In this document: one piece after another, positions 1 to 60,899 of the stretch
Position numbering within the stretch: position 1 is the stretch's first letter
Layout of the letters: the number at the start of each line of letters is the position of its first letter
From: Vitreoscilla sp.
Lineage (GTDB): Bacteria; Pseudomonadota; Gammaproteobacteria; Burkholderiales; Burkholderiaceae_C
Reading direction: 5' to 3'
Length of the DNA: 60,899 bases
Assembly: GCA_018780145.1 (NCBI GenBank)
Contig: JADMKA010000122.1
Coordinates: forward strand, 1-60,899
The notes under the pieces: model-generated
Databases searched by the model: none
Told to the model about the DNA's origin: nothing
What the model saw: only the letters and a program-made list of their open reading frames with translations
Translations under genes and position numbers: made by a program

Positions 1-2
1 TC

Positions 3-575
3 GGCTGGCTGGTGGACGGCGCGGCGATCATGAACCAGATCCCGCTGTGCCGCTGCTCTTACGCGCCGTATGCGCGGGCGATGATCCGCGTCTGCAAGGA
101 GGAGAGCTTCCACCAGCGCCAGGGCTTCGATGCGCTGAACGTGATGATGCGCGAGGGCACGGATGCCCAGCGCGCGATGGTGCAGGACGCCGTGAACCGT
201 TGGTGGTGGCCCAGCCTGATGATGTTCGGCCCGCCGGACGCCGAGAGCCCGAACAGCGCGCAATCGATGCGCTGGGGCATCAAGCGCATCAGCAACGACG
301 ACCTGCGCCAGAAGTTCATCGACGCCACGGCAGAGCAAGCCAAGGTGCTGGGCGTCTCGCTGCCCGATCCGCTGCTGAAGTGGAACGCCGAGCGCGAGCA
401 CTACGACTTCGGCCCGATCGACTGGAGCGAGTTCTGGCGCGTGGTGGGCGGCGAGGGCGCCTGCAACCGCGAGCGCCTGGCCGACCGCGTCAGCGCCTGG
501 GACCAAGGGGCCTGGGTGCGCGACGCCGCGCTCGCCTATGCCAAGAAGGAACAAACCCGGGCGCAAGCCGCCTGA
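3..575 (+). CDS. paaA: Phenylacetyl-CoA 1,2-epoxidase subunit PaaA, C-terminal part (start outside window)
   Basis: PaaA is the catalytic diiron subunit of the multicomponent epoxidase that turns phenylacetyl-CoA into the ring 1,2-epoxide in the cytoplasm. The open frame enters from the left edge; the visible 190 residues are the C-terminal part of a protein that is usually a little over 300 residues long. Residues such as [20 protein letters not shown] and EESFHQRQG give helices typical of the ferritin-like fold, with Glu and His ligands (EESFH). The identification is supported by the paaB, paaC, paaD and paaE genes that follow in order. The start and the first half of the protein cannot be seen. 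A GC-rich hairpin repeat separates it from paaB. Confidence 0.95.
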
Positions 576-585
576 AGAATGTAGA

Positions 586-660
586 GCCCCCACGCTCCCT
601 TCCGGTCGCTGCCCCCCGAGGGGGCTCTTGCAGCGGACCGGCGGAGCCGGATCCGCGCAA
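586..660 (+). repeat. GC-rich double-hairpin spacer, copy A (paaA-paaB)
   Basis: The spacer contains two strong hairpins. The first has six-base arms GCCCCC (611-616) and GGGGGC (620-625) around a CGA loop. The second pairs GCGGA+CCGGC (633-642) with GCCGG+TCCGC (646-656) around a GGA loop, with one bulged A. Related copies lie at 2293-2376 and 5672-5730. Such elements can act as processing or mRNA-stability signals between operon genes; that role is inferred here. Confidence 0.75.
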
Positions 661-691
661 GCGGCTTGATTGGTATACCAAAGGAAACGCT

Positions 692-982
692 ATGAGCACT
701 CAAAACGAATGGCCGCTGTGGGAAGTCTTCGTCCGCCCCAAGGCGGGCCTGGACCACAAGCACTGCGGCAGCCTGCATGCACCGGACCCGAAGATGGCCC
801 TGCAGATGGCGCGCGAGGTCTACACCCGCCGTCTCGAGGGCACCAGCGTCTGGGTGGTGCGCTCCGACCAGATCGTGGCCTCCGACCCGGCGGACAAGGA
901 CATGCTGTTCGACCCGGCCGAGGACAAGGTCTACCGCCACCCCACGTTCTACGAGCTGCCCGAAGCCGTGAACCACATGTGA
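692..982 (+). CDS. paaB: Phenylacetyl-CoA 1,2-epoxidase subunit PaaB
   Basis: Small accessory subunit of the PaaABCE complex; it bridges PaaAC heterodimers and is needed for activity. The 96-residue product has the expected length and family sequence (WEVFVRPKAGLDHKHCGSL, and HPTFYELPEAVNHM at the end). The chosen ATG has a good ribosome site (AAAGGAAA) about five bases upstream. It lies 116 bp after paaA, across a hairpin spacer, and 16 bp before paaC. Within the operon this longer gap could allow separate control of subunit dosage, but I see no promoter in it. Confidence 0.96.
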   Translation: MSTQNEWPLWEVFVRPKAGLDHKHCGSLHAPDPKMALQMAREVYTRRLEGTSVWVVRSDQIVASDPADKDMLFDPAEDKVYRHPTFYELPEAVNHM

Positions 983-998
983 ACGCGGGAGCCGCACG

Positions 999-1784
999 AT
1001 GACCCCCTCGATCCAGATCCCCGCCGACTCGCGCCTGCGCTACCTGCTGCGCCTGGCCGATGCCTGCCTGATCCACGCCCAGCGCCAGAGCGAGTGGTGC
1101 GGCCACGGCCCCATCATCGAAGAGGACATGGCGCTGACCAACATGTCGCTCGACCTGATCGGCCAGGCCCGCGCGCTGCTGACCCATGTGGGCCAGCTGA
1201 GCGGGAAGGGCTACGACGAAGACCAGCTGGCCTTCCTGCGCGAGGAGCGCGACTACCTGAACCCCACGCTGGTGGAGCTGCCCGGCCGCAAGGCCGGCCG
1301 CGACTTTGCCGACGCGATGCTGCGCAACCTGATGGTCGCCACCTGGCTGCACCTGTGGTGGCAGCGCCTGCAGGCCAGCAGCGACGCCGAGGTGGCCGCC
1401 ATCGCCGGCAAGGCGGTGAAGGAGGCGCGCTACCACCGCGAGCATGCCAGCGACTGGGTGATCCGCCTGGGCGACGGCAGCGACGAATCCGCCCGCCGCA
1501 TGCGTGATGCGCTGGCCCGCCTGTGGCCCTACGGCGCCGAGCTGTTCGCTGCCGACGAGGCCGACGCGGCGGCCGTGGCCGGCGGCCTGGGCCCCTCGCG
1601 CGCCGACCTGCAACCCGAATGGACGTCGGCGGTGCTGGCGGTGCTGGCCGAGGCGAAGCTGGCGGCGCCCGCGCCGACCCTATTCGTGCCCACCGGCAGC
1701 CAGGGCGTGCACAGCGAGCACCTGGGCTACATGCTGGCCGAGATGCAGTACCTGCAGCGCGCCTACCCCGGGGGCAAGTGGTGA
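999..1784 (+). CDS. paaC: Phenylacetyl-CoA 1,2-epoxidase subunit PaaC
   Basis: Structural, catalytically inactive ferritin-like partner of PaaA. The 261-residue product is close to the usual length of about 250. It shows the family blocks YLLRLADACLIHAQRQSEW near the N-terminus, EEDMALTNMSLDLIGQARAL, and the C-terminal HSEHLGYMLAEMQYLQRAYP. The start ATG is 16 bp after paaB. The stop codon overlaps the GTG start of paaD by four bases (GTGA), so the two are translationally coupled. Confidence 0.96.
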   Translation: MTPSIQIPADSRLRYLLRLADACLIHAQRQSEWCGHGPIIEEDMALTNMSLDLIGQARALLTHVGQLSGKGYDEDQLAFLREERDYLNPTLVELPGRKAGRDFADAMLRNLMVATWLHLWWQRLQASSDAEVAAIAGKAVKEARYHREHASDWVIRLGDGSDESARRMRDALARLWPYGAELFAADEADAAAVAGGLGPSRADLQPEWTSAVLAVLAEAKLAAPAPTLFVPTGSQGVHSEHLGYMLAEMQYLQRAYPGGKW

Positions 1785-2290
1785 GCACGGCCGTCGAGGT
1801 CAGCCGCACCGAACGCGCCTGGAGCGTGCTCGACTCGGTGCTAGACCCCGAGGTGCCGGCGCTGTCGGTGCGCGACCTGGGCATCATCCGCGAGGTCCTG
1901 TCGCACGACGACGGCCTGGAGGTGGTGGTCACGCCCACCTACTCCGGCTGCCCGGCCACCGAGGTGATCGCCGAATCGATCTGCAGCGCGCTCGACGCCG
2001 CGGGCCTGGGCCCGACGCGCGTCACCCAGCGCCGCGCCCCGGCCTGGACGACCGACTGGATCAGCGACGCCGGCCGCACCAAGCTGCGTGAATACGGCAT
2101 CGCCCCGCCAGGCCAATGCGCCCCCGATGCGGCGCTCGCGACCGTGCGGGTGATGGCCCGCAACGTCGCCTGCCCGCGCTGCGGCAGCCTGCAGACCGAG
2201 CGCCTGTCGGCCTTCGGCTCCACCGCCTGCAAGTCGCTCTACCGCTGCATCGCCTGCCGCGAGCCGTTCGAGCATTTCAAACCCATATGA
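1781..2290 (+). CDS. paaD: Phenylacetate degradation protein PaaD (SufT/DUF59-type maturation factor)
   Basis: PaaD is a DUF59 (MIP18-like) protein with a C-terminal zinc-ribbon, thought to help assemble the iron-sulfur or diiron centres of the epoxidase. The 169-residue product starts at a GTG overlapping the paaC stop. The DUF59 core includes DPEVPALSVRDLGI and TPTYSGCPA. The C-terminus carries paired CxxC motifs (CPRCGS and CIACRE) that should bind metal. The stop codon is almost contiguous with hairpin spacer copy B. The family also occurs outside paa clusters, but position here fixes the assignment. Confidence 0.95.
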   Translation: MSTAVEVSRTERAWSVLDSVLDPEVPALSVRDLGIIREVLSHDDGLEVVVTPTYSGCPATEVIAESICSALDAAGLGPTRVTQRRAPAWTTDWISDAGRTKLREYGIAPPGQCAPDAALATVRVMARNVACPRCGSLQTERLSAFGSTACKSLYRCIACREPFEHFKPI

Positions 2291-2292
2291 AT

Positions 2293-2376
2293 GGCCCCCA
2301 CGCCCCTCCCGGGGCTGCCCCCCGAGGGGGCTCGCGCAGCGGACCGGCGAAGCCGGCTCCGTGCACGCCACTTGGA
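2293..2376 (+). repeat. GC-rich double-hairpin spacer, copy B (paaD-paaE)
   Basis: Near-identical in its core to copy A: GCCCCC-CGA-GGGGGC, followed by GCGGACCGGC, a GAA loop and GCCGG. It continues with a segment (cgcacgccactt-like, then a GC-rich tail) that is also present after copy C. It begins three bases past the paaD stop. The shared flanks show that the repeat unit is longer than the two hairpins. Confidence 0.75.
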
Positions 2377-2420
2377 GTAGGCGGCGATGCGCGCGCCCCG
2401 TTGACAGTGACTGGACAGAC

Positions 2421-3506
2421 ATGACTACATTGCATTTCCACACGCTGAGGGTGCGCGAGGTCCGCCCCGACACCGACGAGGCGATGATCGTCTCGTTCGA
2501 CGTGCCCGGCGAGCTGGCGGATCTTTACCGCTTCACCCAAGGCCAGTACCTGACCGTGCGGCGCGACGTGGACGGCGCCGACGTGCGCCGCTCGTACTCG
2601 ATCTGCGCCGGCCTGGACGATGGCGAGTTGCGCGTCGGCGTGCGCAAGGTGGCCGGTGGCGTGTTCTCCAATTGGCTGCACCAGCACCTGAAGGCCGGCG
2701 ACACCTTGGAGGTGATGCCGCCCCAGGGCCGCTTCTTCGTGCCGCTGGCGCCCGAGACACCGCGCCACTACCTGGGCCTGGCCGGCGGCAGCGGCATCAC
2801 GCCGATCCTGTCGATCATGAAGACGGTGCTGATGCGCGAGCCCGGCAGCCGTTTCACCCTGGTGTACGGCAACCGCCGCGCCGCCTCCACCATGTTCAAG
2901 GAGGAGCTGGAGGATCTCAAGAACCGCTACATGACCCGGCTGACCCTGCACCATGTGTTCAGCGACGAGCAGGTCGATTCGCCGCTCAACATGGGCATGA
3001 TGAACCGCGACAAGATCGGCGATTTCCTGCGCACGGTGATCGACCCGACGCATGTCGACCACGCCTTCGTCTGCGGCCCCTACTCGATGAACGACGAAGG
3101 CGAGGCCGCGCTGCTGGCCGCCGGCGTGCCGCCCGAACGCATCCACATCGAGCGTTTCGGGATCCCACTGCAATCGGCCGGCGACCTGGCCAAGCTGCAT
3201 GCCCCGCAGGAAGGTGATGCCGACAACGCCACAATCACCGTGGTGCGCGACGGCCTCACCCGCGACATCGTCTTCCGCAAGAGCCACCCCAGCATCCTGG
3301 ATGCGGCGGCCGAAGCCGGCATGGACGTGCCGTTTTCCTGCAAATCCGGCGTCTGCGGCACCTGCCGCGCCAAGCTGCTGGACGGCCAGGTGCGCATGGA
3401 CCGCAACTTCGCACTCGAGAAGGCCGAGGTCGCCGCCGGCTTCATCCTCACCTGCCAGGCCCACCCGCTGACGCCGTGCGCGACGGTGTCGTTCGATGAC
3501 CGTTGA
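2421..3506 (+). CDS. paaE: Phenylacetyl-CoA 1,2-epoxidase reductase subunit PaaE
   Basis: NADPH-dependent reductase that passes electrons through FAD and a plant-type [2Fe-2S] cluster to the PaaA diiron centre. The 361-residue product has the family's normal length. The FAD domain is at about 1-105 (RRSYSICAG flavin motif) and the NADPH domain at 105-235 (GLAGGSGITPILS, and VCGPYSM near the end). The ferredoxin domain is at 265-361 with cluster cysteines in CKSGVCGTCR and a later LTCQ. An in-frame ATG 60 bp upstream lies inside the spacer repeat, so I chose 2421, where homology begins. Confidence 0.96.
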   Translation: MTTLHFHTLRVREVRPDTDEAMIVSFDVPGELADLYRFTQGQYLTVRRDVDGADVRRSYSICAGLDDGELRVGVRKVAGGVFSNWLHQHLKAGDTLEVMPPQGRFFVPLAPETPRHYLGLAGGSGITPILSIMKTVLMREPGSRFTLVYGNRRAASTMFKEELEDLKNRYMTRLTLHHVFSDEQVDSPLNMGMMNRDKIGDFLRTVIDPTHVDHAFVCGPYSMNDEGEAALLAAGVPPERIHIERFGIPLQSAGDLAKLHAPQEGDADNATITVVRDGLTRDIVFRKSHPSILDAAAEAGMDVPFSCKSGVCGTCRAKLLDGQVRMDRNFALEKAEVAAGFILTCQAHPLTPCATVSFDDR

Positions 3507-3593
3507 ACTGTGAAGCCGGCACTGAGATGAAGCTGGAACCTTTTGCATTGCTGAAGCCGCGACGTCCTTCATTCGGCCCGTTGCAGCCAATCG

Positions 3594-3765
3594 CCTGTGC
3601 GACAGGTGGAGCGGGATCAGGCCACCGGAGTTTTGCAACGCGGGGGCAAACCGGTGGACTGCCGAGGATGTTGGGTGACCGGCGCAGCGAAATATTAGGA
3701 GGAGGCGATGGCCGAAGGCCAGCGCCGGGGGACATTCGCGGAGCCGGTCACCCGGCAGCCTCGGC
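3594..3765 (+). other. Highly structured non-coding element between paaE and tetR
   Basis: This lies in a 372-bp stretch (3507-3878) with no convincing gene. Three hairpins follow each other. First, CCTGT/ACAGG at 3594-3606. Second, CCACCGG plus TTTTGC (3622-3636) opposite GCAAA plus CCGGTGG (3646-3657). Third, a roughly 105-nt hairpin: GCCGAGG/CCTCGGC (3661, 3759), GGGTGACCGGC/GCCGGTCACCC (3673, 3743), GCGAA/TTCGC (3687, 3735), GGCG/CGCC (3704, 3723) and GGCC-GAA-GGCC (3710-3720). Small internal loops, mostly symmetric, separate the stems. An AGGAGG plus ATG lies in one internal loop and tip. It could be a leader RNA, a small RNA or a dispersed palindromic repeat; the sequence alone does not decide. 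Confidence 0.6.
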
Positions 3766-3878
3766 TCGCGCCAACCTCTTCGCTGCACGAACGACCGCCA
3801 TGCGCCAAGTGCAGTCCATCGGTTCCCCCCCACGTTTCGTGCGCAACAGCCACCGCTTCGGTGGCATGGGCACCTGAC

Positions 3879-4532
3879 ATGGCACGTCCCCGCTCCGCCG
3901 GCTACGACGACCAGCGCGACCAGATCCTGGCGCGGGCGGCCGAGTTGTTTGCGCAGCATGGCTACACCGCCACCTCGATGAACCAGGTGGCGGCGGCGTG
4001 CGAGTTGTCCAAGGCTGCGCTCTACCACTACGTGCGCGACAAGCACGCTTTGTTGGCCTTGGTGGCCGAGGCGCACGTCAAACGCCTGGAGGCGGTGGTC
4101 GCCGAGGTGCTGGCCGAGAAGCTGGCACCGGAGGCGCGTCTGCGTGCGCTGATCGTGCGCTTCGTGCGCGAGTACGCCAATGCGCAGAACGAGCATCGGG
4201 TACTCACCGAGGACGTGAAGTTCCTCGACGAGCCCGAGCGTGAGGCCGTGCTCGCCAGCCAGCGCAGGGTCGTCAGCCAGTTCGCCGACACGGTGGCTGC
4301 GGTGCGCCCCGAGTTGCGTGGGGCCGAGTTGCACAAGCCCCTGACCATGCTGCTGTTCGGCATGATCAACTGGATGTTCACCTGGCTGCGGCCCGGCGAG
4401 CCCCTGACCTACGAGCAGATGGCCCCCATGGTGGCCGAGCTGTTCTTCGGTGGCCTGGGCAGCGTTAGCCTGCCGGCCGCCCCACCGTCACCGTCCCGCA
4501 AGAAAACCCCTCGAAAGGAGACTGTCCTGTGA
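3879..4532 (+). CDS. TetR/AcrR family regulator, probable PaaR-like repressor
   Basis: One-component repressor with an N-terminal helix-turn-helix (residues about 15-60; TSMNQVAAACELSKAALYHYV) and an all-helical ligand domain. The 217-residue length is typical. A longer frame opens at 3708 with a good Shine-Dalgarno, but the extra 57 residues would be read through the structured element and look non-coding, so I chose 3879. Its place between paaE and paaZ suggests it controls phenylacetate genes, probably in response to phenylacetyl-CoA as known for PaaR in Betaproteobacteria; this is inferred. Its stop overlaps the next gene's GTG start by four bases. Confidence 0.88.
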   Translation: MARPRSAGYDDQRDQILARAAELFAQHGYTATSMNQVAAACELSKAALYHYVRDKHALLALVAEAHVKRLEAVVAEVLAEKLAPEARLRALIVRFVREYANAQNEHRVLTEDVKFLDEPEREAVLASQRRVVSQFADTVAAVRPELRGAELHKPLTMLLFGMINWMFTWLRPGEPLTYEQMAPMVAELFFGGLGSVSLPAAPPSPSRKKTPRKETVL

Positions 4533-5674
4533 ATGCTCTCAAGAAGACCCTCTTGGCCCTCGCCAGCGTGCTGGCCGCCGGTACCGCACTGGCCGACATC
4601 AACGTCGGCGTCACCGTGTCGGCCACCGGCCCGGCCGCGTCGCTGGGCATCCCCGAGAAGAACACCATCGCGCTGATGCCCACGAGCATCGGCGGTCAGA
4701 AGGTCAACTACATCGTGCTCGACGACGCGTCGGACACCACCAAGGCAGTGGGCAACACCCGCCGCCTGATCACCGAGGACAAGGTCGACATCATCCTCGG
4801 CTCGACCACCACGCCCAACTCGCTGGCGATGATCGACGCCGTCTCCGAAGCCCAGGTGCCGATGATCTCGATGGCCGCTTCGGCCCGCATCGTCGAGCCG
4901 ATGGACGCCAAGAAGCGCTGGGTCTTCAAGACGCCGCAGAACGACATCATGATGTCGCTGGCCATCGCCGGCCACATGGCCGATGCCGGCATCAAGACGG
5001 TGGGCTTCATCGGCTTTGCCGACGCCTATGGCGAAGGCTGGTTCGGCGAGTTCGGCAAGGCCGCGGCGCTCAAGGGCATCCAGGTCGTCGCCAGCGAACG
5101 CTATGCGCGCTCCGACGCCTCGGTGACCGCCCAGGTGCTCAAGCTGGTCGGCGCCAAGCCCGACGCGATCCTGATCGCTGGCTCCGGCACGCCGGCGGCG
5201 CTGCCGGCCACCGCCCTGGTGGAGCGCGGCTACACCGGCAAGGTGTACCAGACCCACGGCGTGGCCAACAACGACTTCCTTCGCGTCGGCGGCAAGAGTG
5301 TCGAAGGCACCTACCTGCCCAGCGGCCCGGTGCTGGTGGCCGATCAGCTGCCGGCCAGCCATCCGCTGAAGAAGTCCGCGCTGGACTACGTGGCCAAGTA
5401 CGAGGCCGCCTACGGCAAGGGCAGCGTCTCGACCTTCGGTGCCCACGCCTGGGACGCCGGCCTGCTGATGAGCGCGGCCGTGCCGGTGGCACTGAAGAAG
5501 GCCCAACCGGGCACCCCGGCCTTCCGTGCCGCGCTGCGCGACGCGCTCGAGGCCGTCAAGGAACTGCCCGGCGCGCACGGCATCTTCAACATGTCGCCCG
5601 GCGACCACCTGGGCCTGGACCAGCGCGCCCGCGTGATGGTCAAGATCGAGAAGGGCGCCTGGAAGCTTCAATGA
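4529..5674 (+). CDS. Branched-chain amino acid-type ABC transporter substrate-binding protein
   Basis: Periplasmic type I binding protein of the LivJ/HAAT class (381 residues). A signal peptide (MNALKKTLLALASVLAAGTALA) is followed by the mature start DINVGV and a Peripla_BP_6 domain across the rest. The start is a GTG that overlaps the tetR stop, with AAAGGAG upstream, so the two are translationally coupled. No permease or ATPase genes for it are visible in the window. Within the paa cluster the likely cargo is phenylacetate or a related aromatic acid, by context only; the other transporter components must be encoded elsewhere. Confidence 0.9.
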   Translation: MNALKKTLLALASVLAAGTALADINVGVTVSATGPAASLGIPEKNTIALMPTSIGGQKVNYIVLDDASDTTKAVGNTRRLITEDKVDIILGSTTTPNSLAMIDAVSEAQVPMISMAASARIVEPMDAKKRWVFKTPQNDIMMSLAIAGHMADAGIKTVGFIGFADAYGEGWFGEFGKAAALKGIQVVASERYARSDASVTAQVLKLVGAKPDAILIAGSGTPAALPATALVERGYTGKVYQTHGVANNDFLRVGGKSVEGTYLPSGPVLVADQLPASHPLKKSALDYVAKYEAAYGKGSVSTFGAHAWDAGLLMSAAVPVALKKAQPGTPAFRAALRDALEAVKELPGAHGIFNMSPGDHLGLDQRARVMVKIEKGAWKLQ

Positions 5675-5730
5675 CCCCCACGCCCCCTCCGGGGGCTGCC
5701 CCCCGAGGGGGCTCCGCGCACGCCACTTGA
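5672..5730 (+). repeat. GC-rich hairpin spacer, copy C (binding protein-paaZ)
   Basis: Carries the same core as copies A and B (GCCCCC-CGA-GGGGGC), preceded by CCCCCACGCCCCC and CCGGGGG. It lacks the second, CCGGC/GCCGG hairpin and runs directly into the cgcacgccacttga tail shared with copy B. It begins at the stop codon of the upstream gene. Confidence 0.72.
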
Positions 5731-5774
5731 AGCGAGCGGCGCTGCGCGCGCTCTGTAGAGACAGGATTTTTCTC

Positions 5775-7820
5775 ATGATGCAACTTCAGAGCTTCATTGC
5801 TGGCCGGTGGGTCGGTGGGGAGGCAGCGCAGGTGCTACGCAGCGCGATCAACGGCCAGCCGGTGGCCCGCACGCATGCGGAGGCCATCGATTTCGGCGAG
5901 GCGCTGGCGCATGCGCGGGGGGCCGGCCTGGCCGGGCTGATGGCGCTGGATTTCCAGCAGCGCGCACAGCGGCTGAAGGCCTTGGCCAAGTACCTGGCGG
6001 AGCGCAAGGAGCAGCTGTACGCGATCTCGGCACACACCGGCGCCACGCGCGCCGACAGCTGGATCGACATCGAGGGCGGCACCGGCACGCTGTTCGCCTA
6101 CGCCAGCATGGGCTCGGGCGAGCTGCCCAGCGGCAATGTCGTGCACGAGGGCCCGGTGGTTCCGCTCAGCAAGCAGGGCGGTTTCGCGGCCACGCACATC
6201 CTGGTGCCACGCGGCGGGGTGGCGGTGCACATCAACGCCTTCAATTTTCCGATCTGGGGCCTGCTGGAAAAGTTTGCCCCCAGCTTCCTGGCCGGCATGC
6301 CGTGCATCGGCAAGCCTGCCACGGCGACCAGCTACCTCACCGAGGCCGTGGTGCGCCTGATCGCCGAATCCGGCATCCTGCCCGCTGGCAGCCTGCAGCT
6401 GGTGATCGGCGGCACGGGCGACCTGCTGGACAGGCTGCAGGGCCCGGACGTGGTGACCTTCACCGGCTCGGCCGACACGGCCGCCAGGCTGCGGGTGCAT
6501 CCCAACCTGATCCGGCACTCGGTGCCGTTCAACGCCGAGGCCGATTCGCTCAACTGCGCGATCCTGGCACCGGATGTGTCGCCCGACGACGAGGAGTTCG
6601 ATCTCTTCGTCAAGGAGGTGGCCCGCGAGATGACGGTCAAGGCCGGCCAGAAGTGCACCGCGATTCGCCGTGCCATCGTGCCGCGTCAGCACATCGACGC
6701 GGTGGCGCAGAAGCTGCGCGCCCGCCTGGCCAAGGTGGTGGTGGGCGACCCTTCGGTCGACGGCGTGAAGATGGGCGCGCTGGCCTCGCACGCGCAGCAG
6801 GCCGACGTGGCCGAGCGCGTGGCCTTGCTCGCGGCCAGCGGCGCCGAGACGGTTTTCAGCGCCCGCGACGGGTTCCAGCCGCAAGGCACCGGCACGGCCG
6901 AGGGCGCGTTCTTCGCACCCACCTTGCTGCTTGCCCTCGACCCGCTGCGCAACGATGCGGTGCACGAGCTGGAGGCCTTCGGGCCGGTCAGCACGCTGAT
7001 GGCTTACGAGGGCCTGGACGAGGCGCTGGCCCTGGCGGCGCGCGGCCAAGGCAGCCTGGTCGGCACGCTGGTCACCCGCTCGCCGGCGATCGCCGCACGG
7101 GCCATCCCGGCGGCTGCCGCGCACCATGGCCGGATGCTGGTGCTGGACCGCGAGGCGGCGGTCGAATCCACCGGCCATGGCAGCCCGCTGCCGATGCTCA
7201 AGCACGGTGGCCCGGGCCGCGCGGGCGGCGGCGAGGAGCTGGGCGGCATCCGTGCCGTCAAGCACTACCTGCAGCGCGCGGCGGTGCAGGGCTCGCCGAC
7301 GATGTTGGCGGCTGTCACTGGCGAGTACGTGCGCGGCGCAAAGCGCATCGAGACCGAAGTCCACCCGTTCCGCCGCCACTTCGAGGATCTGCAGATCGGC
7401 GAGAGCCTGCTGACCCACCGCCGCACGGTGGGCGAGGCCGACATCGTGGCCTTCGGCGGCATCTCGGGCGACTACTTCTACATGCACTTCGACGCCATCG
7501 CGGCCAAGGACACGCAGTTCGGCCAGCGCATCGCGCACGGCTACTTCGTGCTCTCGGCAGCGGCCGGCCTGTTCGTCAGCCCGGCGCCCGGCCCGGTGCT
7601 GGCCAACTACGGGCTGGACACGCTGCGCTTCGTCAAGCCGGTGGCCATCGGCGACACGATCCGTGCGCGGCTGACCGCCAAGCGCAAGATCGACCGGAAC
7701 AAGGTCGACGACAAGGGTGTGGGCCAGGGCGTGGTGGCCTGGGATGTCGAGGTGACCAACCAGCATGACGAGCTGGTGGCGAGCTACGACATCCTGACCC
7801 TGGTCGCGAAGCGGGGCTGA
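5775..7820 (+). CDS. paaZ: Bifunctional oxepin-CoA hydrolase / 3-oxo-5,6-dehydrosuberyl-CoA semialdehyde dehydrogenase PaaZ
   Basis: PaaZ opens the seven-membered oxepin-CoA ring and oxidises the resulting aldehyde with NADP. The 681-residue product has the same length as the E. coli enzyme. Residues 1-515 form the aldehyde dehydrogenase, with Glu255 (NAEADSLN) and catalytic Cys294 (AGQKCTA). Residues about 525-681 form the MaoC-like (R)-hydratase, with Asp566 and His571 in SGDYFYMHFD. Two adjacent ATGs occur (5775 and 5778); both fit. An upstream in-frame extension to 5727 is read through the spacer repeat and was rejected. It ends the phenylacetate unit visible here. Confidence 0.96.
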   Translation: MMQLQSFIAGRWVGGEAAQVLRSAINGQPVARTHAEAIDFGEALAHARGAGLAGLMALDFQQRAQRLKALAKYLAERKEQLYAISAHTGATRADSWIDIEGGTGTLFAYASMGSGELPSGNVVHEGPVVPLSKQGGFAATHILVPRGGVAVHINAFNFPIWGLLEKFAPSFLAGMPCIGKPATATSYLTEAVVRLIAESGILPAGSLQLVIGGTGDLLDRLQGPDVVTFTGSADTAARLRVHPNLIRHSVPFNAEADSLNCAILAPDVSPDDEEFDLFVKEVAREMTVKAGQKCTAIRRAIVPRQHIDAVAQKLRARLAKVVVGDPSVDGVKMGALASHAQQADVAERVALLAASGAETVFSARDGFQPQGTGTAEGAFFAPTLLLALDPLRNDAVHELEAFGPVSTLMAYEGLDEALALAARGQGSLVGTLVTRSPAIAARAIPAAAAHHGRMLVLDREAAVESTGHGSPLPMLKHGGPGRAGGGEELGGIRAVKHYLQRAAVQGSPTMLAAVTGEYVRGAKRIETEVHPFRRHFEDLQIGESLLTHRRTVGEADIVAFGGISGDYFYMHFDAIAAKDTQFGQRIAHGYFVLSAAAGLFVSPAPGPVLANYGLDTLRFVKPVAIGDTIRARLTAKRKIDRNKVDDKGVGQGVVAWDVEVTNQHDELVASYDILTLVAKRG

Positions 7821-7822
7821 AA

Positions 7823-8719
7823 GTGCATCGGCTCGCCGGGATCACCGTCGGGCTGCTGCTGTGCGGTGCGGCCCAAGCGGGCTGCCCACCCGAGGGGCAG
7901 GCCCGAGCCAACCTGCTGGCCTTGAAGGCCACCACCCCCGAGCCCTGGGCGGTGGGCGACGAGGCGGCGCGCCGAGCGCTGGCGCTGGGCCTGCTCGGCT
8001 GCCTGGCCGACCCCGACCCGGTGCTGCGCGACGAGCTCGCCTTCGAGGCCCTTTCGCACTGGATGCGGTCGAAGCAACTCCCGCCGGACACCGTGCGCGA
8101 CATCGCAGACCGGTTGCAGCCGCAGCTGATCGCTGCGGATCCGCAGGGCTTCGCGGCGCCCTTTGCCGCCCTGGTGCTGGCCGAGGTGGCCCGCGTCGAC
8201 CGCTTGGCTCCGCTGTTCTCGGCCCACCGGCGCCAGGCGCTGGTCGATGCGGCGGCCGGCTACCTGGCCGGGGTACGCGACTACCGCGGCTTCGACCCGC
8301 GCCAGGGCTGGCGTCACGGCGTCGCGCATGCGGCCGATCTGGCCATGCAGCTCGCGCTCAACCCGCTGCTCGACAAGCCCCAGCTGGACACCTTGTTGCG
8401 CGCCGTCCAGGCCCAGGCGCTGGCCAGCGGCGGGCACAGCTACATCTTCGGCGAGGGCGAGCGCCTGGCCCGGCCGGTGATCTTCGCGGCGCGCCGGGGC
8501 CTGCACAGCGCGGCCGACTGGTCGGGATGGTTCGGCGTCATCGCCGCCGCCGCCGCGCCGGCCCCGGGGCAGGCCACCGACGCCGCGTCGCTGGCCCGCC
8601 TGCACAATGCACGCGAGTTCTTCTGGCCGCTTTACGTCGCGCTGCAAGAGGGGCAGGATGCGGCGCTGCGCGAGCGCCTGCTGCCTGGCGTCCTGGCGGC
8701 GTTGAAAGCCTTGCCCTGA
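7823..8719 (+). CDS. DUF2785 family exported protein
   Basis: A 298-residue protein that starts at a GTG two bases after the paaZ stop. The N-terminus is a signal peptide (HRLAGITVGLLLCGAAQA) followed by Gly-Cys. The rest is helical and matches the DUF2785 pattern, including GWRHGVAHAADLAMQLA at about 160-177. The biochemical role of this family is unknown to me. Tight spacing puts it in the paaZ transcript, but a direct role in phenylacetate metabolism is not indicated. A lipoprotein is possible only if the lipobox were different; the site before Cys is not a classical lipobox. Confidence 0.75.
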   Translation: MHRLAGITVGLLLCGAAQAGCPPEGQARANLLALKATTPEPWAVGDEAARRALALGLLGCLADPDPVLRDELAFEALSHWMRSKQLPPDTVRDIADRLQPQLIAADPQGFAAPFAALVLAEVARVDRLAPLFSAHRRQALVDAAAGYLAGVRDYRGFDPRQGWRHGVAHAADLAMQLALNPLLDKPQLDTLLRAVQAQALASGGHSYIFGEGERLARPVIFAARRGLHSAADWSGWFGVIAAAAAPAPGQATDAASLARLHNAREFFWPLYVALQEGQDAALRERLLPGVLAALKALP

Positions 8720-8747
8720 TCCCGGTTCACCGGACCGCCTGCGCGCC

Positions 8748-8993
8748 ATGAGTGATCTGCCCGACCTGCCACCGACTCCCACCGGCCGCTACCGCCACTA
8801 CAAGGGCGGCGAGTACGAGGTGATCGGTGTGGCGCGCCACAGCGAGACCCTGGAGCCGCTGGTCGTCTACCGGCCGCTCTACAACGCCAGTGGCCTGTGG
8901 GTGCGCCCGCACGCCATGTTCTTCGGCGAGGTCGAGCTGGGCGGGCAGCGCGTGGCGCGCTTCGCCCCGGTGGATCAGGCCAGCCGGGTCTGA
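8748..8993 (+). CDS. DUF1653 domain protein
   Basis: An 81-residue cytoplasmic protein with the complete DUF1653 signature: GRYRHYKGGEYEVIGVARHSETLE, then VVYRPLYNASGLWVRPHAMFF. The family is common and small; function is unknown. It starts 28 bp after the DUF2785 gene on the same strand and is probably cotranscribed. The following 63 bp before the convergent toxin gene show no clear terminator. Confidence 0.85.
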   Translation: MSDLPDLPPTPTGRYRHYKGGEYEVIGVARHSETLEPLVVYRPLYNASGLWVRPHAMFFGEVELGGQRVARFAPVDQASRV

Positions 8994-9056
8994 TCGAAAG
9001 CCTGCTGGGCAACTGCGAGCAGGTGGCGCCGGGACACCGGCATCGGGCGCCCCTCC

Positions 9057-9374
9057 TCAAACCCCGCTCATCACGGCGTCCATGGCATCGCGCAACTCAC
9101 TGGCGTGGTCGGCCAGGCTGGATACGGCGTGACGCAGCAGTCGGGCGTCGATGCCAGCGGCCAGGTGTGGCTGCAAGGCCAGTACCTGCTCCTCGACGAC
9201 AAAGGTCGGTGCCAAGCGGTGAGGCACCTGTGTCAACGTGGCGCCTGCGCGCGACAAGGGCAACACCAGGCGGGTGCGCAAGTCCGCGAGAAGATTGCTC
9301 TGCACGTCAACGACGTAGGGAACCTGCTCACGGGAACGAGCGCTGGGGTTGGGGTAGATGTCGTACTGAGCCAT
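9057..9374 (-). CDS. CcdB family toxin
   Basis: A 105-residue CcdB-type toxin, a family that poisons DNA gyrase. It shows the family N-terminus (AQYDIYPNPSARSREQVPYVVDVQSNLL), the central RLVLPLSRAGA and the C-terminal helix ending MDAVMSGV; CcdB toxicity depends on the C-terminal residues, in E. coli Trp-Gly-Ile. The gene begins three bases after the antitoxin stop and must be cotranscribed with it. In classical ccd modules the antitoxin is also first. Confidence 0.9.
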   Translation of the reverse strand: MAQYDIYPNPSARSREQVPYVVDVQSNLLADLRTRLVLPLSRAGATLTQVPHRLAPTFVVEEQVLALQPHLAAGIDARLLRHAVSSLADHASELRDAMDAVMSGV

Positions 9375-9377
9375 GCA

Positions 9378-9638
9378 TCACCAGGTGCGAAGCTCGTCGC
9401 TCCACACGCCATGTGCGTCGAACTCGGCGTTCTGTGACGCAATCCAGCCAGCGTATTGGCTGCTGAATTGCTGGCGGCGTGCACGCGCGTTCTGCGGGGA
9501 CGTCAGGCGTTGATAGTCTGCATAGGACATCAGCACCGTGTCGGGCTGCCCGGCCTTTTCAACCACCACAGGCGCTTCCTTGGCCTGGAGGCAGAGGGCG
9601 CCGAATCGATTCTTGGCTTCGGTGGCGGTGACACGCAT
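9378..9638 (-). CDS. Hybrid antitoxin: Phd/YefM-like N-terminus with CcdA-like C-terminus
   Basis: Antitoxin for the adjacent CcdB. From the ATG at 9638 it has 86 residues. Residues 1-46 match Phd/YefM (MRVTATEAKNRFGALCLQAK, then VVVEKAGQPDTVLMSYADYQRL), the dimeric DNA-binding fold of phd antitoxins. Residues about 53-86 instead look like the CcdB-wrapping tail of CcdA (IASQNAEFDAHGVWSDELRTW). An earlier ATG at 9680 exists, but it overlaps a -10-like TAAAAT, so 9638 is preferred. The DNA-binding and toxin-binding halves appear to come from different families. Autoregulation through the palindrome at 9673-9689 is likely. Confidence 0.82.
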   Translation of the reverse strand: MRVTATEAKNRFGALCLQAKEAPVVVEKAGQPDTVLMSYADYQRLTSPQNARARRQQFSSQYAGWIASQNAEFDAHGVWSDELRTW

Positions 9639-9672
9639 GGTGGGGCTTTCGTGCGCGACCCGTCGCGCGGCA

Positions 9673-9689
9673 TTGGCCATTTTAGCCAA
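9673..9689 (-). promoter_or_regulatory. Probable antitoxin operator and -10 element
   Basis: Inverted repeat TTGGC-N7-GCCAA centred over a minus-strand TAAAAT (9679-9684) placed about 40 bp before the antitoxin ATG at 9638. The arrangement fits an autorepressed toxin-antitoxin promoter. No good -35 is visible at 17-18 bp. Confidence 0.45.
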
Positions 9690-9705
9690 CACCTGGCAGA
9701 GCCGA

Positions 9706-11265
9706 TCAGCCGTCCGCTCCCAGCCGCGCAGGCGAGAGGTAGTCCGCCAGGAACTCCTCGAAGGTCAGCGTCTCGGCGGCCTCGATCCTGCGCTGCTCGT
9801 CCAGCGAGGCAGCCGCCTCGGCGGCCCAGCGCGCGGGGGCCTCGGCATCCGGCAGGGGCCGTGCCAGCAACTGATCCCGCGTCTGCGCCGACCGGGCGTC
9901 GACGAAGGGCACGAACTCGCCGGCATGCTCGGCGCGCATGGCGGCCAGCACGCGCGCCGATGGCAGGCTGTCCAGGTCGGACAGCGATCGCTGCGCCGCG
10001 GCCAGGGCGTCGCGGTGAGCGGTGTCGCCGCTCAGCTCGTCCAGCAGGTGGGCGATGGGGCCGCACTGGTCCACCAGTTCGCCGGCCCAGTCGGTCAGGC
10101 GCACCGCGCGGCCACCGCGCTCCAGCGTCAGACCGGGCTCGCGGCCACGGGCGGCTGCGAGGTGCTGATTGCGCGCCAGCGCGGCGATCTCGTCGGGGCT
10201 GTCCGGCGGGCTGTCGCTCAGCAGGCAGTGCAGCAGGAAGACGTCGATGAAACGCGCCGTCGACGCGCCGATGCCGACCGGCTCGAACGGATCCAGATCC
10301 ATGCAGCGCACCTCGACGTACTCGACACCGCGTTCGCGCAACGCGTGCAGCGGCCGCTCGCCGGAGCGGATGGTGCGCTTGGGCCGGATGGTGCCGTAGA
10401 ACTCGTTTTCGATCTGCAGCAGGCTGGTCGACAGCTGCCGGTAGCCACCTTGTTCGTCACGCACGCCCAGCGCCTCGTAGGCCGGGTAGGGGCGGGTCAT
10501 GGCGTCCTGCAAGGAGGCCGCGTAGGTCTCCAGCCCGTTGTAGCTGACCGCCAGGCTGGACTGGGCATCGCTCTGGTAGCCGAGCCGGCCCATGCGAAGC
10601 GAGGTGGCGTGCGGCAGGTGCAGGGTGCGCGCACCCAGAGGCTGCAGCCCGTGCGGCTGCCCGGCCACGAAACTGCCGCAAACGGCGGGCGAGGCCCCGA
10701 ACAGCAACAGCAGCAGGAACGAGTGGCGACGGAAGTTGCGGATCAGGGCGAAGTACTCGTCGGTGCCGAGACCCGGAAGCGACCAGTTGTAGTGGATGCC
10801 CGAAATCGTCTGCATGCGCCGGCCATAGCGGTGCGACAGGCCCGTGCGGTAGACGGTCTTGGCGCGGCCGATGTTCGATGTGCCGTACTGGCCGATCGGG
10901 ATCTCGTTGTCCGGCGGCAGCACGCAGGGCATGCTGGACACCCACAGGCGCTCGGCGTCGATCGCGCGGTAGGTGGCCTGGTGGATCTCGGTCAGCTCCG
11001 CCAGGCAGCCTGCCACGCTGCCATGCACGCCGGTGATCAACTCGACCTGGGATTCGCTGAAATCGGTCGTGATGTGGGGGTGGGTCAGGGCCGATCCGAG
11101 CGCTGCCGGATGCGGCGTTCGCACCAGAGCGCCGCCCGGCTGAGCCCGCAGGCTTTCCTTCTCGATGCCGCGACGCATGCCGCGCAGGCGGTCGGGCGCC
11201 AGGGCCCGCAGGCGTTGGGTCAGAAGGGTCACGATGGTGGGGGTGGGTTCGACAGGGAGCGCCAT
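9706..11265 (-). CDS. gshA: Glutamate-cysteine ligase (type 1, proteobacterial)
   Basis: First, ATP-dependent step of glutathione synthesis: gamma-glutamylcysteine from Glu and Cys. The 519-residue length is right for the E. coli-type enzyme. Motifs include GIEKESLR (residues 33-40, ATP/Mg glutamates), TDFSESQVELIT, HYNWSLP and YGTIRPKR. The start ATG fits the homology. The gene is divergent from the peroxidase-P450-hydrolase fusion across 210 bp, and the toxin-antitoxin pair lies directly downstream on the same strand. A glutathione reductase gene is also present in the window at 37050-38420 but is not linked to it. Confidence 0.95.
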   Translation of the reverse strand: MALPVEPTPTIVTLLTQRLRALAPDRLRGMRRGIEKESLRAQPGGALVRTPHPAALGSALTHPHITTDFSESQVELITGVHGSVAGCLAELTEIHQATYRAIDAERLWVSSMPCVLPPDNEIPIGQYGTSNIGRAKTVYRTGLSHRYGRRMQTISGIHYNWSLPGLGTDEYFALIRNFRRHSFLLLLLFGASPAVCGSFVAGQPHGLQPLGARTLHLPHATSLRMGRLGYQSDAQSSLAVSYNGLETYAASLQDAMTRPYPAYEALGVRDEQGGYRQLSTSLLQIENEFYGTIRPKRTIRSGERPLHALRERGVEYVEVRCMDLDPFEPVGIGASTARFIDVFLLHCLLSDSPPDSPDEIAALARNQHLAAARGREPGLTLERGGRAVRLTDWAGELVDQCGPIAHLLDELSGDTAHRDALAAAQRSLSDLDSLPSARVLAAMRAEHAGEFVPFVDARSAQTRDQLLARPLPDAEAPARWAAEAAASLDEQRRIEAAETLTFEEFLADYLSPARLGADG

Positions 11266-11410
11266 TGGAAGGCAAATGCGTGACCGGAGCGTGGCAAGGG
11301 GGATTCGGGCTTGTGCTAGCCAAGAAACTATAGGCCACGCCGCCGATTCCCGCCCGATCCCCAGACATGAGGATGTTTAGGAGGGTTCGGATGCGGCCAC
11401 TCCGGGCCAT

Positions 11411-11430
11411 GCCTTGCGCCGCGCCAAGGC
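11411..11430 (+). other. Leader hairpin before the peroxidase-P450-hydrolase gene
   Basis: Perfect six-base stem GCCTTG/CAAGGC with an eight-base GC-rich loop, 46 bp upstream of the start codon at 11476. The 210-bp divergent region 11266-11475 otherwise shows no consensus promoter. The hairpin could affect translation, but evidence is limited to the inverted repeat. Confidence 0.35.
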
Positions 11431-11475
11431 GGCGGCACAGAATCATCTGGTAACACCGGCCTGGGGAGGAGCGGG

Positions 11476-14400
11476 ATGCGCAAGGAACTGATCGTCAAAT
11501 CCAAGACGCTGGTGGGCTCGACCGATCTGACGCTGCTGGCGCCAATGAAGCTGGGCCTGGTGCCGTCGCTCGATGCGGTGACCTACAAGACGCGCGTCAA
11601 GCGCCTGCTGAAGACGCTGAACCTGGGCCGCACCTCGGCGCACGAGTACGCGCTGCTGCGCCCCTTCTCCGACGCGGTGGAGCGCGTGGGCAAGATCCAG
11701 TCGGTGCGGGTGGCGGTGGTGGAGCCGGCCGATGGCGGGCGTGATCAGGTGCTGCTGGCGGTGACCTTCGACGGCACCTGGGAGTCCTACATCCGGGTGC
11801 TGTGGCAGAAGGTCGGCACGCTGCTGGATGTGATCTTCTGCAACACCGAGGGCTACGTCAGCGCCTACGACCACAGTTTCGACGAATGGGCGGCCTGGGT
11901 GCGCAGCGTGCAGATCGAGACCAACTTCTTCTATGGCATGCCCGGCCTGAGCGTGGACGACGTGCAGTACCTGCGCGGCGAGGAGCGCCGGCACCGGGCC
12001 GAGCCGGCGCGCCTCGTCGATCCGGCCGACCCCACCACGCTGCGCAGCGCCGACCTCGCCGCCACCCGTGCCAGCAACCAGACCGCCGAGGCGCAGGCCT
12101 GGGCGATGGCGCGCCACCTGTCGCCCGAGGCGGTGGCCGAGACGGTGCGCCTCGCCCTGCAATCCCTCTCGGTGGTGCATCGCCTGACGGCGCTCTACCT
12201 GCCCGGCGAGGACGATGGCCGCTACCTGCACCGCGCGGCGCGTGAGCTGCTGCTGGAGTTCGTCCGCCTGAAGGAGGACACCCACCTGATCGACGGCCTG
12301 CTGGTGGCGGCCCGGAAGCGCTTCGCCGAACCGCTGGATTGGCTCTGGGCGCTGCCATCGGGCCGGGAGCTGGTGGCCCCCGCAACCGGCATCCCCACCG
12401 GCGCCCTCGCCAACGTGCAGGGCGGCATCGTGCACCCCTATGCACGCTCCACGCATGGCTGCCTGTTGATGCTGGGCTTCGAGACGCCCGGCGCGTTGGC
12501 CAATTTCATCGCGGCCTTCCCGCCCACGCCGGAGGGCGCGGCGAAGTCGGTCGGAGACACCTGCCTCAACATCGCGTTCACGCTGGAGGGCCTGCGCCTG
12601 GCCGGCTTGAGCGAGTCGCGGCTCGGCTACTTCCCGACCGAGTTCCGTGAAGGCATGGCCGCGCGCGCCAGCATGCTGGGAGACTTCCGCCACAACCACC
12701 CGCGGCGCTGGCGCATGCCGCTGCGTTGGCCGAAGCTGGAGGCGACCGACGACCACCAATCCGGCGAGGAGCACATCGAGTGGGCCGCGGTGCACCTGGT
12801 CGTCCAGTTGCGCACCGACGCCGGTGCGTCCAGCGACCTGCCGCTCACCGACGCCAAGCACCCCTTGCGCGCCGACATCGCGGCCATCGAGGCGCTGCCG
12901 GGCGTGACGCTGCTGAGCGCGCAGCCCATGGTCCGCCGGTACTTCGAGCTCCAGGACGCCAAGGGACAGAAGGCACGCGAGATCGTCCGCGAGCACTTCG
13001 GTTTTGCTGATGGCTTGTCCGACCCCGATTTCGACGCCAGCACGCCGGGCGATGTCTACGACAACCGCACGCCGCTGGGCGAGGTGCTGCTCGGCCGCGC
13101 GAACCAGGCCGATGCGGCGCCGGACGTGCGCTGGTCGGCGGACCAGCGCGCCCTGCTGTCCGACGGCAGCTTCCTGGTGGTTCGCAAGCTGCGGCAGGAT
13201 GTGCCGGCCCTCGAGGCGGCGGTCGCCCAGGCGGTGGGCGCCACGGGTCTGCCCCGCGACAAGATCCTGGCCAAGATGATGGGGCGCGGGCTCGATGGCG
13301 AGCCGCTGATGCCGGTGCGAGATCCACAGTTGCAGCCCAATGATTTCGACTACGGTGCCGACGCGCAAGGGCAACGCTGCCCGTTCCACTCGCATGTCCG
13401 CCGCGCCAACCCGCGCAGCCTCGCCGACCCCGAGGTGCCCATGCCGGCGGGCGGCCGCTTTCCCCGCCTGGTGCGGCGTGGCATGTCCTACGGCCCGCGT
13501 GTCGGCACCTCGGCGGCGGCGCAGGAGCGCGGCCTGGTCTTCATGGCCTACAACGCGAGCATCGCCGAGCAGTTCGAGGTGGTGCAGCGCTGGCTGACCG
13601 GCGGCAACAGCAGCGGCGGCTTCTCGGGCCAGAGCGACCCCTTCCTGGGCGTGGCGGAGATCGGCCGCAAGCGGCACTTCCGGTTCGAGGAGGGCGGGCG
13701 CACGCACTCGATCGCGCTGGACGGCAACGAGATGCCACTGCAGGGCGCGCGCCCGTTCGTGCGGCTCGAATGGGGGGCCTATCTCTTCGTGCCATCGCTC
13801 AGCGCGCTGAAGCGGCTGGGGGCGGAGGCGGCTGCCGTGTCCGCGGCGCCCGCGCCGGTGTGGTCCGCTGACCGGGGCCTGCGCCACATCGAGGCGCTGG
13901 AGGCCCGGCAGGTGGCCGAAGGCGAGGAGGCGGCGCGCCTGGGTTGGAAGGCCCTTCTGGAAGACCCGCAGTCGCAGGAGGATTTCGTCGCCGCGGATGC
14001 CTGGGCCGCGATCCGCGAGCACCGCGGGGGCGCGTTGCGCACACCCTATGGCGTGCTGGTGGCCGATCGTGCGCTGGTGCTGCAAGCCTTTGCCAACCGC
14101 GCCGGCGATTTCAGCGTCAGCGGCTACCACGAGCGCATGCTGGGCTCGCTGGGCGAGATCTACCTGGGGCTCGACGACCAGGGCCCCGGCTGCCCGTACC
14201 GCGCGCAATCCGATGCCAGCAACCGGGCGATCGGCGAGATCGGTGTCAATCAGGCCTTCGACCTGGCCCGTGGCCTGGCCCGCGACGCGCTGGCCGGCAT
14301 GGTGCGCGACGAGTTCAACCTGGCCGCGATCACCGGGCGCGGGCGGTGGGAACTCAACCTGAACCTGAAGGAGATCGTCGATCCGGTGATCCAGGGCTTG

Positions 14401-16044
14401 TGCCAGGCCTGGTTCGGCCTGCCCGAGGGGGCCGGCGAGTTCACGCCCGGGCCGGCGCGCTGGGATTGGGACCCGGCCACGCCGCCGCGCTGCCCCGGGA
14501 ACTACGGCGCGCCATCGCGCTACCTCTTCCAGCCCCAACCGGGTGCCGAGGTGGCGGCCTACGGTCGGCTCTACGGCCAGCGGCTCACCGAGGCCATGAC
14601 GGCCTACGTCCGCCGCTGCCAGACGGTCGGCCCGGCGCCCACCGCACCGGTGGCCCAGGCCATCTTCGGCATGCCCGGTGCCAGCGCGGACCCGGGCCTG
14701 GTGGCCCGCACCATGGTGGGGGCGATGATGGGCTTCATCCCCACGGTGGACGGCACGTTGCGGCTGGTGCTCAACGAGTGGCTGCGTGATGGCGACTTCT
14801 GGTCGCTGCGGGCGCAGCTGGGGCAGGACGCGTCGAAGAACACCTGGGCGCGCGTCGAGCCGCTGGTCGCGCCGGTGCTCGCCCGGGCGATGCAGCTGCG
14901 CCCGATGCCGGAGCTGGTGTGGCGCACGGCGCGCCGCACCACCACCCTGGGCCCGGTCACCGTGCAGGCCGGCGAGCGGGTGGTGCTGGCCATCGTCTCG
15001 GCCACGCAGCAGGCCTTGGCGGAGGGGCGGCCCGATCTCTCTCCCATCTTCGGCGGCTACCGGGAGGCCGAACCGTTCTCGCACGCCTGCCCGGGCTATG
15101 CAGCGGCCATGGGGGTGCTGCTGGGCACGCTCACCGCCGTGCTCGAAGCCAACTGGACGATGCGCCCGAGCCCGGCCCCGCTGGCCTTGACGCTGGAGGG
15201 CGCCTTGCCGGTGGCGGCGGCGGCGGCCGCGCCGTCCGGCAGGCCGGCCTATACCCCCTCCCAGAAGGCCCCTCCGGCCCGACGGGGGGTGCTGCTGGCC
15301 GAGGGCGACTCCTGGTTCGACTTCTGGATGCGGGAAGGCAAGCCGCTGTCGTCCAATTTGCTGCGGCCGCTGGACGAGCTGCATGGCTTCGACATCGTCG
15401 AGGTGGCCGATGCGGGCGACACCCTGGAGGCGATGACCCATCCGCGCCAGCTCGACGCCTTTGCCGTTCAGCTGCGGCGCCTCAAGGGCATGGGCCGGCG
15501 CCCGGTGGGCATCCTGCTGTCGGGCGGCGGCAACGATGTCGTGCACCCGATGCTGGCCAGCCTGCTGAACCCGGCGGCGGGCGCGGCAGGTGTGCTGAAC
15601 ACCGCGGCGGTGACGGCGTTCATCGACACCCTGGAGCGCCACCTGCGGATCGTGCTGGGCCGGTTCGTCGAGGAGCGGCGACGCCACTTCGACGACAAGC
15701 CGCCTATCCTGCTGCACGGCTACGACCACCCGGTGCCCGATGGCCGATGGCTGTTCGGCCCCCCGAAGAACCCGTTCTCGTGGCTCTACAGCAGCTTCAA
15801 GTCAAAGGGCTGGGGCGACGATGCCCAGGCGGCCCTGCGCCAGCAGGCGATGAAGGACCTGATCGACGCGCTCAACCGAAGGCAGATCAAGGTAGCGGCC
15901 AGTTTCCCGAACGTGCACCATGTGGACCTGCGCGGGACCTTGGCGCAGGCCTTTCAAGACCACCGCGACGGCTGGGCCAACGAACTCCACCCCAGCGATG
16001 CGGGCTATGCCCTGCTGGCTGAGAAGATCGCCGCCGCTATCTAG
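11476..16044 (+). CDS. DyP-type peroxidase / cytochrome P450-like / SGNH hydrolase triple fusion
   Basis: A 1522-residue cytoplasmic protein (no signal peptide) with strong ribosome site GGGGAGGAG. Residues 1-290 are an unassigned region with a ferredoxin-like stretch (LLAVTFDGTWESYI). Residues 305-775 are a DyP peroxidase: GFADG motif 509-513, proximal heme His640 in SHVRRANPR, RRGMSYG at 667 and ERGLVFMAYNASIAEQFE. Residues 800-1230 look like a P450, with heme-ligand Cys1205 in FSHACPGYAAAMG and an I-helix-like VGAMMGFIPTVDG. The EXXR position reads RAMQ (1137-1140). Residues 1270-1522 are an SGNH hydrolase: GDSW (Ser1279), GGGND (1350-1354), NELHP (His1505). The order suggests oxidation of a lipid-like substrate followed by ester cleavage, by analogy to peroxidase-P450 oxylipin enzymes; this is inference. 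Its stop overlaps that of the convergent gene (CTAG). Confidence 0.85.
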   Translation: MRKELIVKSKTLVGSTDLTLLAPMKLGLVPSLDAVTYKTRVKRLLKTLNLGRTSAHEYALLRPFSDAVERVGKIQSVRVAVVEPADGGRDQVLLAVTFDGTWESYIRVLWQKVGTLLDVIFCNTEGYVSAYDHSFDEWAAWVRSVQIETNFFYGMPGLSVDDVQYLRGEERRHRAEPARLVDPADPTTLRSADLAATRASNQTAEAQAWAMARHLSPEAVAETVRLALQSLSVVHRLTALYLPGEDDGRYLHRAARELLLEFVRLKEDTHLIDGLLVAARKRFAEPLDWLWALPSGRELVAPATGIPTGALANVQGGIVHPYARSTHGCLLMLGFETPGALANFIAAFPPTPEGAAKSVGDTCLNIAFTLEGLRLAGLSESRLGYFPTEFREGMAARASMLGDFRHNHPRRWRMPLRWPKLEATDDHQSGEEHIEWAAVHLVVQLRTDAGASSDLPLTDAKHPLRADIAAIEALPGVTLLSAQPMVRRYFELQDAKGQKAREIVREHFGFADGLSDPDFDASTPGDVYDNRTPLGEVLLGRANQADAAPDVRWSADQRALLSDGSFLVVRKLRQDVPALEAAVAQAVGATGLPRDKILAKMMGRGLDGEPLMPVRDPQLQPNDFDYGADAQGQRCPFHSHVRRANPRSLADPEVPMPAGGRFPRLVRRGMSYGPRVGTSAAAQERGLVFMAYNASIAEQFEVVQRWLTGGNSSGGFSGQSDPFLGVAEIGRKRHFRFEEGGRTHSIALDGNEMPLQGARPFVRLEWGAYLFVPSLSALKRLGAEAAAVSAAPAPVWSADRGLRHIEALEARQVAEGEEAARLGWKALLEDPQSQEDFVAADAWAAIREHRGGALRTPYGVLVADRALVLQAFANRAGDFSVSGYHERMLGSLGEIYLGLDDQGPGCPYRAQSDASNRAIGEIGVNQAFDLARGLARDALAGMVRDEFNLAAITGRGRWELNLNLKEIVDPVIQGLCQAWFGLPEGAGEFTPGPARWDWDPATPPRCPGNYGAPSRYLFQPQPGAEVAAYGRLYGQRLTEAMTAYVRRCQTVGPAPTAPVAQAIFGMPGASADPGLVARTMVGAMMGFIPTVDGTLRLVLNEWLRDGDFWSLRAQLGQDASKNTWARVEPLVAPVLARAMQLRPMPELVWRTARRTTTLGPVTVQAGERVVLAIVSATQQALAEGRPDLSPIFGGYREAEPFSHACPGYAAAMGVLLGTLTAVLEANWTMRPSPAPLALTLEGALPVAAAAAAPSGRPAYTPSQKAPPARRGVLLAEGDSWFDFWMREGKPLSSNLLRPLDELHGFDIVEVADAGDTLEAMTHPRQLDAFAVQLRRLKGMGRRPVGILLSGGGNDVVHPMLASLLNPAAGAAGVLNTAAVTAFIDTLERHLRIVLGRFVEERRRHFDDKPPILLHGYDHPVPDGRWLFGPPKNPFSWLYSSFKSKGWGDDAQAALRQQAMKDLIDALNRRQIKVAASFPNVHHVDLRGTLAQAFQDHRDGWANELHPSDAGYALLAEKIAAAI

Positions 16045-18995
16045 AGGCGTTGGCGCAACTCTTGCACCTGGGCCACGTGCCAGCGCATGGTGAGGGACTC
16101 AAAGGCCTCGGCGGCGTGGTCGAGGCGGGTGCGCGCCTCGTGGTGGCGTCCGGCTCGCCAGGCGAGCTCGCCCCGGCACAGCTCGTTGCCGGCCTGCTCG
16201 TGCGGGGAGCTGCGGGCCGCGGCGGCGGTGTCGGCACGGGCCAGGTAGTGCGCGGCGCGGTCGGTCTGCCCGGCCGCCGCCGATGCACGGGCCAGCGCCC
16301 GGCAACCGAAGGCCTCGCCCAGGCGGTCGCGCTGGCGGGCGCGGAGAAACAGGCGCGCCGCGTGGCGGCGTGCCTCGGCCTCGCGGCCCAGCGCCAGGTT
16401 CGCATCGACCAGGAAGCCGTAGTTCAGCGAGGTCACCAGGCCGCCACCGCGCGCTTCGATCCACGAGGTGCCGTCGCGGATGGCCTGCAGGTCCTCGGCG
16501 CGGTGGTGCAGCACCCATAGCGCGTGACCGCGCAGCACCCGGCTCATGGCCAGCAGCTGGCGGCTCTTCACCTGCTCGGCGATGCGCACCGAGCCGTCGG
16601 CAATGTCGGCCGCCTCCTGCCAGTGGCCCTGCCATTGCCAGACCGCACTGATCCAGTTGCGCACCGAGCTGGCCACCTCGTGCACGGTGTCGCCCAACAG
16701 GTGCATGGCCTCGGCGAAGCACTCGTCGGCCAGGTCGAAGCGGCCCTGGTCACCGAGGGCGCCGCCCTGGCAGGCGAGCGTGTAGGCCGAGCCCACGGCA
16801 ATGCTGCTGCCGGGCTTGCGCTGCTTGCGCTTGGTGTCGATGGCGGCCTCGAACAGTGGCAACGCGCCGGCATAGTCGCAGGCGGTGGCCAGCACCTGGC
16901 CCAGCGTGGCCCGCACCTGGGCGGCCAGCCGCTCGTCGCCCAGTTGCAGGGCCAGCGCCAGCGCGGCCTCGCAATGCCCGCGCGCCGGCAGGGCCCGGCC
17001 CTTGGCGTAGAGGAGGTAGCCCAGCCAGTACTCGGCGCGGGCAATGGTCTCGACATCGCCGCTGCGCCGGGCCAGGGCCAGGCCACGCTCGAAGGTGCCA
17101 ACACCGTCGGCCAGGCCCAGGTGGTCGAACACACAGGCCATGCCCAGCCGGCCGGCCACGGCGCACCAGTGGCGCTGCGCCTCGGGGGTGTTCGGCCGCA
17201 GCGCGTCCAGGGCGGCGAGGGCGGCGGTGTACTGGTGCCGGGCGCGGTCCAGCGCGCGCGCCGCAGCGGCCTTGTCGCCTGCCAATTCGGCGTAGCGTGC
17301 GGCTTCGGCATGCAGCCCGCCCGCAGCAGCGTGGTAGGCGAGGGCCTCGTAGCTGTCCTCCGGCACCACCTGTCCGGCGTGCCCGGTCAGCGCACCCACG
17401 ATGCGCCGGTGCATGGCGCGGCGTGCATGCAGGCCCACGGCTTCGTAGACCACGTCGCGCGTGATGCCGTGCTTAAAGCGCAGCGTCCCCGCCTGCTCGG
17501 CCGGGAACAGCAGATCCTGGGCGGCCAGTGACTGCACCAGCGGGTCGTGTTCGCCATAGCCAGTGAGGCGCTCCAACAACCAGGCCGGCACCACGTTGCC
17601 GATCACCGCCGCGGCGCGCACGATGTCGGCCTGGGCCAGCGCCAAGCGGCCCACGCGCGACTCGATCAGCGCGCTCAGCCAGGCCGCGCTGCCGTGCAGG
17701 CTCTCTGGCGGGTGCTCGGCGCCCGCGGCGCTGGCCGAGTGGCACAGCTCCTCGATGAACAGCGGGTTGCCGCCGGCGTGTCGGTGGATCTCGGCCACGA
17801 CGAAGGGATCGGCACCCGGCAGCAGGTGGCTCATCGCCTGCTGGGCCTCGGCCAGGCTCAACGGAGCCAGCTCGATGGGTGGCACCGGTGCGCTGGCCAA
17901 GCTGTCGCCGCCGCCGGTGCGCAGCGCGGCGAGCACGAAGATCGGCCGGGGCAGGGCGAGGATGGCGTCCAGCAGTTGCTGGCTCGCGTCGTCGGCCCAC
18001 TGCCAGTCGTCGATCACCAGCACCAGCGGGCGCTCGACGGCCAGGCGTTCGAGCCAGGCCAGCAGGGCGGCACCGCGCCGGCCCGGGTCGCCTTGGGCGG
18101 CCTCGGCTTCGGGCAGGCTGCGCAGCATCTGCATGAAGGGCTGCAGCGGCTCGGCACTGAGGTAGCTCTCGCAGTAGCCGCGCAGCACGCGGAACCCGGC
18201 GACCGGGGTTCGACGCAGCAACTCCTCGATCAGGCGGGTCTTGCCGACACCCGGGCCACCGGCCACCGCGGCGCACTGCGGCCGGCCCTGCAGCGTCGCT
18301 TGCATCTGGCTGCCGAGCGTGGCGAGCACGGTGTCGCGGCCGACAAACGGCGCCAGGCCGCGCAGCGTGCGCGCCTCGTAGCGGCGCTGCACCGGGGCCC
18401 GGCCCAGCACGCGGAAGGCGGCCACGGGGGCAGGCCGGCCCTTCAGGCTCAGCAACTGGCGTGGGCCGGTGGTGAAGAAGTGGGCTTCGGGGCCCAGGGT
18501 CTCCTCGCTGACGACAATCTCGCCGCGCTCGGCGCGGTCCGACAGGCGGGCGGCGGTGTTGGGCACGCTGCCCAGCAGCTCGAAGCGGCCGCGCTCGACG
18601 TCGCCGTCCGACACGAACACCAGGCCGGCGTGGATGCCGGAGTGCAGCCCCAGGCTGCCGGCGCGAACGACGCTGCCGTCGACCTCGATGCGCGACACCG
18701 CGGCGTGCAGCTCCAGGGCGGCCTCGGTGGCCCGGCGCCCGTCGTCCTCGCGCGCTTCGGGGTAGCCGAAGATGGCCAGCATGCCGTCGCCCTGCAGGCG
18801 GGCGATGCGCCCGCCGTGGCGCGGAACGATCTCGCGGCACAGCGCGCGCATGGCCCCCAGCATCTCGGCGTAGTGCTCGGCCTCCAGCAGGTCGCCCAGG
18901 CGGGTGGATTCGCACAGGTCGGCGAACAGCACGGTGAGGTAGCGCCGCCCGCCGGTGGCATCGGTGTCGGCTTGAAGTTCGGGCACCTGGCTCAT
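16041..18995 (-). CDS. Class III adenylate/guanylate cyclase with ATPase and TPR regulatory domains
   Basis: A 984-residue cytoplasmic signalling protein. Residues 18-195 form a class III nucleotidyl cyclase with metal-binding Asp26 (LFADLCEST) and Asp70 (LQGDGMLAIFGYP) and transition-state residues Asn146/Arg150 (PNTAAR). Residues about 215-500 form a STAND-like AAA ATPase with Walker A GGPGVGKT (246-253) and Walker B LVLVIDDWQWAD. The rest is TPR-like helical repeats. I start at ATG 18995, where the domain begins; a frame 20 residues longer overlaps the upstream gene. It lies 31 bp after the radical SAM gene and is probably cotranscribed. The product, cAMP or cGMP, cannot be told. Confidence 0.9.
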   Translation of the reverse strand: MSQVPELQADTDATGGRRYLTVLFADLCESTRLGDLLEAEHYAEMLGAMRALCREIVPRHGGRIARLQGDGMLAIFGYPEAREDDGRRATEAALELHAAVSRIEVDGSVVRAGSLGLHSGIHAGLVFVSDGDVERGRFELLGSVPNTAARLSDRAERGEIVVSEETLGPEAHFFTTGPRQLLSLKGRPAPVAAFRVLGRAPVQRRYEARTLRGLAPFVGRDTVLATLGSQMQATLQGRPQCAAVAGGPGVGKTRLIEELLRRTPVAGFRVLRGYCESYLSAEPLQPFMQMLRSLPEAEAAQGDPGRRGAALLAWLERLAVERPLVLVIDDWQWADDASQQLLDAILALPRPIFVLAALRTGGGDSLASAPVPPIELAPLSLAEAQQAMSHLLPGADPFVVAEIHRHAGGNPLFIEELCHSASAAGAEHPPESLHGSAAWLSALIESRVGRLALAQADIVRAAAVIGNVVPAWLLERLTGYGEHDPLVQSLAAQDLLFPAEQAGTLRFKHGITRDVVYEAVGLHARRAMHRRIVGALTGHAGQVVPEDSYEALAYHAAAGGLHAEAARYAELAGDKAAAARALDRARHQYTAALAALDALRPNTPEAQRHWCAVAGRLGMACVFDHLGLADGVGTFERGLALARRSGDVETIARAEYWLGYLLYAKGRALPARGHCEAALALALQLGDERLAAQVRATLGQVLATACDYAGALPLFEAAIDTKRKQRKPGSSIAVGSAYTLACQGGALGDQGRFDLADECFAEAMHLLGDTVHEVASSVRNWISAVWQWQGHWQEAADIADGSVRIAEQVKSRQLLAMSRVLRGHALWVLHHRAEDLQAIRDGTSWIEARGGGLVTSLNYGFLVDANLALGREAEARRHAARLFLRARQRDRLGEAFGCRALARASAAAGQTDRAAHYLARADTAAAARSSPHEQAGNELCRGELAWRAGRHHEARTRLDHAAEAFESLTMRWHVAQVQELRQRL

Positions 18996-19026
18996 GACGC
19001 GCCAGTGTAGGGGCGCCGGCCCCGGA

Positions 19027-20946
19027 TCAGGCGCTTGTTTGCAGGGCGCGGGCAATGCGGTGCCGTGCGACGGTGGTCTTGGGCACCTTGACGCGAAGCT
19101 CGGTGAACCAGCCGCGCACGTCCTGTTCCAGGCCGATGCCGTGCATGTAGTTGTAGATCGCCTTCTTCAGGCCGCGGCCCAGGGCGTCGTGGTCCACCCC
19201 GGTGGGGTCGATGAAGCCGACGTCGTTCCTGGCGAACGGCGAGGGCGGCAGCGGCAGCAGCTGCACGCCGTACTGCTCCGGGTGCTGGCCCACCGGCGAA
19301 TGCACGGTGCAGGCGAAGCGGTGAAAGAAGCCGCTGTGGATGCAGCCGTTCTCGAACAGCTGGCGCACGTACTCCAGCGCGTCCACCGTGTCCTGCACCG
19401 TCTGCGTCGGGAAGCCGTACATCAGGTAGGCGTGGACCAGCACGCCGGCATCCGCAAAGGCCTTGGTGACCCGCGCCACCTGCTCCACCGAGACGCCCTT
19501 CTTCATCAGCGCCAGCAGCCGGTCCGAGGCCACCTCCAGGCCACCGGAAATGGCGATGCAGCCGCTGTCGGCCAACTGCTGGCACAGCGCCGGGCTGAAG
19601 GATTTCTCGAAGCGGATGTTGCCCCACCAGGAGATGTCCACCTGGCGTTGCACCAGCTCGGCGGCCAAGGCCTTCAGCGCCTTGGGCGGAGCGGCCTCGT
19701 CGACGAAGTGGAAGCCGGTCTGCCCGGTCTCGGCGACGATGGCCTCGATGCGGTCCACCAGCAGCGTGGCCGAGGCGCCCTCGTAGCGCGAGATGTAGTC
19801 CAGGCTGACGTCGCAGAAGCTGCACTTCTTCCAGTAGCAGCCCTGGGCCACGGTGAGCTTGTTCCAGCGGCCGTCGCTCCACAGCCGGTTCATCGGGTTG
19901 AGCATGTCCAGCAGCGACAGGTAGCTGCCCAGCGGCAGGCCGTCCCAGGTGGGGGTGCCGACCTCGGCAAAGGCGATGTCGGGCTCGACCAGGTTCACGT
20001 ACTTCACCGCGCCGTCGGCGTCGCGCACGAAGCTGCGCACCAGGCGTTGCACCGAGCGCCTGCCCTGCAGGTGCTCCAGCAGCGCCAGCAGCGGGCGCTC
20101 GCCCGCGTCGAGCGTGACGACATCGAAGTGGTCGAAGACACGCGGCTCGGCCAGCTCGCGCAGCTCGGTGTTGACGAAGCCGCCACCCAGCACGGTGGTG
20201 ACGCCGGGGAACTCGGCCTTGATGGTCTGGGCGATGCGGAAGGCCGCGTAGACCGCACCGGGGAAGGGCACCGACACCAGCACCACGTTCGGGCGGTGGC
20301 GCGCCATCGCCTCGCGGGTCAGCGCGCGCAAGGTCTCGTCGACCAGGTTCAAGGGCGCCGCCAGGGCCGCCGCCAGCGGCTCGAAGGTCGGCTGGCTGGT
20401 GGCCAGCGATTCGGCGTAGCGAACGAACTCGAAGCGCGGGTCCACCGCGTCGCGCAGCACGTCGGCCAGGTCGTTCAGGTACAGCGTGGCCAGGTGGCGT
20501 GCGCGGTCCTGCAGGCCCAGCGCGCCGAAGGCCCAGGCCAGCGGGTCACCGCCGTCTTCGTCCACGTAGGCGTCCAGCGAGCGGAAGCGCTCGCCCTCGG
20601 GCAGGAAGGCCCGGGTGTTGATGCGGTGGGCCAGCGTCGGGTCGCGCCCTTGCAGGAAGGCGATCACGCGCTCGATGGTGGCGGCGTAGCGCCCGTGGGC
20701 GGCCGCGAAGTGCCGCGTCTGCGCGGTGCGACCGGCCTCGGGCAGCGCCTGCACGGCGCCGTGCAGCGACGCCAGGCCGGTGCGCGAGAACAGCCGCAGC
20801 ATCAGCGCCAGGGCCAGGTCCTCCTGCACCGCGTCGACCCCGCGCGAGCGCAGAAAACCGGTCAGGTAGGCGGTGGAGGGGTAGGGCGTGTTGAGCTGCG
20901 TCATCGGCGGGATGACGGAGAGCACGCGGAAGGCCGGGGCTGTCAT
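19027..20946 (-). CDS. B12-binding-type radical SAM protein
   Basis: A 639-residue enzyme: an N-terminal cobalamin-binding-like Rossmann region (residues about 1-290, LPF/GGGFVNTEL) that lacks a clear DxHxxG motif, then a radical SAM core. The cluster motif is CYWKKCSFC with Cys370, Cys375 and Cys378, that is CX4CX2C, one residue longer than the classic CX3CX2C. Such spacing is seen in some B12-binding radical SAM proteins. Further blocks are FHFVDEAAPP and ISGGLEVASDRLL. No small precursor peptide gene is visible nearby, so the substrate is unknown. It is upstream of the cyclase-ATPase gene on the same strand and divergent from a secreted protein. Confidence 0.87.
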   Translation of the reverse strand: MTAPAFRVLSVIPPMTQLNTPYPSTAYLTGFLRSRGVDAVQEDLALALMLRLFSRTGLASLHGAVQALPEAGRTAQTRHFAAAHGRYAATIERVIAFLQGRDPTLAHRINTRAFLPEGERFRSLDAYVDEDGGDPLAWAFGALGLQDRARHLATLYLNDLADVLRDAVDPRFEFVRYAESLATSQPTFEPLAAALAAPLNLVDETLRALTREAMARHRPNVVLVSVPFPGAVYAAFRIAQTIKAEFPGVTTVLGGGFVNTELRELAEPRVFDHFDVVTLDAGERPLLALLEHLQGRRSVQRLVRSFVRDADGAVKYVNLVEPDIAFAEVGTPTWDGLPLGSYLSLLDMLNPMNRLWSDGRWNKLTVAQGCYWKKCSFCDVSLDYISRYEGASATLLVDRIEAIVAETGQTGFHFVDEAAPPKALKALAAELVQRQVDISWWGNIRFEKSFSPALCQQLADSGCIAISGGLEVASDRLLALMKKGVSVEQVARVTKAFADAGVLVHAYLMYGFPTQTVQDTVDALEYVRQLFENGCIHSGFFHRFACTVHSPVGQHPEQYGVQLLPLPPSPFARNDVGFIDPTGVDHDALGRGLKKAIYNYMHGIGLEQDVRGWFTELRVKVPKTTVARHRIARALQTSA

Positions 20947-21093
20947 GTGGGAGCCGATTGTCGTTGGCGCGCGCAGGCCGCGTCGGATTCGCCCCATGAA
21001 ACCGGACATCGGCCAGACCCCTAGGGGCCGGGATGGCGAGGCCGGCGGCGCAATCGCACACTGCGCAGGCTCCTCGACTCACCGGAGACAGCT

Positions 21094-21720
21094 ATGTCCA
21101 CACCGAACCGATTCGCCCTCTCCCGCGCCGCCATGGGCGCGTCGGCCCTGCTGGCCGCCACCCTGGCCCAGGCCACGTCGCCGGCATCCATCTACTGCCC
21201 ACCGATCGGATTCGTCACCGGCAACACGGCGGTCAACGCGAGCTTCGAGACCCCTGACCCGGCCGTGCCGGTGGGCACCGAGACCTGCTGGACGCCCAGT
21301 TCGGGATCGGTCAATTCGGCCGCCAAGAACTGGACGATGCACAGCAGCAACGGCGGTGCCAAGGTCTGCTCCACGCTGGTGCCCTCCAACGCGCCGGGCG
21401 GGCAGGGCGGGCAGATGCTCAAGTTCAAGGCGGGCGGCAACGAGGGCGGCGTGTTCCAGAGCATCCCCGGCACGGCCGGCAAGACCTACATGTTCTCGGT
21501 CTGGGTCAAGGTCAACAAGGGCCAGGTGGCGATGCAGTCCAGCGCCGGCAACACCGGCCCGGTGGCCTGGAGCACCAAGAAGGGCGAGTGGGAGCAGTTG
21601 CGCGTCTGCACCGATTCGACCGGCGCCACCGACACGATGGTGGTCTACAACCAGGATCCGGCCGGCGGCCTGTTCTACGTCGACCGGGCGGAGTTGCGCG
21701 AGACGGTGCCGGGGAATTGA
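21094..21720 (+). CDS. Secreted protein with carbohydrate-binding-module-like fold
   Basis: A 208-residue exported protein. The signal peptide is residues 1-28 (ending AATLAQATS). The mature part is rich in Gly, Ser, Thr and Asn and contains NASFETPD, FQSIPGTAGKTYMFSVWVKV and a C-terminal LFYVDRAELRE. This is the beta-sandwich pattern of CBM4/9-like or CBM-6-like extracellular modules. It is free-standing with no catalytic domain and no PEP-CTERM or LPXTG-like anchor. The carbohydrate-binding role is inferred from pattern only. Confidence 0.65.
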   Translation: MSTPNRFALSRAAMGASALLAATLAQATSPASIYCPPIGFVTGNTAVNASFETPDPAVPVGTETCWTPSSGSVNSAAKNWTMHSSNGGAKVCSTLVPSNAPGGQGGQMLKFKAGGNEGGVFQSIPGTAGKTYMFSVWVKVNKGQVAMQSSAGNTGPVAWSTKKGEWEQLRVCTDSTGATDTMVVYNQDPAGGLFYVDRAELRETVPGN

Positions 21721-21721
21721 T

Positions 21722-22288
21722 TCAGGTGGGCCCCGCCCAGTCGGACCACGCCGGCCAGGCGCTGGGGCCGATCGGCCGGCCGTGTTCGTACACGGCCACC
21801 ACGCGGTAAGGCTGGCGCGCGCTGCTGTTGTCGTAGACGCGCGCGGCCTGCACCAGGCCGATGGCGGCCGACACCTGCGGCCACAGGCGGTGGTAGCGCT
21901 CGCGCAACTTGCCCTCCGGCACCGAATGGCCGCCCTGCTGCGACCGCAGCCGCACCCGCTGGAGCGTCAGCTCGAGAGGCACCAGGATGGCGTGCAGGTG
22001 GACCAGGTAGCCGGCCTGGCGTGCGCTGCGCACGAAATCCAACTTGCCGGGGTGCGAGAACACCGTCTCGGCAACGAAGGACAAGCGCTGCGCCAGGGCC
22101 TGGGTGCGCATCTGCTCTGCCAAGGCCGCGGCCTCATGGCCGTGGGCTTCCTCGTGCCCCGGCCAATGCTGGCGCGCCAGCACGTCGGCGTTGACGAAGG
22201 GCAGGTGGGTGACCGGTGACAGCACGCGCTCGAAGAAGGTGGTCTTGCCGGCCCCGTTCGGGCCGACCACCAGGTGCAGCACCGGCAA
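21722..22288 (-). CDS. Zeta toxin-like P-loop kinase
   Basis: A 188-residue P-loop protein with Walker A GPNGAGKTT at residues 9-17 and FVNADVLAR, which resembles the zeta toxin/AAA small kinase family. Zeta toxins phosphorylate UDP-N-acetylglucosamine or related targets. It begins three bases after the stop of a small ParD-like gene, the usual antitoxin-toxin order. It could instead be a housekeeping kinase of the same fold; the paired small gene favours a toxin role. It ends one base from the convergent secreted-protein gene. Confidence 0.75.
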   Translation of the reverse strand: MPVLHLVVGPNGAGKTTFFERVLSPVTHLPFVNADVLARQHWPGHEEAHGHEAAALAEQMRTQALAQRLSFVAETVFSHPGKLDFVRSARQAGYLVHLHAILVPLELTLQRVRLRSQQGGHSVPEGKLRERYHRLWPQVSAAIGLVQAARVYDNSSARQPYRVVAVYEHGRPIGPSAWPAWSDWAGPT

Positions 22289-22291
22289 GGC

Positions 22292-22654
22292 TCAGCGCAC
22301 CGGCGGCGTGACGACGCGCAGCGCGCCGTGCTCGTCCAGCTCGGCGTAGCGGTGGCCAACGGCCGCAAAGTCGCGCGACAGATCCAGCCCGGCCAGCGTG
22401 GCGGTGATGCCTTCGTCCCAGGTGGCGCGCACGACCGCCTGCTCCTGCGTGTTCAGCGCGTCGTACGGGCGGGCGCCACGCAGCACGGCCTGCACCTCGG
22501 CCACCGAGACATGCGGGCTGCGCTCCAGCTCCCGGCCCAGGCGGGCCCAGTGGCTGACCTGCTCGGCAACGCTGCGGCTCATGGTCTGGGCTGCATCGCG
22601 GGCGGCAGCGGCCAGTTCACGGTCGAGGCGGATCGGGGCAGCAGCGGTGACCAT
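22292..22654 (-). CDS. ParD-like antitoxin partner of the zeta-like kinase
   Basis: A 120-residue protein starting at the ATG at 22654 (five residues after an upstream in-frame start). The N-terminal region PIRLDRELAAAARDAAQTMSRSVAEQVSHWARLGRELE fits the ribbon-helix-helix ParD-like family; the C-terminal half would bind the partner. It is the first gene of the pair, three bases before the kinase gene. The assignment rests on the pattern and the gene pair. Confidence 0.68.
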   Translation of the reverse strand: MVTAAAPIRLDRELAAAARDAAQTMSRSVAEQVSHWARLGRELERSPHVSVAEVQAVLRGARPYDALNTQEQAVVRATWDEGITATLAGLDLSRDFAAVGHRYAELDEHGALRVVTPPVR

Positions 22655-22725
22655 GGCGGGCTCCGGCAAGTGGTCGGTAGCACAATGCTACAGCAACTGG
22701 GCTGGCCTTGCCCAGGGCGGAGCGG

Positions 22726-23262
22726 TCAGAACAGGCCGGGTTGCTCGCCGAACTGCGCACCTTCCAGCTGCAGCAACCGCAGCTTGGTCGCCAGGCCGCC
22801 GGGCGCCGAGAAGCCACCAGCCTGGCTGCCGGCGGCCAGGATGCGGTGGCAAGGCACCAAGGGTGCAAAAGGGTTGCGGCCCAGGGCCTGGCCCACGGCG
22901 CGGGCGGCGGTGGGGTCGCCCAGGGCCCGGGCCAGCTCGCCGTAGCTGCGGGTCTGGCCGGGCGGGATGCGTCGGGCCTCGGCGTAGACCCGCTGGTGGA
23001 ACTCGGGCACGCCCCTCAGATCCAGCGGCACGTCGTCCAGCGTGTCGGGTGCGCCTTGCAGCGCAGCGGCCAGGCGTGCCATCACGCTCGCGATGGCCGG
23101 CGGCGGCACCTGTTCGGTCAGGCCGGGATAGCGGCGCTGCAACCGGGCCTGCGTCTGCGCCGGGTTGCCCTCGGGCAACTGCCCGCCGCGGATCTGCAGC
23201 GCGTCGTTCCACACCAGGCCGCAAGGCCCCACCGCGGTGTCGAACAACGCCCAACCGGCCAC
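22726..23262 (-). CDS. ogt: Methylated-DNA-protein cysteine methyltransferase (Ogt/MGMT)
   Basis: Suicide DNA repair protein that removes the methyl group from O6-methylguanine. The 178-residue product shows the helix-turn-helix and the active-site PCHRI motif with Cys138; the family block RIPPGQTRSYGELA precedes it. The start is a GTG four bases after the stop of the upstream transporter gene, so it is likely translated from the same transcript. It is an Ogt-type enzyme without an Ada domain. Confidence 0.93.
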   Translation of the reverse strand: MAGWALFDTAVGPCGLVWNDALQIRGGQLPEGNPAQTQARLQRRYPGLTEQVPPPAIASVMARLAAALQGAPDTLDDVPLDLRGVPEFHQRVYAEARRIPPGQTRSYGELARALGDPTAARAVGQALGRNPFAPLVPCHRILAAGSQAGGFSAPGGLATKLRLLQLEGAQFGEQPGLF

Positions 23263-23266
23263 GACA

Positions 23267-24256
23267 TCACTGCGGCACGAAGCCGCTGGCCTTGATGATG
23301 CGTGCCCAGGTGGCGGTATAGGCGCGCTCGCGCTGGCCGAGCTGCTCGCCGCTCATGTGGCCCACGGCCAGGCCCATGGCGGTGAGGCGGTCGTGCACGG
23401 CGGGCTTGGCCAGCACCTTGGCCAGCGCGGCCGAGAAGGGTTCCAAGGCACTCTTCGGCGTGCCGGCCGGCGCGAACACGCCGTAGTAGGGCACGTCCTC
23501 GAAGCCGGCCAGGCCCAGCTCGGCGAAGGTCGGCACATCCGGCAGCGCGGGCTGGCGCGCACCGCCGAGCACCGCCACCACGCGCAGCTTGCCGTTCTTG
23601 TGGTTCTCGATGAAATCCGGCACCGAGCCGACACCGGCGCCAATCTGGTTGCCCAGCATGTCGGCCATCATCGGGGCACTGCCACGGTACGGCGCGGCGA
23701 CCAGGTCGAGCTTGTATTTCTCGCCGATCACCTTGACCAGGAACTCTGGCACGGAAGCCGGCGCCGGGATGCCCACCGCGCCCTTGCCGCCACCGGCACC
23801 GCGGATCCAAGCCAGGTACTCGTTGAAGCTCCTGGCCGGCGTGCCGCCCGAGACCGCCAGCGCATTCACGAAGGTGGCGAAACCGGCCACCGGCACGAAA
23901 TCCACTGCCGGGTCGAAGCCCGGCGTCTTCACCACCTGGGGCAGGATGGAGACCGTGTGGTCGTGCGTCAGGAACAGCGTGCTGCCATCGGGCGCGGCGG
24001 CCTTCAGCGTCTGCGCAGCGAGCTGGCCACCGGCGCCAGGCTTGTTCTCCACCAGCACGGTGGCGCCGCCCAGCTCGTCCTTCAGGTGCTCGGCCAGGAT
24101 GCGGGCGATGGCGTCGGTGCCACCGCCGGCCGGGAAGCCCACCAGCAGGTGGTAGGTCTTGCCGGTCTGGGCCAGGGCCGGGCCGGACAGGGCCGAAGCG
24201 GCGAGGGCGAGGGCGGCGAGCAGCCAATAGCGGCGGGGGGCGAGCATCTGGGGCAT
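23267..24256 (-). CDS. Tripartite tricarboxylate transporter (Bug/TctC) substrate-binding protein
   Basis: Periplasmic solute-binding protein of the Bug family, abundant in Burkholderiales. The 329-residue product has a signal peptide (residues 1-31, ending SGPALAQ) and typical blocks: VGFPAGGGTDAIARILA, LVENKPGAGG, YRGSAPMMADMLG and APAGTPKS. TctA/TctB permease genes are not adjacent, as is common for Bug proteins. I chose ATG 24256; a start nine bases in is also possible. The ligand cannot be predicted. Confidence 0.93.
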   Translation of the reverse strand: MPQMLAPRRYWLLAALALAASALSGPALAQTGKTYHLLVGFPAGGGTDAIARILAEHLKDELGGATVLVENKPGAGGQLAAQTLKAAAPDGSTLFLTHDHTVSILPQVVKTPGFDPAVDFVPVAGFATFVNALAVSGGTPARSFNEYLAWIRGAGGGKGAVGIPAPASVPEFLVKVIGEKYKLDLVAAPYRGSAPMMADMLGNQIGAGVGSVPDFIENHKNGKLRVVAVLGGARQPALPDVPTFAELGLAGFEDVPYYGVFAPAGTPKSALEPFSAALAKVLAKPAVHDRLTAMGLAVGHMSGEQLGQRERAYTATWARIIKASGFVPQ

Positions 24257-24340
24257 GGTGGAGCGATCTGCGGGAGGTTGACGAACCGCCAGCGTACCGC
24301 GCCGGCGCGCAGGCGCGAACCCCTGGGACACAATCCACCC

Positions 24341-24964
24341 ATGGACTACCCCCAATTCGACCGCGCCTCGAACAACACCCCGCTGGACGACGCCGAACTG
24401 CAGGCCTTCGACGAGCTGCTGCAGCATCTGCCCGGCGACGGCGCGATGAACATCGAGGGCGTGGACGGTTTCCTGACCGCGCTCCTGGTCGGCCCGCCCG
24501 AGGTGCTGGACAGCTGGCGCAGCGGCGACTGGCTGCCGCTGGTCTGGGGCGGCGACGGCCCCGAGGGCCAGCCCTTCGCCAGCAACCGCCAGCGCAAGCG
24601 CGCCACGGTGCTGGTGCTGCGCCATCTGCAAAGCATCGCCTGCCTGCTCCGGGACCACCCGCGCCGCTGGGAGCCGCTGTTCAGCGTGGTCGAGGCCAAT
24701 GGCCAGGAGTGGGTCGACGGGCAGGACTGGTGCACCGGCTTCCTGCAGGGGATCGACCTGATGCCCGAGGCTTGGGGCTCGCAACGTGCCGACATCGACC
24801 TGGGGCCGGCACTGAGCGCCATCGCCCTGCTGGGCGAGGACGATCTGCCCGAACCCGGCAGCGAGGCCGCGCTGTCCCTGGCCGACCCGGCCGGGCGCGA
24901 CGGGCTGGCGCGCCAGGTGGTGACCGGCCTGCTCGCCTGGGCCGAGCGCCGCGCCAAGGCCTAA
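24341..24964 (+). CDS. UPF0149/YecA family protein
   Basis: A 207-residue cytoplasmic protein of the UPF0149 (YecA/YgfB) family. The family block MNIEGVDGFLTALLVGPP at about 34-51 and DGQDWCTGFLQGIDLMPEAW at about 126-145 are clear. The C-terminal SEC-C zinc motif found in YecA is absent. It begins 84 bp from the divergent Bug protein and its stop codon overlaps the convergent MFS gene's stop. Function is unknown. Confidence 0.85.
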   Translation: MDYPQFDRASNNTPLDDAELQAFDELLQHLPGDGAMNIEGVDGFLTALLVGPPEVLDSWRSGDWLPLVWGGDGPEGQPFASNRQRKRATVLVLRHLQSIACLLRDHPRRWEPLFSVVEANGQEWVDGQDWCTGFLQGIDLMPEAWGSQRADIDLGPALSAIALLGEDDLPEPGSEAALSLADPAGRDGLARQVVTGLLAWAERRAKA

Positions 24965-26184
24965 CGCAGCCGCCGCACGGCGCAGACAGCGGCCAGACCC
25001 AGCAAGGCCGCACTGCCCAGCAGCGCGCTGCGCGTGCCCAGTGCCGTGGCCAGTGCGCCGCCGCCCAGCGCACCCAGCAGCGTGGCCGCATGGCCCACGG
25101 CGCGCAGGCCGCCGTCGACACTAGCCTGCATCCCTGGCGGGGCGGCCGATTGGCGCCAGGTGCGGTCGTGCACGTCGCGCACCGTGTGGCCCGCGTCGCC
25201 GACGATCTGCTGGCTGATCAGCAGCGCGGCGCCCAGCAGGCCCGCATCCGGCGCCAGCGCCACCGCGAGCCCACCGAGTGACATTGCCGCCAGGCCGGCC
25301 CCCATCGCCGGGCCGGGCCCCCAGCGTCGCCCCAGGCGCGGGGCCAGTGCGGCACCCGCCAGGGCGCCGAGGCTGCCGAGTGCGAACATCATGCCTAGCG
25401 GCCCCGGCGCAAAGCCCAGATCACGGGTGACGAAGATCATGTAGCTGGTGCCCGCCAGGCTCATGCCGGCGGCCACCAGCGCCTCGATGACGGCCAGCTG
25501 GCGCAACGCCGCGTCGGCCCACACCGCCTGCCACCCGGCGCGGGTGCCGGCCCACCAGATGGCGGGCGTGAGGCTCTCGGTGGGCGTGCGGGCTTCGGTG
25601 GGCGTGCCGCCCGGCTCTGCCTCGGGCACGCCGCGCAGGCAAGCCGCCGACACGAGGTAGCTGACCCCGTCGACAGCCAACGCCACCACCGCGCCCAACC
25701 CTTGGTACAGCCAGCCGCCGAGCCCGAAGGCCAGGGCCTCTGCCACGCTGCCGGAGGCCGACAGGGCGGCATTGCGCCCGGCCAGCGCCTCGGCCTCGCT
25801 GGCCCGCGCGATCCAGGCCGAACGCGCCAGCTCGAAGGCCACGCCCAGCAGGCCGCTGGCGGCGGCGGCCAGCACCAGCAGCCACCAGGTCAGCCACTGG
25901 TGCCAGGCCAGGCCCGCCAGAGCCAGCAGCAGGGCCGCGCGCCAGAGATCCGCCCACACCATGACGCTGCGAAGCGGACGCCGGTCCACCCAGGCGCCCA
26001 GGACCAGCGAGCCCAGTGCCCCGGCCACCACATCGGCCACCAGCAGCCAGCCCATCTGCCAGGGCGTGGCATCCAGCGCCAACGCCGCCAGCCACGGGAT
26101 CGCCAGCCGGCTCAGCATGCTGCCGAAGTTGGACACCAGTTCGGCGCCCAGGACCCGCTCGAAGGGTGTCCAGCGGCGCGCCAT
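24961..26184 (-). CDS. MFS transporter
   Basis: A 407-residue inner-membrane protein with about 12 hydrophobic segments and the MFS loop motif GSLVLGAWVDRRPLRSVM after segment 2. It resembles the bacterial DHA3/enterobactin-exporter-like group of drug and siderophore exporters, but no substrate can be assigned. The start ATG (26184) is eight bases after the stop of a truncated acetyltransferase frame, so translation may be coupled to that remnant; there is no clear Shine-Dalgarno of its own. Its stop overlaps the UPF0149 stop. Confidence 0.85.
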   Translation of the reverse strand: MARRWTPFERVLGAELVSNFGSMLSRLAIPWLAALALDATPWQMGWLLVADVVAGALGSLVLGAWVDRRPLRSVMVWADLWRAALLLALAGLAWHQWLTWWLLVLAAAASGLLGVAFELARSAWIARASEAEALAGRNAALSASGSVAEALAFGLGGWLYQGLGAVVALAVDGVSYLVSAACLRGVPEAEPGGTPTEARTPTESLTPAIWWAGTRAGWQAVWADAALRQLAVIEALVAAGMSLAGTSYMIFVTRDLGFAPGPLGMMFALGSLGALAGAALAPRLGRRWGPGPAMGAGLAAMSLGGLAVALAPDAGLLGAALLISQQIVGDAGHTVRDVHDRTWRQSAAPPGMQASVDGGLRAVGHAATLLGALGGGALATALGTRSALLGSAALLGLAAVCAVRRLR

Positions 26185-26192
26185 CACCGTGC

Positions 26193-26300
26193 TCAGCCGA
26201 CGAAGCGCATGGCCGCGGCGTCGCCGTAGACGGCGTGCACGGCGTCGTGGTCGTCGGCCGTGATCCGGCGGGTCTGCAGGCGGGCGGTGGCGATCAGCAT
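26193..26300 (-). pseudogene. Truncated GNAT acetyltransferase remnant
   Basis: A 35-codon frame reading ATARLQTRRITADDHDAVHA followed by VYGDAAAMRFVG, then TGA. This is the N-terminal strand-helix start of a GNAT (RimJ/RimL-like) acetyltransferase, normally about 170-190 residues. The remaining acetyl-CoA-binding part is missing, and the MFS gene begins nine bases later. It looks like a deletion that joined the two. The remnant may still serve as a leader peptide for the transporter. Confidence 0.6.
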
Positions 26301-26410
26301 CGGGCAATCAGCCTAACCGAGTTCACGGCGGCCATCTCCTGGCGCGCACACGGGGCAAGGCGGCCACCATGGGGATTGACACCTTCAGGCGCGCCGGCTG
26401 AACTGCCGGC

Positions 26411-29326
26411 ATGGCCGACCCGCTCCGCGCCGAACGCGCATGCCGCTATGCCGCGCTCCTGGGTGTCGCGCCAGAGGGCTATGCGCGCGCCGAGATCGAG
26501 GCCGCTGCCGGCTTGGCCGCGCTGGCAGGCGTGCCGCCGGCGTCGGGCGAGGTGGGCACCTGCGCCCGCCTCGCAGGCCTGCTGCTCGATCTGGCGGTGC
26601 AGGCCGAGTCCCCCATGAGCGGCCTGCTGCACGATGGCGCGAGCCCGCTGCCCTTCGGCCATCCCGCACCGTCGCCACGCCCGGCGACCTTCGAGCAGTA
26701 CGTGGACGAAGCGCTGGCCTTGTGCGCTGCCGGCGACCTGGCTGAACCCGAGGCCCGGCAACTGCTCGAAGCCATGCCCGGCCTGGCCGGCGACACCCGC
26801 GAGTACGTGCTGGATCTGCTGCGCCGCCTGTCGCTGGCGCTGCCGTGGCCCGGTTTTCGCCACGCGGCCGCGCGTGCGCACTTGGGCACGCTGTTGGAGC
26901 AGGCTTTCGCCACCTTCGGCCGCCAGCCGGCGGCCGCCCGGCGCTCGCGGCGGGCCGCCGAACGCGGCCTTGCGGCGCTGTCGACCGCACCGGCCCTGGA
27001 GGGCAGCAACCTGCATGCCGATCTGCTGATCGCCCGCGGCCAGGGGCTCTACCACGAGGCCGAGGCGCGCCAGCCCGAGGCCATCGGCTGCTACCTGCAG
27101 GCCTGGCGCATCAAGCACGACACCGGGCAGCAGGCGGACGCCGACCGGCTGGCCGGCCTGCTGTCCGGGCAAGTGCAGCGCTGGATGAGCCAGGCGGTTC
27201 TGGCCGGCGCCGTCGGCGTGCAGGCCGGGCAGGCTGCTGCCATGCTGGGCCTGTGCGTGGAGGTGGCCGACGAATTGGGTGATGCCGCGCTCGCCTCGGC
27301 CGCGCGCGTGTCGCTGGGCGAGTTGCGGCATGCCCTGGGACAGCACGAGGCCAGCGAGGCCGTGCTGAGGCTGCTGCTGTCCTCGCCGAGCGATCCGGCC
27401 AGCTCCTGGAATGCGCGATTCACGCTGGCCTCGGTACTGGCCGAGACCGGCCGGCCGCGCGAGGCGGCCGCGCTGCAGGAGGCCCTGCTCGCCGAACCCG
27501 GCGGGCACGACACGCCACGGCTTTCGGTGCTGTGGTCCAACCTGGCCAACAGCCGGCGCCTGGCGGGCGACCCGGCCGGCGCAGCCGACGCACTCGCCCA
27601 GGCCTGGCGACTCTGGGTCCTGGCCCACGGCGAGGCCCCGCCCGATCCGCCCCGCATCGGGTACGTCCGGCTCAAGCTGCTGTTCGGCCAACTGGCCCTC
27701 GAGCGCGGCGACCTGGCGGCAGCGCTGCGCTGCCTGGACGAGGCGCAGGCCGGCGGGGATGTCGGCGTGTTCGGCCTGGAACAGGCCCGCATCGCCGAGA
27801 TGCAGGCGATGACCCTCCTCGCCGTCCAGTCCTACGACCAGGCCGCCGGCGTGCTGTCCAGGGCCCACCGGAACCTGCGGGCCGTCCTGTCCGATGGCCA
27901 CAGCTTCGAGAGCTGGGAGAGCCTGTTCCGGCGCTGGTCCACGCTCGACGAGATGGCCGTTCGCGCCGAGGCGATGGATGACGCGCCGGGCCATGCCGAG
28001 CGCGCCCTGCTGTACGCCGAAGCCGCCAAGGGCCGCGCGATGCGCTGGCTCGCCACGCGCGACGTGGCCGCCGCGGCCCAGGTGCTGGAACCGGGTGTCC
28101 AGGAGGTGGCCCTGCGGCTGGCCCGCGACTGGGTTGCCGGGCGCGAGGGGCGTCGCGTGGTCTCGGCCTTCGCCGGCCCGGGCGGCGTGGGTCTGTTCTC
28201 GCTCGGCGAGGGCATGGAGATCGCGGGCACCTGGCTGGCCGACGCCGACTACACCGCCTTCCGCGAGGCCGCCTTCCTGCCGTTCGAGCAGGCCGTGGAC
28301 GACGCCATGAGCCATGGCGACAGCGCCTTGGCGACCATTGCCTCGGCCCTGCTCGAACACCTGCTCGACCAGATGGGCAGCTGGTTGTGGCGTGCATTGC
28401 CGTCGTTGGCCGAAGGCGGCAGCGAACTCGTGCTGCTGCCTCACCGCATGCTTCGTGCATTGCCGATGGCGCATGTGCGGCTGCCTACCGGCCGGCGGCT
28501 GGGCGAGTTGTTCGACGCGGTGTGGGTGGCGCCCACGTTGGCTTCGGCCTTCACCTCGCAGGACCTGACCACGACCGGGCGCGGCCGGTCCGCGCTGAGG
28601 GCGGTGGTCGACGCCGACGGCAGCCTGCCCTTCGCCGCCTGCGAGGCGCTGGCCAGCACCGACACCGACCAGGTGCGCTGGGGGGCGGCGGCCGACACTG
28701 CGGCCGTCGCCGAGGCCCTTGTCAACGACCAGGTGGCCCTGCTCTCGCTGCACGGCGAGTTCGCTCCGGACGACCCCTTCGCCCAGCGGATCCTCGCAGC
28801 CGATGGTGCACTGGCGCTGCGCGACCTGGTGCTCCAGGACATGGCCGTGCGGGCGCCCGCCGTGCTCCTTGGCGTCTGCGAGGCCGGTCAGCAGCGGCGC
28901 AGCGTGTCGGACGAACCTGTCGGCTTCCCGGCGATGTTGCTGCAGGCCGGCGCGGGCGCCGTGCTGGCGCCGCTGTGGAAGGTGGACGACTTCGCGTCGC
29001 TGCACTTCATGACCCGGCTGACCGCTGCCATGGCGCAGGGCACCGACCTGGCGCGCGCAGCCGCAGACGCCGCCGGCTGGTTGCGGCGGGCCGCACCGCT
29101 CGACGTGCTTCTGTCCACCGAGGCGGTCCTCGCCCGGGTGACGACGCGGCTGCCGGCGGGGGATCCCCTGCTCGACCGCATCGCACCGAAGTTGGACGCG
29201 CAGCGCCGGTGGCTCGAATCCCTCCCGCGCGATGCGCGGCCCTTTGGCGGCGCCATCGATTGGGCTGCCTTCCAGGTGACGCGGCAGGTGCCCGTCACGC
29301 CCCACCCCGGAGCCTCAGATGCCTGA
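26411..29326 (+). CDS. TPR-CHAT caspase-like protease
   Basis: A 971-residue protein. Residues about 150-560 are helical TPR-like repeats. Residues about 600-930 form a CHAT (caspase HetF-associated TPR) peptidase domain. The catalytic dyad is visible: His781 in LLSLHGEF and Cys823 in LLGVCEAG. The family's upstream block is also present (LLPHRMLRALPMAHVRLPTG and VAPTLASAF). CHAT proteases act as effectors in defence and cell-death systems (for example Craspase and gasdermin modules). It overlaps the following small gene by eight bases. The start ATG has no strong ribosome site. Confidence 0.86.
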   Translation: MADPLRAERACRYAALLGVAPEGYARAEIEAAAGLAALAGVPPASGEVGTCARLAGLLLDLAVQAESPMSGLLHDGASPLPFGHPAPSPRPATFEQYVDEALALCAAGDLAEPEARQLLEAMPGLAGDTREYVLDLLRRLSLALPWPGFRHAAARAHLGTLLEQAFATFGRQPAAARRSRRAAERGLAALSTAPALEGSNLHADLLIARGQGLYHEAEARQPEAIGCYLQAWRIKHDTGQQADADRLAGLLSGQVQRWMSQAVLAGAVGVQAGQAAAMLGLCVEVADELGDAALASAARVSLGELRHALGQHEASEAVLRLLLSSPSDPASSWNARFTLASVLAETGRPREAAALQEALLAEPGGHDTPRLSVLWSNLANSRRLAGDPAGAADALAQAWRLWVLAHGEAPPDPPRIGYVRLKLLFGQLALERGDLAAALRCLDEAQAGGDVGVFGLEQARIAEMQAMTLLAVQSYDQAAGVLSRAHRNLRAVLSDGHSFESWESLFRRWSTLDEMAVRAEAMDDAPGHAERALLYAEAAKGRAMRWLATRDVAAAAQVLEPGVQEVALRLARDWVAGREGRRVVSAFAGPGGVGLFSLGEGMEIAGTWLADADYTAFREAAFLPFEQAVDDAMSHGDSALATIASALLEHLLDQMGSWLWRALPSLAEGGSELVLLPHRMLRALPMAHVRLPTGRRLGELFDAVWVAPTLASAFTSQDLTTTGRGRSALRAVVDADGSLPFAACEALASTDTDQVRWGAAADTAAVAEALVNDQVALLSLHGEFAPDDPFAQRILAADGALALRDLVLQDMAVRAPAVLLGVCEAGQQRRSVSDEPVGFPAMLLQAGAGAVLAPLWKVDDFASLHFMTRLTAAMAQGTDLARAAADAAGWLRRAAPLDVLLSTEAVLARVTTRLPAGDPLLDRIAPKLDAQRRWLESLPRDARPFGGAIDWAAFQVTRQVPVTPHPGASDA

Positions 29327-29651
29327 TCCCCAGAGGACGATTCCCGTGTTCGAGCTTCAGTCCACCGTGGCGCCTGGCGCCCGGCCGCTGCAGGCCCGTG
29401 GCGCCACCGACCGGGCAGTGCAACTGGTGGAGACCAGCGTCGACGCGCTGGCTGCCAGCATGGGCGAGTTCCTCGCCGGCGTGAACAGCATGCTGGCCGA
29501 CGCCGCGGACAAGGCCGGCGCCTTCCAGGTGGAAACGGTGGAGGTCCAGTGCCAGATCAGCGGCAGCGGCAAGATCGGCTTTGCTGGCACCGGGCTGGAC
29601 CTGAGCGGCGGGTCGTCGCTGAAGCTGGTACTCAAGCGCAAGGCGCTCTGA
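29319..29651 (+). CDS. Pepco-domain-like small protein paired with the CHAT protease
   Basis: A 110-residue protein that starts inside the last codons of the CHAT gene. Residues 34-75 form an amphipathic helix (VETSVDALAASMGEFLAGVN). Residues 73-110 are a beta-rich tail (VEVQCQISGSGKIGFAGTG, then SLKLVLKRKAL). This resembles the peptidase-co-occurring (Pepco) or Trypco domains described with CHAT and trypsin-like effectors in conflict systems. The overlap gives strict stoichiometric coupling. The family call is from remembered pattern and needs a profile check. Confidence 0.65.
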   Translation: MPDPQRTIPVFELQSTVAPGARPLQARGATDRAVQLVETSVDALAASMGEFLAGVNSMLADAADKAGAFQVETVEVQCQISGSGKIGFAGTGLDLSGGSSLKLVLKRKAL

Positions 29652-29705
29652 GTGCGTCGGCTCAGGTGGCACACTGCCACGCGTCGCCGCTATTGGAGTT
29701 CGGCT

Positions 29706-31289
29706 GTGCCCCTGTTCGCCAAGCATCCGATCTGTTGGCTGGCCCTCGGCCTGATGTTGTCCTGGCCGCTCCAGGCCCAGACCCTGAGATGGGCGGCGCG
29801 CGGCGACACCCAGTCGATGGACCCGCATGCCGTCAACGAAGGGGTGACCAACAACATCAACAACCAGGTCTACGAGGGACTGGTGGAGCGCGCCCGCGAC
29901 CAGAGCCTGGTCCCGGCCCTGGCCACCGGCTGGAAGGTGGTGAACGACCTGACCTGGCGCTTCACGCTGCGCCCCGGCGTGCGCTTCCACGACGGCACGC
30001 CGATGACCGCGGACGACGTGGTCTTCTCGCTCGAGCGTGCCCAGCAGCCGAGCTCGCAGATGGCGCTCTACGCCCGTCCGCTCGGGCAACCGGTGCGCAT
30101 CGACCCGCTGACGGTGGAGCTGAGGCTGACCGTGCCCGACCCGCTGCTGCTGGAGCACCTGGCCACCGTGTTCATCATGAGCCGGGCCTGGAGTGTGGCG
30201 AATCGCGTTGAACGGGCGCCGGATTTCAACGCCAAGGAGGAGTCGTATTCGTCGCACCACGCCATGGGCACCGGGCCCTTCAAGCTGAAGCAGCGCGAGC
30301 CGGGCGTGCGCACCGTGCTGACCCGCCACGCCGGCTGGTGGGGCCGGTTCGAGGGCAATGTCAGCGAGGTGGTGTTCACGCCGATTGCCAGCGACGCGAC
30401 CCGCCTCGCGGCGGTGCTGTCGGGCGACGTCGACCTGATCCAGGACGCGCCGCCGCAGGATCTGGCCCGCCTGGCCCGAGACCCTCGCATGCGCCTGACC
30501 AGCGGGCCCGAGAACCGCATCATCTTCCTCGGCTTCGACCAGTTCCGGGATGAACTGCAGCGTGGCGGCGTGAAAGGGCGCAACCCGCTGAAGGACAAGC
30601 GCGTGCGCCAGGCCTTCGGGCTGGCCATCGACCGGGCCGCGCTGAAGAAATCCATCATGCGGGACCAGTCGCAGCCCACCGGTTGCATGACGAACTCCCG
30701 CTTCGGCTGCGCCGCCGCGCCCGAGCTGGAAGCCGCTCCTCTGGTGGATCTGGCCGCAGCGCGCCGGCTGATGGCCGAGGCAGGCTACGCCGACGGTTTC
30801 GAGCTCACGCTGGACTGCCCCAACGACCGCTACGTGAACGACCAGGCGATCTGCGTGGCCCTGGTCGGCATGCTGGCGCGCATCAAGGTGAAGCTGAAGG
30901 TCGACGCGCGGCCCAAGTCACTGTTCTTCCCCAAGATGCAGAACCACGACACCAGCTTCTACCTGTATGGCTGGGGCGGTGGCGCACTCGACCCGCAGAT
31001 GATCTTCGACCCTCTGGTGCACAGCCTGGACGCCAGGAGCCAGAAGGGCGGCGACAACAACGGCCGCATCGCCGACGCCGAGATGGACCGCCTCATCGAC
31101 GCCACCGCCACCGAGATGGACACCGCCAAGCGCCAGCGCCTGTTGCGCGACGCACTGCACCGCATCCGTGACGAAGCCCTGTACCTGCCGCTGCACCGCC
31201 AGACCCTGACCTGGGTCTCGCGCACCAACGTCAAGCCGGTGCTGATGCCCAGCAACCAGGTCAGGGTGACGTGGGTGCGGGTGGATTGA
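29706..31289 (+). CDS. ABC transporter substrate-binding protein, family 5 (peptide/nickel type)
   Basis: A 527-residue periplasmic binding protein for peptides or similar solutes. The signal peptide (PLFAKHPICWLALGLMLSWPLQA) starts at the GTG at 29706, with GGAG eight bases before; an earlier GTG at 29652 would lengthen the N-terminus without signal character. Core blocks are LATGWKVVNDLTWRFTLRPG, VRFHDGTPMTADDVVFSLERA and GTGPFKLK. No permease or ATPase genes are adjacent. It follows the CHAT/Pepco pair by 54 bp on the same strand; a functional link is not implied. Confidence 0.92.
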   Translation: MPLFAKHPICWLALGLMLSWPLQAQTLRWAARGDTQSMDPHAVNEGVTNNINNQVYEGLVERARDQSLVPALATGWKVVNDLTWRFTLRPGVRFHDGTPMTADDVVFSLERAQQPSSQMALYARPLGQPVRIDPLTVELRLTVPDPLLLEHLATVFIMSRAWSVANRVERAPDFNAKEESYSSHHAMGTGPFKLKQREPGVRTVLTRHAGWWGRFEGNVSEVVFTPIASDATRLAAVLSGDVDLIQDAPPQDLARLARDPRMRLTSGPENRIIFLGFDQFRDELQRGGVKGRNPLKDKRVRQAFGLAIDRAALKKSIMRDQSQPTGCMTNSRFGCAAAPELEAAPLVDLAAARRLMAEAGYADGFELTLDCPNDRYVNDQAICVALVGMLARIKVKLKVDARPKSLFFPKMQNHDTSFYLYGWGGGALDPQMIFDPLVHSLDARSQKGGDNNGRIADAEMDRLIDATATEMDTAKRQRLLRDALHRIRDEALYLPLHRQTLTWVSRTNVKPVLMPSNQVRVTWVRVD

Positions 31290-31311
31290 CGGCGGCGCCG
31301 CACGGGCACCT

Positions 31312-31701
31312 TCAATCGGCAACCTGGCAACTCCAACTCGGCCCCGACACGAAACGCATCTGACGGTACGGCCCGGTGATCAGGACCACCCGGTTGACCT
31401 GATGGCCCGGCAGGGTGACCTGCTGCGTGACAGGGTGCATGGCCGTCGGGTCGTCGTCGGAGACCCAGGTGAAGTTCAGCACGCAGCGGTAGGCGGCATC
31501 GCCGTCGTTGCGCCCGTCGATGCTGAGCGTGCCGCCACCCGCCTGGGCCACGAAGCTCGGCGCAATCCGCGACGGCTTCGGCGCACCGGCAGCGCCGCGC
31601 TCGACGGGCGTGGTCTCGCCCGCATTGACCAGGCCGGTGGCCAGCACGAGGGCAGCGATGGCAACGCGAGCCAGCATCGCCCCACTCTGCCAGCCCGCCA
31701 T
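31312..31701 (-). CDS. Exported hypothetical protein
   Basis: A 129-residue protein with signal peptide (MLARVAIAALVLATGLVNAGE) and a beta-rich mature part (GGGTLSIDGRNDGDAAYRCVLNFTW, ending WSCQVAD) with two Cys that may form a disulfide. I do not recognise the family. The start ATG overlaps the hemerythrin stop (TGATG), so it is cotranslated with it. A shorter start at 31677 is possible. Confidence 0.6.
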   Translation of the reverse strand: MAGWQSGAMLARVAIAALVLATGLVNAGETTPVERGAAGAPKPSRIAPSFVAQAGGGTLSIDGRNDGDAAYRCVLNFTWVSDDDPTAMHPVTQQVTLPGHQVNRVVLITGPYRQMRFVSGPSWSCQVAD

Positions 31702-32189
31702 CACCCAGCCAGAGCCAGCAGGCCGGCCCGGCGTGCGGCCATCCGGGCGCCCAGTTCGAGCAGGTCCATGGACGAGGCCCGGACTCGCGGGAACATGTCA
31801 TCCTGCTCCTGGCGGACGAGGCGGCCCGCCTGTTCGGCCAGGCCTTCCAGCAAGATGCGGTTGTTGGCGTCGTCCCCAGTACCGCCTTCGATCTGTGCGA
31901 TCAGCGCCCGGAGCCCGGCGCGGGCTATGCCGGAGTCCGCGGCCCAGGGCCTGGCCTTCAGTTCGGCTTCGACATCCGGGAAGAACATTTCCTCCTCGAT
32001 CTGGGTGTGGACCTTGAGCGCGGCGCACACAGCCACCACGAGTGCCCGTTTCTGCTGGGCCGTGTGAGGCCGTTCGTACTCTGCAAACAGGCGTTGGATC
32101 TCGTCATGGTCGGCCTGCAACAGGCCAATGGCATCGTCGGCATGGCGGTGCGGAGCGAAGGCCGCGAGCGTCCGGGTGGGCAGGGTCAT
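31701..32189 (-). CDS. Hemerythrin HHE domain protein
   Basis: A 162-residue cytoplasmic protein with a hemerythrin/HHE cation-binding domain. Ligand motifs are visible: LLQADHDEIQRLFAEYE (first His), VHTQIEEEMFFP (His and Glu) and REQDDMFP. Such domains bind a diiron centre and serve in oxygen or redox sensing or iron storage. It is divergent from the GGDEF gene across 189 bp. The next gene on the same strand starts at its stop codon. Confidence 0.85.
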   Translation of the reverse strand: MTLPTRTLAAFAPHRHADDAIGLLQADHDEIQRLFAEYERPHTAQQKRALVVAVCAALKVHTQIEEEMFFPDVEAELKARPWAADSGIARAGLRALIAQIEGGTGDDANNRILLEGLAEQAGRLVRQEQDDMFPRVRASSMDLLELGARMAARRAGLLALAG

Positions 32190-32378
32190 GGTCAGTCCGT
32201 CGTGTGTTGGTGTCCGCAGATCCGGTCCACGGGAGGAACCAGAATGGGCCATGGACCGGGCTGCGTCTGTGCGCTTGCGCACCGCCGGAGCCGCCCATGG
32301 CGGTCATGGCGATGGGCAGTTGTGTGTGGCAGCGCACATCCAGAGGGCAAGTGTGGAAGGATGATGGGGACCACCCCC

Positions 32379-33239
32379 ATGACGACCGACCCGACGACCG
32401 ACCCGACGCCCAACGCCGCCGAAGCACCCCCTGCGCTGCAGCGGGCGCTGGTGCAGAGCCACGAGGTGAAGGACAAGGTCGAGGCCTGTGCAGACGATCT
32501 GGCCGGCGCCAACGAGGGCATCCTGCAGCAGATCGCCGCGGGCGCGACGACCTTGGCGGCCGCGAAGCAGTTGGAGGACGGGCAGTCGGTCGAGGCCAAG
32601 GTGCAGGAATGCGTCGATGACCTGCACCAGGTGACCGACGTCCTGGCGCAGGGCGTCGAGGATCTCAAGCGGGTCGAGGCCACCCTGGCCGCCTCCCGGG
32701 TGTCGGAGCGGGAGGCCACGCACCGGGCCATGCATGACGCAGCGACGGGCTTGCCCAACCGGGGCCTGTTCGACGATCGGCTGGCGCACGGCATCGCGAC
32801 AGCCGACCGGCATGCCTGGACCCTGGCCGTGTTCTTCATCGACCTCGACCAGTTCAAGCCGATCAACGACACCCACGGCCACGCCACCGGCGATGCCGTG
32901 CTGAAGGAGGTGGCGCGACGCCTGTCGTCGAACGCCCGCGACGAGGACACGGTCTGCCGCAACGGCGGTGACGAGTTCCTCTACCTGCTGGTCGACCCGA
33001 AGGGGCAGGCCAACGTGGAATCGATGGCCATCGAGGTGCTGAAGAACCTGGCGCGGCCGATGGAGATCGAGGGCATGTCGTTCGTGGTCCGGGCCAGCAT
33101 CGGCATCGCGATGTATCCAGCCGATGCCACCACCCCGGCGGAGTTGCTCCGGTGCGCCGACGAGGCGATGTACCATGCCAAGAGGCACAGCCGAGGCTAT
33201 GCGCGCCACGGATCGATCGCCAAGCCCCTTGCAAGCTGA
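32379..33239 (+). CDS. Diguanylate cyclase (GGDEF)
   Basis: A 286-residue protein. The N-terminal half is a helical, probably coiled-coil region (residues about 20-110). The C-terminal GGDEF domain has the active-site NGGDEF and the typical DAATGLPNR and FFIDLDQFKPINDTHG. Only the GGDEF catalytic domain is seen, without PAS or receiver domains or membrane segments. The start is chosen at 32379, where GGGGA lies eight bases upstream; earlier ATGs exist at 32361 and 32364. It overlaps the next gene by 41 bp. Confidence 0.9.
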   Translation: MTTDPTTDPTPNAAEAPPALQRALVQSHEVKDKVEACADDLAGANEGILQQIAAGATTLAAAKQLEDGQSVEAKVQECVDDLHQVTDVLAQGVEDLKRVEATLAASRVSEREATHRAMHDAATGLPNRGLFDDRLAHGIATADRHAWTLAVFFIDLDQFKPINDTHGHATGDAVLKEVARRLSSNARDEDTVCRNGGDEFLYLLVDPKGQANVESMAIEVLKNLARPMEIEGMSFVVRASIGIAMYPADATTPAELLRCADEAMYHAKRHSRGYARHGSIAKPLAS

Positions 33240-34137
33240 GGATGGCCAGGCCACGGCGTGGGTGCTGCGCCACCCGATGGCGTTCGCGCTGCAGGTCCTG
33301 AGGGGCTTCCGTGCCAACCAGGGGCTGTTGCTGGCCGGTGCCGTGGCGTACTACGCGCTGCTGTCCATCGTGCCGCTGCTGATCCTCACGGTGATCGCGC
33401 TGTCTCACGTGGTGGGGCAGGCGGAACTGCTGGGCACCATCGGGCGCTACCTCGAGTGGTTGGTTCCCGGGCAGTCCGTGGCCATCCTGGCAGAGCTGGC
33501 CGCCTTCCTGGCGCACCGCGATGTGATGGGCTGGGTGCTGCTGGCCAGCATGTTGTTCTTCAGCTCGCTCGCCTTCACCGTGCTGGAGAACGCGATGTCG
33601 GTGATCTTCCACCACAGGGTGGTGATCCGGCGCCGCCGCTTCCTGGTCTCGGCCGTCATTCCGTACACCTACATCCTGTGTCTCGGCCTGGGGCTGCTGC
33701 TGGTCACGCTGGTGGCCGGCGCCCTGCAGGCCTTGGGCGAGCGCGAGCTGGCGTTCCTTTGGAGAAGCTGGTCGCTCAAGGGGGTGTCCGGGCTGCTGCT
33801 GTACCTGCTGGGTTTCGTCGGCGAGGTGTTCGTGTTGACCTCGGTCTACCTGGTGATGCCGGTGGGCCGGCTGTCCTTCCGCCATGCCCTGATCGGGGCG
33901 CTCGTGGCGGCGCTACTGTGGGAGATCTCCCGGCACGCACTGGTGTGGTACTTCACCACGCTGTCGCAGATCGGCGCCGTCTACGGCTCGCTGACGACTG
34001 CGATCGCGGTGCTGCTGAGCCTGGAGATCGGGGCCAGCCTGCTGCTGCTGGGCGCCCAGGTGATCTCCAACTACGAGCGTTTGGGCGATGCCGTGCCCCC
34101 TGCCAAGGCGCCTCGTTTCACCACGGGGGCGGGCTGA
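33199..34137 (+). CDS. YihY/BrkB family inner-membrane protein
   Basis: A 312-residue membrane protein of the YihY (BrkB-like) family with about six transmembrane segments. The family blocks GAVAYYALLSIVPLLIL at about 45-61 and LLWEISRHALVWYFTTL at about 237-253 are visible. Function is not settled. It starts inside the end of the diguanylate cyclase gene, so the two are cotranslated. The choice of start (33199) follows the family N-terminus. Confidence 0.85.
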   Translation: MRATDRSPSPLQAEDGQATAWVLRHPMAFALQVLRGFRANQGLLLAGAVAYYALLSIVPLLILTVIALSHVVGQAELLGTIGRYLEWLVPGQSVAILAELAAFLAHRDVMGWVLLASMLFFSSLAFTVLENAMSVIFHHRVVIRRRRFLVSAVIPYTYILCLGLGLLLVTLVAGALQALGERELAFLWRSWSLKGVSGLLLYLLGFVGEVFVLTSVYLVMPVGRLSFRHALIGALVAALLWEISRHALVWYFTTLSQIGAVYGSLTTAIAVLLSLEIGASLLLLGAQVISNYERLGDAVPPAKAPRFTTGAG

Positions 34138-34160
34138 TCGACCGCCTGGCGCACAGCCGC

Positions 34161-35609
34161 TCAGGCGGCGTCGGGCAGCTCGAACCAGAACACCGCGCCG
34201 AGCCCCGGGCGGCTGTCGGCCCAGACCCTGCCGCCATGGCGCTCGACGATGCGGCGCACGATGGACAGCCCGATGCCGTGTTGGGACAGCGTGCCCTCGT
34301 GCAAGCGGGAGAAGGGCTCGAACAGGCGGCTGGCCGCCTCCGGCTGGAACCCCGGGCCGTTGTCCTCGACAAAGATCGCCGCAGCGGCGCCGGGGCTCGG
34401 CGACGCGATGCCCACCCGCACCGTGGGTTCCCGCCCGCCGCCAGCGGCAAAGCGCAGCGCGTTGGCCAGCAGGTTCACGAACACCTGCCGCAGCAGCGTG
34501 GCGTCCACCGCCAGCTGCGGCAGCTCGCCGACCTCGACCGCTGCCTGGCGCAGCAGATCGGCGCTGTCGGGCTCCATCGCCAGTTGCGCCAGGGCCTGGC
34601 GCACCAGGGGTTCCAGCGGCTGGTGCTGCCGGTTCAGGGCCGCGTCGCCCAGCCGGCTCAGCGTCAGCAGGTCACGCACCAGGGCGGCCAGGTGCTCCAG
34701 CTGCGGTGCCACCACGCTGAGCATGCGCTGCGCTCGCGCGCTGTCCTGCTCGGCCAGGGCCTGCTCGGCCATGCGAACCAGGCTGGCGGCCCCGCCGAGG
34801 GAGCCGCGCAGATCGTGCGAGATGGCTCGGGCGAAGGACTCCAGGCCCTCGATCATCAGCTGCAGCTCGGCGGTACGCTCGGCCACGCGCCGTTCGAGCG
34901 AGTGGTTCACCTCGGCCAGGTGGGCCTCGGCGGCCTGCCGCCGCCGCAGCTCGTCCTCCGCACGCACCGTGGCACGCAGCAGGCTGACGACCAGGATCGT
35001 GATGCCCGCGATCACCGAAGGCAGCGCGATCAGGTACGACAGATTCGAGCGTGCCTGCCATCCCAGCAGCACCGCCGCCCCCACCATCACCAGCGGGTAC
35101 GACGCAAACGCCACCGCCACGTAGGCGTGCCCGACGTTCGGCTCGCGCCGTGAGGCCCGCCAGGCCATGACCGCGCACAGGCTCATCGCAATGACCATCA
35201 CCAGGAAGATGCCGACGGGATCGTCGGGGTGCCATTGCCGCCAGGCCGTCACGGCCACCGCGCTCGCTGCGGTGCCTGCGGCGATCCAGGCGCGGCGCCG
35301 GGGCGTCGACCGGCCCAGGAATTCGTCCAGCGCCCACAAGGTGACGCCCATCAGCGCGGTGCCGACGAGCGCCGAGTCGAGCGGAATGGGCTTGCCGGTC
35401 TGGATGCGGCCCGGGTGGGCGAAGAACCACCCGAACGACGCCACCAGGTAGCGCAGCGAGAAGATGCGCAGCGCACGCCGCTCGACCCGGTAGGAGGCCA
35501 GCCAGAGCGCCAGCGCGATGATCAGCGTGACGCTGGCCGAGAGCCAGGCGAAGACATCCAGCGGGTCCGACCGGGTCAGCCATTCGGCGGCGATGTCGAC
35601 GGGGGGCAT
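34161..35609 (-). CDS. Membrane sensor histidine kinase
   Basis: A 482-residue inner-membrane kinase. Seven or so hydrophobic segments fill residues about 15-225, then a short coiled coil. The HisKA domain has the phospho-acceptor in AISHDLRGSLGG, and the HATPase domain shows NLLANALRF, EDNGPGFQP and QHGIGLSIV. The chosen start is ATG 35609; a TTG nine codons earlier is possible. No response regulator gene is adjacent, so it is an orphan kinase here. Confidence 0.9.
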   Translation of the reverse strand: MPPVDIAAEWLTRSDPLDVFAWLSASVTLIIALALWLASYRVERRALRIFSLRYLVASFGWFFAHPGRIQTGKPIPLDSALVGTALMGVTLWALDEFLGRSTPRRRAWIAAGTAASAVAVTAWRQWHPDDPVGIFLVMVIAMSLCAVMAWRASRREPNVGHAYVAVAFASYPLVMVGAAVLLGWQARSNLSYLIALPSVIAGITILVVSLLRATVRAEDELRRRQAAEAHLAEVNHSLERRVAERTAELQLMIEGLESFARAISHDLRGSLGGAASLVRMAEQALAEQDSARAQRMLSVVAPQLEHLAALVRDLLTLSRLGDAALNRQHQPLEPLVRQALAQLAMEPDSADLLRQAAVEVGELPQLAVDATLLRQVFVNLLANALRFAAGGGREPTVRVGIASPSPGAAAAIFVEDNGPGFQPEAASRLFEPFSRLHEGTLSQHGIGLSIVRRIVERHGGRVWADSRPGLGAVFWFELPDAA

Positions 35610-35670
35610 TCTCGAGGCAGTGGGGGAGGGCAGCAAGGGCCGCCAATTCTAGGAGGCTGCCCCAAAGCAC

Positions 35671-35703
35671 AACGGGCCAGCGCCCGAAGAGCACTGACCC
35701 GTT
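35671..35703 (-). terminator. Hairpin downstream of tRNA-Thr
   Basis: Immediately after the tRNA 3' end, a strong imperfect hairpin: AACGGGTCAGTGC and GGCGCTGGCCCGTT read on the minus strand, with a TCTTCG loop and some G-T pairs. A weak T-run (GCTTT) follows. It may terminate or process the tRNA transcript. Confidence 0.5.
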
Positions 35704-35710
35704 GAAACCT

Positions 35711-35786
35711 TGGTGCCGGAGAGAGGAGTCGAACCCCCGACCTTCTCATTACGAATGAGCTGCTCTACCAACTGAGCTACACCGGC
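35711..35786 (-). tRNA. tRNA-Thr (anticodon CGT)
   Basis: A 76-nt minus-strand tRNA. Acceptor GCCGGTG pairs with its 3' partner before the encoded CCA. The D arm is TAGCTCAGTTGGTAGAGC, the anticodon loop TTCGTAA (anticodon CGT) and the T arm GGGGGTTCGACTCC. It matches the E. coli thrW class of tRNA-Thr in layout. The CCA end is genome-encoded. Confidence 0.96.
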
Positions 35787-35937
35787 GAAGCCAGAAATTC
35801 TAGCAGAGGCTTTCGCCAGCCCGGCTCCATGCAATTGGCGGGGGCCGGGGCCTCTTTTCGGCGGGCCGGGCGGGCAGGGGTGATGGAAACATCGCCGGGT
35901 GAACCTTGCCTCCACCCGCCTCCTCGCCGGCTGAGCC

Positions 35938-37017
35938 ATGCGTGTCGTCGTCACCGGCGCGGCCGGCTTCATCGGCAGCAACCTCGTGCACGCGCTCAAC
36001 GCGCGCGGCGTGGACGACATCATCGCCGTCGACGACCTGACCGACGGGCAACGGTTCAGGAACCTGGTCGGCACCCAGATCGCCGACTACGTGGACCTGG
36101 ACGCCTTCTACGACCGCTTCGAGCGCGGCGATTTCGGCCGGGTCGACGCGGTGCTGCACCAGGGTGCTTGCTCCGACACCATGGTGCACGACGGCAAGCT
36201 GATGATGGCGCGCAATTTCGAGTGCTCGCGCCGTCTGCTCGACGCCTGCCTGCACCGGGGCACCCGGCTGATCTATGCCTCGTCCGCGGCGGTCTACGGT
36301 GGTGCCACTGAATTCTCCGAGACACCGGCCAATGAGCGGCCGCTGAACGTCTATGGCTGGTCCAAGCTGGTCTTCGACCAGACCGTGCGGCGCGCCCTGG
36401 CCGCCGGCGCAAGCAGCCAGGTGGCCGGGCTGCGCTACTTCAATGTCTACGGCCCGCGCGAACAGCACAAGGGCCGCATGGCCTCGGTGGCTTTCCACCA
36501 CTACCACCAGTTCCGGCAGCAAGGCCATGTCGGCTTGTTCGGTGAGTACAACGGCCACGGGCCCGGCGCCCACGAACGCGACTTCGTCTGGGTCGGCGAT
36601 GTGGTGGATGTGAACCTCTGGCTGCTGGAGCACGGCGGCGCCAGCGGCGTCTTCAATGTCGGCTCCGGCCGTGCCGAGCCCTTCAACGCGGTCGCCGCGG
36701 CCATGCTCAACGCCTGCCGCAGCGCACAAGGCGAAGCGCCTCTGGGCCTCAACGCCCTGGTCGCCGCCGGGCAACTGCGCTACACCGCCTTTCCCGAAGC
36801 GCTGCGGGGCCACTACCAGTGCCACACCCAGGCCGACCTGCGTGCGCTGCGCCGCGCCGGCTACACCCGGACGATGAGCAACGTGTCCACCGGGGTCGGG
36901 CTGTATGCCCGCTGGTTGCAGAACCCGCACGATGGCCTTCCAACCATCGCCGACCGGCCCATCGAGGCCCTTGGCACGCGGGGCGGTGCGCCACAGCGTA
37001 AGCTGGTCAGGCCTTAG
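35938..37017 (+). CDS. hldD: ADP-L-glycero-D-manno-heptose 6-epimerase
   Basis: Last step in making ADP-L-glycero-D-manno-heptose for LPS inner core. The 359-residue short-chain-dehydrogenase-type enzyme has [11 protein letters not shown] (residues 7-17, NADP), catalytic [10 protein letters not shown] and substrate-binding [18 protein letters not shown]. The length is normal. It is 32 bp upstream of glutathione reductase on the same strand. The other heptose-pathway gene visible, rfaE2, is on the opposite strand just beyond. Confidence 0.95.
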
Positions 37018-37049
37018 GCGACAAACGCCTGGCCACCAGGAGCACCGAC

Positions 37050-38420
37050 ATGAGCCATGACTACGACCTCATCACGCTGGGCGCCGGCTCTGGCGGGGTG
37101 GCGGCCTCGCGCCGCGCGGCCCTGCACGGCGCCAAGGTGGCGGTGGTGGAGGGGAGCCGGGTAGGCGGCACCTGCGTCATCCGGGGCTGCGTGCCCAAGA
37201 AGCTGCTGATGTACGCCGCGCAGTTCGGCGAGGGCTTTGCCCAGGCTCGCGGCTACGGCTGGGCGGCCGAGGCGCCGGCCTTCGAGATGGCACGCTGGGC
37301 GTCGGCCAAGGCGGCCGAGACGGCGCGCCTGGAGGACGTCTACCGCAAGATGCTGGCCGGTGGTGGGGTCGAGCTGATCGAGGGCTGGGCGCAACTCGAT
37401 GGGCCGCACCGCGTGAAGGTGGGCGGCCGTGTGCTGACGGCCAGGCACGTGCTCATTGCCACGGGCTCGTCGCCGGTGCGAGACAGCCTTCCCGGCATCG
37501 AGGCCTGCGCCACCAGCGACGACCTGCTCGACCTGAGCACGCTGCCCGACACCGCGGCCGTGATCGGCGGCGGCTACATCGCGGTGGAGTTCGCCAGCAT
37601 CCTGGCCCGCCTGGGCGTGAAGGTGGCGATGTACTACCGCGCCAGCCTGCCGTTGCGCGGCTTCGACGAGATGCTGAGGACGGCCGCCGCAGCGCATCTG
37701 CAGGCCGCCGGCATCGAGCTGCATCCCGGCGTGGTGCCGCAGCGAGTGCAGCACACCGCCGATGGTTTTCTGCTGGTGCTGGGCGAGGAGCGTGTGCGCG
37801 GCTTCCCCTGGGTGCTCAATGCCACCGGCCGGCGCCCGAACACCGCGGGGCTGGGGCTGGAGACGGCGGGTGTCGCGGTCGCGCCGAACGGTGCGGTGGT
37901 GGCGGACGAGACGATGCAGACCACCGCGGCCGGCGTCTACGCCATCGGCGATGTCACCAACAGCAAGAACCTGACGCCGGTGGCCATCGCCGAGGGCCGG
38001 GCCGTGGCCGATTCCTTGTTCGGCGGCACGCCCCGCAACGTGGACCTGAGCCGCGTCGCCAGCGCCGTCTTCATGCTGCCGCCGATCGCCAGCGTGGGCC
38101 CCAGCGAAGCCGAGGCACTGGCGGCCGGCCACCGTGTGAAGGTCTTCGAGACCGAATTCCGGCCGATGAAGCAGGCCTTCATCGGCGGCACCGAGCGCAC
38201 CCACATGAAGCTGCTCGTCGACGAGGCCAGTGACCGTGTGCTGGCGGTTCACATGATCGGCGCCGACGCGCCGGAGATCGTGCAGAGCCTGGCGGTGGCG
38301 CTGACGGCCGGTGCCACCAAGGCCGATTTCGACCGCACCATCGCCATGCACCCCACGGCGGCCGAGGAGTTCGTGCTGATGCGCGAGCCGGCGCGTGTGG
38401 TGGGGCCGGTTCAGCCCTGA
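37050..38420 (+). CDS. gor: Glutathione-disulfide reductase
   Basis: NADPH-dependent flavoprotein that reduces glutathione disulfide. The 456-residue product has the FAD-binding GAGSGGVAASRRAA, redox-active CVIRGCVPKK (Cys pair about residues 45 and 50) and the C-terminal dimer-partner motif HPTAAEE. The NADP-binding GGGYIAVEFA is in place. It may be cotranscribed with hldD. Its stop overlaps the convergent rfaE2 end by ten bases. Confidence 0.95.
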   Translation: MSHDYDLITLGAGSGGVAASRRAALHGAKVAVVEGSRVGGTCVIRGCVPKKLLMYAAQFGEGFAQARGYGWAAEAPAFEMARWASAKAAETARLEDVYRKMLAGGGVELIEGWAQLDGPHRVKVGGRVLTARHVLIATGSSPVRDSLPGIEACATSDDLLDLSTLPDTAAVIGGGYIAVEFASILARLGVKVAMYYRASLPLRGFDEMLRTAAAAHLQAAGIELHPGVVPQRVQHTADGFLLVLGEERVRGFPWVLNATGRRPNTAGLGLETAGVAVAPNGAVVADETMQTTAAGVYAIGDVTNSKNLTPVAIAEGRAVADSLFGGTPRNVDLSRVASAVFMLPPIASVGPSEAEALAAGHRVKVFETEFRPMKQAFIGGTERTHMKLLVDEASDRVLAVHMIGADAPEIVQSLAVALTAGATKADFDRTIAMHPTAAEEFVLMREPARVVGPVQP

Positions 38421-38911
38421 GCGCGGATGCGCCGGACCAGCTCGGTGGTCGAGTAGCCGCTCACGAAGGGCAGGGCCAGGCTGCGGCCGCCCCAGCTCTG
38501 CACCAGCGGGGTCTCGGCGAGTTGGGCCATGTCGTAGTCGCCGCCCTTCACGTAGAGCGCGGGCCGCAGCCTGGCCAGCACGGCCAGCGGCGTGTCCTCG
38601 TCGAACAGGACGACCATGTCCACACACTCCAGCCCGGCCAGCAGGTAGGCGCGGTCGGCCTCGGCGTTCAGTGGCCGGTCGGGGCCCTTGCCCAGCCGGC
38701 GGGCCGAGGCGTCGGAATTCACCGCGACGATCAAGCGGTCGCCCAGCGCGCGCGCCGCCGCCAGGTAGGCCACGTGGCCACGGTGCAGCACGTCGAACAC
38801 GCCGTTGGTGAAGACCGTGCCGGGCCGTCCGCCGAGCTGGGCTTCCGCCTCGCTGTGGCTCAGCAGCTTGCGGGCGGGGTCGAAGCGGTCGAACGCGGCG
38901 GGCGGGGTCAT
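38411..38911 (-). CDS. rfaE2: D-glycero-beta-D-manno-heptose 1-phosphate adenylyltransferase
   Basis: Adenylylates heptose 1-phosphate to give ADP-D-glycero-D-manno-heptose, the substrate of HldD. The 166-residue stand-alone protein matches the C-terminal half of E. coli HldE, with the nucleotidyltransferase motif GVFDVLHRGH at about 38-47 and VKGGDYDM. The kinase half (RfaE1) is not in the window. Its ATG overlaps the TGA stop of the giant glycosyltransferase gene (ATGA), so it is cotranslated with it, which is unusual and informative. Confidence 0.93.
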   Translation of the reverse strand: MTPPAAFDRFDPARKLLSHSEAEAQLGGRPGTVFTNGVFDVLHRGHVAYLAAARALGDRLIVAVNSDASARRLGKGPDRPLNAEADRAYLLAGLECVDMVVLFDEDTPLAVLARLRPALYVKGGDYDMAQLAETPLVQSWGGRSLALPFVSGYSTTELVRRIRAQG

Positions 38912-41900
38912 GCCTTGGATTGTGCCGCCGGTGGTTGCACTGACGGGTCGATGCGTGCGAGGTTTCGCCAGGCGTCGGGGTAGGACGGGTCCACGTCGAT
39001 GGCGCGCCGGTAGGCCTCGGCCGCCAGGCCCACGCGGCCCGCGCGCTTGTGCAGCGCGCCGAGCAGGGCCCAGGCATCGGGGCGCGTGGGGGCCCGTTGC
39101 AGCGCGAACAGCACGTCGGCCTCGGCCCGGGCCGGGTCGAACGGGCCGGTCTGGTAGGCGGCGAAGGCGCGCACCAGCGCGGCCTGGGCGTCGGCCGGCC
39201 GGTCGTCCGCCGTGCGCGGCAGGTGCTCGCGCACCCACTGGCCGAGCGCCGCGGCCACACCATCGCGCACCGTGGCCCAGTCGCCGGGCTCGGGCTGGCG
39301 GAACAGGCGTGCGCTGGGGTACCAGGCGCTGCGTGTCTCGTCCAGCCCCCAGCGCCAGTCGTGCTGGAAGGGCAGGGTCACGAACACCGGTTTGCCGAGC
39401 GCCCCGGCCAGGTGGGCGACCGAGGTGTCGGAGGTGACCACCAGATCCAGCTCGGCGATGACCGCGGCGGTGTCGTCGAAGGTCTGGATCTCGGCGTCCA
39501 GGTCGACGAAGTGGGGCGGCAGCGCGTGCGCCGCCAGGTCGCGCCGGCCATCACCTTTTTGCAGCGCGAACCAGCGCAGGCCTGGCAGGCGCAGCCAGGG
39601 CGCAAACGGTGCGAAGCGCGGCGAGCGTTGGGCGTCGTTCTTGACGTTCGGGTTGCCGGCCCAGACCCAGCCGACAGCCAGCTCGCGATCGCGCTGCCAG
39701 CCGTGGGCGGCCAGGCGCGTGCGCCAATGGCGGCAGCGAGCCGCGTCGGCATGCACCGAGGGCACCAGCGTGGGCAGGGCGTGGTCCGCGATGCCCAGCA
39801 CATGCGGCAGGCTCATCAACGCCACGTGGCAATCGAAGGCCGGGGGTGCCAGGCCGCGCTGGCTCACCGCATCCACGCCGGGCAGGCGCGCGGCGAGGCC
39901 CATCATCTCGCCCAGCACCTCCAGCACGACCCGGCCGCCGCGCCGCTTCAACTCGGGCACGAAGCGCAGGAACTGCATCGCATCGCCAAAGCCCTGCTCG
40001 GCCCAGACGAGCACGGTGCGGCCCTCGAGCGGTTCGCCGCGCCACGGTGGCGGCGTGCAGTCGCGTGGCGCCGGCTGGCGGCGGGTGAAGCGCCACTCGT
40101 AGTCGGCGAAACCATCGCGGAAGCGGCCGTGCAGCAGGCGAGCCAAGGCACGGTTCCAGTGGCCGTCCACATGCTGCGCGTCCCGCTGCACGGTGGCCTC
40201 GAAGGCGGCGAGCGCACCGTCCCAGTCGCCGAAGTGTTCCAGCGCCACGCCCAGGTTGTGCACCGGCTCGGCCGCGCCCGGGTTCAGGCGCACGGCCTCT
40301 CGGTAGGCAGCCAGTGCGCCCGCGCGGTCACCTCGGTCGCGCAGCAGGTTGCCCAGGTTGTTCCAGGCGTCGGGGTAGGCGGGTTGGAATTGCAGGGCCC
40401 GGCGATAGGCGGCCTCGGCCTCGGCCGGGCGGCCGGCACGCTTGTGCAGGATGCCCAGCAGCGTCCAGCCATCGGCCCGTTGGGGTTCGGCGCGCAGTGC
40501 GGCCTCGGCATGCGGCAGGGCCTCGGCGTCGGCACCCGCCTGGAAGAGCACGAAGGCTCGTTCGATGGGGGTGGCTGGCCAGGGTGCAGCCAGGGCCTGA
40601 AGCGCGATGGGGGTCAGGCCGGCACGCTGGCGCCAGGCCATGCGCTCGAACAGGTCCTCCAGTGCGCCCGTCCACGATGCGCTGTCGAACAAGGGCATGG
40701 TGAGGCGCCGCTCGACGAGACCGGCCGTCAGCGCGGCCAGGCGCGGCCGGTCTCGTGCCAGCGCAACCGCCGACCCGACATAGGCTTCAGCGGACTCCAC
40801 GGCCAGCTCGGGCAGGCCCGCGGCATGCAGCAGGCTGGTGGCCACGCGCGAGGCGAAGGTGTCGCCCGTGCGGGTGAGCACCGGCACGCCCACCCACAGC
40901 GCGTCGCTGCAGGTGGTGTGGGCGTTGTAGGGCTCGGTGTCGAGCACCAGATCCGCGCACTGCAGCCGGGCCAGGTGGTCGGCCAGGGGCAGCTCGGGGG
41001 CGACGACGAGGCGCGCAGGGTCCAGGCCCTGCGCCTGCAGGGCGGCGCGCAGGTTCGCCTCGGCGAGCTCGTTCGTGCTCAGCAGCCACAACACGGTGCC
41101 GGGCACCTGGGCCAGCACCTGGCACCAGCGGCCGAAGACCGCCTCGGTGATCTTGTAGGGGTAGTTGAAGCAGGCCAGCACGACGGCGTCGTCCGGCAGG
41201 CCCAGCACGGCACGGCGGGGCGCGGGGCCGACGGCGCGCTGGCGGTCGTTGGGCTGGTAGCAGTGGGGGAGTTGGGCGATGCGTTCGTCGTAGTCCGCGG
41301 CGTGGTCCAGTGGGGTGACGATGGGGTCACCGACGAGGTAGTCCACGAACGCCGCCCCGAGCGTGCCGGGGTAGCCGAGGAAGTTCAGCTGCAAGGGCGC
41401 CGGCCGCAGCGCCAGCACCGCGCTGCGGGTGTCGCGGGTGTAGCCCTTCAGATCCACCAGGATGTCGATGCCATCGGCGCGGATGCGGCGGGCCAGGGCC
41501 TCGTGGCTGACGGCGCTGCACTCGACGAAGTGGTCCACCGCGTGGATGAGGCGCCGGCGAATCGCGCTGCCGTCGTCCGGCCCGCTGCTGTAGGCAAAGA
41601 CCTCGACGCGGCGGCGGTCGTGCCGCTCCAGCACCTCGGCCATCAGGTAGGCGGTGGCGTGGGCGTGCAGGTCGGAGGAGAGGTAGCCGATGCGCAGGCG
41701 GCGGTCGGACGCCTCCCGTGCGGGTGCCGGCTCGTAGCCCATCTCGCGCGCCCGGGCGAGCTGAGGCGCGAGTTGCCTGGCCACCCACTGCCGTGCACAG
41801 CGACGTTGCTGCTCGCGCGTGGTGGGCAGGGCCAGGTGGGCGAAGGGGAACACCGCCTGGGCCGGGCCGGCCAGCGGGTCGTCGCCGCCTGCGTCCACGT

Positions 41901-44361
41901 TGGCCAGCACCGCGGCCGCGGCGTCTCGCGTGCCGGCGAAATCGCAGGCCGCCTGCAGCGCGCGCAGCAGAGCGGTCTGCGCCAGCGTGTAGCCCGGGTC
42001 GATCGCCAGCGCCGCGCGGTGGTGGGCGATGGCCTCGGCCAGGCGGCCCTGGTCGTTGAACAGGTTGGCCAGGTTGTATTCGGTCGGTGCGCTGTGCGGA
42101 TCGTGCGCCAACGAGCGCATGAACAGGGATTCGGCCTCGGTACCCGCGCCGCGCCGATGGGCCGCGGTGGCCAGCAGGTTCAGCAGGCCGGCTGGCGCGG
42201 TGGTGTGCGCCAGCCCCTCGCGCCAGGCCGCTTCGGCGAGGGTGGGCTGGCCTTGCGCGAGCAGTGCCTGGCCCAGGGCCGACCAGGCGTTGGCCTGGTC
42301 GGGTGCGAGCGCGAGCGACTCCCGGTAGCTGGCCACCGCCGCGTCGAGCGCACCCACCGCCTGCTGGGTGTTGCCGCGGTTGGCCAGCACCACGGCGCGG
42401 AAGGCCGGCTCGGTGGCCAGCGCCAGGGCCCGGTCGAACGCAGCCAGTGCGTCGGCGAAGCGCTGCTGCCGCTTGAGGGCAAGCGCCAGCAGGTGCCAGG
42501 CGTCGAGCGAGGCGTTATCGCCCGCCAGCACGGCTCGGCACAGCGACTCGGCCAGGGCGCCTTGCCCGGCGTTCAAGGCGGCCAGCGCCTGTTCCGGTGT
42601 CGGACCGGCCGGCGGGGCGGGTGTGGCGGCATCGTCGGGTGACCACGCTGCCAGGCGCTCGCGAAGAGCCGCCATCACGCCCGCCCAATGTTGCGGGGCG
42701 CGCTGACGGAACAGGCGCAGGCTGGGGTACCAGGCGCTGGCCTCGCCTTCGCGCAGCCAGCGCCAGTCGGGCCCGTGGGCCAGCAGGGCCCAGCAGGGCC
42801 GGTTCAGCGCGCCCGCCAGGTGCACCACCGAGGTGTCCACCGAGACCAGCAGGTCCACCGCCTCCAGGGCGGCGGCGGTGTCGGTGAAATCGTGCAGCTC
42901 GGTGTCCAGATCCAGCACCTGGTCGGCCCAGGGCGAGGCACGCAACTCCGCGGCGGGCTCGCCCTTCTGCAGGCTCACGAAACGCAGCCCGGGCAGATCG
43001 AGCAGCGGTTCGAAAGCGGACCACCGAGCCGAGCGGTTGCGGTTGTTCGCGTGGTCCTTGTTGCCGGCCCAGACCAGGGCCACGGTGGCTCTCACGCCCG
43101 GCGGCCTGGCCAGGCGGGCGCGCCACGCGGCCGCCTTGTCGGCCGGCGCCTGCAGGTAGGGCACGGTGGCGGGGATGTTCCCGGTGTCCGTGCCCAGGCG
43201 GTGCGGCAGGCTCAGCAGGAACGCCCAGCAGTCGTAGCGGTGTGCGTGCATCTGCCCCGGCGCGATCACCCGCGTGGGCCCGGCCAGGCCCTGCAGCAGC
43301 GCGACCAGTGGCCCGTCGACGATCAGCGTGACCTCGGAGGCACCGGCGTCGCGCAGCGCTTGGGCGTAGCGGCAGAACTGCAGCTGGTCCCCCAGGCCCT
43401 GCTCGCGCACCAGGGCGATGTGCCTGCCCGCCAGCGGCTCGCCTTGCCACATCGGGCAGGCAAGATCGGGCGGCTTGGGCGCGCTCTTGTTCTGCGAGCG
43501 CGGGTGGTGGCGCACCTCGTAGCCGGCAAAGCCACGAGCCAGGTGGCCGAACAGCAGGTCGGCCAGGGCGATGTTGTAGAGCGTGTCGGCGTTGCCGGGC
43601 GAGAGCGCCAGCGCGCGCTGGTAGCAGCGCATCGCCTCGGCCTCGTCCCCCTGCTCCTTGGCGAGCTGGCCCAGGCTGTTCCAGCTGCGGTGGAAACCGG
43701 GATCGATGGCGAGCACGCGGTGGTAGAGCGCGGCGGCCTCGTCGGGGCGGCCAGCCTCCTTCAGCCAGGTGCCCAGGTTGTTCAGCGCATTCACATGGTC
43801 GGGCTGCGCGGCCAGCACGGCCCGGTAGCAGGTACCGGCTTCGTCGGCACGCCCCATCTCCTGCACCAGCGTGCCCAGGTTGTTCAAGGCCTCCGCATGC
43901 CCGGGCCGCAGGGCCAGGGCCTGGCGATAGGCGGCTTCCGAGTCGGCATGCCGGCTGCGTGCCTGCAGCACCAGGCCCAGGTTGTTCCAGGCGTCGGGGC
44001 TGCCGGGTGCCAGTGCCAGCGCCCGCCGCAGGGCGGCCTCGGCCTCGGGCCAGCGGGACAGGGCCCGGAGCACCTCGCCGCGGTTGACCTGCAGGTCGGC
44101 CGTGTCCGGCTGCTGGGCCGCGGCCTGGTCCAGGCAGGCCAGCGCCTCCTCGTGCCGGCCCTGCAGATGCAGGGCCACGCCCATCAGCTGCAAGGCCTCG
44201 GGCTGGCCGGGCCACCGCGCCAGCACCCGCCCGCAGACCTCGGCCATGGCTTGCGGCTGGCCGGTTCGGAACCGCGCGACGGCCTCGCGCAGCAGGCCGC
44301 GCAGCGCCTCGGCAGGCGAGGCCGCGGCGGGCACGGCGGTGGGTGGGGCAGACTGCTCCAT
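38908..44361 (-). CDS. Giant TPR protein with GT9-like, GT41 (OGT-like) and second GT9-like glycosyltransferase modules
   Basis: A 1817-residue cytoplasmic protein with no signal peptide. Order: TPR repeats about 20-290; a heptosyltransferase/GT9-like C-terminal fold about 300-570 (QGLGDQLQFCRYA, SVDTSVVHLAGALN); TPR 590-800; a GT41 OGT/SPINDLY catalytic region about 885-1245 with RIGYLSSDLHAHATAYLM (His901) and CFNYPYKITE (Lys1070), the OGT UDP-sugar sites; TPR 1265-1425; a second GT9-like fold about 1440-1710 (AEQGFGDAMQFLRFV, SDTSVAHLAGALGK); final TPR 1725-1800. Such TPR-GT proteins glycosylate proteins or polysaccharides. The overlap with rfaE2 suggests ADP-heptose as a donor for the GT9-like modules (inference). 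Confidence 0.85.
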   Translation of the reverse strand: MEQSAPPTAVPAAASPAEALRGLLREAVARFRTGQPQAMAEVCGRVLARWPGQPEALQLMGVALHLQGRHEEALACLDQAAAQQPDTADLQVNRGEVLRALSRWPEAEAALRRALALAPGSPDAWNNLGLVLQARSRHADSEAAYRQALALRPGHAEALNNLGTLVQEMGRADEAGTCYRAVLAAQPDHVNALNNLGTWLKEAGRPDEAAALYHRVLAIDPGFHRSWNSLGQLAKEQGDEAEAMRCYQRALALSPGNADTLYNIALADLLFGHLARGFAGYEVRHHPRSQNKSAPKPPDLACPMWQGEPLAGRHIALVREQGLGDQLQFCRYAQALRDAGASEVTLIVDGPLVALLQGLAGPTRVIAPGQMHAHRYDCWAFLLSLPHRLGTDTGNIPATVPYLQAPADKAAAWRARLARPPGVRATVALVWAGNKDHANNRNRSARWSAFEPLLDLPGLRFVSLQKGEPAAELRASPWADQVLDLDTELHDFTDTAAALEAVDLLVSVDTSVVHLAGALNRPCWALLAHGPDWRWLREGEASAWYPSLRLFRQRAPQHWAGVMAALRERLAAWSPDDAATPAPPAGPTPEQALAALNAGQGALAESLCRAVLAGDNASLDAWHLLALALKRQQRFADALAAFDRALALATEPAFRAVVLANRGNTQQAVGALDAAVASYRESLALAPDQANAWSALGQALLAQGQPTLAEAAWREGLAHTTAPAGLLNLLATAAHRRGAGTEAESLFMRSLAHDPHSAPTEYNLANLFNDQGRLAEAIAHHRAALAIDPGYTLAQTALLRALQAACDFAGTRDAAAAVLANVDAGGDDPLAGPAQAVFPFAHLALPTTREQQRRCARQWVARQLAPQLARAREMGYEPAPAREASDRRLRIGYLSSDLHAHATAYLMAEVLERHDRRRVEVFAYSSGPDDGSAIRRRLIHAVDHFVECSAVSHEALARRIRADGIDILVDLKGYTRDTRSAVLALRPAPLQLNFLGYPGTLGAAFVDYLVGDPIVTPLDHAADYDERIAQLPHCYQPNDRQRAVGPAPRRAVLGLPDDAVVLACFNYPYKITEAVFGRWCQVLAQVPGTVLWLLSTNELAEANLRAALQAQGLDPARLVVAPELPLADHLARLQCADLVLDTEPYNAHTTCSDALWVGVPVLTRTGDTFASRVATSLLHAAGLPELAVESAEAYVGSAVALARDRPRLAALTAGLVERRLTMPLFDSASWTGALEDLFERMAWRQRAGLTPIALQALAAPWPATPIERAFVLFQAGADAEALPHAEAALRAEPQRADGWTLLGILHKRAGRPAEAEAAYRRALQFQPAYPDAWNNLGNLLRDRGDRAGALAAYREAVRLNPGAAEPVHNLGVALEHFGDWDGALAAFEATVQRDAQHVDGHWNRALARLLHGRFRDGFADYEWRFTRRQPAPRDCTPPPWRGEPLEGRTVLVWAEQGFGDAMQFLRFVPELKRRGGRVVLEVLGEMMGLAARLPGVDAVSQRGLAPPAFDCHVALMSLPHVLGIADHALPTLVPSVHADAARCRHWRTRLAAHGWQRDRELAVGWVWAGNPNVKNDAQRSPRFAPFAPWLRLPGLRWFALQKGDGRRDLAAHALPPHFVDLDAEIQTFDDTAAVIAELDLVVTSDTSVAHLAGALGKPVFVTLPFQHDWRWGLDETRSAWYPSARLFRQPEPGDWATVRDGVAAALGQWVREHLPRTADDRPADAQAALVRAFAAYQTGPFDPARAEADVLFALQRAPTRPDAWALLGALHKRAGRVGLAAEAYRRAIDVDPSYPDAWRNLARIDPSVQPPAAQSKA

Positions 44362-44414
44362 GGTCCGCTCAGGGTAGGCGGACGGGGCAGGGGCCGAGGG
44401 CTGGAAACGAGGGG

Positions 44415-44435
44415 GCCGGAGGGGGTTTTTCCGGC
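44415..44435. other. Inverted repeat between rhodanese and glycosyltransferase genes
   Basis: GCCGGA and TCCGGC with a nine-base loop in the 93-bp gap between two minus-strand genes. There is no T-run on the far side of the hairpin on either strand, so it is not a convincing intrinsic terminator. Confidence 0.3.
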
Positions 44436-44454
44436 GGTCACGCGGGTGGATGGG

Positions 44455-46104
44455 TCAGTTCGCCCAGACCTTCACATCGGGCCAGCCCATCAGCCTGAAC
44501 AGGTAGTAGTTGACGGCCGCCTCGGCCGGATCGTCGGCAAAGAGGATGACCTCGGCATGGCGCGGCACGCCGGCCTGGCTGATGAGCTTCCACAGCTCGG
44601 GGGCCGGCTTGGGCGTGCGCTGGGCCGTCAGCAGCGTGGTGTTGGGCAGCTGGACGACCTGGCCCGCCGGGGTGCGCCGAGCGGCGGCCTGGCCGGACGA
44701 GACATAGACCTTCGGGTACTCGCCGCGCGTGGCCTGCGGGTCAGTGACCAGCACGCTGCGCCGCGGCTGCGCGGTGTAGCTGGCGGCCGGCACCGCGATG
44801 TCCTTCGGCGTCTTGCGCGGGCCCACGAGCGTGGGCTCCTTGGTCAGCTCGAAGCCGCGCAGGCCCCACTCGTCCACCGAGTCCATCAGGACCGACACCT
44901 TCTTCTGGCCGAGTTGCTCGAAGGCGAGAAAGGCCAGCGCCGCGTCGGGCGTGAGCCCACCGTCGGCCTGCAGCACCACCTCGTGCGCCGGGTTGACGCC
45001 CGCCGGCCCGAGCAGCGCGGCCAGCTTGTCAGGCTGGGCCAGGTGGCTGCGGAAGTTGTCTGCCGGGACGCTCAGCGCGAAGGGCAGGTGGCCCAGCGCG
45101 TACTTGTCGGCGGCGCGCACGTCCACGATGTTGAGCTGTGCGGCCCCGAAGGCGCGCAGCATCGGCGCGTTCCAGCCATCCACCCAGGCGCCTTCGCGCT
45201 GGAGCTGGGGTGCGCTGTAGGTCCAGTAGGGCAGCTGGCGGTCGTCGCGCAGCCATTCGCGCTGCGATTCCAGGTAGAGCTTGACCTGCGGGTGATCGAC
45301 CATGAACTGCAGCGCGAACCAGGGCACGCTGGCGGCCACGCCGCCGCCGCAGTGGCTGTGCACCACCTGCTCGGGGCGGATGCCGAGGTAGCGCACCAGG
45401 CGCCGGATCTCGTCGGGTGACTTGAAGGTCTTGTCGGCGTTGTAGAAATCCGCGCTCGGCATCAGGAGGGCGTTGGGCACGTGGCCGGCGCGGTCGAAGA
45501 ACTTCTGCTGGCCGTAGTGGTAGCTCGGCTCCAGCGCCTCGACCAGCGCGTGTCGGCTGCGGTCTCCCGAGGCGACCAGGAACTCCGGCAACCGGACCCG
45601 CGCCTCCTCGCGCACCGCGGCGATGCGGTAGCTGCCGGGCGCCGGCGCCGGCGTGGGCTCCTTGACGACGGCGCCTCCCTCGGCGCGCCACTTGGCGAGC
45701 CCGCCATCGAGGACGTAGACGTCGCCGGCCGGCACGCCGTGGTAATAGAGGTCGAAGAACAGGCGCGTGGCCATCATGTCGCCGCCCTGGTCATAGACCA
45801 CGATCCGGCGGCCCGGGCTGACGCCCCAGGACTGGATGCGCTGCTCCATCGCCGCCAGCGAGGGCTGGTCCACGCCGTAGCGGTACAGGTCGGCACTCAC
45901 CGCGCCGGGGATGTGCCCGGCCAGGTGCTGCGGCGTCACGGAGGCGTCGAGCAGCACCACCTCGGCCAGGTTTTCTTTCAGCCAGTCGACGTTGACCAGG
46001 CGGCCCTGGCGGACCGGCTCTGCCGACGCAGGCGTCACCCAAAGGGCCGAACACAGGCAGCTCGTGGCGAGCAGCGACAACCAGCGGGTCAGGGCCAGTG
46101 GCAT
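44455..46104 (-). CDS. Periplasmic multi-rhodanese sulfurtransferase
   Basis: A 549-residue exported protein (signal peptide 1-28, ending TPASA) with at least three rhodanese modules. The first (about 35-150) has VVYDQGGDMMATR and lacks the active Cys. The second carries the active-site loop HSHCGGGVAAS with Cys252. The third (about 320-430) has LQADGG in place of Cys, so it is structural. A fourth partial module may end the protein. Periplasmic sulfurtransferases move sulfane sulfur or detoxify cyanide or thiosulfate; no sulfur-oxidation genes are nearby to specify which. Confidence 0.87.
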   Translation of the reverse strand: MPLALTRWLSLLATSCLCSALWVTPASAEPVRQGRLVNVDWLKENLAEVVLLDASVTPQHLAGHIPGAVSADLYRYGVDQPSLAAMEQRIQSWGVSPGRRIVVYDQGGDMMATRLFFDLYYHGVPAGDVYVLDGGLAKWRAEGGAVVKEPTPAPAPGSYRIAAVREEARVRLPEFLVASGDRSRHALVEALEPSYHYGQQKFFDRAGHVPNALLMPSADFYNADKTFKSPDEIRRLVRYLGIRPEQVVHSHCGGGVAASVPWFALQFMVDHPQVKLYLESQREWLRDDRQLPYWTYSAPQLQREGAWVDGWNAPMLRAFGAAQLNIVDVRAADKYALGHLPFALSVPADNFRSHLAQPDKLAALLGPAGVNPAHEVVLQADGGLTPDAALAFLAFEQLGQKKVSVLMDSVDEWGLRGFELTKEPTLVGPRKTPKDIAVPAASYTAQPRRSVLVTDPQATRGEYPKVYVSSGQAAARRTPAGQVVQLPNTTLLTAQRTPKPAPELWKLISQAGVPRHAEVILFADDPAEAAVNYYLFRLMGWPDVKVWAN

Positions 46105-46267
46105 GGGGTTACCTCTCGCGAGCGGGGTTGCTCAGCGTGCGACTGTGCCGCAGCAGGCGCCACACGGCGAGCCGGCCGCGACAGACTGCATCCTGGGCAT
46201 GCTCAACTGCATCCGCGCGGGGGTGAGCCTGGATAATCCGGCCTCGCCCCAACGCTGGAGAACGCGC

Positions 46268-46504
46268 GTGAAGACCTACGACATCGAAGTGCAGCGCCTG
46301 AAGTCGATCCGGCACGACAGGGGGCTGATCGAGCTCGGCATCGATGCGCTGGTGCTGCCCCGCCCGGCGCGCGAGGACCAGGCCAGCACCAGCTGCCTGC
46401 GACTGCCCGTCGACCACGCCCGCTCCTTGCTGATCCTGCTGAAGCAGCAGATCGCCGAGCTCGACAAGCTGCAGCCGCGCAGCCGGCGCTCAGGGCGGGC
46501 ATGA
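46268..46504 (+). CDS. Small conserved protein upstream of the M14 peptidase
   Basis: A 78-residue basic protein: KTYDIEVQRLKSIRHDRGLI, then an acidic-leucine C-terminal helix ending SRRSGRA. The start is a GTG with GGAG seven bases before; an in-frame ATG lies 69 bp earlier. The stop overlaps the next ATG (ATGA), coupling it to the peptidase. I do not recognise a named family. Confidence 0.6.
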   Translation: MKTYDIEVQRLKSIRHDRGLIELGIDALVLPRPAREDQASTSCLRLPVDHARSLLILLKQQIAELDKLQPRSRRSGRA

Positions 46505-48216
46505 ACCCCGATTGGGCGACCCCGTTCGAGCGTGGGAACGGGAACCAGACCACCACCTGGCAGGACTGCATCGCCTTTCACCAGCGGCTGGCACAGGCTT
46601 TCGCGCCCTGGCTGAGGTTCGAGGAGGCCGGCCGCAGCGATGGCGGCTGGCCCATCCACGCCGGCGTGTTCTCGGCCGATGGGGTCTTCGACCCGCAGGA
46701 GGCCAAGGCCGCCGGCATGCCGGTGTTCTTCAACAACAACGGCATCCACCCTGGCGAGCCCGAAGGCATCGACGCCTGCATGGCCCTGCTGCGCGATCTG
46801 TGCCTCGACCCGGCGCGGCGTGCGGCGCTCGGGCGCGCGGTGCTGGTGTACATCCCCGTCTACAACGTCGACGGGGCGCTGAACCGGCAGGACACCAGCC
46901 GGGTCAACCAGAACGGGCCCGAGGCCTTCGGCTTTCGCGGCAATGCACGCCACCTCGACCTGAACCGCGACTTCATCAAGGCCGACAGCCTGAACGCCCG
47001 CACCTTTGCGCAGGTGTTCACCCGCTGGGATCCGGATGTGATGGTCGACACCCACACCTCGAACGGCGCCGACTACCAGCACGTGGTGACGCTCATCGCC
47101 ACCCAGCCCGACAAGCTCGGCGGCCGCACCGGGGAGCACTTGCGCGGCACGATGCTGCCGGCGCTGTATGCCGACATGGCAGCACGCGGCTTCCCGATGT
47201 GCCCCTATGTGAACCCGGTGAAGGAGATTCCCGACGACGGCATCGCCGATTTCCTGGATTCGCCGCGCTTCTCCACCGGCTACGCGGCGCTGCACCACAC
47301 GATCGGCTTCATGCCCGAGACGCACATGCTGAAGGCCTTCGAGGCGCGTTACCGCGGCACGCGGGCTTTCGTCGAGAGCGCACTGGCTTACACCGTCGCG
47401 CATGGCGACGCCATCCGCGCGGCGCGCGCGGCCGACCGCGCCACCGTCTCGCGCGGCGCGCCGGTGGCGCTGGATTGGGCGCTGGACACGCAGCGCAGCC
47501 GGCCGTTCCGGTTCAGCGGCTTCCAGGCGGTGCACGAGCCGAGCCGGCTGGGCCGCTACCAGCGGCTGCGCTACGACCGCGCGGCGCCGTGGGAGAAAGA
47601 CATCCCGTACTTCGGCCGCTACGAGGCCACCGCCACCGCCGTGCCGCCGCGGGCCTACCTGGTGCCACAGGCGTGGCACGACGTCGTGCTGCGCTTGCAA
47701 GCCCATGGCGTGCCGCTGCAGCGAGCCGCGCGCGCGACCCGCGTGCCCGCCGAGGCCTACCGCATCGCCCAGCACGCGAAGCGGCGCGTGCCCTTCGAAG
47801 GCCGGCACCTGCATGACGTGCTGGAGGTCCGTGCCGAGACGATGGTGGCCGAGGTGGCCGAGGGCGACTGGCTGGTGCCGCTCGGCGGGCCGCACGACCG
47901 CTTCGTGGTGGAGGTGCTCGAGCCGCTGGGCATCGACAGCTTCTTCCGCTGGGCGTTCTTCGACAGCGTGCTGGACAGGAAGGAAGGCTTCAGCGACTAC
48001 GTGTTCGAAGACGAGGCCGAACGCCTGCTGGCCGCCGAGCCCGAGCTGGCCCTCCGCTTCCAGGCCTGGAAGAACGAGCACCCCGAGCTGCTGGGCGACC
48101 CCCAATCCGTTCTGGGCTTCATCTTCAGCGCTTCACGGCGATATGCCGAGCCCGGGTGGCGGCTTTATCCGGTGCTGCGCCTGCTTGAACTCCCCGTTGG
48201 GCGCCATAGCTCATGA
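46501..48216 (+). CDS. M14-family zinc carboxypeptidase-like protein
   Basis: A 571-residue metallopeptidase of the M14 (carboxypeptidase A/succinylglutamate desuccinylase) fold without signal peptide. Zinc ligands are in GIHPGEPEG (His83, Glu86) and in DTHTSNG (His). The catalytic Glu is probably in ETHMLKAFEARY. The C-terminal half has an extra beta-rich region. Physiological substrate is unknown. The last dozen residues (ELPVGRHSS) are read through a DNA segment that looks like a recombination junction, so the native C-terminus may be altered. Confidence 0.82.
   Translation: MNPDWATPFERGNGNQTTTWQDCIAFHQRLAQAFAPWLRFEEAGRSDGGWPIHAGVFSADGVFDPQEAKAAGMPVFFNNNGIHPGEPEGIDACMALLRDLCLDPARRAALGRAVLVYIPVYNVDGALNRQDTSRVNQNGPEAFGFRGNARHLDLNRDFIKADSLNARTFAQVFTRWDPDVMVDTHTSNGADYQHVVTLIATQPDKLGGRTGEHLRGTMLPALYADMAARGFPMCPYVNPVKEIPDDGIADFLDSPRFSTGYAALHHTIGFMPETHMLKAFEARYRGTRAFVESALAYTVAHGDAIRAARAADRATVSRGAPVALDWALDTQRSRPFRFSGFQAVHEPSRLGRYQRLRYDRAAPWEKDIPYFGRYEATATAVPPRAYLVPQAWHDVVLRLQAHGVPLQRAARATRVPAEAYRIAQHAKRRVPFEGRHLHDVLEVRAETMVAEVAEGDWLVPLGGPHDRFVVEVLEPLGIDSFFRWAFFDSVLDRKEGFSDYVFEDEAERLLAAEPELALRFQAWKNEHPELLGDPQSVLGFIFSASRRYAEPGWRLYPVLRLLELPVGRHSS
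48196..48202 (+). other. Integron core-site-like sequence GTTGGGC at the left edge of the lower-GC insert
   Basis: Matches the GTTRRRY core-site consensus of integron attC/attI sites. Base composition and codon usage shift right after it. With GCCTAAC at 48960-48966 it could bound a gene cassette, but an intact attC with a second GTTRRRY was not found downstream. Confidence 0.35.
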
Positions 48217-48965
48217 CCATGACCCCTTCTCGTCAGCAGATTTCGGCGGCTGCCCATGAGGAGGTGCCGCACGCGAATCCGTTGTCGCCTGCCCAGATGG
48301 AGCAACTTGTCGATCTGGCCCTACGCTGGAGCCCATCTACGGCCATAGACATCGGTTGCGGCCCAGGGGCTTTCGCGGTCGGTTTGGCTTCACGCGCGCC
48401 GGTTAGCGTTCTCGCGATTGATCTGAACTCCGCATTTCTGGATCGAGGGAAATCGACAGCGAAGAGCACCCCACTTGTCGGCAACATCGCCTTCTTGGAG
48501 CGTTCCCTGAAAGACGACGAGGGAGCGCACTTTGATGTCGTCGTGTGCATTGGCTCATCCGGCGCTGTCGGAAGCCCGCGAGGGGCACTGCGCCGCTGCA
48601 AGGAGCTCATGTCTCCGCACGGAGTGCTTGTGTTCGCCGAGCTTGTCTGGACTTCTCAGCCACCTGATGGATTCCTCGACTTTCTAGGGATCGAGCGTGC
48701 CTACTACTGGCTTGCGTCAGAGGGCGAGAGTGTGTTCTCACGGTGTGGCCTGTCCATCGAGCATGAAATTGAAGCATCCCCATCTTCTTGGGAGAGCTAC
48801 GAACGGGCAGTCCTCGACGGCCGCCTCAAAATCGCAGCCAGTTTGCCGCCAGAGCTGGGTGAGTCGATTCGCAGTCGCGCAACGACCTGGTATGCCAGCT
48901 TCGAGTTGCATGGCCGTCACCATCTTGGCTTCAATGCATATGTCGCGCGGCACGCTGAGGCCTAA
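48213..48965 (+). CDS. Class I SAM-dependent methyltransferase
   Basis: A 250-residue methyltransferase with the SAM-binding motif I AIDIGCGPGAFAVGL (about residues 44-58) and FDVVVCIGSSGAVG (motif IV region). It starts with ATG overlapping the upstream stop by four bases. Codon use is less GC-rich than in the neighbours (many A/T third positions), which suggests recent acquisition. The substrate is unknown. The gene stops at the GCCTAAC core-site-like sequence. Confidence 0.85.
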   Translation: MTMTPSRQQISAAAHEEVPHANPLSPAQMEQLVDLALRWSPSTAIDIGCGPGAFAVGLASRAPVSVLAIDLNSAFLDRGKSTAKSTPLVGNIAFLERSLKDDEGAHFDVVVCIGSSGAVGSPRGALRRCKELMSPHGVLVFAELVWTSQPPDGFLDFLGIERAYYWLASEGESVFSRCGLSIEHEIEASPSSWESYERAVLDGRLKIAASLPPELGESIRSRATTWYASFELHGRHHLGFNAYVARHAEA

Positions 48966-48966
48966 C
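48960..48966 (+). other. Integron R''-like core site GCCTAAC at the methyltransferase stop
   Basis: RYYYAAC-type core sequence that includes the stop codon, as usual for attC-carrying cassettes. A palindromic segment AACCGGA (48976) / TCCGGTT (49015) follows, but the matching GTTRRRY right-hand core is missing, so the attC may be degenerate. Confidence 0.35.
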
Positions 48967-48975
48967 ATGTCTATC

Positions 48976-49021
48976 AACCGGATCCGCTGCGGCCAGGGCG
49001 CCTCGCCTCCGTGGTCCGGTT
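48976..49021. other. Inverted repeat downstream of the methyltransferase
   Basis: Perfect seven-base arms AACCGGA and TCCGGTT, with a 32-bp GC-rich interior. Could be part of a decayed attC or a weak transcription stop for the methyltransferase. Confidence 0.4.
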
Positions 49022-49059
49022 ACCACGACCTTCAGCCCCATATGCGTCGCCAGGTTCGG

Positions 49060-49091
49060 TTGACTGCTCGCTTTAATGTAGCTACATTAAA
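49060..49091 (+). promoter_or_regulatory. BrnTA promoter and palindromic operator
   Basis: A perfect 20-bp palindrome (49072-49091, half-site TTTAATGTAG) ends two bases before the brnT ATG. A -35-like TTGACT (49060-49065) and a -10-like TACATT (49083-49088) are 17 bp apart, so the operator covers the -10. The predicted transcript begins at or next to the ATG, which implies leaderless translation. BrnA is known to autorepress its operon through a palindrome. Confidence 0.7.
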
Positions 49092-49093
49092 AC

Positions 49094-49363
49094 ATGCGTA
49101 TCGAGTTCGATCCCGCCAAAGACAAAGCCAACTGTGACAAGCACGGTGTCTCTCTGGCGGTAGCCACCGAACTTGACTGGGATGCCGCGTTGGTCTGGGT
49201 CGATGGTCGATTTGAGTATGGCGAGGTCCGAATGATTGCACTCGCCCCAAAGACAGACACGCTGTACTACGTGGCCTTTGTCGATCGTGGCGAAGTCTGC
49301 AGGGTCATCAGCCTTCGTCAAGCTACTCGTCGCGAGGTAAAACACTATGTCGAGAACATCTAA
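49094..49363 (+). CDS. brnT: BrnT family toxin
   Basis: An 89-residue ribonuclease toxin of the BrnT family (RelE-like fold). Family blocks: EFDPAKDKANCDKHGVSLAVA, DGRFEYGEVRMIALA and VFVDRGEVCRVISLRQATRREVKHY-type C-terminus with the conserved Arg/Lys. It precedes its antitoxin, as in classical brnTA, and the genes overlap by 17 bp. There is no Shine-Dalgarno before the ATG. GC content is lower than flanking core genes. Confidence 0.9.
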   Translation: MRIEFDPAKDKANCDKHGVSLAVATELDWDAALVWVDGRFEYGEVRMIALAPKTDTLYYVAFVDRGEVCRVISLRQATRREVKHYVENI

Positions 49364-49646
49364 GCGGCCGTCTATTCGTATGCCGTCCGTCGAAGAGGAC
49401 AAGGCGATCGTTGCGGCAGCCACGGCGGACCCCGACGCGCAACCGCTGTCGGCAAAGCAACTCAAGGAAATGGTTCCTCTTCAAGCTGTCCGGGGACGGC
49501 CGAAGTCGGCCAACAAGAAGCTGCTTGTCTCGGTGCGCTACAGCCCCGAGGTCGTCGCATACTTCAAGTCGACCGGCGATGGCTGGCAGTCGCGCATGGA
49601 CAGCGTGCTTCTGAAATACGTGGCCAAGCACTCCCGTGGCGCCTGA
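49347..49646 (+). CDS. brnA: BrnA family antitoxin
   Basis: A 99-residue antitoxin. The C-terminal KKLLVSVRYSPEVVAYFKST and GDGWQSRMDSVLLKYV form the BrnA ribbon-helix-helix DNA-binding end; the N-terminal half wraps the toxin. It overlaps brnT and is expected to repress the promoter at 49060-49091. It is followed by 68 bp of spacer before an unrelated gene. Confidence 0.88.
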   Translation: MSRTSKRPSIRMPSVEEDKAIVAAATADPDAQPLSAKQLKEMVPLQAVRGRPKSANKKLLVSVRYSPEVVAYFKSTGDGWQSRMDSVLLKYVAKHSRGA

Positions 49647-49714
49647 AATGGGGCAGACCCATCGGTCAAGGGGACGTCCTCCGGCAAGCCGCAAGCCGCC
49701 CCTTCCGTCGAGCG

Positions 49715-50308
49715 ATGAACCTCATTGAAGCGGAGCAACTGAACGTCTCCTGGGCGGGCGGCACGCTGCTGAACGGCCTGTCGTTTTCAATCCGCCCGGG
49801 CTTGACGTTCGTGCGCGGCGGCGAGGGGCGAGGCAAGAGCACGCTGCTGCGGCTGATGGCGGGCGGCATGGAGCCCGGTTCAGGGGTCATCCGGCGCCTG
49901 GCCAGGACGACCTTTCACGAGAGCCCCGCCGATCCCGCCCACGACCAGGTCCAGGCCCGAGCCTGGCTGCAGGCACTGCGCCCGGGCCTGCCGGGCTGGG
50001 ATGCTGGCATGGTGCCCGGGCTGGTCGAGGCCTTTGGCTTGTCCGAGCACATCGACAAGCCGATGTTCATGCTGTCCACCGGCAGCCGGCGCAAGGTCGG
50101 CCTGGTCGCGGCGGCGGCCACCCAGGCCCAGCTGACGCTCATCGACACGCCCTTCGCTGCCTTGGACGCAGCCTCCTCCCGCGTGCTGCTTCAGTTGCTG
50201 GCCGAGGCCGCCGAAGGCGACCGGCGGGCGTGGGTGATGGCGGACTACGAGCTGCCGCCGGGCTTGGCCGGGACACGCTTGTCGGGCCTCATCGACCTGG
50301 GCGACTAG
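49715..50308 (+). CDS. Orphan ABC-type ATPase with altered Walker B
   Basis: A 197-residue single ATPase domain of ABC type. Walker A is GGEGRGKST, the signature is LSTGSRRKV and the D-loop is FAALDAA. Walker B reads LTLIDTPF, with Thr where the catalytic Glu normally sits, so hydrolysis may be weak or absent. No permease gene adjoins. It resembles short CcmA-like or regulatory ATPases. The function cannot be assigned. It is convergent to the PLP-enzyme gene. Confidence 0.78.
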   Translation: MNLIEAEQLNVSWAGGTLLNGLSFSIRPGLTFVRGGEGRGKSTLLRLMAGGMEPGSGVIRRLARTTFHESPADPAHDQVQARAWLQALRPGLPGWDAGMVPGLVEAFGLSEHIDKPMFMLSTGSRRKVGLVAAAATQAQLTLIDTPFAALDAASSRVLLQLLAEAAEGDRRAWVMADYELPPGLAGTRLSGLIDLGD

Positions 50309-50313
50309 GGGGC

Positions 50314-51777
50314 TCAACCGCCGTCGCGCACGACCCGGCAGGACTCGATGTCGAACGAGACGGTGCCGATGGTCAGCGCGGTCTGGTCACGAAAGCCTGC
50401 GGCAAATTCGAGAAAGCGGTCGACGTCGGCAAAGTTGCTGGCCAGCCCCAGCGACACCCGGATGGCCCCGGCGCTCTTGCCGCTGCCTTGCTGCAGGAAC
50501 TGCAGGAAGCGCGGCAGGTTGATCTGGGTGCCGGCCTCCGCCACGCCGGCGCGCAGGTCGCTCTCGTCGATGCCCTCGGCCGTCTCGCCGGCGCCGGGGT
50601 TGCAGAAGCAGCCGGTGCGCAGCGAGATCTGGACCTGTGCCGCCAGTTCCTCGATCCGCCGGTAGTCCACCAGATGGCCCTCGGGGTCGTAGAAGTTCAA
50701 GGTCACGGTGCCGCCGCGTTGCGCCATGTTGGCCGGGCCGTAGAGGCGCACCATCGGCCGCCCGTTGCCGTGGCGCAGCGTCAGCACCTGCGTGATGAGC
50801 CAGTCCGTCAGGCAGTGCACGCGGGTCTGGATGGTGTCGATCCCGACGCGCTGCAGGTGCCGCAGGCCGATCTCCACCGCCGGGATGCCCAGGTAGTTGA
50901 GCGTGCCGTCCTCGAAGCCGGCTTCGCCCGCGGACAGCATGTGCAACTGACCCTGGACGGTGGCGAAGTTGACCGTGCCACCGCCGAACCAGGGCCGGCG
51001 CAACGATGCCAGCGCCTCGTTGCGCACGAGCAGGCAGCCCACGCCGGTGGGGTAGCCGAACATCTTGTAGAACGACATGACCACGAAGTCGGGCGAATGC
51101 AGCTGCAGGTCCAACCGGTTCGTCGGCACGAACGCGGCGGCGTCGAGAAGCACCTGCCAGCCTTTGGCGCGGGCCGCATCGATCAACGCCAGCGGGTGCT
51201 TGACGCCGGAGAAGTTCGACTGCGCCGGGTAGGCCAGGAGCCGGGGTGGGCCGGCCTCGCCAGCCGACAGCAGGGCGTCCATGGCGGGCATGTCGATGCG
51301 CAGGTCCGGGCGCGTCAGCGGTGCATAGTCCAGATCCGCGCCCTTGGCCCGCGCGAACTCGCGCATGCCGTTGACGGAGTTGTGGTTGTCCGCCGTCAGC
51401 AGCAGGCGCGCGCCCGGGGCGAAGGGGTAGGACTCGCCCACCAGCTTGAGGGCCCCCGATGCATTGGGTGTGAAGATGGCGGTGTACGCGCCGGTGCCGT
51501 TGAAGTACGCCAGCACGGCCGCCCGGGCCTGCTCGACAAGTTCCGTCGTCGCGGTCGAACTCGGGTTCACCGAGTGCGGGTTGCCGAGCAGCTTGCCGCT
51601 CAGCATCTGGACGTGTTCACGCAACTGGCTGTCCGCGTGCAACCCGCCCCCGGTGTAGTCGAGGTAGGTCTGGCGGCTGGCATCGAGGCGGCCGTAGTCC
51701 GACGCGCGCAGGCTGTCGATGGCGCTGGTGGCGGCGTAGGCCGGATGACGCTGGATGAATTGTTCGTAAGTGGGCAT
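50314..51777 (-). CDS. Class V aminotransferase, MOCO sulfurase-like cysteine desulfurase
   Basis: A 487-residue PLP enzyme. The Lys-binding motif SFYKMFGYPTGVG puts PLP Lys at about 238 and RTGCFCNPGA (Cys390/Cys392) is the sulfur-carrying loop of the molybdenum-cofactor sulfurase N-terminal domain (ABA3/MOCOS type). The C-terminal MOSC domain of those enzymes is missing. It is divergent from an MFS gene across 101 bp. It could make a sulfurated cofactor or other thio product. Start ATG 51777 follows the family N-terminus. Confidence 0.85.
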   Translation of the reverse strand: MPTYEQFIQRHPAYAATSAIDSLRASDYGRLDASRQTYLDYTGGGLHADSQLREHVQMLSGKLLGNPHSVNPSSTATTELVEQARAAVLAYFNGTGAYTAIFTPNASGALKLVGESYPFAPGARLLLTADNHNSVNGMREFARAKGADLDYAPLTRPDLRIDMPAMDALLSAGEAGPPRLLAYPAQSNFSGVKHPLALIDAARAKGWQVLLDAAAFVPTNRLDLQLHSPDFVVMSFYKMFGYPTGVGCLLVRNEALASLRRPWFGGGTVNFATVQGQLHMLSAGEAGFEDGTLNYLGIPAVEIGLRHLQRVGIDTIQTRVHCLTDWLITQVLTLRHGNGRPMVRLYGPANMAQRGGTVTLNFYDPEGHLVDYRRIEELAAQVQISLRTGCFCNPGAGETAEGIDESDLRAGVAEAGTQINLPRFLQFLQQGSGKSAGAIRVSLGLASNFADVDRFLEFAAGFRDQTALTIGTVSFDIESCRVVRDGG

Positions 51778-51878
51778 GGTGCGAACGAGAGGCCTGGAAA
51801 GTGCAGGCAGGCAGGGCGGCATTGTCCTGCCGATACAGTCCGGGCAACCCACCCCCGACCCGAAGTGGCAGGACACAG

Positions 51879-53054
51879 ATGCAGGCGAGCGATCGGCCCC
51901 ACACGACGACGGACCCCGCCGACCTCGGCGGGGCCGGCGTCGCGTGCATCGTTCTGGCCACCTCGGTCGCCGTCGTCATGCTGAACGTGGCCCCGGCGGC
52001 CGAAGCCCATCTGCGGCAGTGGGCCCATTGGTCGTCCGGGCAGGTGGGCGTGGTCTTCTTCGTCGAACTCGCGGCCATGGGCCTGGCGTCCATCCTGGCG
52101 TACGCCTGGTTCGGCCGGGCCCCCACGCCTCAGGTCGCACGGTGTGCCTATGCGGTGTTCATCCTCGGCAGCCTCTTTTCTTCGGGCCGATCCGGTTCGT
52201 TCGCACCGTACGTGGCCGCCCGCGCCCTCACCGGCGCCGGGGCGGGAACACTGATGGTGCTGGGCATGAGCCTGGCTGCGCGCGCCCGCAGCCCGGTCCG
52301 CCTGTACGCGGTGATCACGCTGGCACAGCTGGCCTCGGGGGCGGCCTTGCTGGCCCTGCTCTCGGCCCTGGACAGCGGCGGGCGCGGCCTCGACAGCGTG
52401 TTCCACATCAGCGCCGCGCTCGGTGTGCTCGGCTTCGTCGCGGCGGGGCTGTTGCCTCGTGCCAGCTCACCGGAGAGTACTCCGCCCCGCACGGGCCTGC
52501 GGTTTGACTCGGCGCTCTGGCGGATGACACTGCTGGCCCTGGCGTTTGCCATGGTGTTCAATGTCGTGGTCGGCGGGCTGTGGTCCTTCGCCGCCGAATA
52601 CGCCGGAGCCGGCGCGGCGCCGGCCCAGGTGGCCCGGGTGATGGCCTGGGCCACGGCGGCGGGCCTCGCCGGTGCCGCGTCGGCGTTCCTGATCGGGAGT
52701 TCCTGGCCGCGCCGGCACATGCTGATCCTGGGCTACACCGGCATCCTGCTCGGGGCGGGGTTGCTGCAGTTCGCGCGCGGGCCGGCCGGCTTCGCGGCCG
52801 GCTGTGGCGTGCTGTCGCTGGCGTGGAACTTCTGCGTCCCCCATGTCTTTGCCGCCGTCGCCGGCCAGGACCCGACAGGCAGGTTGATGCCCGCCGCCAA
52901 CCTGGCCTTCGCGCTGGGCCTAGCGCTGGGGCCGCTGTTCGCCGGCGCGGTGATCGAGACTTCTGGCATCGACGCGCTGTTCCCCTGTGCGCTGGCGGCC
53001 CTGGCCTTGGGCACGCTGTTGACGCTTCGCATCACGAGGCCCTTGTCCAGGTGA
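51879..53054 (+). CDS. MFS transporter
   Basis: A 391-residue inner-membrane protein with about 12 transmembrane segments; no substrate clue. It is upstream of a LuxR-type gene whose GTG overlaps its stop by four bases. An in-frame start 78 bp earlier lies in the region shared with the divergent PLP-enzyme gene and was not chosen. The motif ARALTGAGAGTLMVLGMSLAARARS in the first half is MFS-like. Confidence 0.82.
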   Translation: MQASDRPHTTTDPADLGGAGVACIVLATSVAVVMLNVAPAAEAHLRQWAHWSSGQVGVVFFVELAAMGLASILAYAWFGRAPTPQVARCAYAVFILGSLFSSGRSGSFAPYVAARALTGAGAGTLMVLGMSLAARARSPVRLYAVITLAQLASGAALLALLSALDSGGRGLDSVFHISAALGVLGFVAAGLLPRASSPESTPPRTGLRFDSALWRMTLLALAFAMVFNVVVGGLWSFAAEYAGAGAAPAQVARVMAWATAAGLAGAASAFLIGSSWPRRHMLILGYTGILLGAGLLQFARGPAGFAAGCGVLSLAWNFCVPHVFAAVAGQDPTGRLMPAANLAFALGLALGPLFAGAVIETSGIDALFPCALAALALGTLLTLRITRPLSR

Positions 53055-54034
53055 AACTCGATCTCGGCACGCTGGAGTCCTTCAGCGCCGCGCTGCTGGC
53101 GCTGATCGATGTCGCCCGATCGGCCTCACCCGAGCGGCTGATCCACGACGCGCTGCTGGCGCTGCGGCCGCTGGTGCCGTTCCGGTCGGCGTGGTGGGGC
53201 GAGTGCTCCGACACCGGCACCCACAGCACGCCCCGCAACTGGCTGCACGGCCGGATCCACCTGAGCCCATCCTTCGCGCAGGAGTGGAACCGGCTCGCCG
53301 CGGACGACGTTTTCGCCATCGATTCGATGCGCCGCCCGGGCATGGTGCAGCGCTTCAGCGGCCACGACGACCCGAACCCGGAGGTGGCGGCCTTCTCGCG
53401 GCGTCACGCACTCGACCACGCCATGGCGATGACAGTCGAGCTGCCCGGCAGCGGGCTGCTGTTCTTCGTGGCCCTGTACCGCGGCGAGGCGTCGCCGGGC
53501 TTCGACGACGGTGAGAGCGCGCTGTTCAAGCAGTTCGTCGCTCACCTGCTGCACCACTGGCGCATCCGGGTGCGGGAGTTGCTGCTGGGCGCGCACCCGC
53601 GGGCCAGCGATGCCTTCGCTCTGGCGGACAGGCACGGGAACCTGCTGTACCTCGGTGCCCGGCTCGGCAGCCTGCTGCACGAGCGCCATCCCGCGTGGGC
53701 CGGCTCGCTGTTGCCGGCCGACCTGGCCGCGATGGTGTCCCGCGCACCGGTTGCCCTCGCTCTGGGGCCGCACCAGTTGACCGTGCAACCCTGCGGCGAG
53801 CTGGTCACGCTGGCCCTCGAGCGCGGAGGGCGCACCGCCCGGCTGCCGCCGCGAGAGCGCAGCGTGGCGATGCTCTATGCGCAGGGCCAGTCGTACAAGG
53901 AAATCGCCCGGCTGCTGGGGCTCAGCCCGGCCACCGTGCGCACCTACCTGCGCAGCGTCTACGTGCAACTGGGCGTGCGCAACAAGATCGAGCTGGGCAG
54001 CGCGCTCGACCCGGCACCACGCGCGCGCCGGTAG
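53051..54034 (+). CDS. LuxR-family transcriptional regulator
   Basis: A 327-residue regulator. Residues about 1-250 form an unassigned sensory region with no obvious LuxR autoinducer motif. Residues 265-320 form the GerE/LuxR HTH (LPPRERSVAMLYAQGQSYKEIA then LLGLSPATVRTYLRSVY). The GTG start overlaps the MFS stop (GTGA), so transporter and regulator are one unit. It probably regulates the divergent PLP enzyme and the transporter. Confidence 0.85.
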   Translation: MKLDLGTLESFSAALLALIDVARSASPERLIHDALLALRPLVPFRSAWWGECSDTGTHSTPRNWLHGRIHLSPSFAQEWNRLAADDVFAIDSMRRPGMVQRFSGHDDPNPEVAAFSRRHALDHAMAMTVELPGSGLLFFVALYRGEASPGFDDGESALFKQFVAHLLHHWRIRVRELLLGAHPRASDAFALADRHGNLLYLGARLGSLLHERHPAWAGSLLPADLAAMVSRAPVALALGPHQLTVQPCGELVTLALERGGRTARLPPRERSVAMLYAQGQSYKEIARLLGLSPATVRTYLRSVYVQLGVRNKIELGSALDPAPRARR

Positions 54035-54117
54035 GCACCACCCTCTGCATCTGCAGGGGGCCGCACAGGCCGCCGCTGGCTATCCTGACCTTCATCAAGC
54101 AAGGTCTGGAGGCGGGT

Positions 54118-56067
54118 ATGTTCTGGAGCAGGATGTCAGCAGCGGCGGCGGCAGTGGCCGTGGCGCTGATCGTGGTGGTGGGTTGCGGCGATGGCGGGGA
54201 AGACCCGGCCGACACGGCGCTCATCCACGGTCAGGTGGTCACCATGGACGACAGGGGTTCGACGCATCAAGCCCTGGCGGTGCGCGACGGCAAGATCGTG
54301 TATGTAGGCAGCGATTCGGGCGTGCAGGCCTGGATCGGCCCGGCGACGAAAGTGGTCGACCTGGGTGGCCGGATGCTGCTGCCCGGGTTTGTCGACGCCC
54401 ATCTGCACTCGCTGGCCGGCGGGCGGGCCTTGCTGCTGTGCGATCTGGCCTACGCGCCGTTGTCACATGCCCAGCTGGCCGGCAAGCTGCAGGCCTGCCT
54501 CGACGCCTCGTCCGCGCAGGAGCCGGACGCGTGGCTCGAGGCAGTCAACTGGGATCGGCAGACCACGTCGAGCATCGACGGCGACCCCACGAAGGCGCTG
54601 CTCGACGGCCTGAACACCCAGCGCCCGATCGCGGTGACCTCCAGCGATTTTCACAGCGTGCTGGCCAACTCGCGCGCGTTTGCCCTGGCCGGGGTCACCG
54701 CGGCGACGCCCGACCCCGCCGGCGGCAAGTACCTGCGCGATGGCAGCGGTGCGCCGTCGGGCATCTGCGAGGATGCGGCGGGTTTCGAGGTCAAGGCCGC
54801 GATACCGCCTGACACCGAGGCCGACCTGCTCAAGCAGGGGCGCGCGGCGCTCGCCGCCATGCGTGAACAGGGCATCACCAGCTTCATGGACGCCGCAGCG
54901 GGCGAGGTGCATGGCCAGGTCTTCAAGGCGCTCCAGCAGTCGGGCGAGCTCACCGCCCGGGCGAACTTCGCGATCACCTTGTCGGCCGAGGACGCGGCCT
55001 CCAGCCCGAAGCAGACAATCGCGGCCGCCAAGGCCCTGGCCAGCACGATCGACCAGGGCGCACCCGCTGTCGCCCCGGGCTTGAACGCCCGCGTCGTCAA
55101 GGTGTTCATGGACGGTGTGGTCAACGCCCCGGCGGACACCGGCGCGCTGCTGACACCCTACCTGCGCAACGCCGGCACCGATGCCGCGCCGAATTGGGTG
55201 GCCGGTACCAACCTGGGCACGGTCTACTACCCGCCCGCCGTGCTGAAGCCGTTGGCGGTCGAGGCAGCGGACGCCGGGCTCGACATGCACCTGCATGCCA
55301 CCGGCGACCGTGCCGTGCGCGAGACGCTCGACGCCATCGAGCACCTGCGCCTCCAGCGGCCTGCGGCCGACATGCGGCCCGCCATCGCGCACAACGAGAC
55401 CGTGGCGGTGGCCGACTACCCGCGCTTCGCGGCGCTGGGCGTGATGGCGAGCATGTCGTTCCAGTGGGCGCAGCGGGCGCCGTACTCGATCGGCGACACC
55501 GAGAACCACCTGGGCGCCGACCGCTTTGCCCGGATGGAACCGTCGGGCAGCCTTCGGCTGGCCGGGGCGCGCGTCGTCCACGGCAGCGACTGGCCGATCG
55601 ATCCCTTCGACACCTTCCTGGCGCTGAAGATCGGTGTCACCCGCTCGGGCGACCCGGCCAACCCGCACAGCGCGGCGAGTTTCGCGCCGGTCTTCGAAGG
55701 GCCGATCAACGCCGATCCGGGGCTGTCGCGCACCGACGTGCTGCGGGCCATCACGGTGAACGCCGCCCACCAGCTGCGGCTCGACCAGGTCGTCGGGTCC
55801 ATCGAGGTCGGCAAGTTCGCGGATCTCATCGTGCTCGACCGCGATTTCATGTCGGTGCCCGACGAAGAGCTCGGCCGCAATCGCGTCCTGCTGACCATGG
55901 TGGGTGGCAAGGTCGTGATGGCGATCGATGCCTTCGCGGGCACGCTGCCAGCCAGCCAGCGTGCGCTGAACGGCCGGGCCCAGGTGCTGAGCCTGCGTGG
56001 ATCCACCGGGCATGCGATCCCGGTGGACGCGAGGGGTGCGCCGCACGGCGACGGCCACCGGCACTGA
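54118..56067 (+). CDS. YtcJ-like amidohydrolase lipoprotein
   Basis: A 649-residue amidohydrolase family 3 protein. The N-terminus reads ALIVVVGC, a lipobox-like site with Cys23, so it is probably a lipoprotein exported to the periplasm. The metal centre motifs are DAHLHSLAGG, HLHATGDRAV and VHGSDWPID; the C-terminus returns to the composite domain (ADLIVLDRD). The family hydrolyses N-substituted formamides and cyclic imides; the substrate here is unknown. Confidence 0.87.
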   Translation: MFWSRMSAAAAAVAVALIVVVGCGDGGEDPADTALIHGQVVTMDDRGSTHQALAVRDGKIVYVGSDSGVQAWIGPATKVVDLGGRMLLPGFVDAHLHSLAGGRALLLCDLAYAPLSHAQLAGKLQACLDASSAQEPDAWLEAVNWDRQTTSSIDGDPTKALLDGLNTQRPIAVTSSDFHSVLANSRAFALAGVTAATPDPAGGKYLRDGSGAPSGICEDAAGFEVKAAIPPDTEADLLKQGRAALAAMREQGITSFMDAAAGEVHGQVFKALQQSGELTARANFAITLSAEDAASSPKQTIAAAKALASTIDQGAPAVAPGLNARVVKVFMDGVVNAPADTGALLTPYLRNAGTDAAPNWVAGTNLGTVYYPPAVLKPLAVEAADAGLDMHLHATGDRAVRETLDAIEHLRLQRPAADMRPAIAHNETVAVADYPRFAALGVMASMSFQWAQRAPYSIGDTENHLGADRFARMEPSGSLRLAGARVVHGSDWPIDPFDTFLALKIGVTRSGDPANPHSAASFAPVFEGPINADPGLSRTDVLRAITVNAAHQLRLDQVVGSIEVGKFADLIVLDRDFMSVPDEELGRNRVLLTMVGGKVVMAIDAFAGTLPASQRALNGRAQVLSLRGSTGHAIPVDARGAPHGDGHRH

Positions 56068-56100
56068 CATTGGCTGGCCTCGGCGTCGAGGCCAGGAAGG

Positions 56101-56820
56101 TCAAGGTCGCAGTGGCGCGTTGGACAGCCGACGCAGTTCGGCCTTGACCACGCCGTAGCACTCGCATGCCAGGGACTGCAGACCCGAGGGATCCAGCACC
56201 GTGATGTGGCCCCGGCGGTACCGGATGTAGCCGTGCTCCTGCAAGCGCCCTGCCGCCTGTGTGATGCTCTCGCGGCGCACGCCCAGCATGCAAGCCACCA
56301 GCTCCTGGGTCATCACCAACTCCCGGTCGGGGATTCGATCGCTCGTCGACAGCAACCAGCGGCAAAGTTGCTGATCGATGGAGTGGTGGCGGTAGCAGGC
56401 CGCGGTCTGCGCGATTTGCGCGATCATCGCTTGCGTGTACCGCAGCAGCAGGCGCTGAACCTGCGTCCCCTGCCGGAAGGCGTGGATCAGCGCACTGCGC
56501 TCCAGCCGGTAGCCGTGGCCCGCCGTCTGCACCACGGCGGAGCTTGGCATGGTGTCTCCGCCCATGAACAGGGCGATGCCGACCATGCCCTCGCAGCCGA
56601 CCCCCGTGGTCTCCACCGACGCACCGGTGACCGTGACGTAGTGCAACGAGACCACCGCGGTGGTGGGGAAGTACGCGTGGCGCAACAGCATGCCGGGCTC
56701 GTAGAGCACCTGTCCGAGCAGCATCGGGACCAGCTCCAGCGCGTTCGTCAGGTGATCGAGTTCGTCCCCGGGTGTGGCGGCGATCAGCTGATTCTGGTCG
56801 GGTGAGTGCAGCGTGGTCAT
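56101..56820 (-). CDS. Crp/Fnr family transcriptional regulator
   Basis: A 239-residue regulator: N-terminal cyclic-nucleotide-like beta-roll (residues about 20-140) without an FNR-type Cys cluster or clear cAMP-binding cassette, then a Crp-type HTH (LVMTQELVACMLGVRRESIT, LQEHGYIRYRRGHI). It is 25 bp downstream of the response-regulator gene on the same strand and likely cotranscribed with it. Ligand is unknown; some members of this subgroup lack a cofactor. Confidence 0.85.
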   Translation of the reverse strand: MTTLHSPDQNQLIAATPGDELDHLTNALELVPMLLGQVLYEPGMLLRHAYFPTTAVVSLHYVTVTGASVETTGVGCEGMVGIALFMGGDTMPSSAVVQTAGHGYRLERSALIHAFRQGTQVQRLLLRYTQAMIAQIAQTAACYRHHSIDQQLCRWLLSTSDRIPDRELVMTQELVACMLGVRRESITQAAGRLQEHGYIRYRRGHITVLDPSGLQSLACECYGVVKAELRRLSNAPLRP

Positions 56821-56845
56821 CGGTATGCCCCAGGGCGGGCGTGGC

Positions 56846-57667
56846 CTATCGGCCCGGGGTCACCTCGACGCCGATGCCGCGGTAGCCGACAAACCGGCAG
56901 GACTGGTCGAACATCGGTTGCCCGCTGACGCGGAACTGCTGCCGGGTTCCGTCGCTGTGGTTTCGGTGGAACAAGAAGTCGAGAAACGGCCGGCGTGCCT
57001 CGATGTGGGCCTGCAGCGTCTGCCGCTCTGCCAGATCCCAGCCCTCGTCGACCTCGGCGCCCGCCTCGGGCACCAGCAGCCCCACGCGCAGGCCGAGCAT
57101 TTCCAGCACCGGGCCGGACACCTTGGTGAACTCGCCGCGCTCGTCCTGCTCCCAGTACCAATCCGAGGCCAGCTCGGTCAGGCTGCGGTAGCGCGCTTCG
57201 CTCTCGCGCAACTCGGCTGTTCTTTCGCTGACGGCCGCTTCGAGGCTGGCGTTCTGGGCTTCGAGCTGGCGGTAGAGCAGCCGGACCTCCAGCATGTTGT
57301 GGATCCGCGTCTTGGCCTCGACGAGGTCGAAGGGCTTGCTGATGAAATCCTTGGCGCCGGCCTGCAGGGCGCGCAGCTTGTGGCCGGGCTGCGCGGTGAG
57401 CACGATGACCGGCAGGTAGCTCTCCTGGTCGTTGGTCTTCAGTGCCTCCATGACGCCGAACCCGTCCATCCCCGGCATCTGCAGGTCCAGCAGGATCAGG
57501 TCGAACACCTGCCGGCGGTGCAGCGCACACACCTCCGTCGGCTTCGTCGTCGAGGTCACGTTCGTGTAGCCGGCCTCGGTCAACAGGCGCGTCAGGAGTT
57601 GCACGTTGGCGGCCTGGTCGTCGACGATCAGGATGCGGGCGCCGAGAATGTCGTGCTCGAGCGTCAT
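56846..57667 (-). CDS. Response regulator with PAS domain
   Basis: A 273-residue protein: receiver domain about 10-130 with acceptor Asp in LILLDLQMPGMDG and conserved Lys in ISKPFD, then a short coiled coil and a PAS domain (SDWYWEQDERGEF, PMFDQSCRFVGYRGIG). There is no output DNA-binding or enzyme domain. Its ATG overlaps the kinase stop (ATGA), so it is coexpressed with the hybrid kinase. Confidence 0.88.
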   Translation of the reverse strand: MTLEHDILGARILIVDDQAANVQLLTRLLTEAGYTNVTSTTKPTEVCALHRRQVFDLILLDLQMPGMDGFGVMEALKTNDQESYLPVIVLTAQPGHKLRALQAGAKDFISKPFDLVEAKTRIHNMLEVRLLYRQLEAQNASLEAAVSERTAELRESEARYRSLTELASDWYWEQDERGEFTKVSGPVLEMLGLRVGLLVPEAGAEVDEGWDLAERQTLQAHIEARRPFLDFLFHRNHSDGTRQQFRVSGQPMFDQSCRFVGYRGIGVEVTPGR

Positions 57668-59412
57668 GGGCTGGTGGCCAGGTTGTCGGCGCCGTTCGCC
57701 CTGAGCTGCGCGGCCTCGAGCGCCAGATCGAGCGTGTCCATGAATTCGCTCACCTTGATGGGCTTCGTGAGGTAGCGGAAGAACCCGGCCTGGAGCCCCT
57801 TCTCGATGTCCCGGGGCATCGCGTTGGCGCTGAGCGCGATCACCGGGATGTGCGAGGTGGTGGGGTCGCCAGCCAGGATCGCGAGCGCCGTGAGCCCACT
57901 GATGCCGGGCAGGTTGATGTCCATCAGGATGACCTCGGGCATCGCCGCCCGCGCCACCTCGATGCCGCGCCGGCCATCCTTGGCGGTGAGCAGGTGGATG
58001 TCTGGCCGGCGCGCCACCAGGCGGGACACCAGCATCAGGTTCGCGGGGTTGTCTTCCACACACAGCACGGTGCGCATGGTTGCGCCGTGCTCGACCGCGT
58101 TGCCCGCCAGGATCAGTGGCAGGGCAACGCCGTTCGCCACATCGGCGCCGAGGGTGGCGTCCAGTTCGACCCAGAACAGGCTGCCCACACCGACCACGCT
58201 GTCGACACCGATCCGGCCGCCCATCAACTCGACCAGTTGCTTGCAGACCACCAGGCCGATGCCGGTGCCTTCCTCGACGCCGGCCTCCTGGCCCAGGCGG
58301 TTGAAGGGCTGGAACAGGCCGGCCAGCTTGGCGGCTGACAGGCCTTCCCCGGTGTCTTGAAAGCTGACGCGGATGCGGTCCCCAGGTCGGGCCGAGCAAC
58401 TGATCTCGACCGTTCCACCGACCCGGTTGTACTTGATCGCGTTGGACAGCAGGTTCACGAAGATCTGCTTGACCCGGGTTCGATCGGCCTTGACGAAGAA
58501 GGGGCACTCGGGCGCCGTGAAACTCACCCGGATGCCACTCTTGCGTATCTGGGGCTCGACCATGGCCTGGCACTCGCTGAGCATGTCGGCGAGCGACAGG
58601 GATTCGAGCGACAACGACAGCTTGCCGGACTCGATCAGCGCCAAGTCGAGGATCTCGTTGATCAACTCCAGCAGGTACCAGCCGGCGTGAAGGATCTGGT
58701 CGACACTGTCCTTCTGGGCCGGCGTCGGTGCCGGAGAACCCGAGTCCAGCAGTTGCGCAAACCCCAGAATGGCATTCAGCGGCGAGCGCAATTCGTGGCT
58801 CATGCTGGACAGAAAATTCGATTTCGCCTGGTTGGCGTTGTCCGCGGTGATCTTGGCTTGCTGGAGTTCGACGTTGGTCTCGCGCAAGGCACGATCCAGG
58901 CGCGCCTGTTCGGCCTCCACCCGCTTTCTCGCGGTGTTGTCGGTGCCGATCAGCAGGAAGCCGATGATGGCGTTCTGGGCATCGCGCAGCGCCGTCACCG
59001 ACACCACGGCAGGCAGGCGGCTGCCGTTCTTGCACAGGTAGGTCAGCTCGTAGATGTCCTCGATGCCGCGCGATGCCTTGAACACCAGCGTCTCGAAGCC
59101 AGGCGCAATCGCCAATCCAAACTCCGCACTCAACGCCTGGGCACGCAGGACGATTTCCTGCGGGTCCGAAAAGTCGGCCGGGGTGATCCGGTTGACGACA
59201 TCGGCCGCCGCGTAGCCCAGCATCTGCTCGGCACCCACGTTGAACAGCTGGATGACGCCCTTGTCGTCGGTGGCGATGCTGGAGAAGTTGGCGCTGTTGA
59301 GAATGGCGCTTTGAAGCGCGCCGGTCTTGAACAAGGTCCGTCGGCGGCGCGCTTCGACGGCGCTGCGTGACCCGGCGGCGGGCCGGCTTGCCTGGAGCTT
59401 GGCTGGTTTCAT
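57664..59412 (-). CDS. Hybrid sensor histidine kinase (PAS-HisKA-HATPase-receiver)
   Basis: A 582-residue cytoplasmic hybrid kinase. PAS domain about 45-165; HisKA with phospho-acceptor in SMSHELRSPLN at about 205-215; HATPase with VNLLSNAIKYN, FQDTGEGLS and GTGIGLVV; C-terminal receiver with acceptor Asp in ILMDINLPGISG. No transmembrane segments are visible. The start ATG 59412 matches the family; a frame eight residues longer opens at 59436. Confidence 0.9.
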   Translation of the reverse strand: MKPAKLQASRPAAGSRSAVEARRRRTLFKTGALQSAILNSANFSSIATDDKGVIQLFNVGAEQMLGYAAADVVNRITPADFSDPQEIVLRAQALSAEFGLAIAPGFETLVFKASRGIEDIYELTYLCKNGSRLPAVVSVTALRDAQNAIIGFLLIGTDNTARKRVEAEQARLDRALRETNVELQQAKITADNANQAKSNFLSSMSHELRSPLNAILGFAQLLDSGSPAPTPAQKDSVDQILHAGWYLLELINEILDLALIESGKLSLSLESLSLADMLSECQAMVEPQIRKSGIRVSFTAPECPFFVKADRTRVKQIFVNLLSNAIKYNRVGGTVEISCSARPGDRIRVSFQDTGEGLSAAKLAGLFQPFNRLGQEAGVEEGTGIGLVVCKQLVELMGGRIGVDSVVGVGSLFWVELDATLGADVANGVALPLILAGNAVEHGATMRTVLCVEDNPANLMLVSRLVARRPDIHLLTAKDGRRGIEVARAAMPEVILMDINLPGISGLTALAILAGDPTTSHIPVIALSANAMPRDIEKGLQAGFFRYLTKPIKVSEFMDTLDLALEAAQLRANGADNLATSP

Positions 59413-59553
59413 GGGCAGTCTGGGAGGGCGATCCACGGCATGGCCAGCCAGCCGGTACAGCGGGGTGATCAGCCGCGGACAGCGACGAGAAGCACGATGA
59501 TCCGCCGGACTGCGCCGCCGGGTCTGTGCGCCAACGAACAGACCGGTGCTGAA

Positions 59554-60870
59554 CTACCGTGGATCGGTGCCGGCCACCCGCCAGACCACGTCGCCCACGT
59601 CGTCGGCCACCAGGAGCGATTTCCCGTCCGGCCCGATGGCCACCCCCACCGGGCGGCCGAAGGACACCGATTCGTCGGGTGCCAGGAAACCCGACAGGAT
59701 GTCGCGGGGCGCCCCCGCCGGCCGGCCGGCGGCGAAGGGCACGAACACGACCCGGTAGCCGCTCAGCGTGCTGCGGTTCCACGAGCCGTGCTGGCCGATG
59801 ACCATGCCGCCGGTGTCGAACCCGGGCAGCGTGCCGGCCGGCATCCAGCACAGGCCCAGCGAGGCGGTGTGCCCGCCCAGCGCGTAGTCGGGCGTCAGCG
59901 CGCTGGCCACCCGGGCTGCGTCCTGCGGCACGCGCTCGTCGACCGTCTGGCCCCAGTAGCAGTAAGGCCAGCCGTAGAAGCCGCCGTCGGTCACCGAAGT
60001 CAGGTAGTCGGGTGGTGTCTCGTCGCCCAGGCCGTCGCGCTCGTTGACCACCGTCCACAAACGGCCGGTGACCGGCTCCCAGGCGAGCCCCACCGGGTTG
60101 CGCAGGCCGGCGGCGAAGATGCGGCAGTGGGCAGTCGCCAGATCCAGCTCGTAGATGCAGGCGCGGCCTTCCTCGGCCGCCATGCCGTGCTCGCCGATGT
60201 TGCTGAGCGAGCCCACGCCGACGTAGAGCCGGCGCCCGTCCGGGCTGGGCAACAGGCTGCGTGTCCAGTGGCCACCGGGTTTGAAGCTGGCCAGTTGGCG
60301 CCCCGGTTCACTGATAGCCGTGGTGCCCGCCGTGTACGGGAAGGCCACCACGCCGTCGGTGTTGCCAACGTAGAAGGTGTCTCCGAGCAGCGCCATGCCG
60401 AAGGGCTGCTTCAGGTTCTCCAGCAGGGTGTGGCGCTGCTCGGCCACGCCGTCGCCGTCCGCGTCGCGCAGCAGCGTGATGCGGTTGGGGCTGACGCCCA
60501 GCGCTGCGGCGCGGCGCATCGTGGCCACCATCGCGTGGTCGAACAGGGTTCGCGGCTGGCCGCCCGACTGCAAGGCCTCGGCCACCGTCACGTCGCCGTT
60601 GGGCAGCACCTGGATCCAGCGCGGGTGCTTCAGCCCGGCCGCGAAGGCGTTGACCTTCAGGCCGGGTGCCGCCACAGGCAGCTGCCCGGCGGCCCAGCCT
60701 TGGGCGGTGGGCATCTTCAGCGTCGGGATGCTGCCCTGCGGCCGCGCGGCCGGGATCTGCGGTGCCGTGCCTACCGCGGCGGTGTGCACCGTGCCCCTGA
60801 GCCGGCGCCACCGGATGGCGCCGGCGCCCACCAGGGCCACCGCGCGCGCAAAGACATCGTAGAGCGCCAT
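59554..60870 (-). CDS. PQQ-dependent sugar dehydrogenase-like protein (sorbosone dehydrogenase type)
   Basis: A 438-residue beta-propeller protein resembling the soluble glucose/sorbosone dehydrogenases that use PQQ. Family blocks include DADGDGVAEQRHTLLENLKQPFGMAL, GVGSLSNIGE and QHGSWNRSTLSGYRVVFVPF. The N-terminus has a hydrophobic stretch (VALVGAG) but no clear signal peptide. A strong ribosome site (AGGAGGAGG) precedes the ATG at the right window edge. No PQQ biosynthesis genes are in the window. Confidence 0.85.
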   Translation of the reverse strand: MALYDVFARAVALVGAGAIRWRRLRGTVHTAAVGTAPQIPAARPQGSIPTLKMPTAQGWAAGQLPVAAPGLKVNAFAAGLKHPRWIQVLPNGDVTVAEALQSGGQPRTLFDHAMVATMRRAAALGVSPNRITLLRDADGDGVAEQRHTLLENLKQPFGMALLGDTFYVGNTDGVVAFPYTAGTTAISEPGRQLASFKPGGHWTRSLLPSPDGRRLYVGVGSLSNIGEHGMAAEEGRACIYELDLATAHCRIFAAGLRNPVGLAWEPVTGRLWTVVNERDGLGDETPPDYLTSVTDGGFYGWPYCYWGQTVDERVPQDAARVASALTPDYALGGHTASLGLCWMPAGTLPGFDTGGMVIGQHGSWNRSTLSGYRVVFVPFAAGRPAGAPRDILSGFLAPDESVSFGRPVGVAIGPDGKSLLVADDVGDVVWRVAGTDPR

Positions 60871-60899
60871 CGAATCCCTCCTCCTGTGGCCGGGCAGGC

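Follow-up and report, generated by a model that had tools for sequence, protein, structure and literature searches.

The gene at the centre of this locus raises two questions: whether a DyP peroxidase, a P450-like module and an SGNH hydrolase really reside in one bacterial protein, as the original prediction had read from the letters, and, if they do, what such a protein might be for. In the window, by which we mean the whole stretch of 60,899 nucleotides that was analysed, the frame does run through 1522 residues with no internal stop, from an ATG preceded by GGAGG at 11465 (Table 1), and each motif named beforehand lies where it had been placed and occurs once: GFADG (residues 509-513) and HSHVRRANPR (638-647) in the DyP part, HACPG (1203-1207) in the P450-like part, and GDSW (1277-1280), GGGND (1350-1354) and NELHP (from 1502) in the SGNH part. 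Misassembly of the frame was considered and rejected, and is very unlikely, since relatives in other assemblies (L029-L032) have the same domain order and match in one frame over residues 1-1511 or more, at 37.5-40.2% identity. The product is predicted to be a soluble multidomain enzyme with two heme sites.

Table 1. Features of the fusion gene and its partner, with positions in the window and the basis of each assignment.
Feature	Position	Strand	Basis
Fusion gene, 1522 aa: N-domain, DyP, P450-like, SGNH	11476..16044	+	Open frame, motifs, profile matches
N-terminal domain, residues 1-300	11476..12375	+	Without Pfam match; residues 66-168 match L004
DyP peroxidase domain, residues ~305-790	12388..13845	+	Profiles, motifs, structural match
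P450-fold domain, residues ~800-1245	13873..15210	+	Predicted fold, Cys loop
SGNH hydrolase domain, residues 1277-1513	15304..16014	+	PF13472; GDSW, GGGND, NELHP
Partner gene: class III cyclase (PF00211), STAND AAA_16 (PF13191), TPR	16041..19055	-	Tail-to-tail, 4-bp overlap with fusion gene

The single protein that had been predicted is there, and what that reading missed is that it belongs to a protein family and that it has a constant partner gene encoding a cyclase-STAND-TPR protein. Among 120 related genomes the DyP-P450 fusion occurs in 10, the window's included, with SGNH in the same frame in 5 of these, in a separate gene 10 bp downstream in 1, and lacking in 4. Of 399 same-family genomes sampled, 34 carry the P450 domain, in frames of 1003-2010 aa, one of them a fragment match. 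A pattern scan taking one genome per species gave at least 61 loci, a lower bound because the pattern misses members with HACSGY; by record titles these are mostly Burkholderiales, with Bradyrhizobium, Vineibacter and Sandarakinorhabdus also present. DyP lies in the same frame as the P450 in 57/61 (a script counted 56, and L038 was added because its two listed frames form a single one), and the other four comprise three loci cut by the contig start and one (L070) with no DyP within 10 kb. Two alignments were drawn from this collection: A6 holds the window and 59 of the 61 loci (a near-copy, L050, and a fragment, L097, were left out), and A7 the window and 51 of the 53 loci with both parts (L050 and L094 left out).

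Several loci depart from the common layout. In Schlegelella koreensis (L044:7484-12303) the N-domain, DyP-P450 and SGNH occupy three consecutive frames, with the cyclase divergent upstream, an arrangement that is either a real split or a nonsense change. The fusion on plasmid pDB-1 of Sphingopyxis sp. DBS4 (L009:8941-18034) lacks the N-domain and part of the DyP; it adjoins a Tn3 transposase, which indicates that the module can ride mobile DNA, and an annotated Crp/Fnr gene lies beside the cyclase. On the P450 tree, two metagenome-assembled genomes, L078 (titled Methylotenera) and L058 (titled Bordetella parapertussis), cluster with Roseateles puraquae and Ideonella alba; both are likely misbinned or mislabelled.

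When the segments of the protein were searched separately, as the original prediction had proposed, the DyP and SGNH parts matched profiles, and residues 1-300 and 791-1245 gave no Pfam match. The predicted order of domains holds; the layout differs in that residues 1-300 form a domain of their own and the P450 lacks both ExxR and the acid of the acid-alcohol pair (see below). Within the N-domain, residues 66-168 match the N-terminal region of L004, itself a long DyP (by hhalign, with probability 93.6 and E 2e-7), and a comparison of the N-domain with the longest frames of L019-L022 gave no match.

The DyP and SGNH identities were both borne out by profiles above their cut-offs. For the DyP, TIGR01413 matches residues 436-778 (E 7.4e-30, 104.4 bits, cut-off 100.5) and PF20628 matches at E 1.2e-7 (32.1 bits, cut-off 20); a PF21105 match stays below cut-off. 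Besides GFADG, the DyP signature comprises His640, RANPR ending at 647 and RRG from 667. Asp512 is kept in 51/52 aligned rows, and His640, Arg647 and Arg667 in 52/52; we take these residues to be the Asp of the DyP GXXDG motif, the proximal His and the Arg near the heme. A model of residues 1-800 (pLDDT 87.3) finds its best PDB match in the Deinococcus DyP 8re3 (E 3.4e-24, TM 0.78 on the target). By profile, heme residues and fold alike, this domain belongs to the DyP superfamily.

The P450-like module is the most difficult part to recognise. Besides its lack of a Pfam match, a single-sequence PDB search with residues 791-1245 found nothing, PF00067 recognises 0/11 and 0/60 family members, and a PF00067 search of the window's own genome returns other loci only and not the fusion. 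Profile searches against the PDB come closer: with 11 relatives, 13 of 14 matches are to CYP51, at E of only 0.24-0.39 and with a non-P450 ranked first at 0.029, and with 60 relatives, 30/30 matches are to sequences that, as far as their names tell, are P450s, all weak (E 0.096-2.9) and with the Cys loop in register. Structure prediction, which the original prediction had set as its own refutation test, gave a P450 fold: the AlphaFold model of this part has pLDDT 95.4 and pTM 0.93, and Foldseek returned 1626 PDB matches at E <= 0.001, of which the 50 listed are all P450s (one of them, OleP, presumably so), with a best E of 8.2e-10 and TM on the query of 0.54-0.64 among those 50. The structural test being decisive for fold, we accept the P450 fold, and a chance resemblance of motifs is rejected by the same search. 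Residues ~800-1245 are, by their modelled structure, a highly diverged P450, and if this is right, a P450 family invisible to Pfam would be defined here.

Which features of a P450 this family retains bears on how it might work. The Cys loop, FGG-R-HACPGY at 1192-1208, contains Cys1205, invariant in 11/11 rows of alignment A2, a set chosen without the Cys-loop pattern; the 60/60 conservation of HACPGY in A6 partly reflects how its rows were gathered, since the scan required this motif, and members found outside it include two with HACSGY and the Sphingopyxis one with HACPAR. PxPxxxWR is invariant in the domain and FGGxR strongly kept. At the CYP51-aligned positions of the K-helix region (1137-1150) ExxR is not kept (Glu 5/60, Arg 7/60). 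In the I-helix motif (1086-1094), the CYP51-aligned acid position 1089 is Pro in 58/60 rows and Ala in 2/60, so that the acid of the acid-alcohol pair is absent, and position 1088 is Pro or Leu in 53/60. The alcohol partner, Thr1090, is kept in 57/60 rows, and O2 chemistry may therefore still apply.

In the SGNH domain, PF13472 matches at E 2.6e-8 (35 bits, cut-off 32.9) and the GDS, GGND and HP blocks are present in 14/14 rows. The block-V Asp (DxxH) is not found in the window, which reads NELH there; the position is Asn in 10/14 rows and Asp in 4/14, and with Asn the hydrolase may use a Ser-His dyad or be weak. The joining of an acyl hydrolase to the fusion is modular. Of the 61 loci, 7 have SGNH within the fusion, 5 have it as a neighbouring gene (gaps of -4 to 36 bp) and 1 has it at a distance; another 8 have a patatin-like gene immediately upstream of the fusion and no SGNH; and neither is found beside the fusion in 41/61, some of these being cut by contig ends. 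A fixed SGNH function in the family was rejected, as most loci lack it. The 13 rows with SGNH in or beside the fusion all belong to a single 16-member clade (100/98), whose other 3 rows lack it; fused and adjacent arrangements are intermixed there, so SGNH was joined or split off more than once. Patatin rows fall on both sides of the midpoint root. The patatin-like proteins carry GxSxG and DGG in 7/7 examined (L047 left out). PF01734 matches the four patatin-like genes that entered the neighbour scan at 1e-5 or below, that of L049 scores 27.4 bits, just under the Pfam cut-off of 27.7, and two of the proteins searched against NCBIfam gave no match. We read SGNH and patatin-like proteins as alternative sources of a single type of helper, namely an acyl hydrolase.

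What stays with the fusion is the cyclase-STAND-TPR gene. The five relatives scanned have a partner of the same make-up, and in the larger collection it is present in 56/61 loci, convergent within 150 bp in 40, convergent further off in 12 (4 of these pairs being separated by the SGNH gene itself), in tandem in 3 and upstream in 1. Incomplete copies are found in L055 and L075, where the contig ends, and in L094. The remaining 5/61 have a full-length cyclase ortholog elsewhere in the genome, at 49-51% identity. Among the 120 relatives, the genomes with a close ortholog (E < 1e-100) are precisely the 10 with the fusion, the strongest match in any other genome being 2e-49; the hypergeometric value for this co-presence is 8.6e-15, a figure that ignores kinship and for which only some of the first-look candidates in each genome were scored. 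Chance adjacency was rejected, given this matching presence and the one full-length copy in the window's own genome. As orientation changes while linkage is kept, function rather than mere inheritance of gene order is indicated, and the fusion and the cyclase-STAND-TPR gene are a conserved two-gene module. In Vineibacter terrae (L070:9728-11101 and 10999-14295) a separate 457-aa P450-like gene is convergent with the cyclase, and from this locus the P450-cyclase pair may be the core of the module. A further copy of the cyclase domain, short but close, is present in one of the fusion genomes (G334:C77:120776-121411; 47% identity over residues 29-242).

The cyclase keeps the metal-binding residues Asp46 and Asp90 in 64/67 rows (the other 3 being gaps) and the Asn-Arg pair in somewhat fewer (Asn166 55/67, Arg170 54/67), the 67 rows including near-copies of the same loci. 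TIGR03903 matches it far below its cut-off, and the PADLOC models for the Pycsar cyclase PycC match the cyclase domain only (residues 34-185, best E 5.9e-15).

Neighbouring genes were assessed in a scan (A8) that took in 112 of the 169 genes listed; the list itself had been drawn up without 12 loci, genes above 1000 aa and genes overlapping the fusion. Families that recur beside the fusion comprise regulators, MFS transporters and patatin, with no recurring biosynthetic genes among them; Crp-like and LuxR-like matches each occur in 11/61 loci, and ferredoxin or reductase families are absent from the 25 commonest of 114 neighbour families. A protein of ~417 aa (RRSWLDGFMAY...) lies beside the cyclase in 16/61 loci (e.g. 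L062:14385-15638) and has no Pfam, NCBIfam or PADLOC match. In the window the pair has housekeeping genes around it, gshA (9706-11265) being one; just beyond gshA, upstream of the fusion, are genes for a CcdB-like toxin (PF01845) and a Phd/YefM-like antitoxin (PF02604) (9057-9692, minus strand), and after the cyclase gene comes one for a radical SAM / B12-binding protein (19027-21009, minus strand), which, judging by the gene clusters, is not conserved in the other loci.

The architecture, its conservation, the modular hydrolase and the gene linkage are demonstrated; from them we infer the substrate, product and signalling role of the fusion. Our preferred reading, held tentatively and, as a whole chain, at a little under even likelihood, is a self-sufficient oxylipin-type synthase coupled to cyclic-nucleotide signalling, operating along the lines of the fungal dioxygenase-P450 and animal COX-P450 routes to hormone-like lipids. 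The acyl hydrolase would free or trim an acyl substrate; the DyP heme would oxidise this substrate, either to a hydroperoxide or using one; the P450 heme would rearrange the peroxide, with no reductase needed; and the cyclase-STAND protein would read the product, or the oxidative state that the product reports, and answer via a cyclic nucleotide, with a neighbouring Crp-type regulator taking part in some genomes. The cyclase is the likeliest candidate for reading the product. Counting against this account, 41/61 loci show no acyl hydrolase beside the fusion, DyPs are not known to act as fatty-acid dioxygenases, and Burkholderiales are not known for polyunsaturated fats. A lipid pathway is a plausible candidate, and gains support from the 5 loci in which SGNH is a separate neighbouring gene and the 8 others with a patatin-like gene upstream. 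The original prediction had made acyl release the last step, which is not supported as a fixed order since SGNH is optional in the family; hydrolysis may equally precede oxidation. That the P450 would be self-sufficient is suggested by loss of the O2-activating acid together with the lack of a reductase among the 25 commonest neighbour families. CYP152 peroxygenases replace the acid-alcohol pair too, with Arg245-Pro246 in OleT (available part of PMC5377825), and fungal dioxygenase-P450 partners are self-sufficient, 8-AOS having H(Q/A)C at the Cys where HAC stands here (available part of PMC13049297).

The same set of enzymes can be read without a lipid signal. They might tailor or build another kind of small molecule (aromatic, terpenoid or peptide-derived), the hydrolase removing an acyl or ester group and the cyclase regulating the pathway. 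This would suit the dyes and lignin-type aromatics given as DyP substrates in the available part of PMC8230527, the breadth of P450s and SGNH hydrolases, and the 41 loci in which no hydrolase was found beside the fusion; against it, regulators, MFS transporters and patatin recur as neighbours rather than biosynthetic genes, and the patatin-like and SGNH genes point to acyl lipids, and we regard it as unlikely. An explanation closer to the preferred one in its parts is peroxide detoxification or sensing, in which the heme sites would reduce or isomerise membrane-derived hydroperoxides cut free by the hydrolase and the cyclase-STAND protein would report stress, with no dedicated signal. It draws on the same anatomy of hydrolase, peroxidase and peroxide-type P450, and stress-type regulators (the LuxR-like and Crp-like matches) are found nearby. 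Peroxide repair, however, is usually the task of small, widespread enzymes, and a specialised fusion that is found in 34/399 family genomes and goes with one cyclase ortholog has more the look of a dedicated circuit; detoxification too seems to us an improbable account of the module.

Two further explanations change the role of one component. The P450-like domain might have ceased to be an enzyme and serve instead as a sensor that binds heme or a ligand, or as a structural scaffold, leaving only the DyP and the hydrolase catalytic, as its loss of ExxR, its invisibility to PF00067 and its occurrence alone with the cyclase in L070 would allow; the Cys loop, the invariant PxPxxxWR and the strongly kept FGGxR argue for a working enzyme, and some P450s function without ExxR; we give a non-catalytic domain little credence. 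Alternatively, the STAND-cyclase might sense infection in the manner of Pycsar, with the fusion as an oxidative effector of an anti-phage or abortive-infection module. STAND ATPases are found in immunity and the PycC models do match, yet that match is confined to the cyclase domain, neither the fusion nor the patatin-like protein (nor the 417-aa neighbour) has a PADLOC match, no Pycsar-type effector was noticed among the recurrent neighbour families (judged without the effector's own model), and the pair is located among housekeeping genes. A known defence system was on these PADLOC grounds rejected for the fusion, and a defence role as such appears very improbable.

Returning to the oxylipin-type synthase, its consequences, if true, would reach beyond this locus. 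A peroxidase-P450 fusion would have arisen at least twice from unrelated peroxidases, which would make the chemistry, rather than common ancestry, the driver of fusion, and bacteria would possess a lipid-mediator route. Synthase and candidate receptor-cyclase would also lie side by side in one locus, making what bacterial STAND-cyclases sense directly testable. The gene linkage hints at an unrecognised bacterial signalling circuit; a bolder proposal, which we consider doubtful, is that bacteria have here assembled from unrelated components an equivalent of the eicosanoid circuit of animals, in which hydrolase, DyP and P450 in one chain would make a lipid mediator and the obligate cyclase-STAND-TPR partner would translate it into a cyclic-nucleotide signal to Crp-type regulators.

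Comparison with known systems, as the available parts of the cited papers describe them, sets these features in context. One close likeness is to the fungal psi-factor-producing and other dioxygenase-P450 fusions (CYP6001-6005; linoleate diol, allene oxide and epoxy alcohol synthases), which share an N-terminal peroxidase-type heme domain and a C-terminal P450 in one chain, the P450 being of a self-sufficient kind with an HxC loop (PMC13049297, PMC5919972). The original prediction had drawn this comparison while noting a different peroxidase family, and it stands: the first heme domain here is a DyP, theirs a peroxidase-cyclooxygenase. The fusion described here is moreover bacterial; it has an N-domain in addition, its hydrolase (SGNH or patatin-like) is modular and a cyclase gene is linked to it, and the likeness looks convergent. 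The oomycete CYP5619 fusions likewise join a P450 to a heme peroxidase/dioxygenase, but in the opposite domain order, with ExxR present and with another peroxidase family (PMC5919972). OleT and its CYP152 kin also lack the monooxygenase-type acid-alcohol pair, implying use of peroxide and not of O2 with a reductase (PMC5377825); their carboxylate-binding Arg is not seen here, where Pro is kept at the pair and position 1088 is mostly Pro or Leu, and their Cys loop and sequence are unlike those of this domain, which is also fused to a DyP.

The DyP domain itself resembles, in sequence and fold, the DyPs of Deinococcus radiodurans (8re3), Anabaena (AnaPX, 5c2i) and Amycolatopsis (DyP2, 4g2c), which we take to be class V (C/D) peroxidases and which are stand-alone enzymes. 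In function, a bacterial parallel would be the oleate diol synthase system of Pseudomonas aeruginosa, where a fatty acid is oxygenated by a pair of heme proteins to give a product that signals (available parts of PMC4496055 and PMC5155153); those are two separate proteins of the di-heme cytochrome c peroxidase type, with neither a P450 nor a DyP. Among the titles and abstract openings of the best literature matches we found no description of a DyP-P450 fusion. Peroxidase-P450 fusion as such is known; what appears new here is its construction on a different peroxidase superfamily and its tie to a cyclase.
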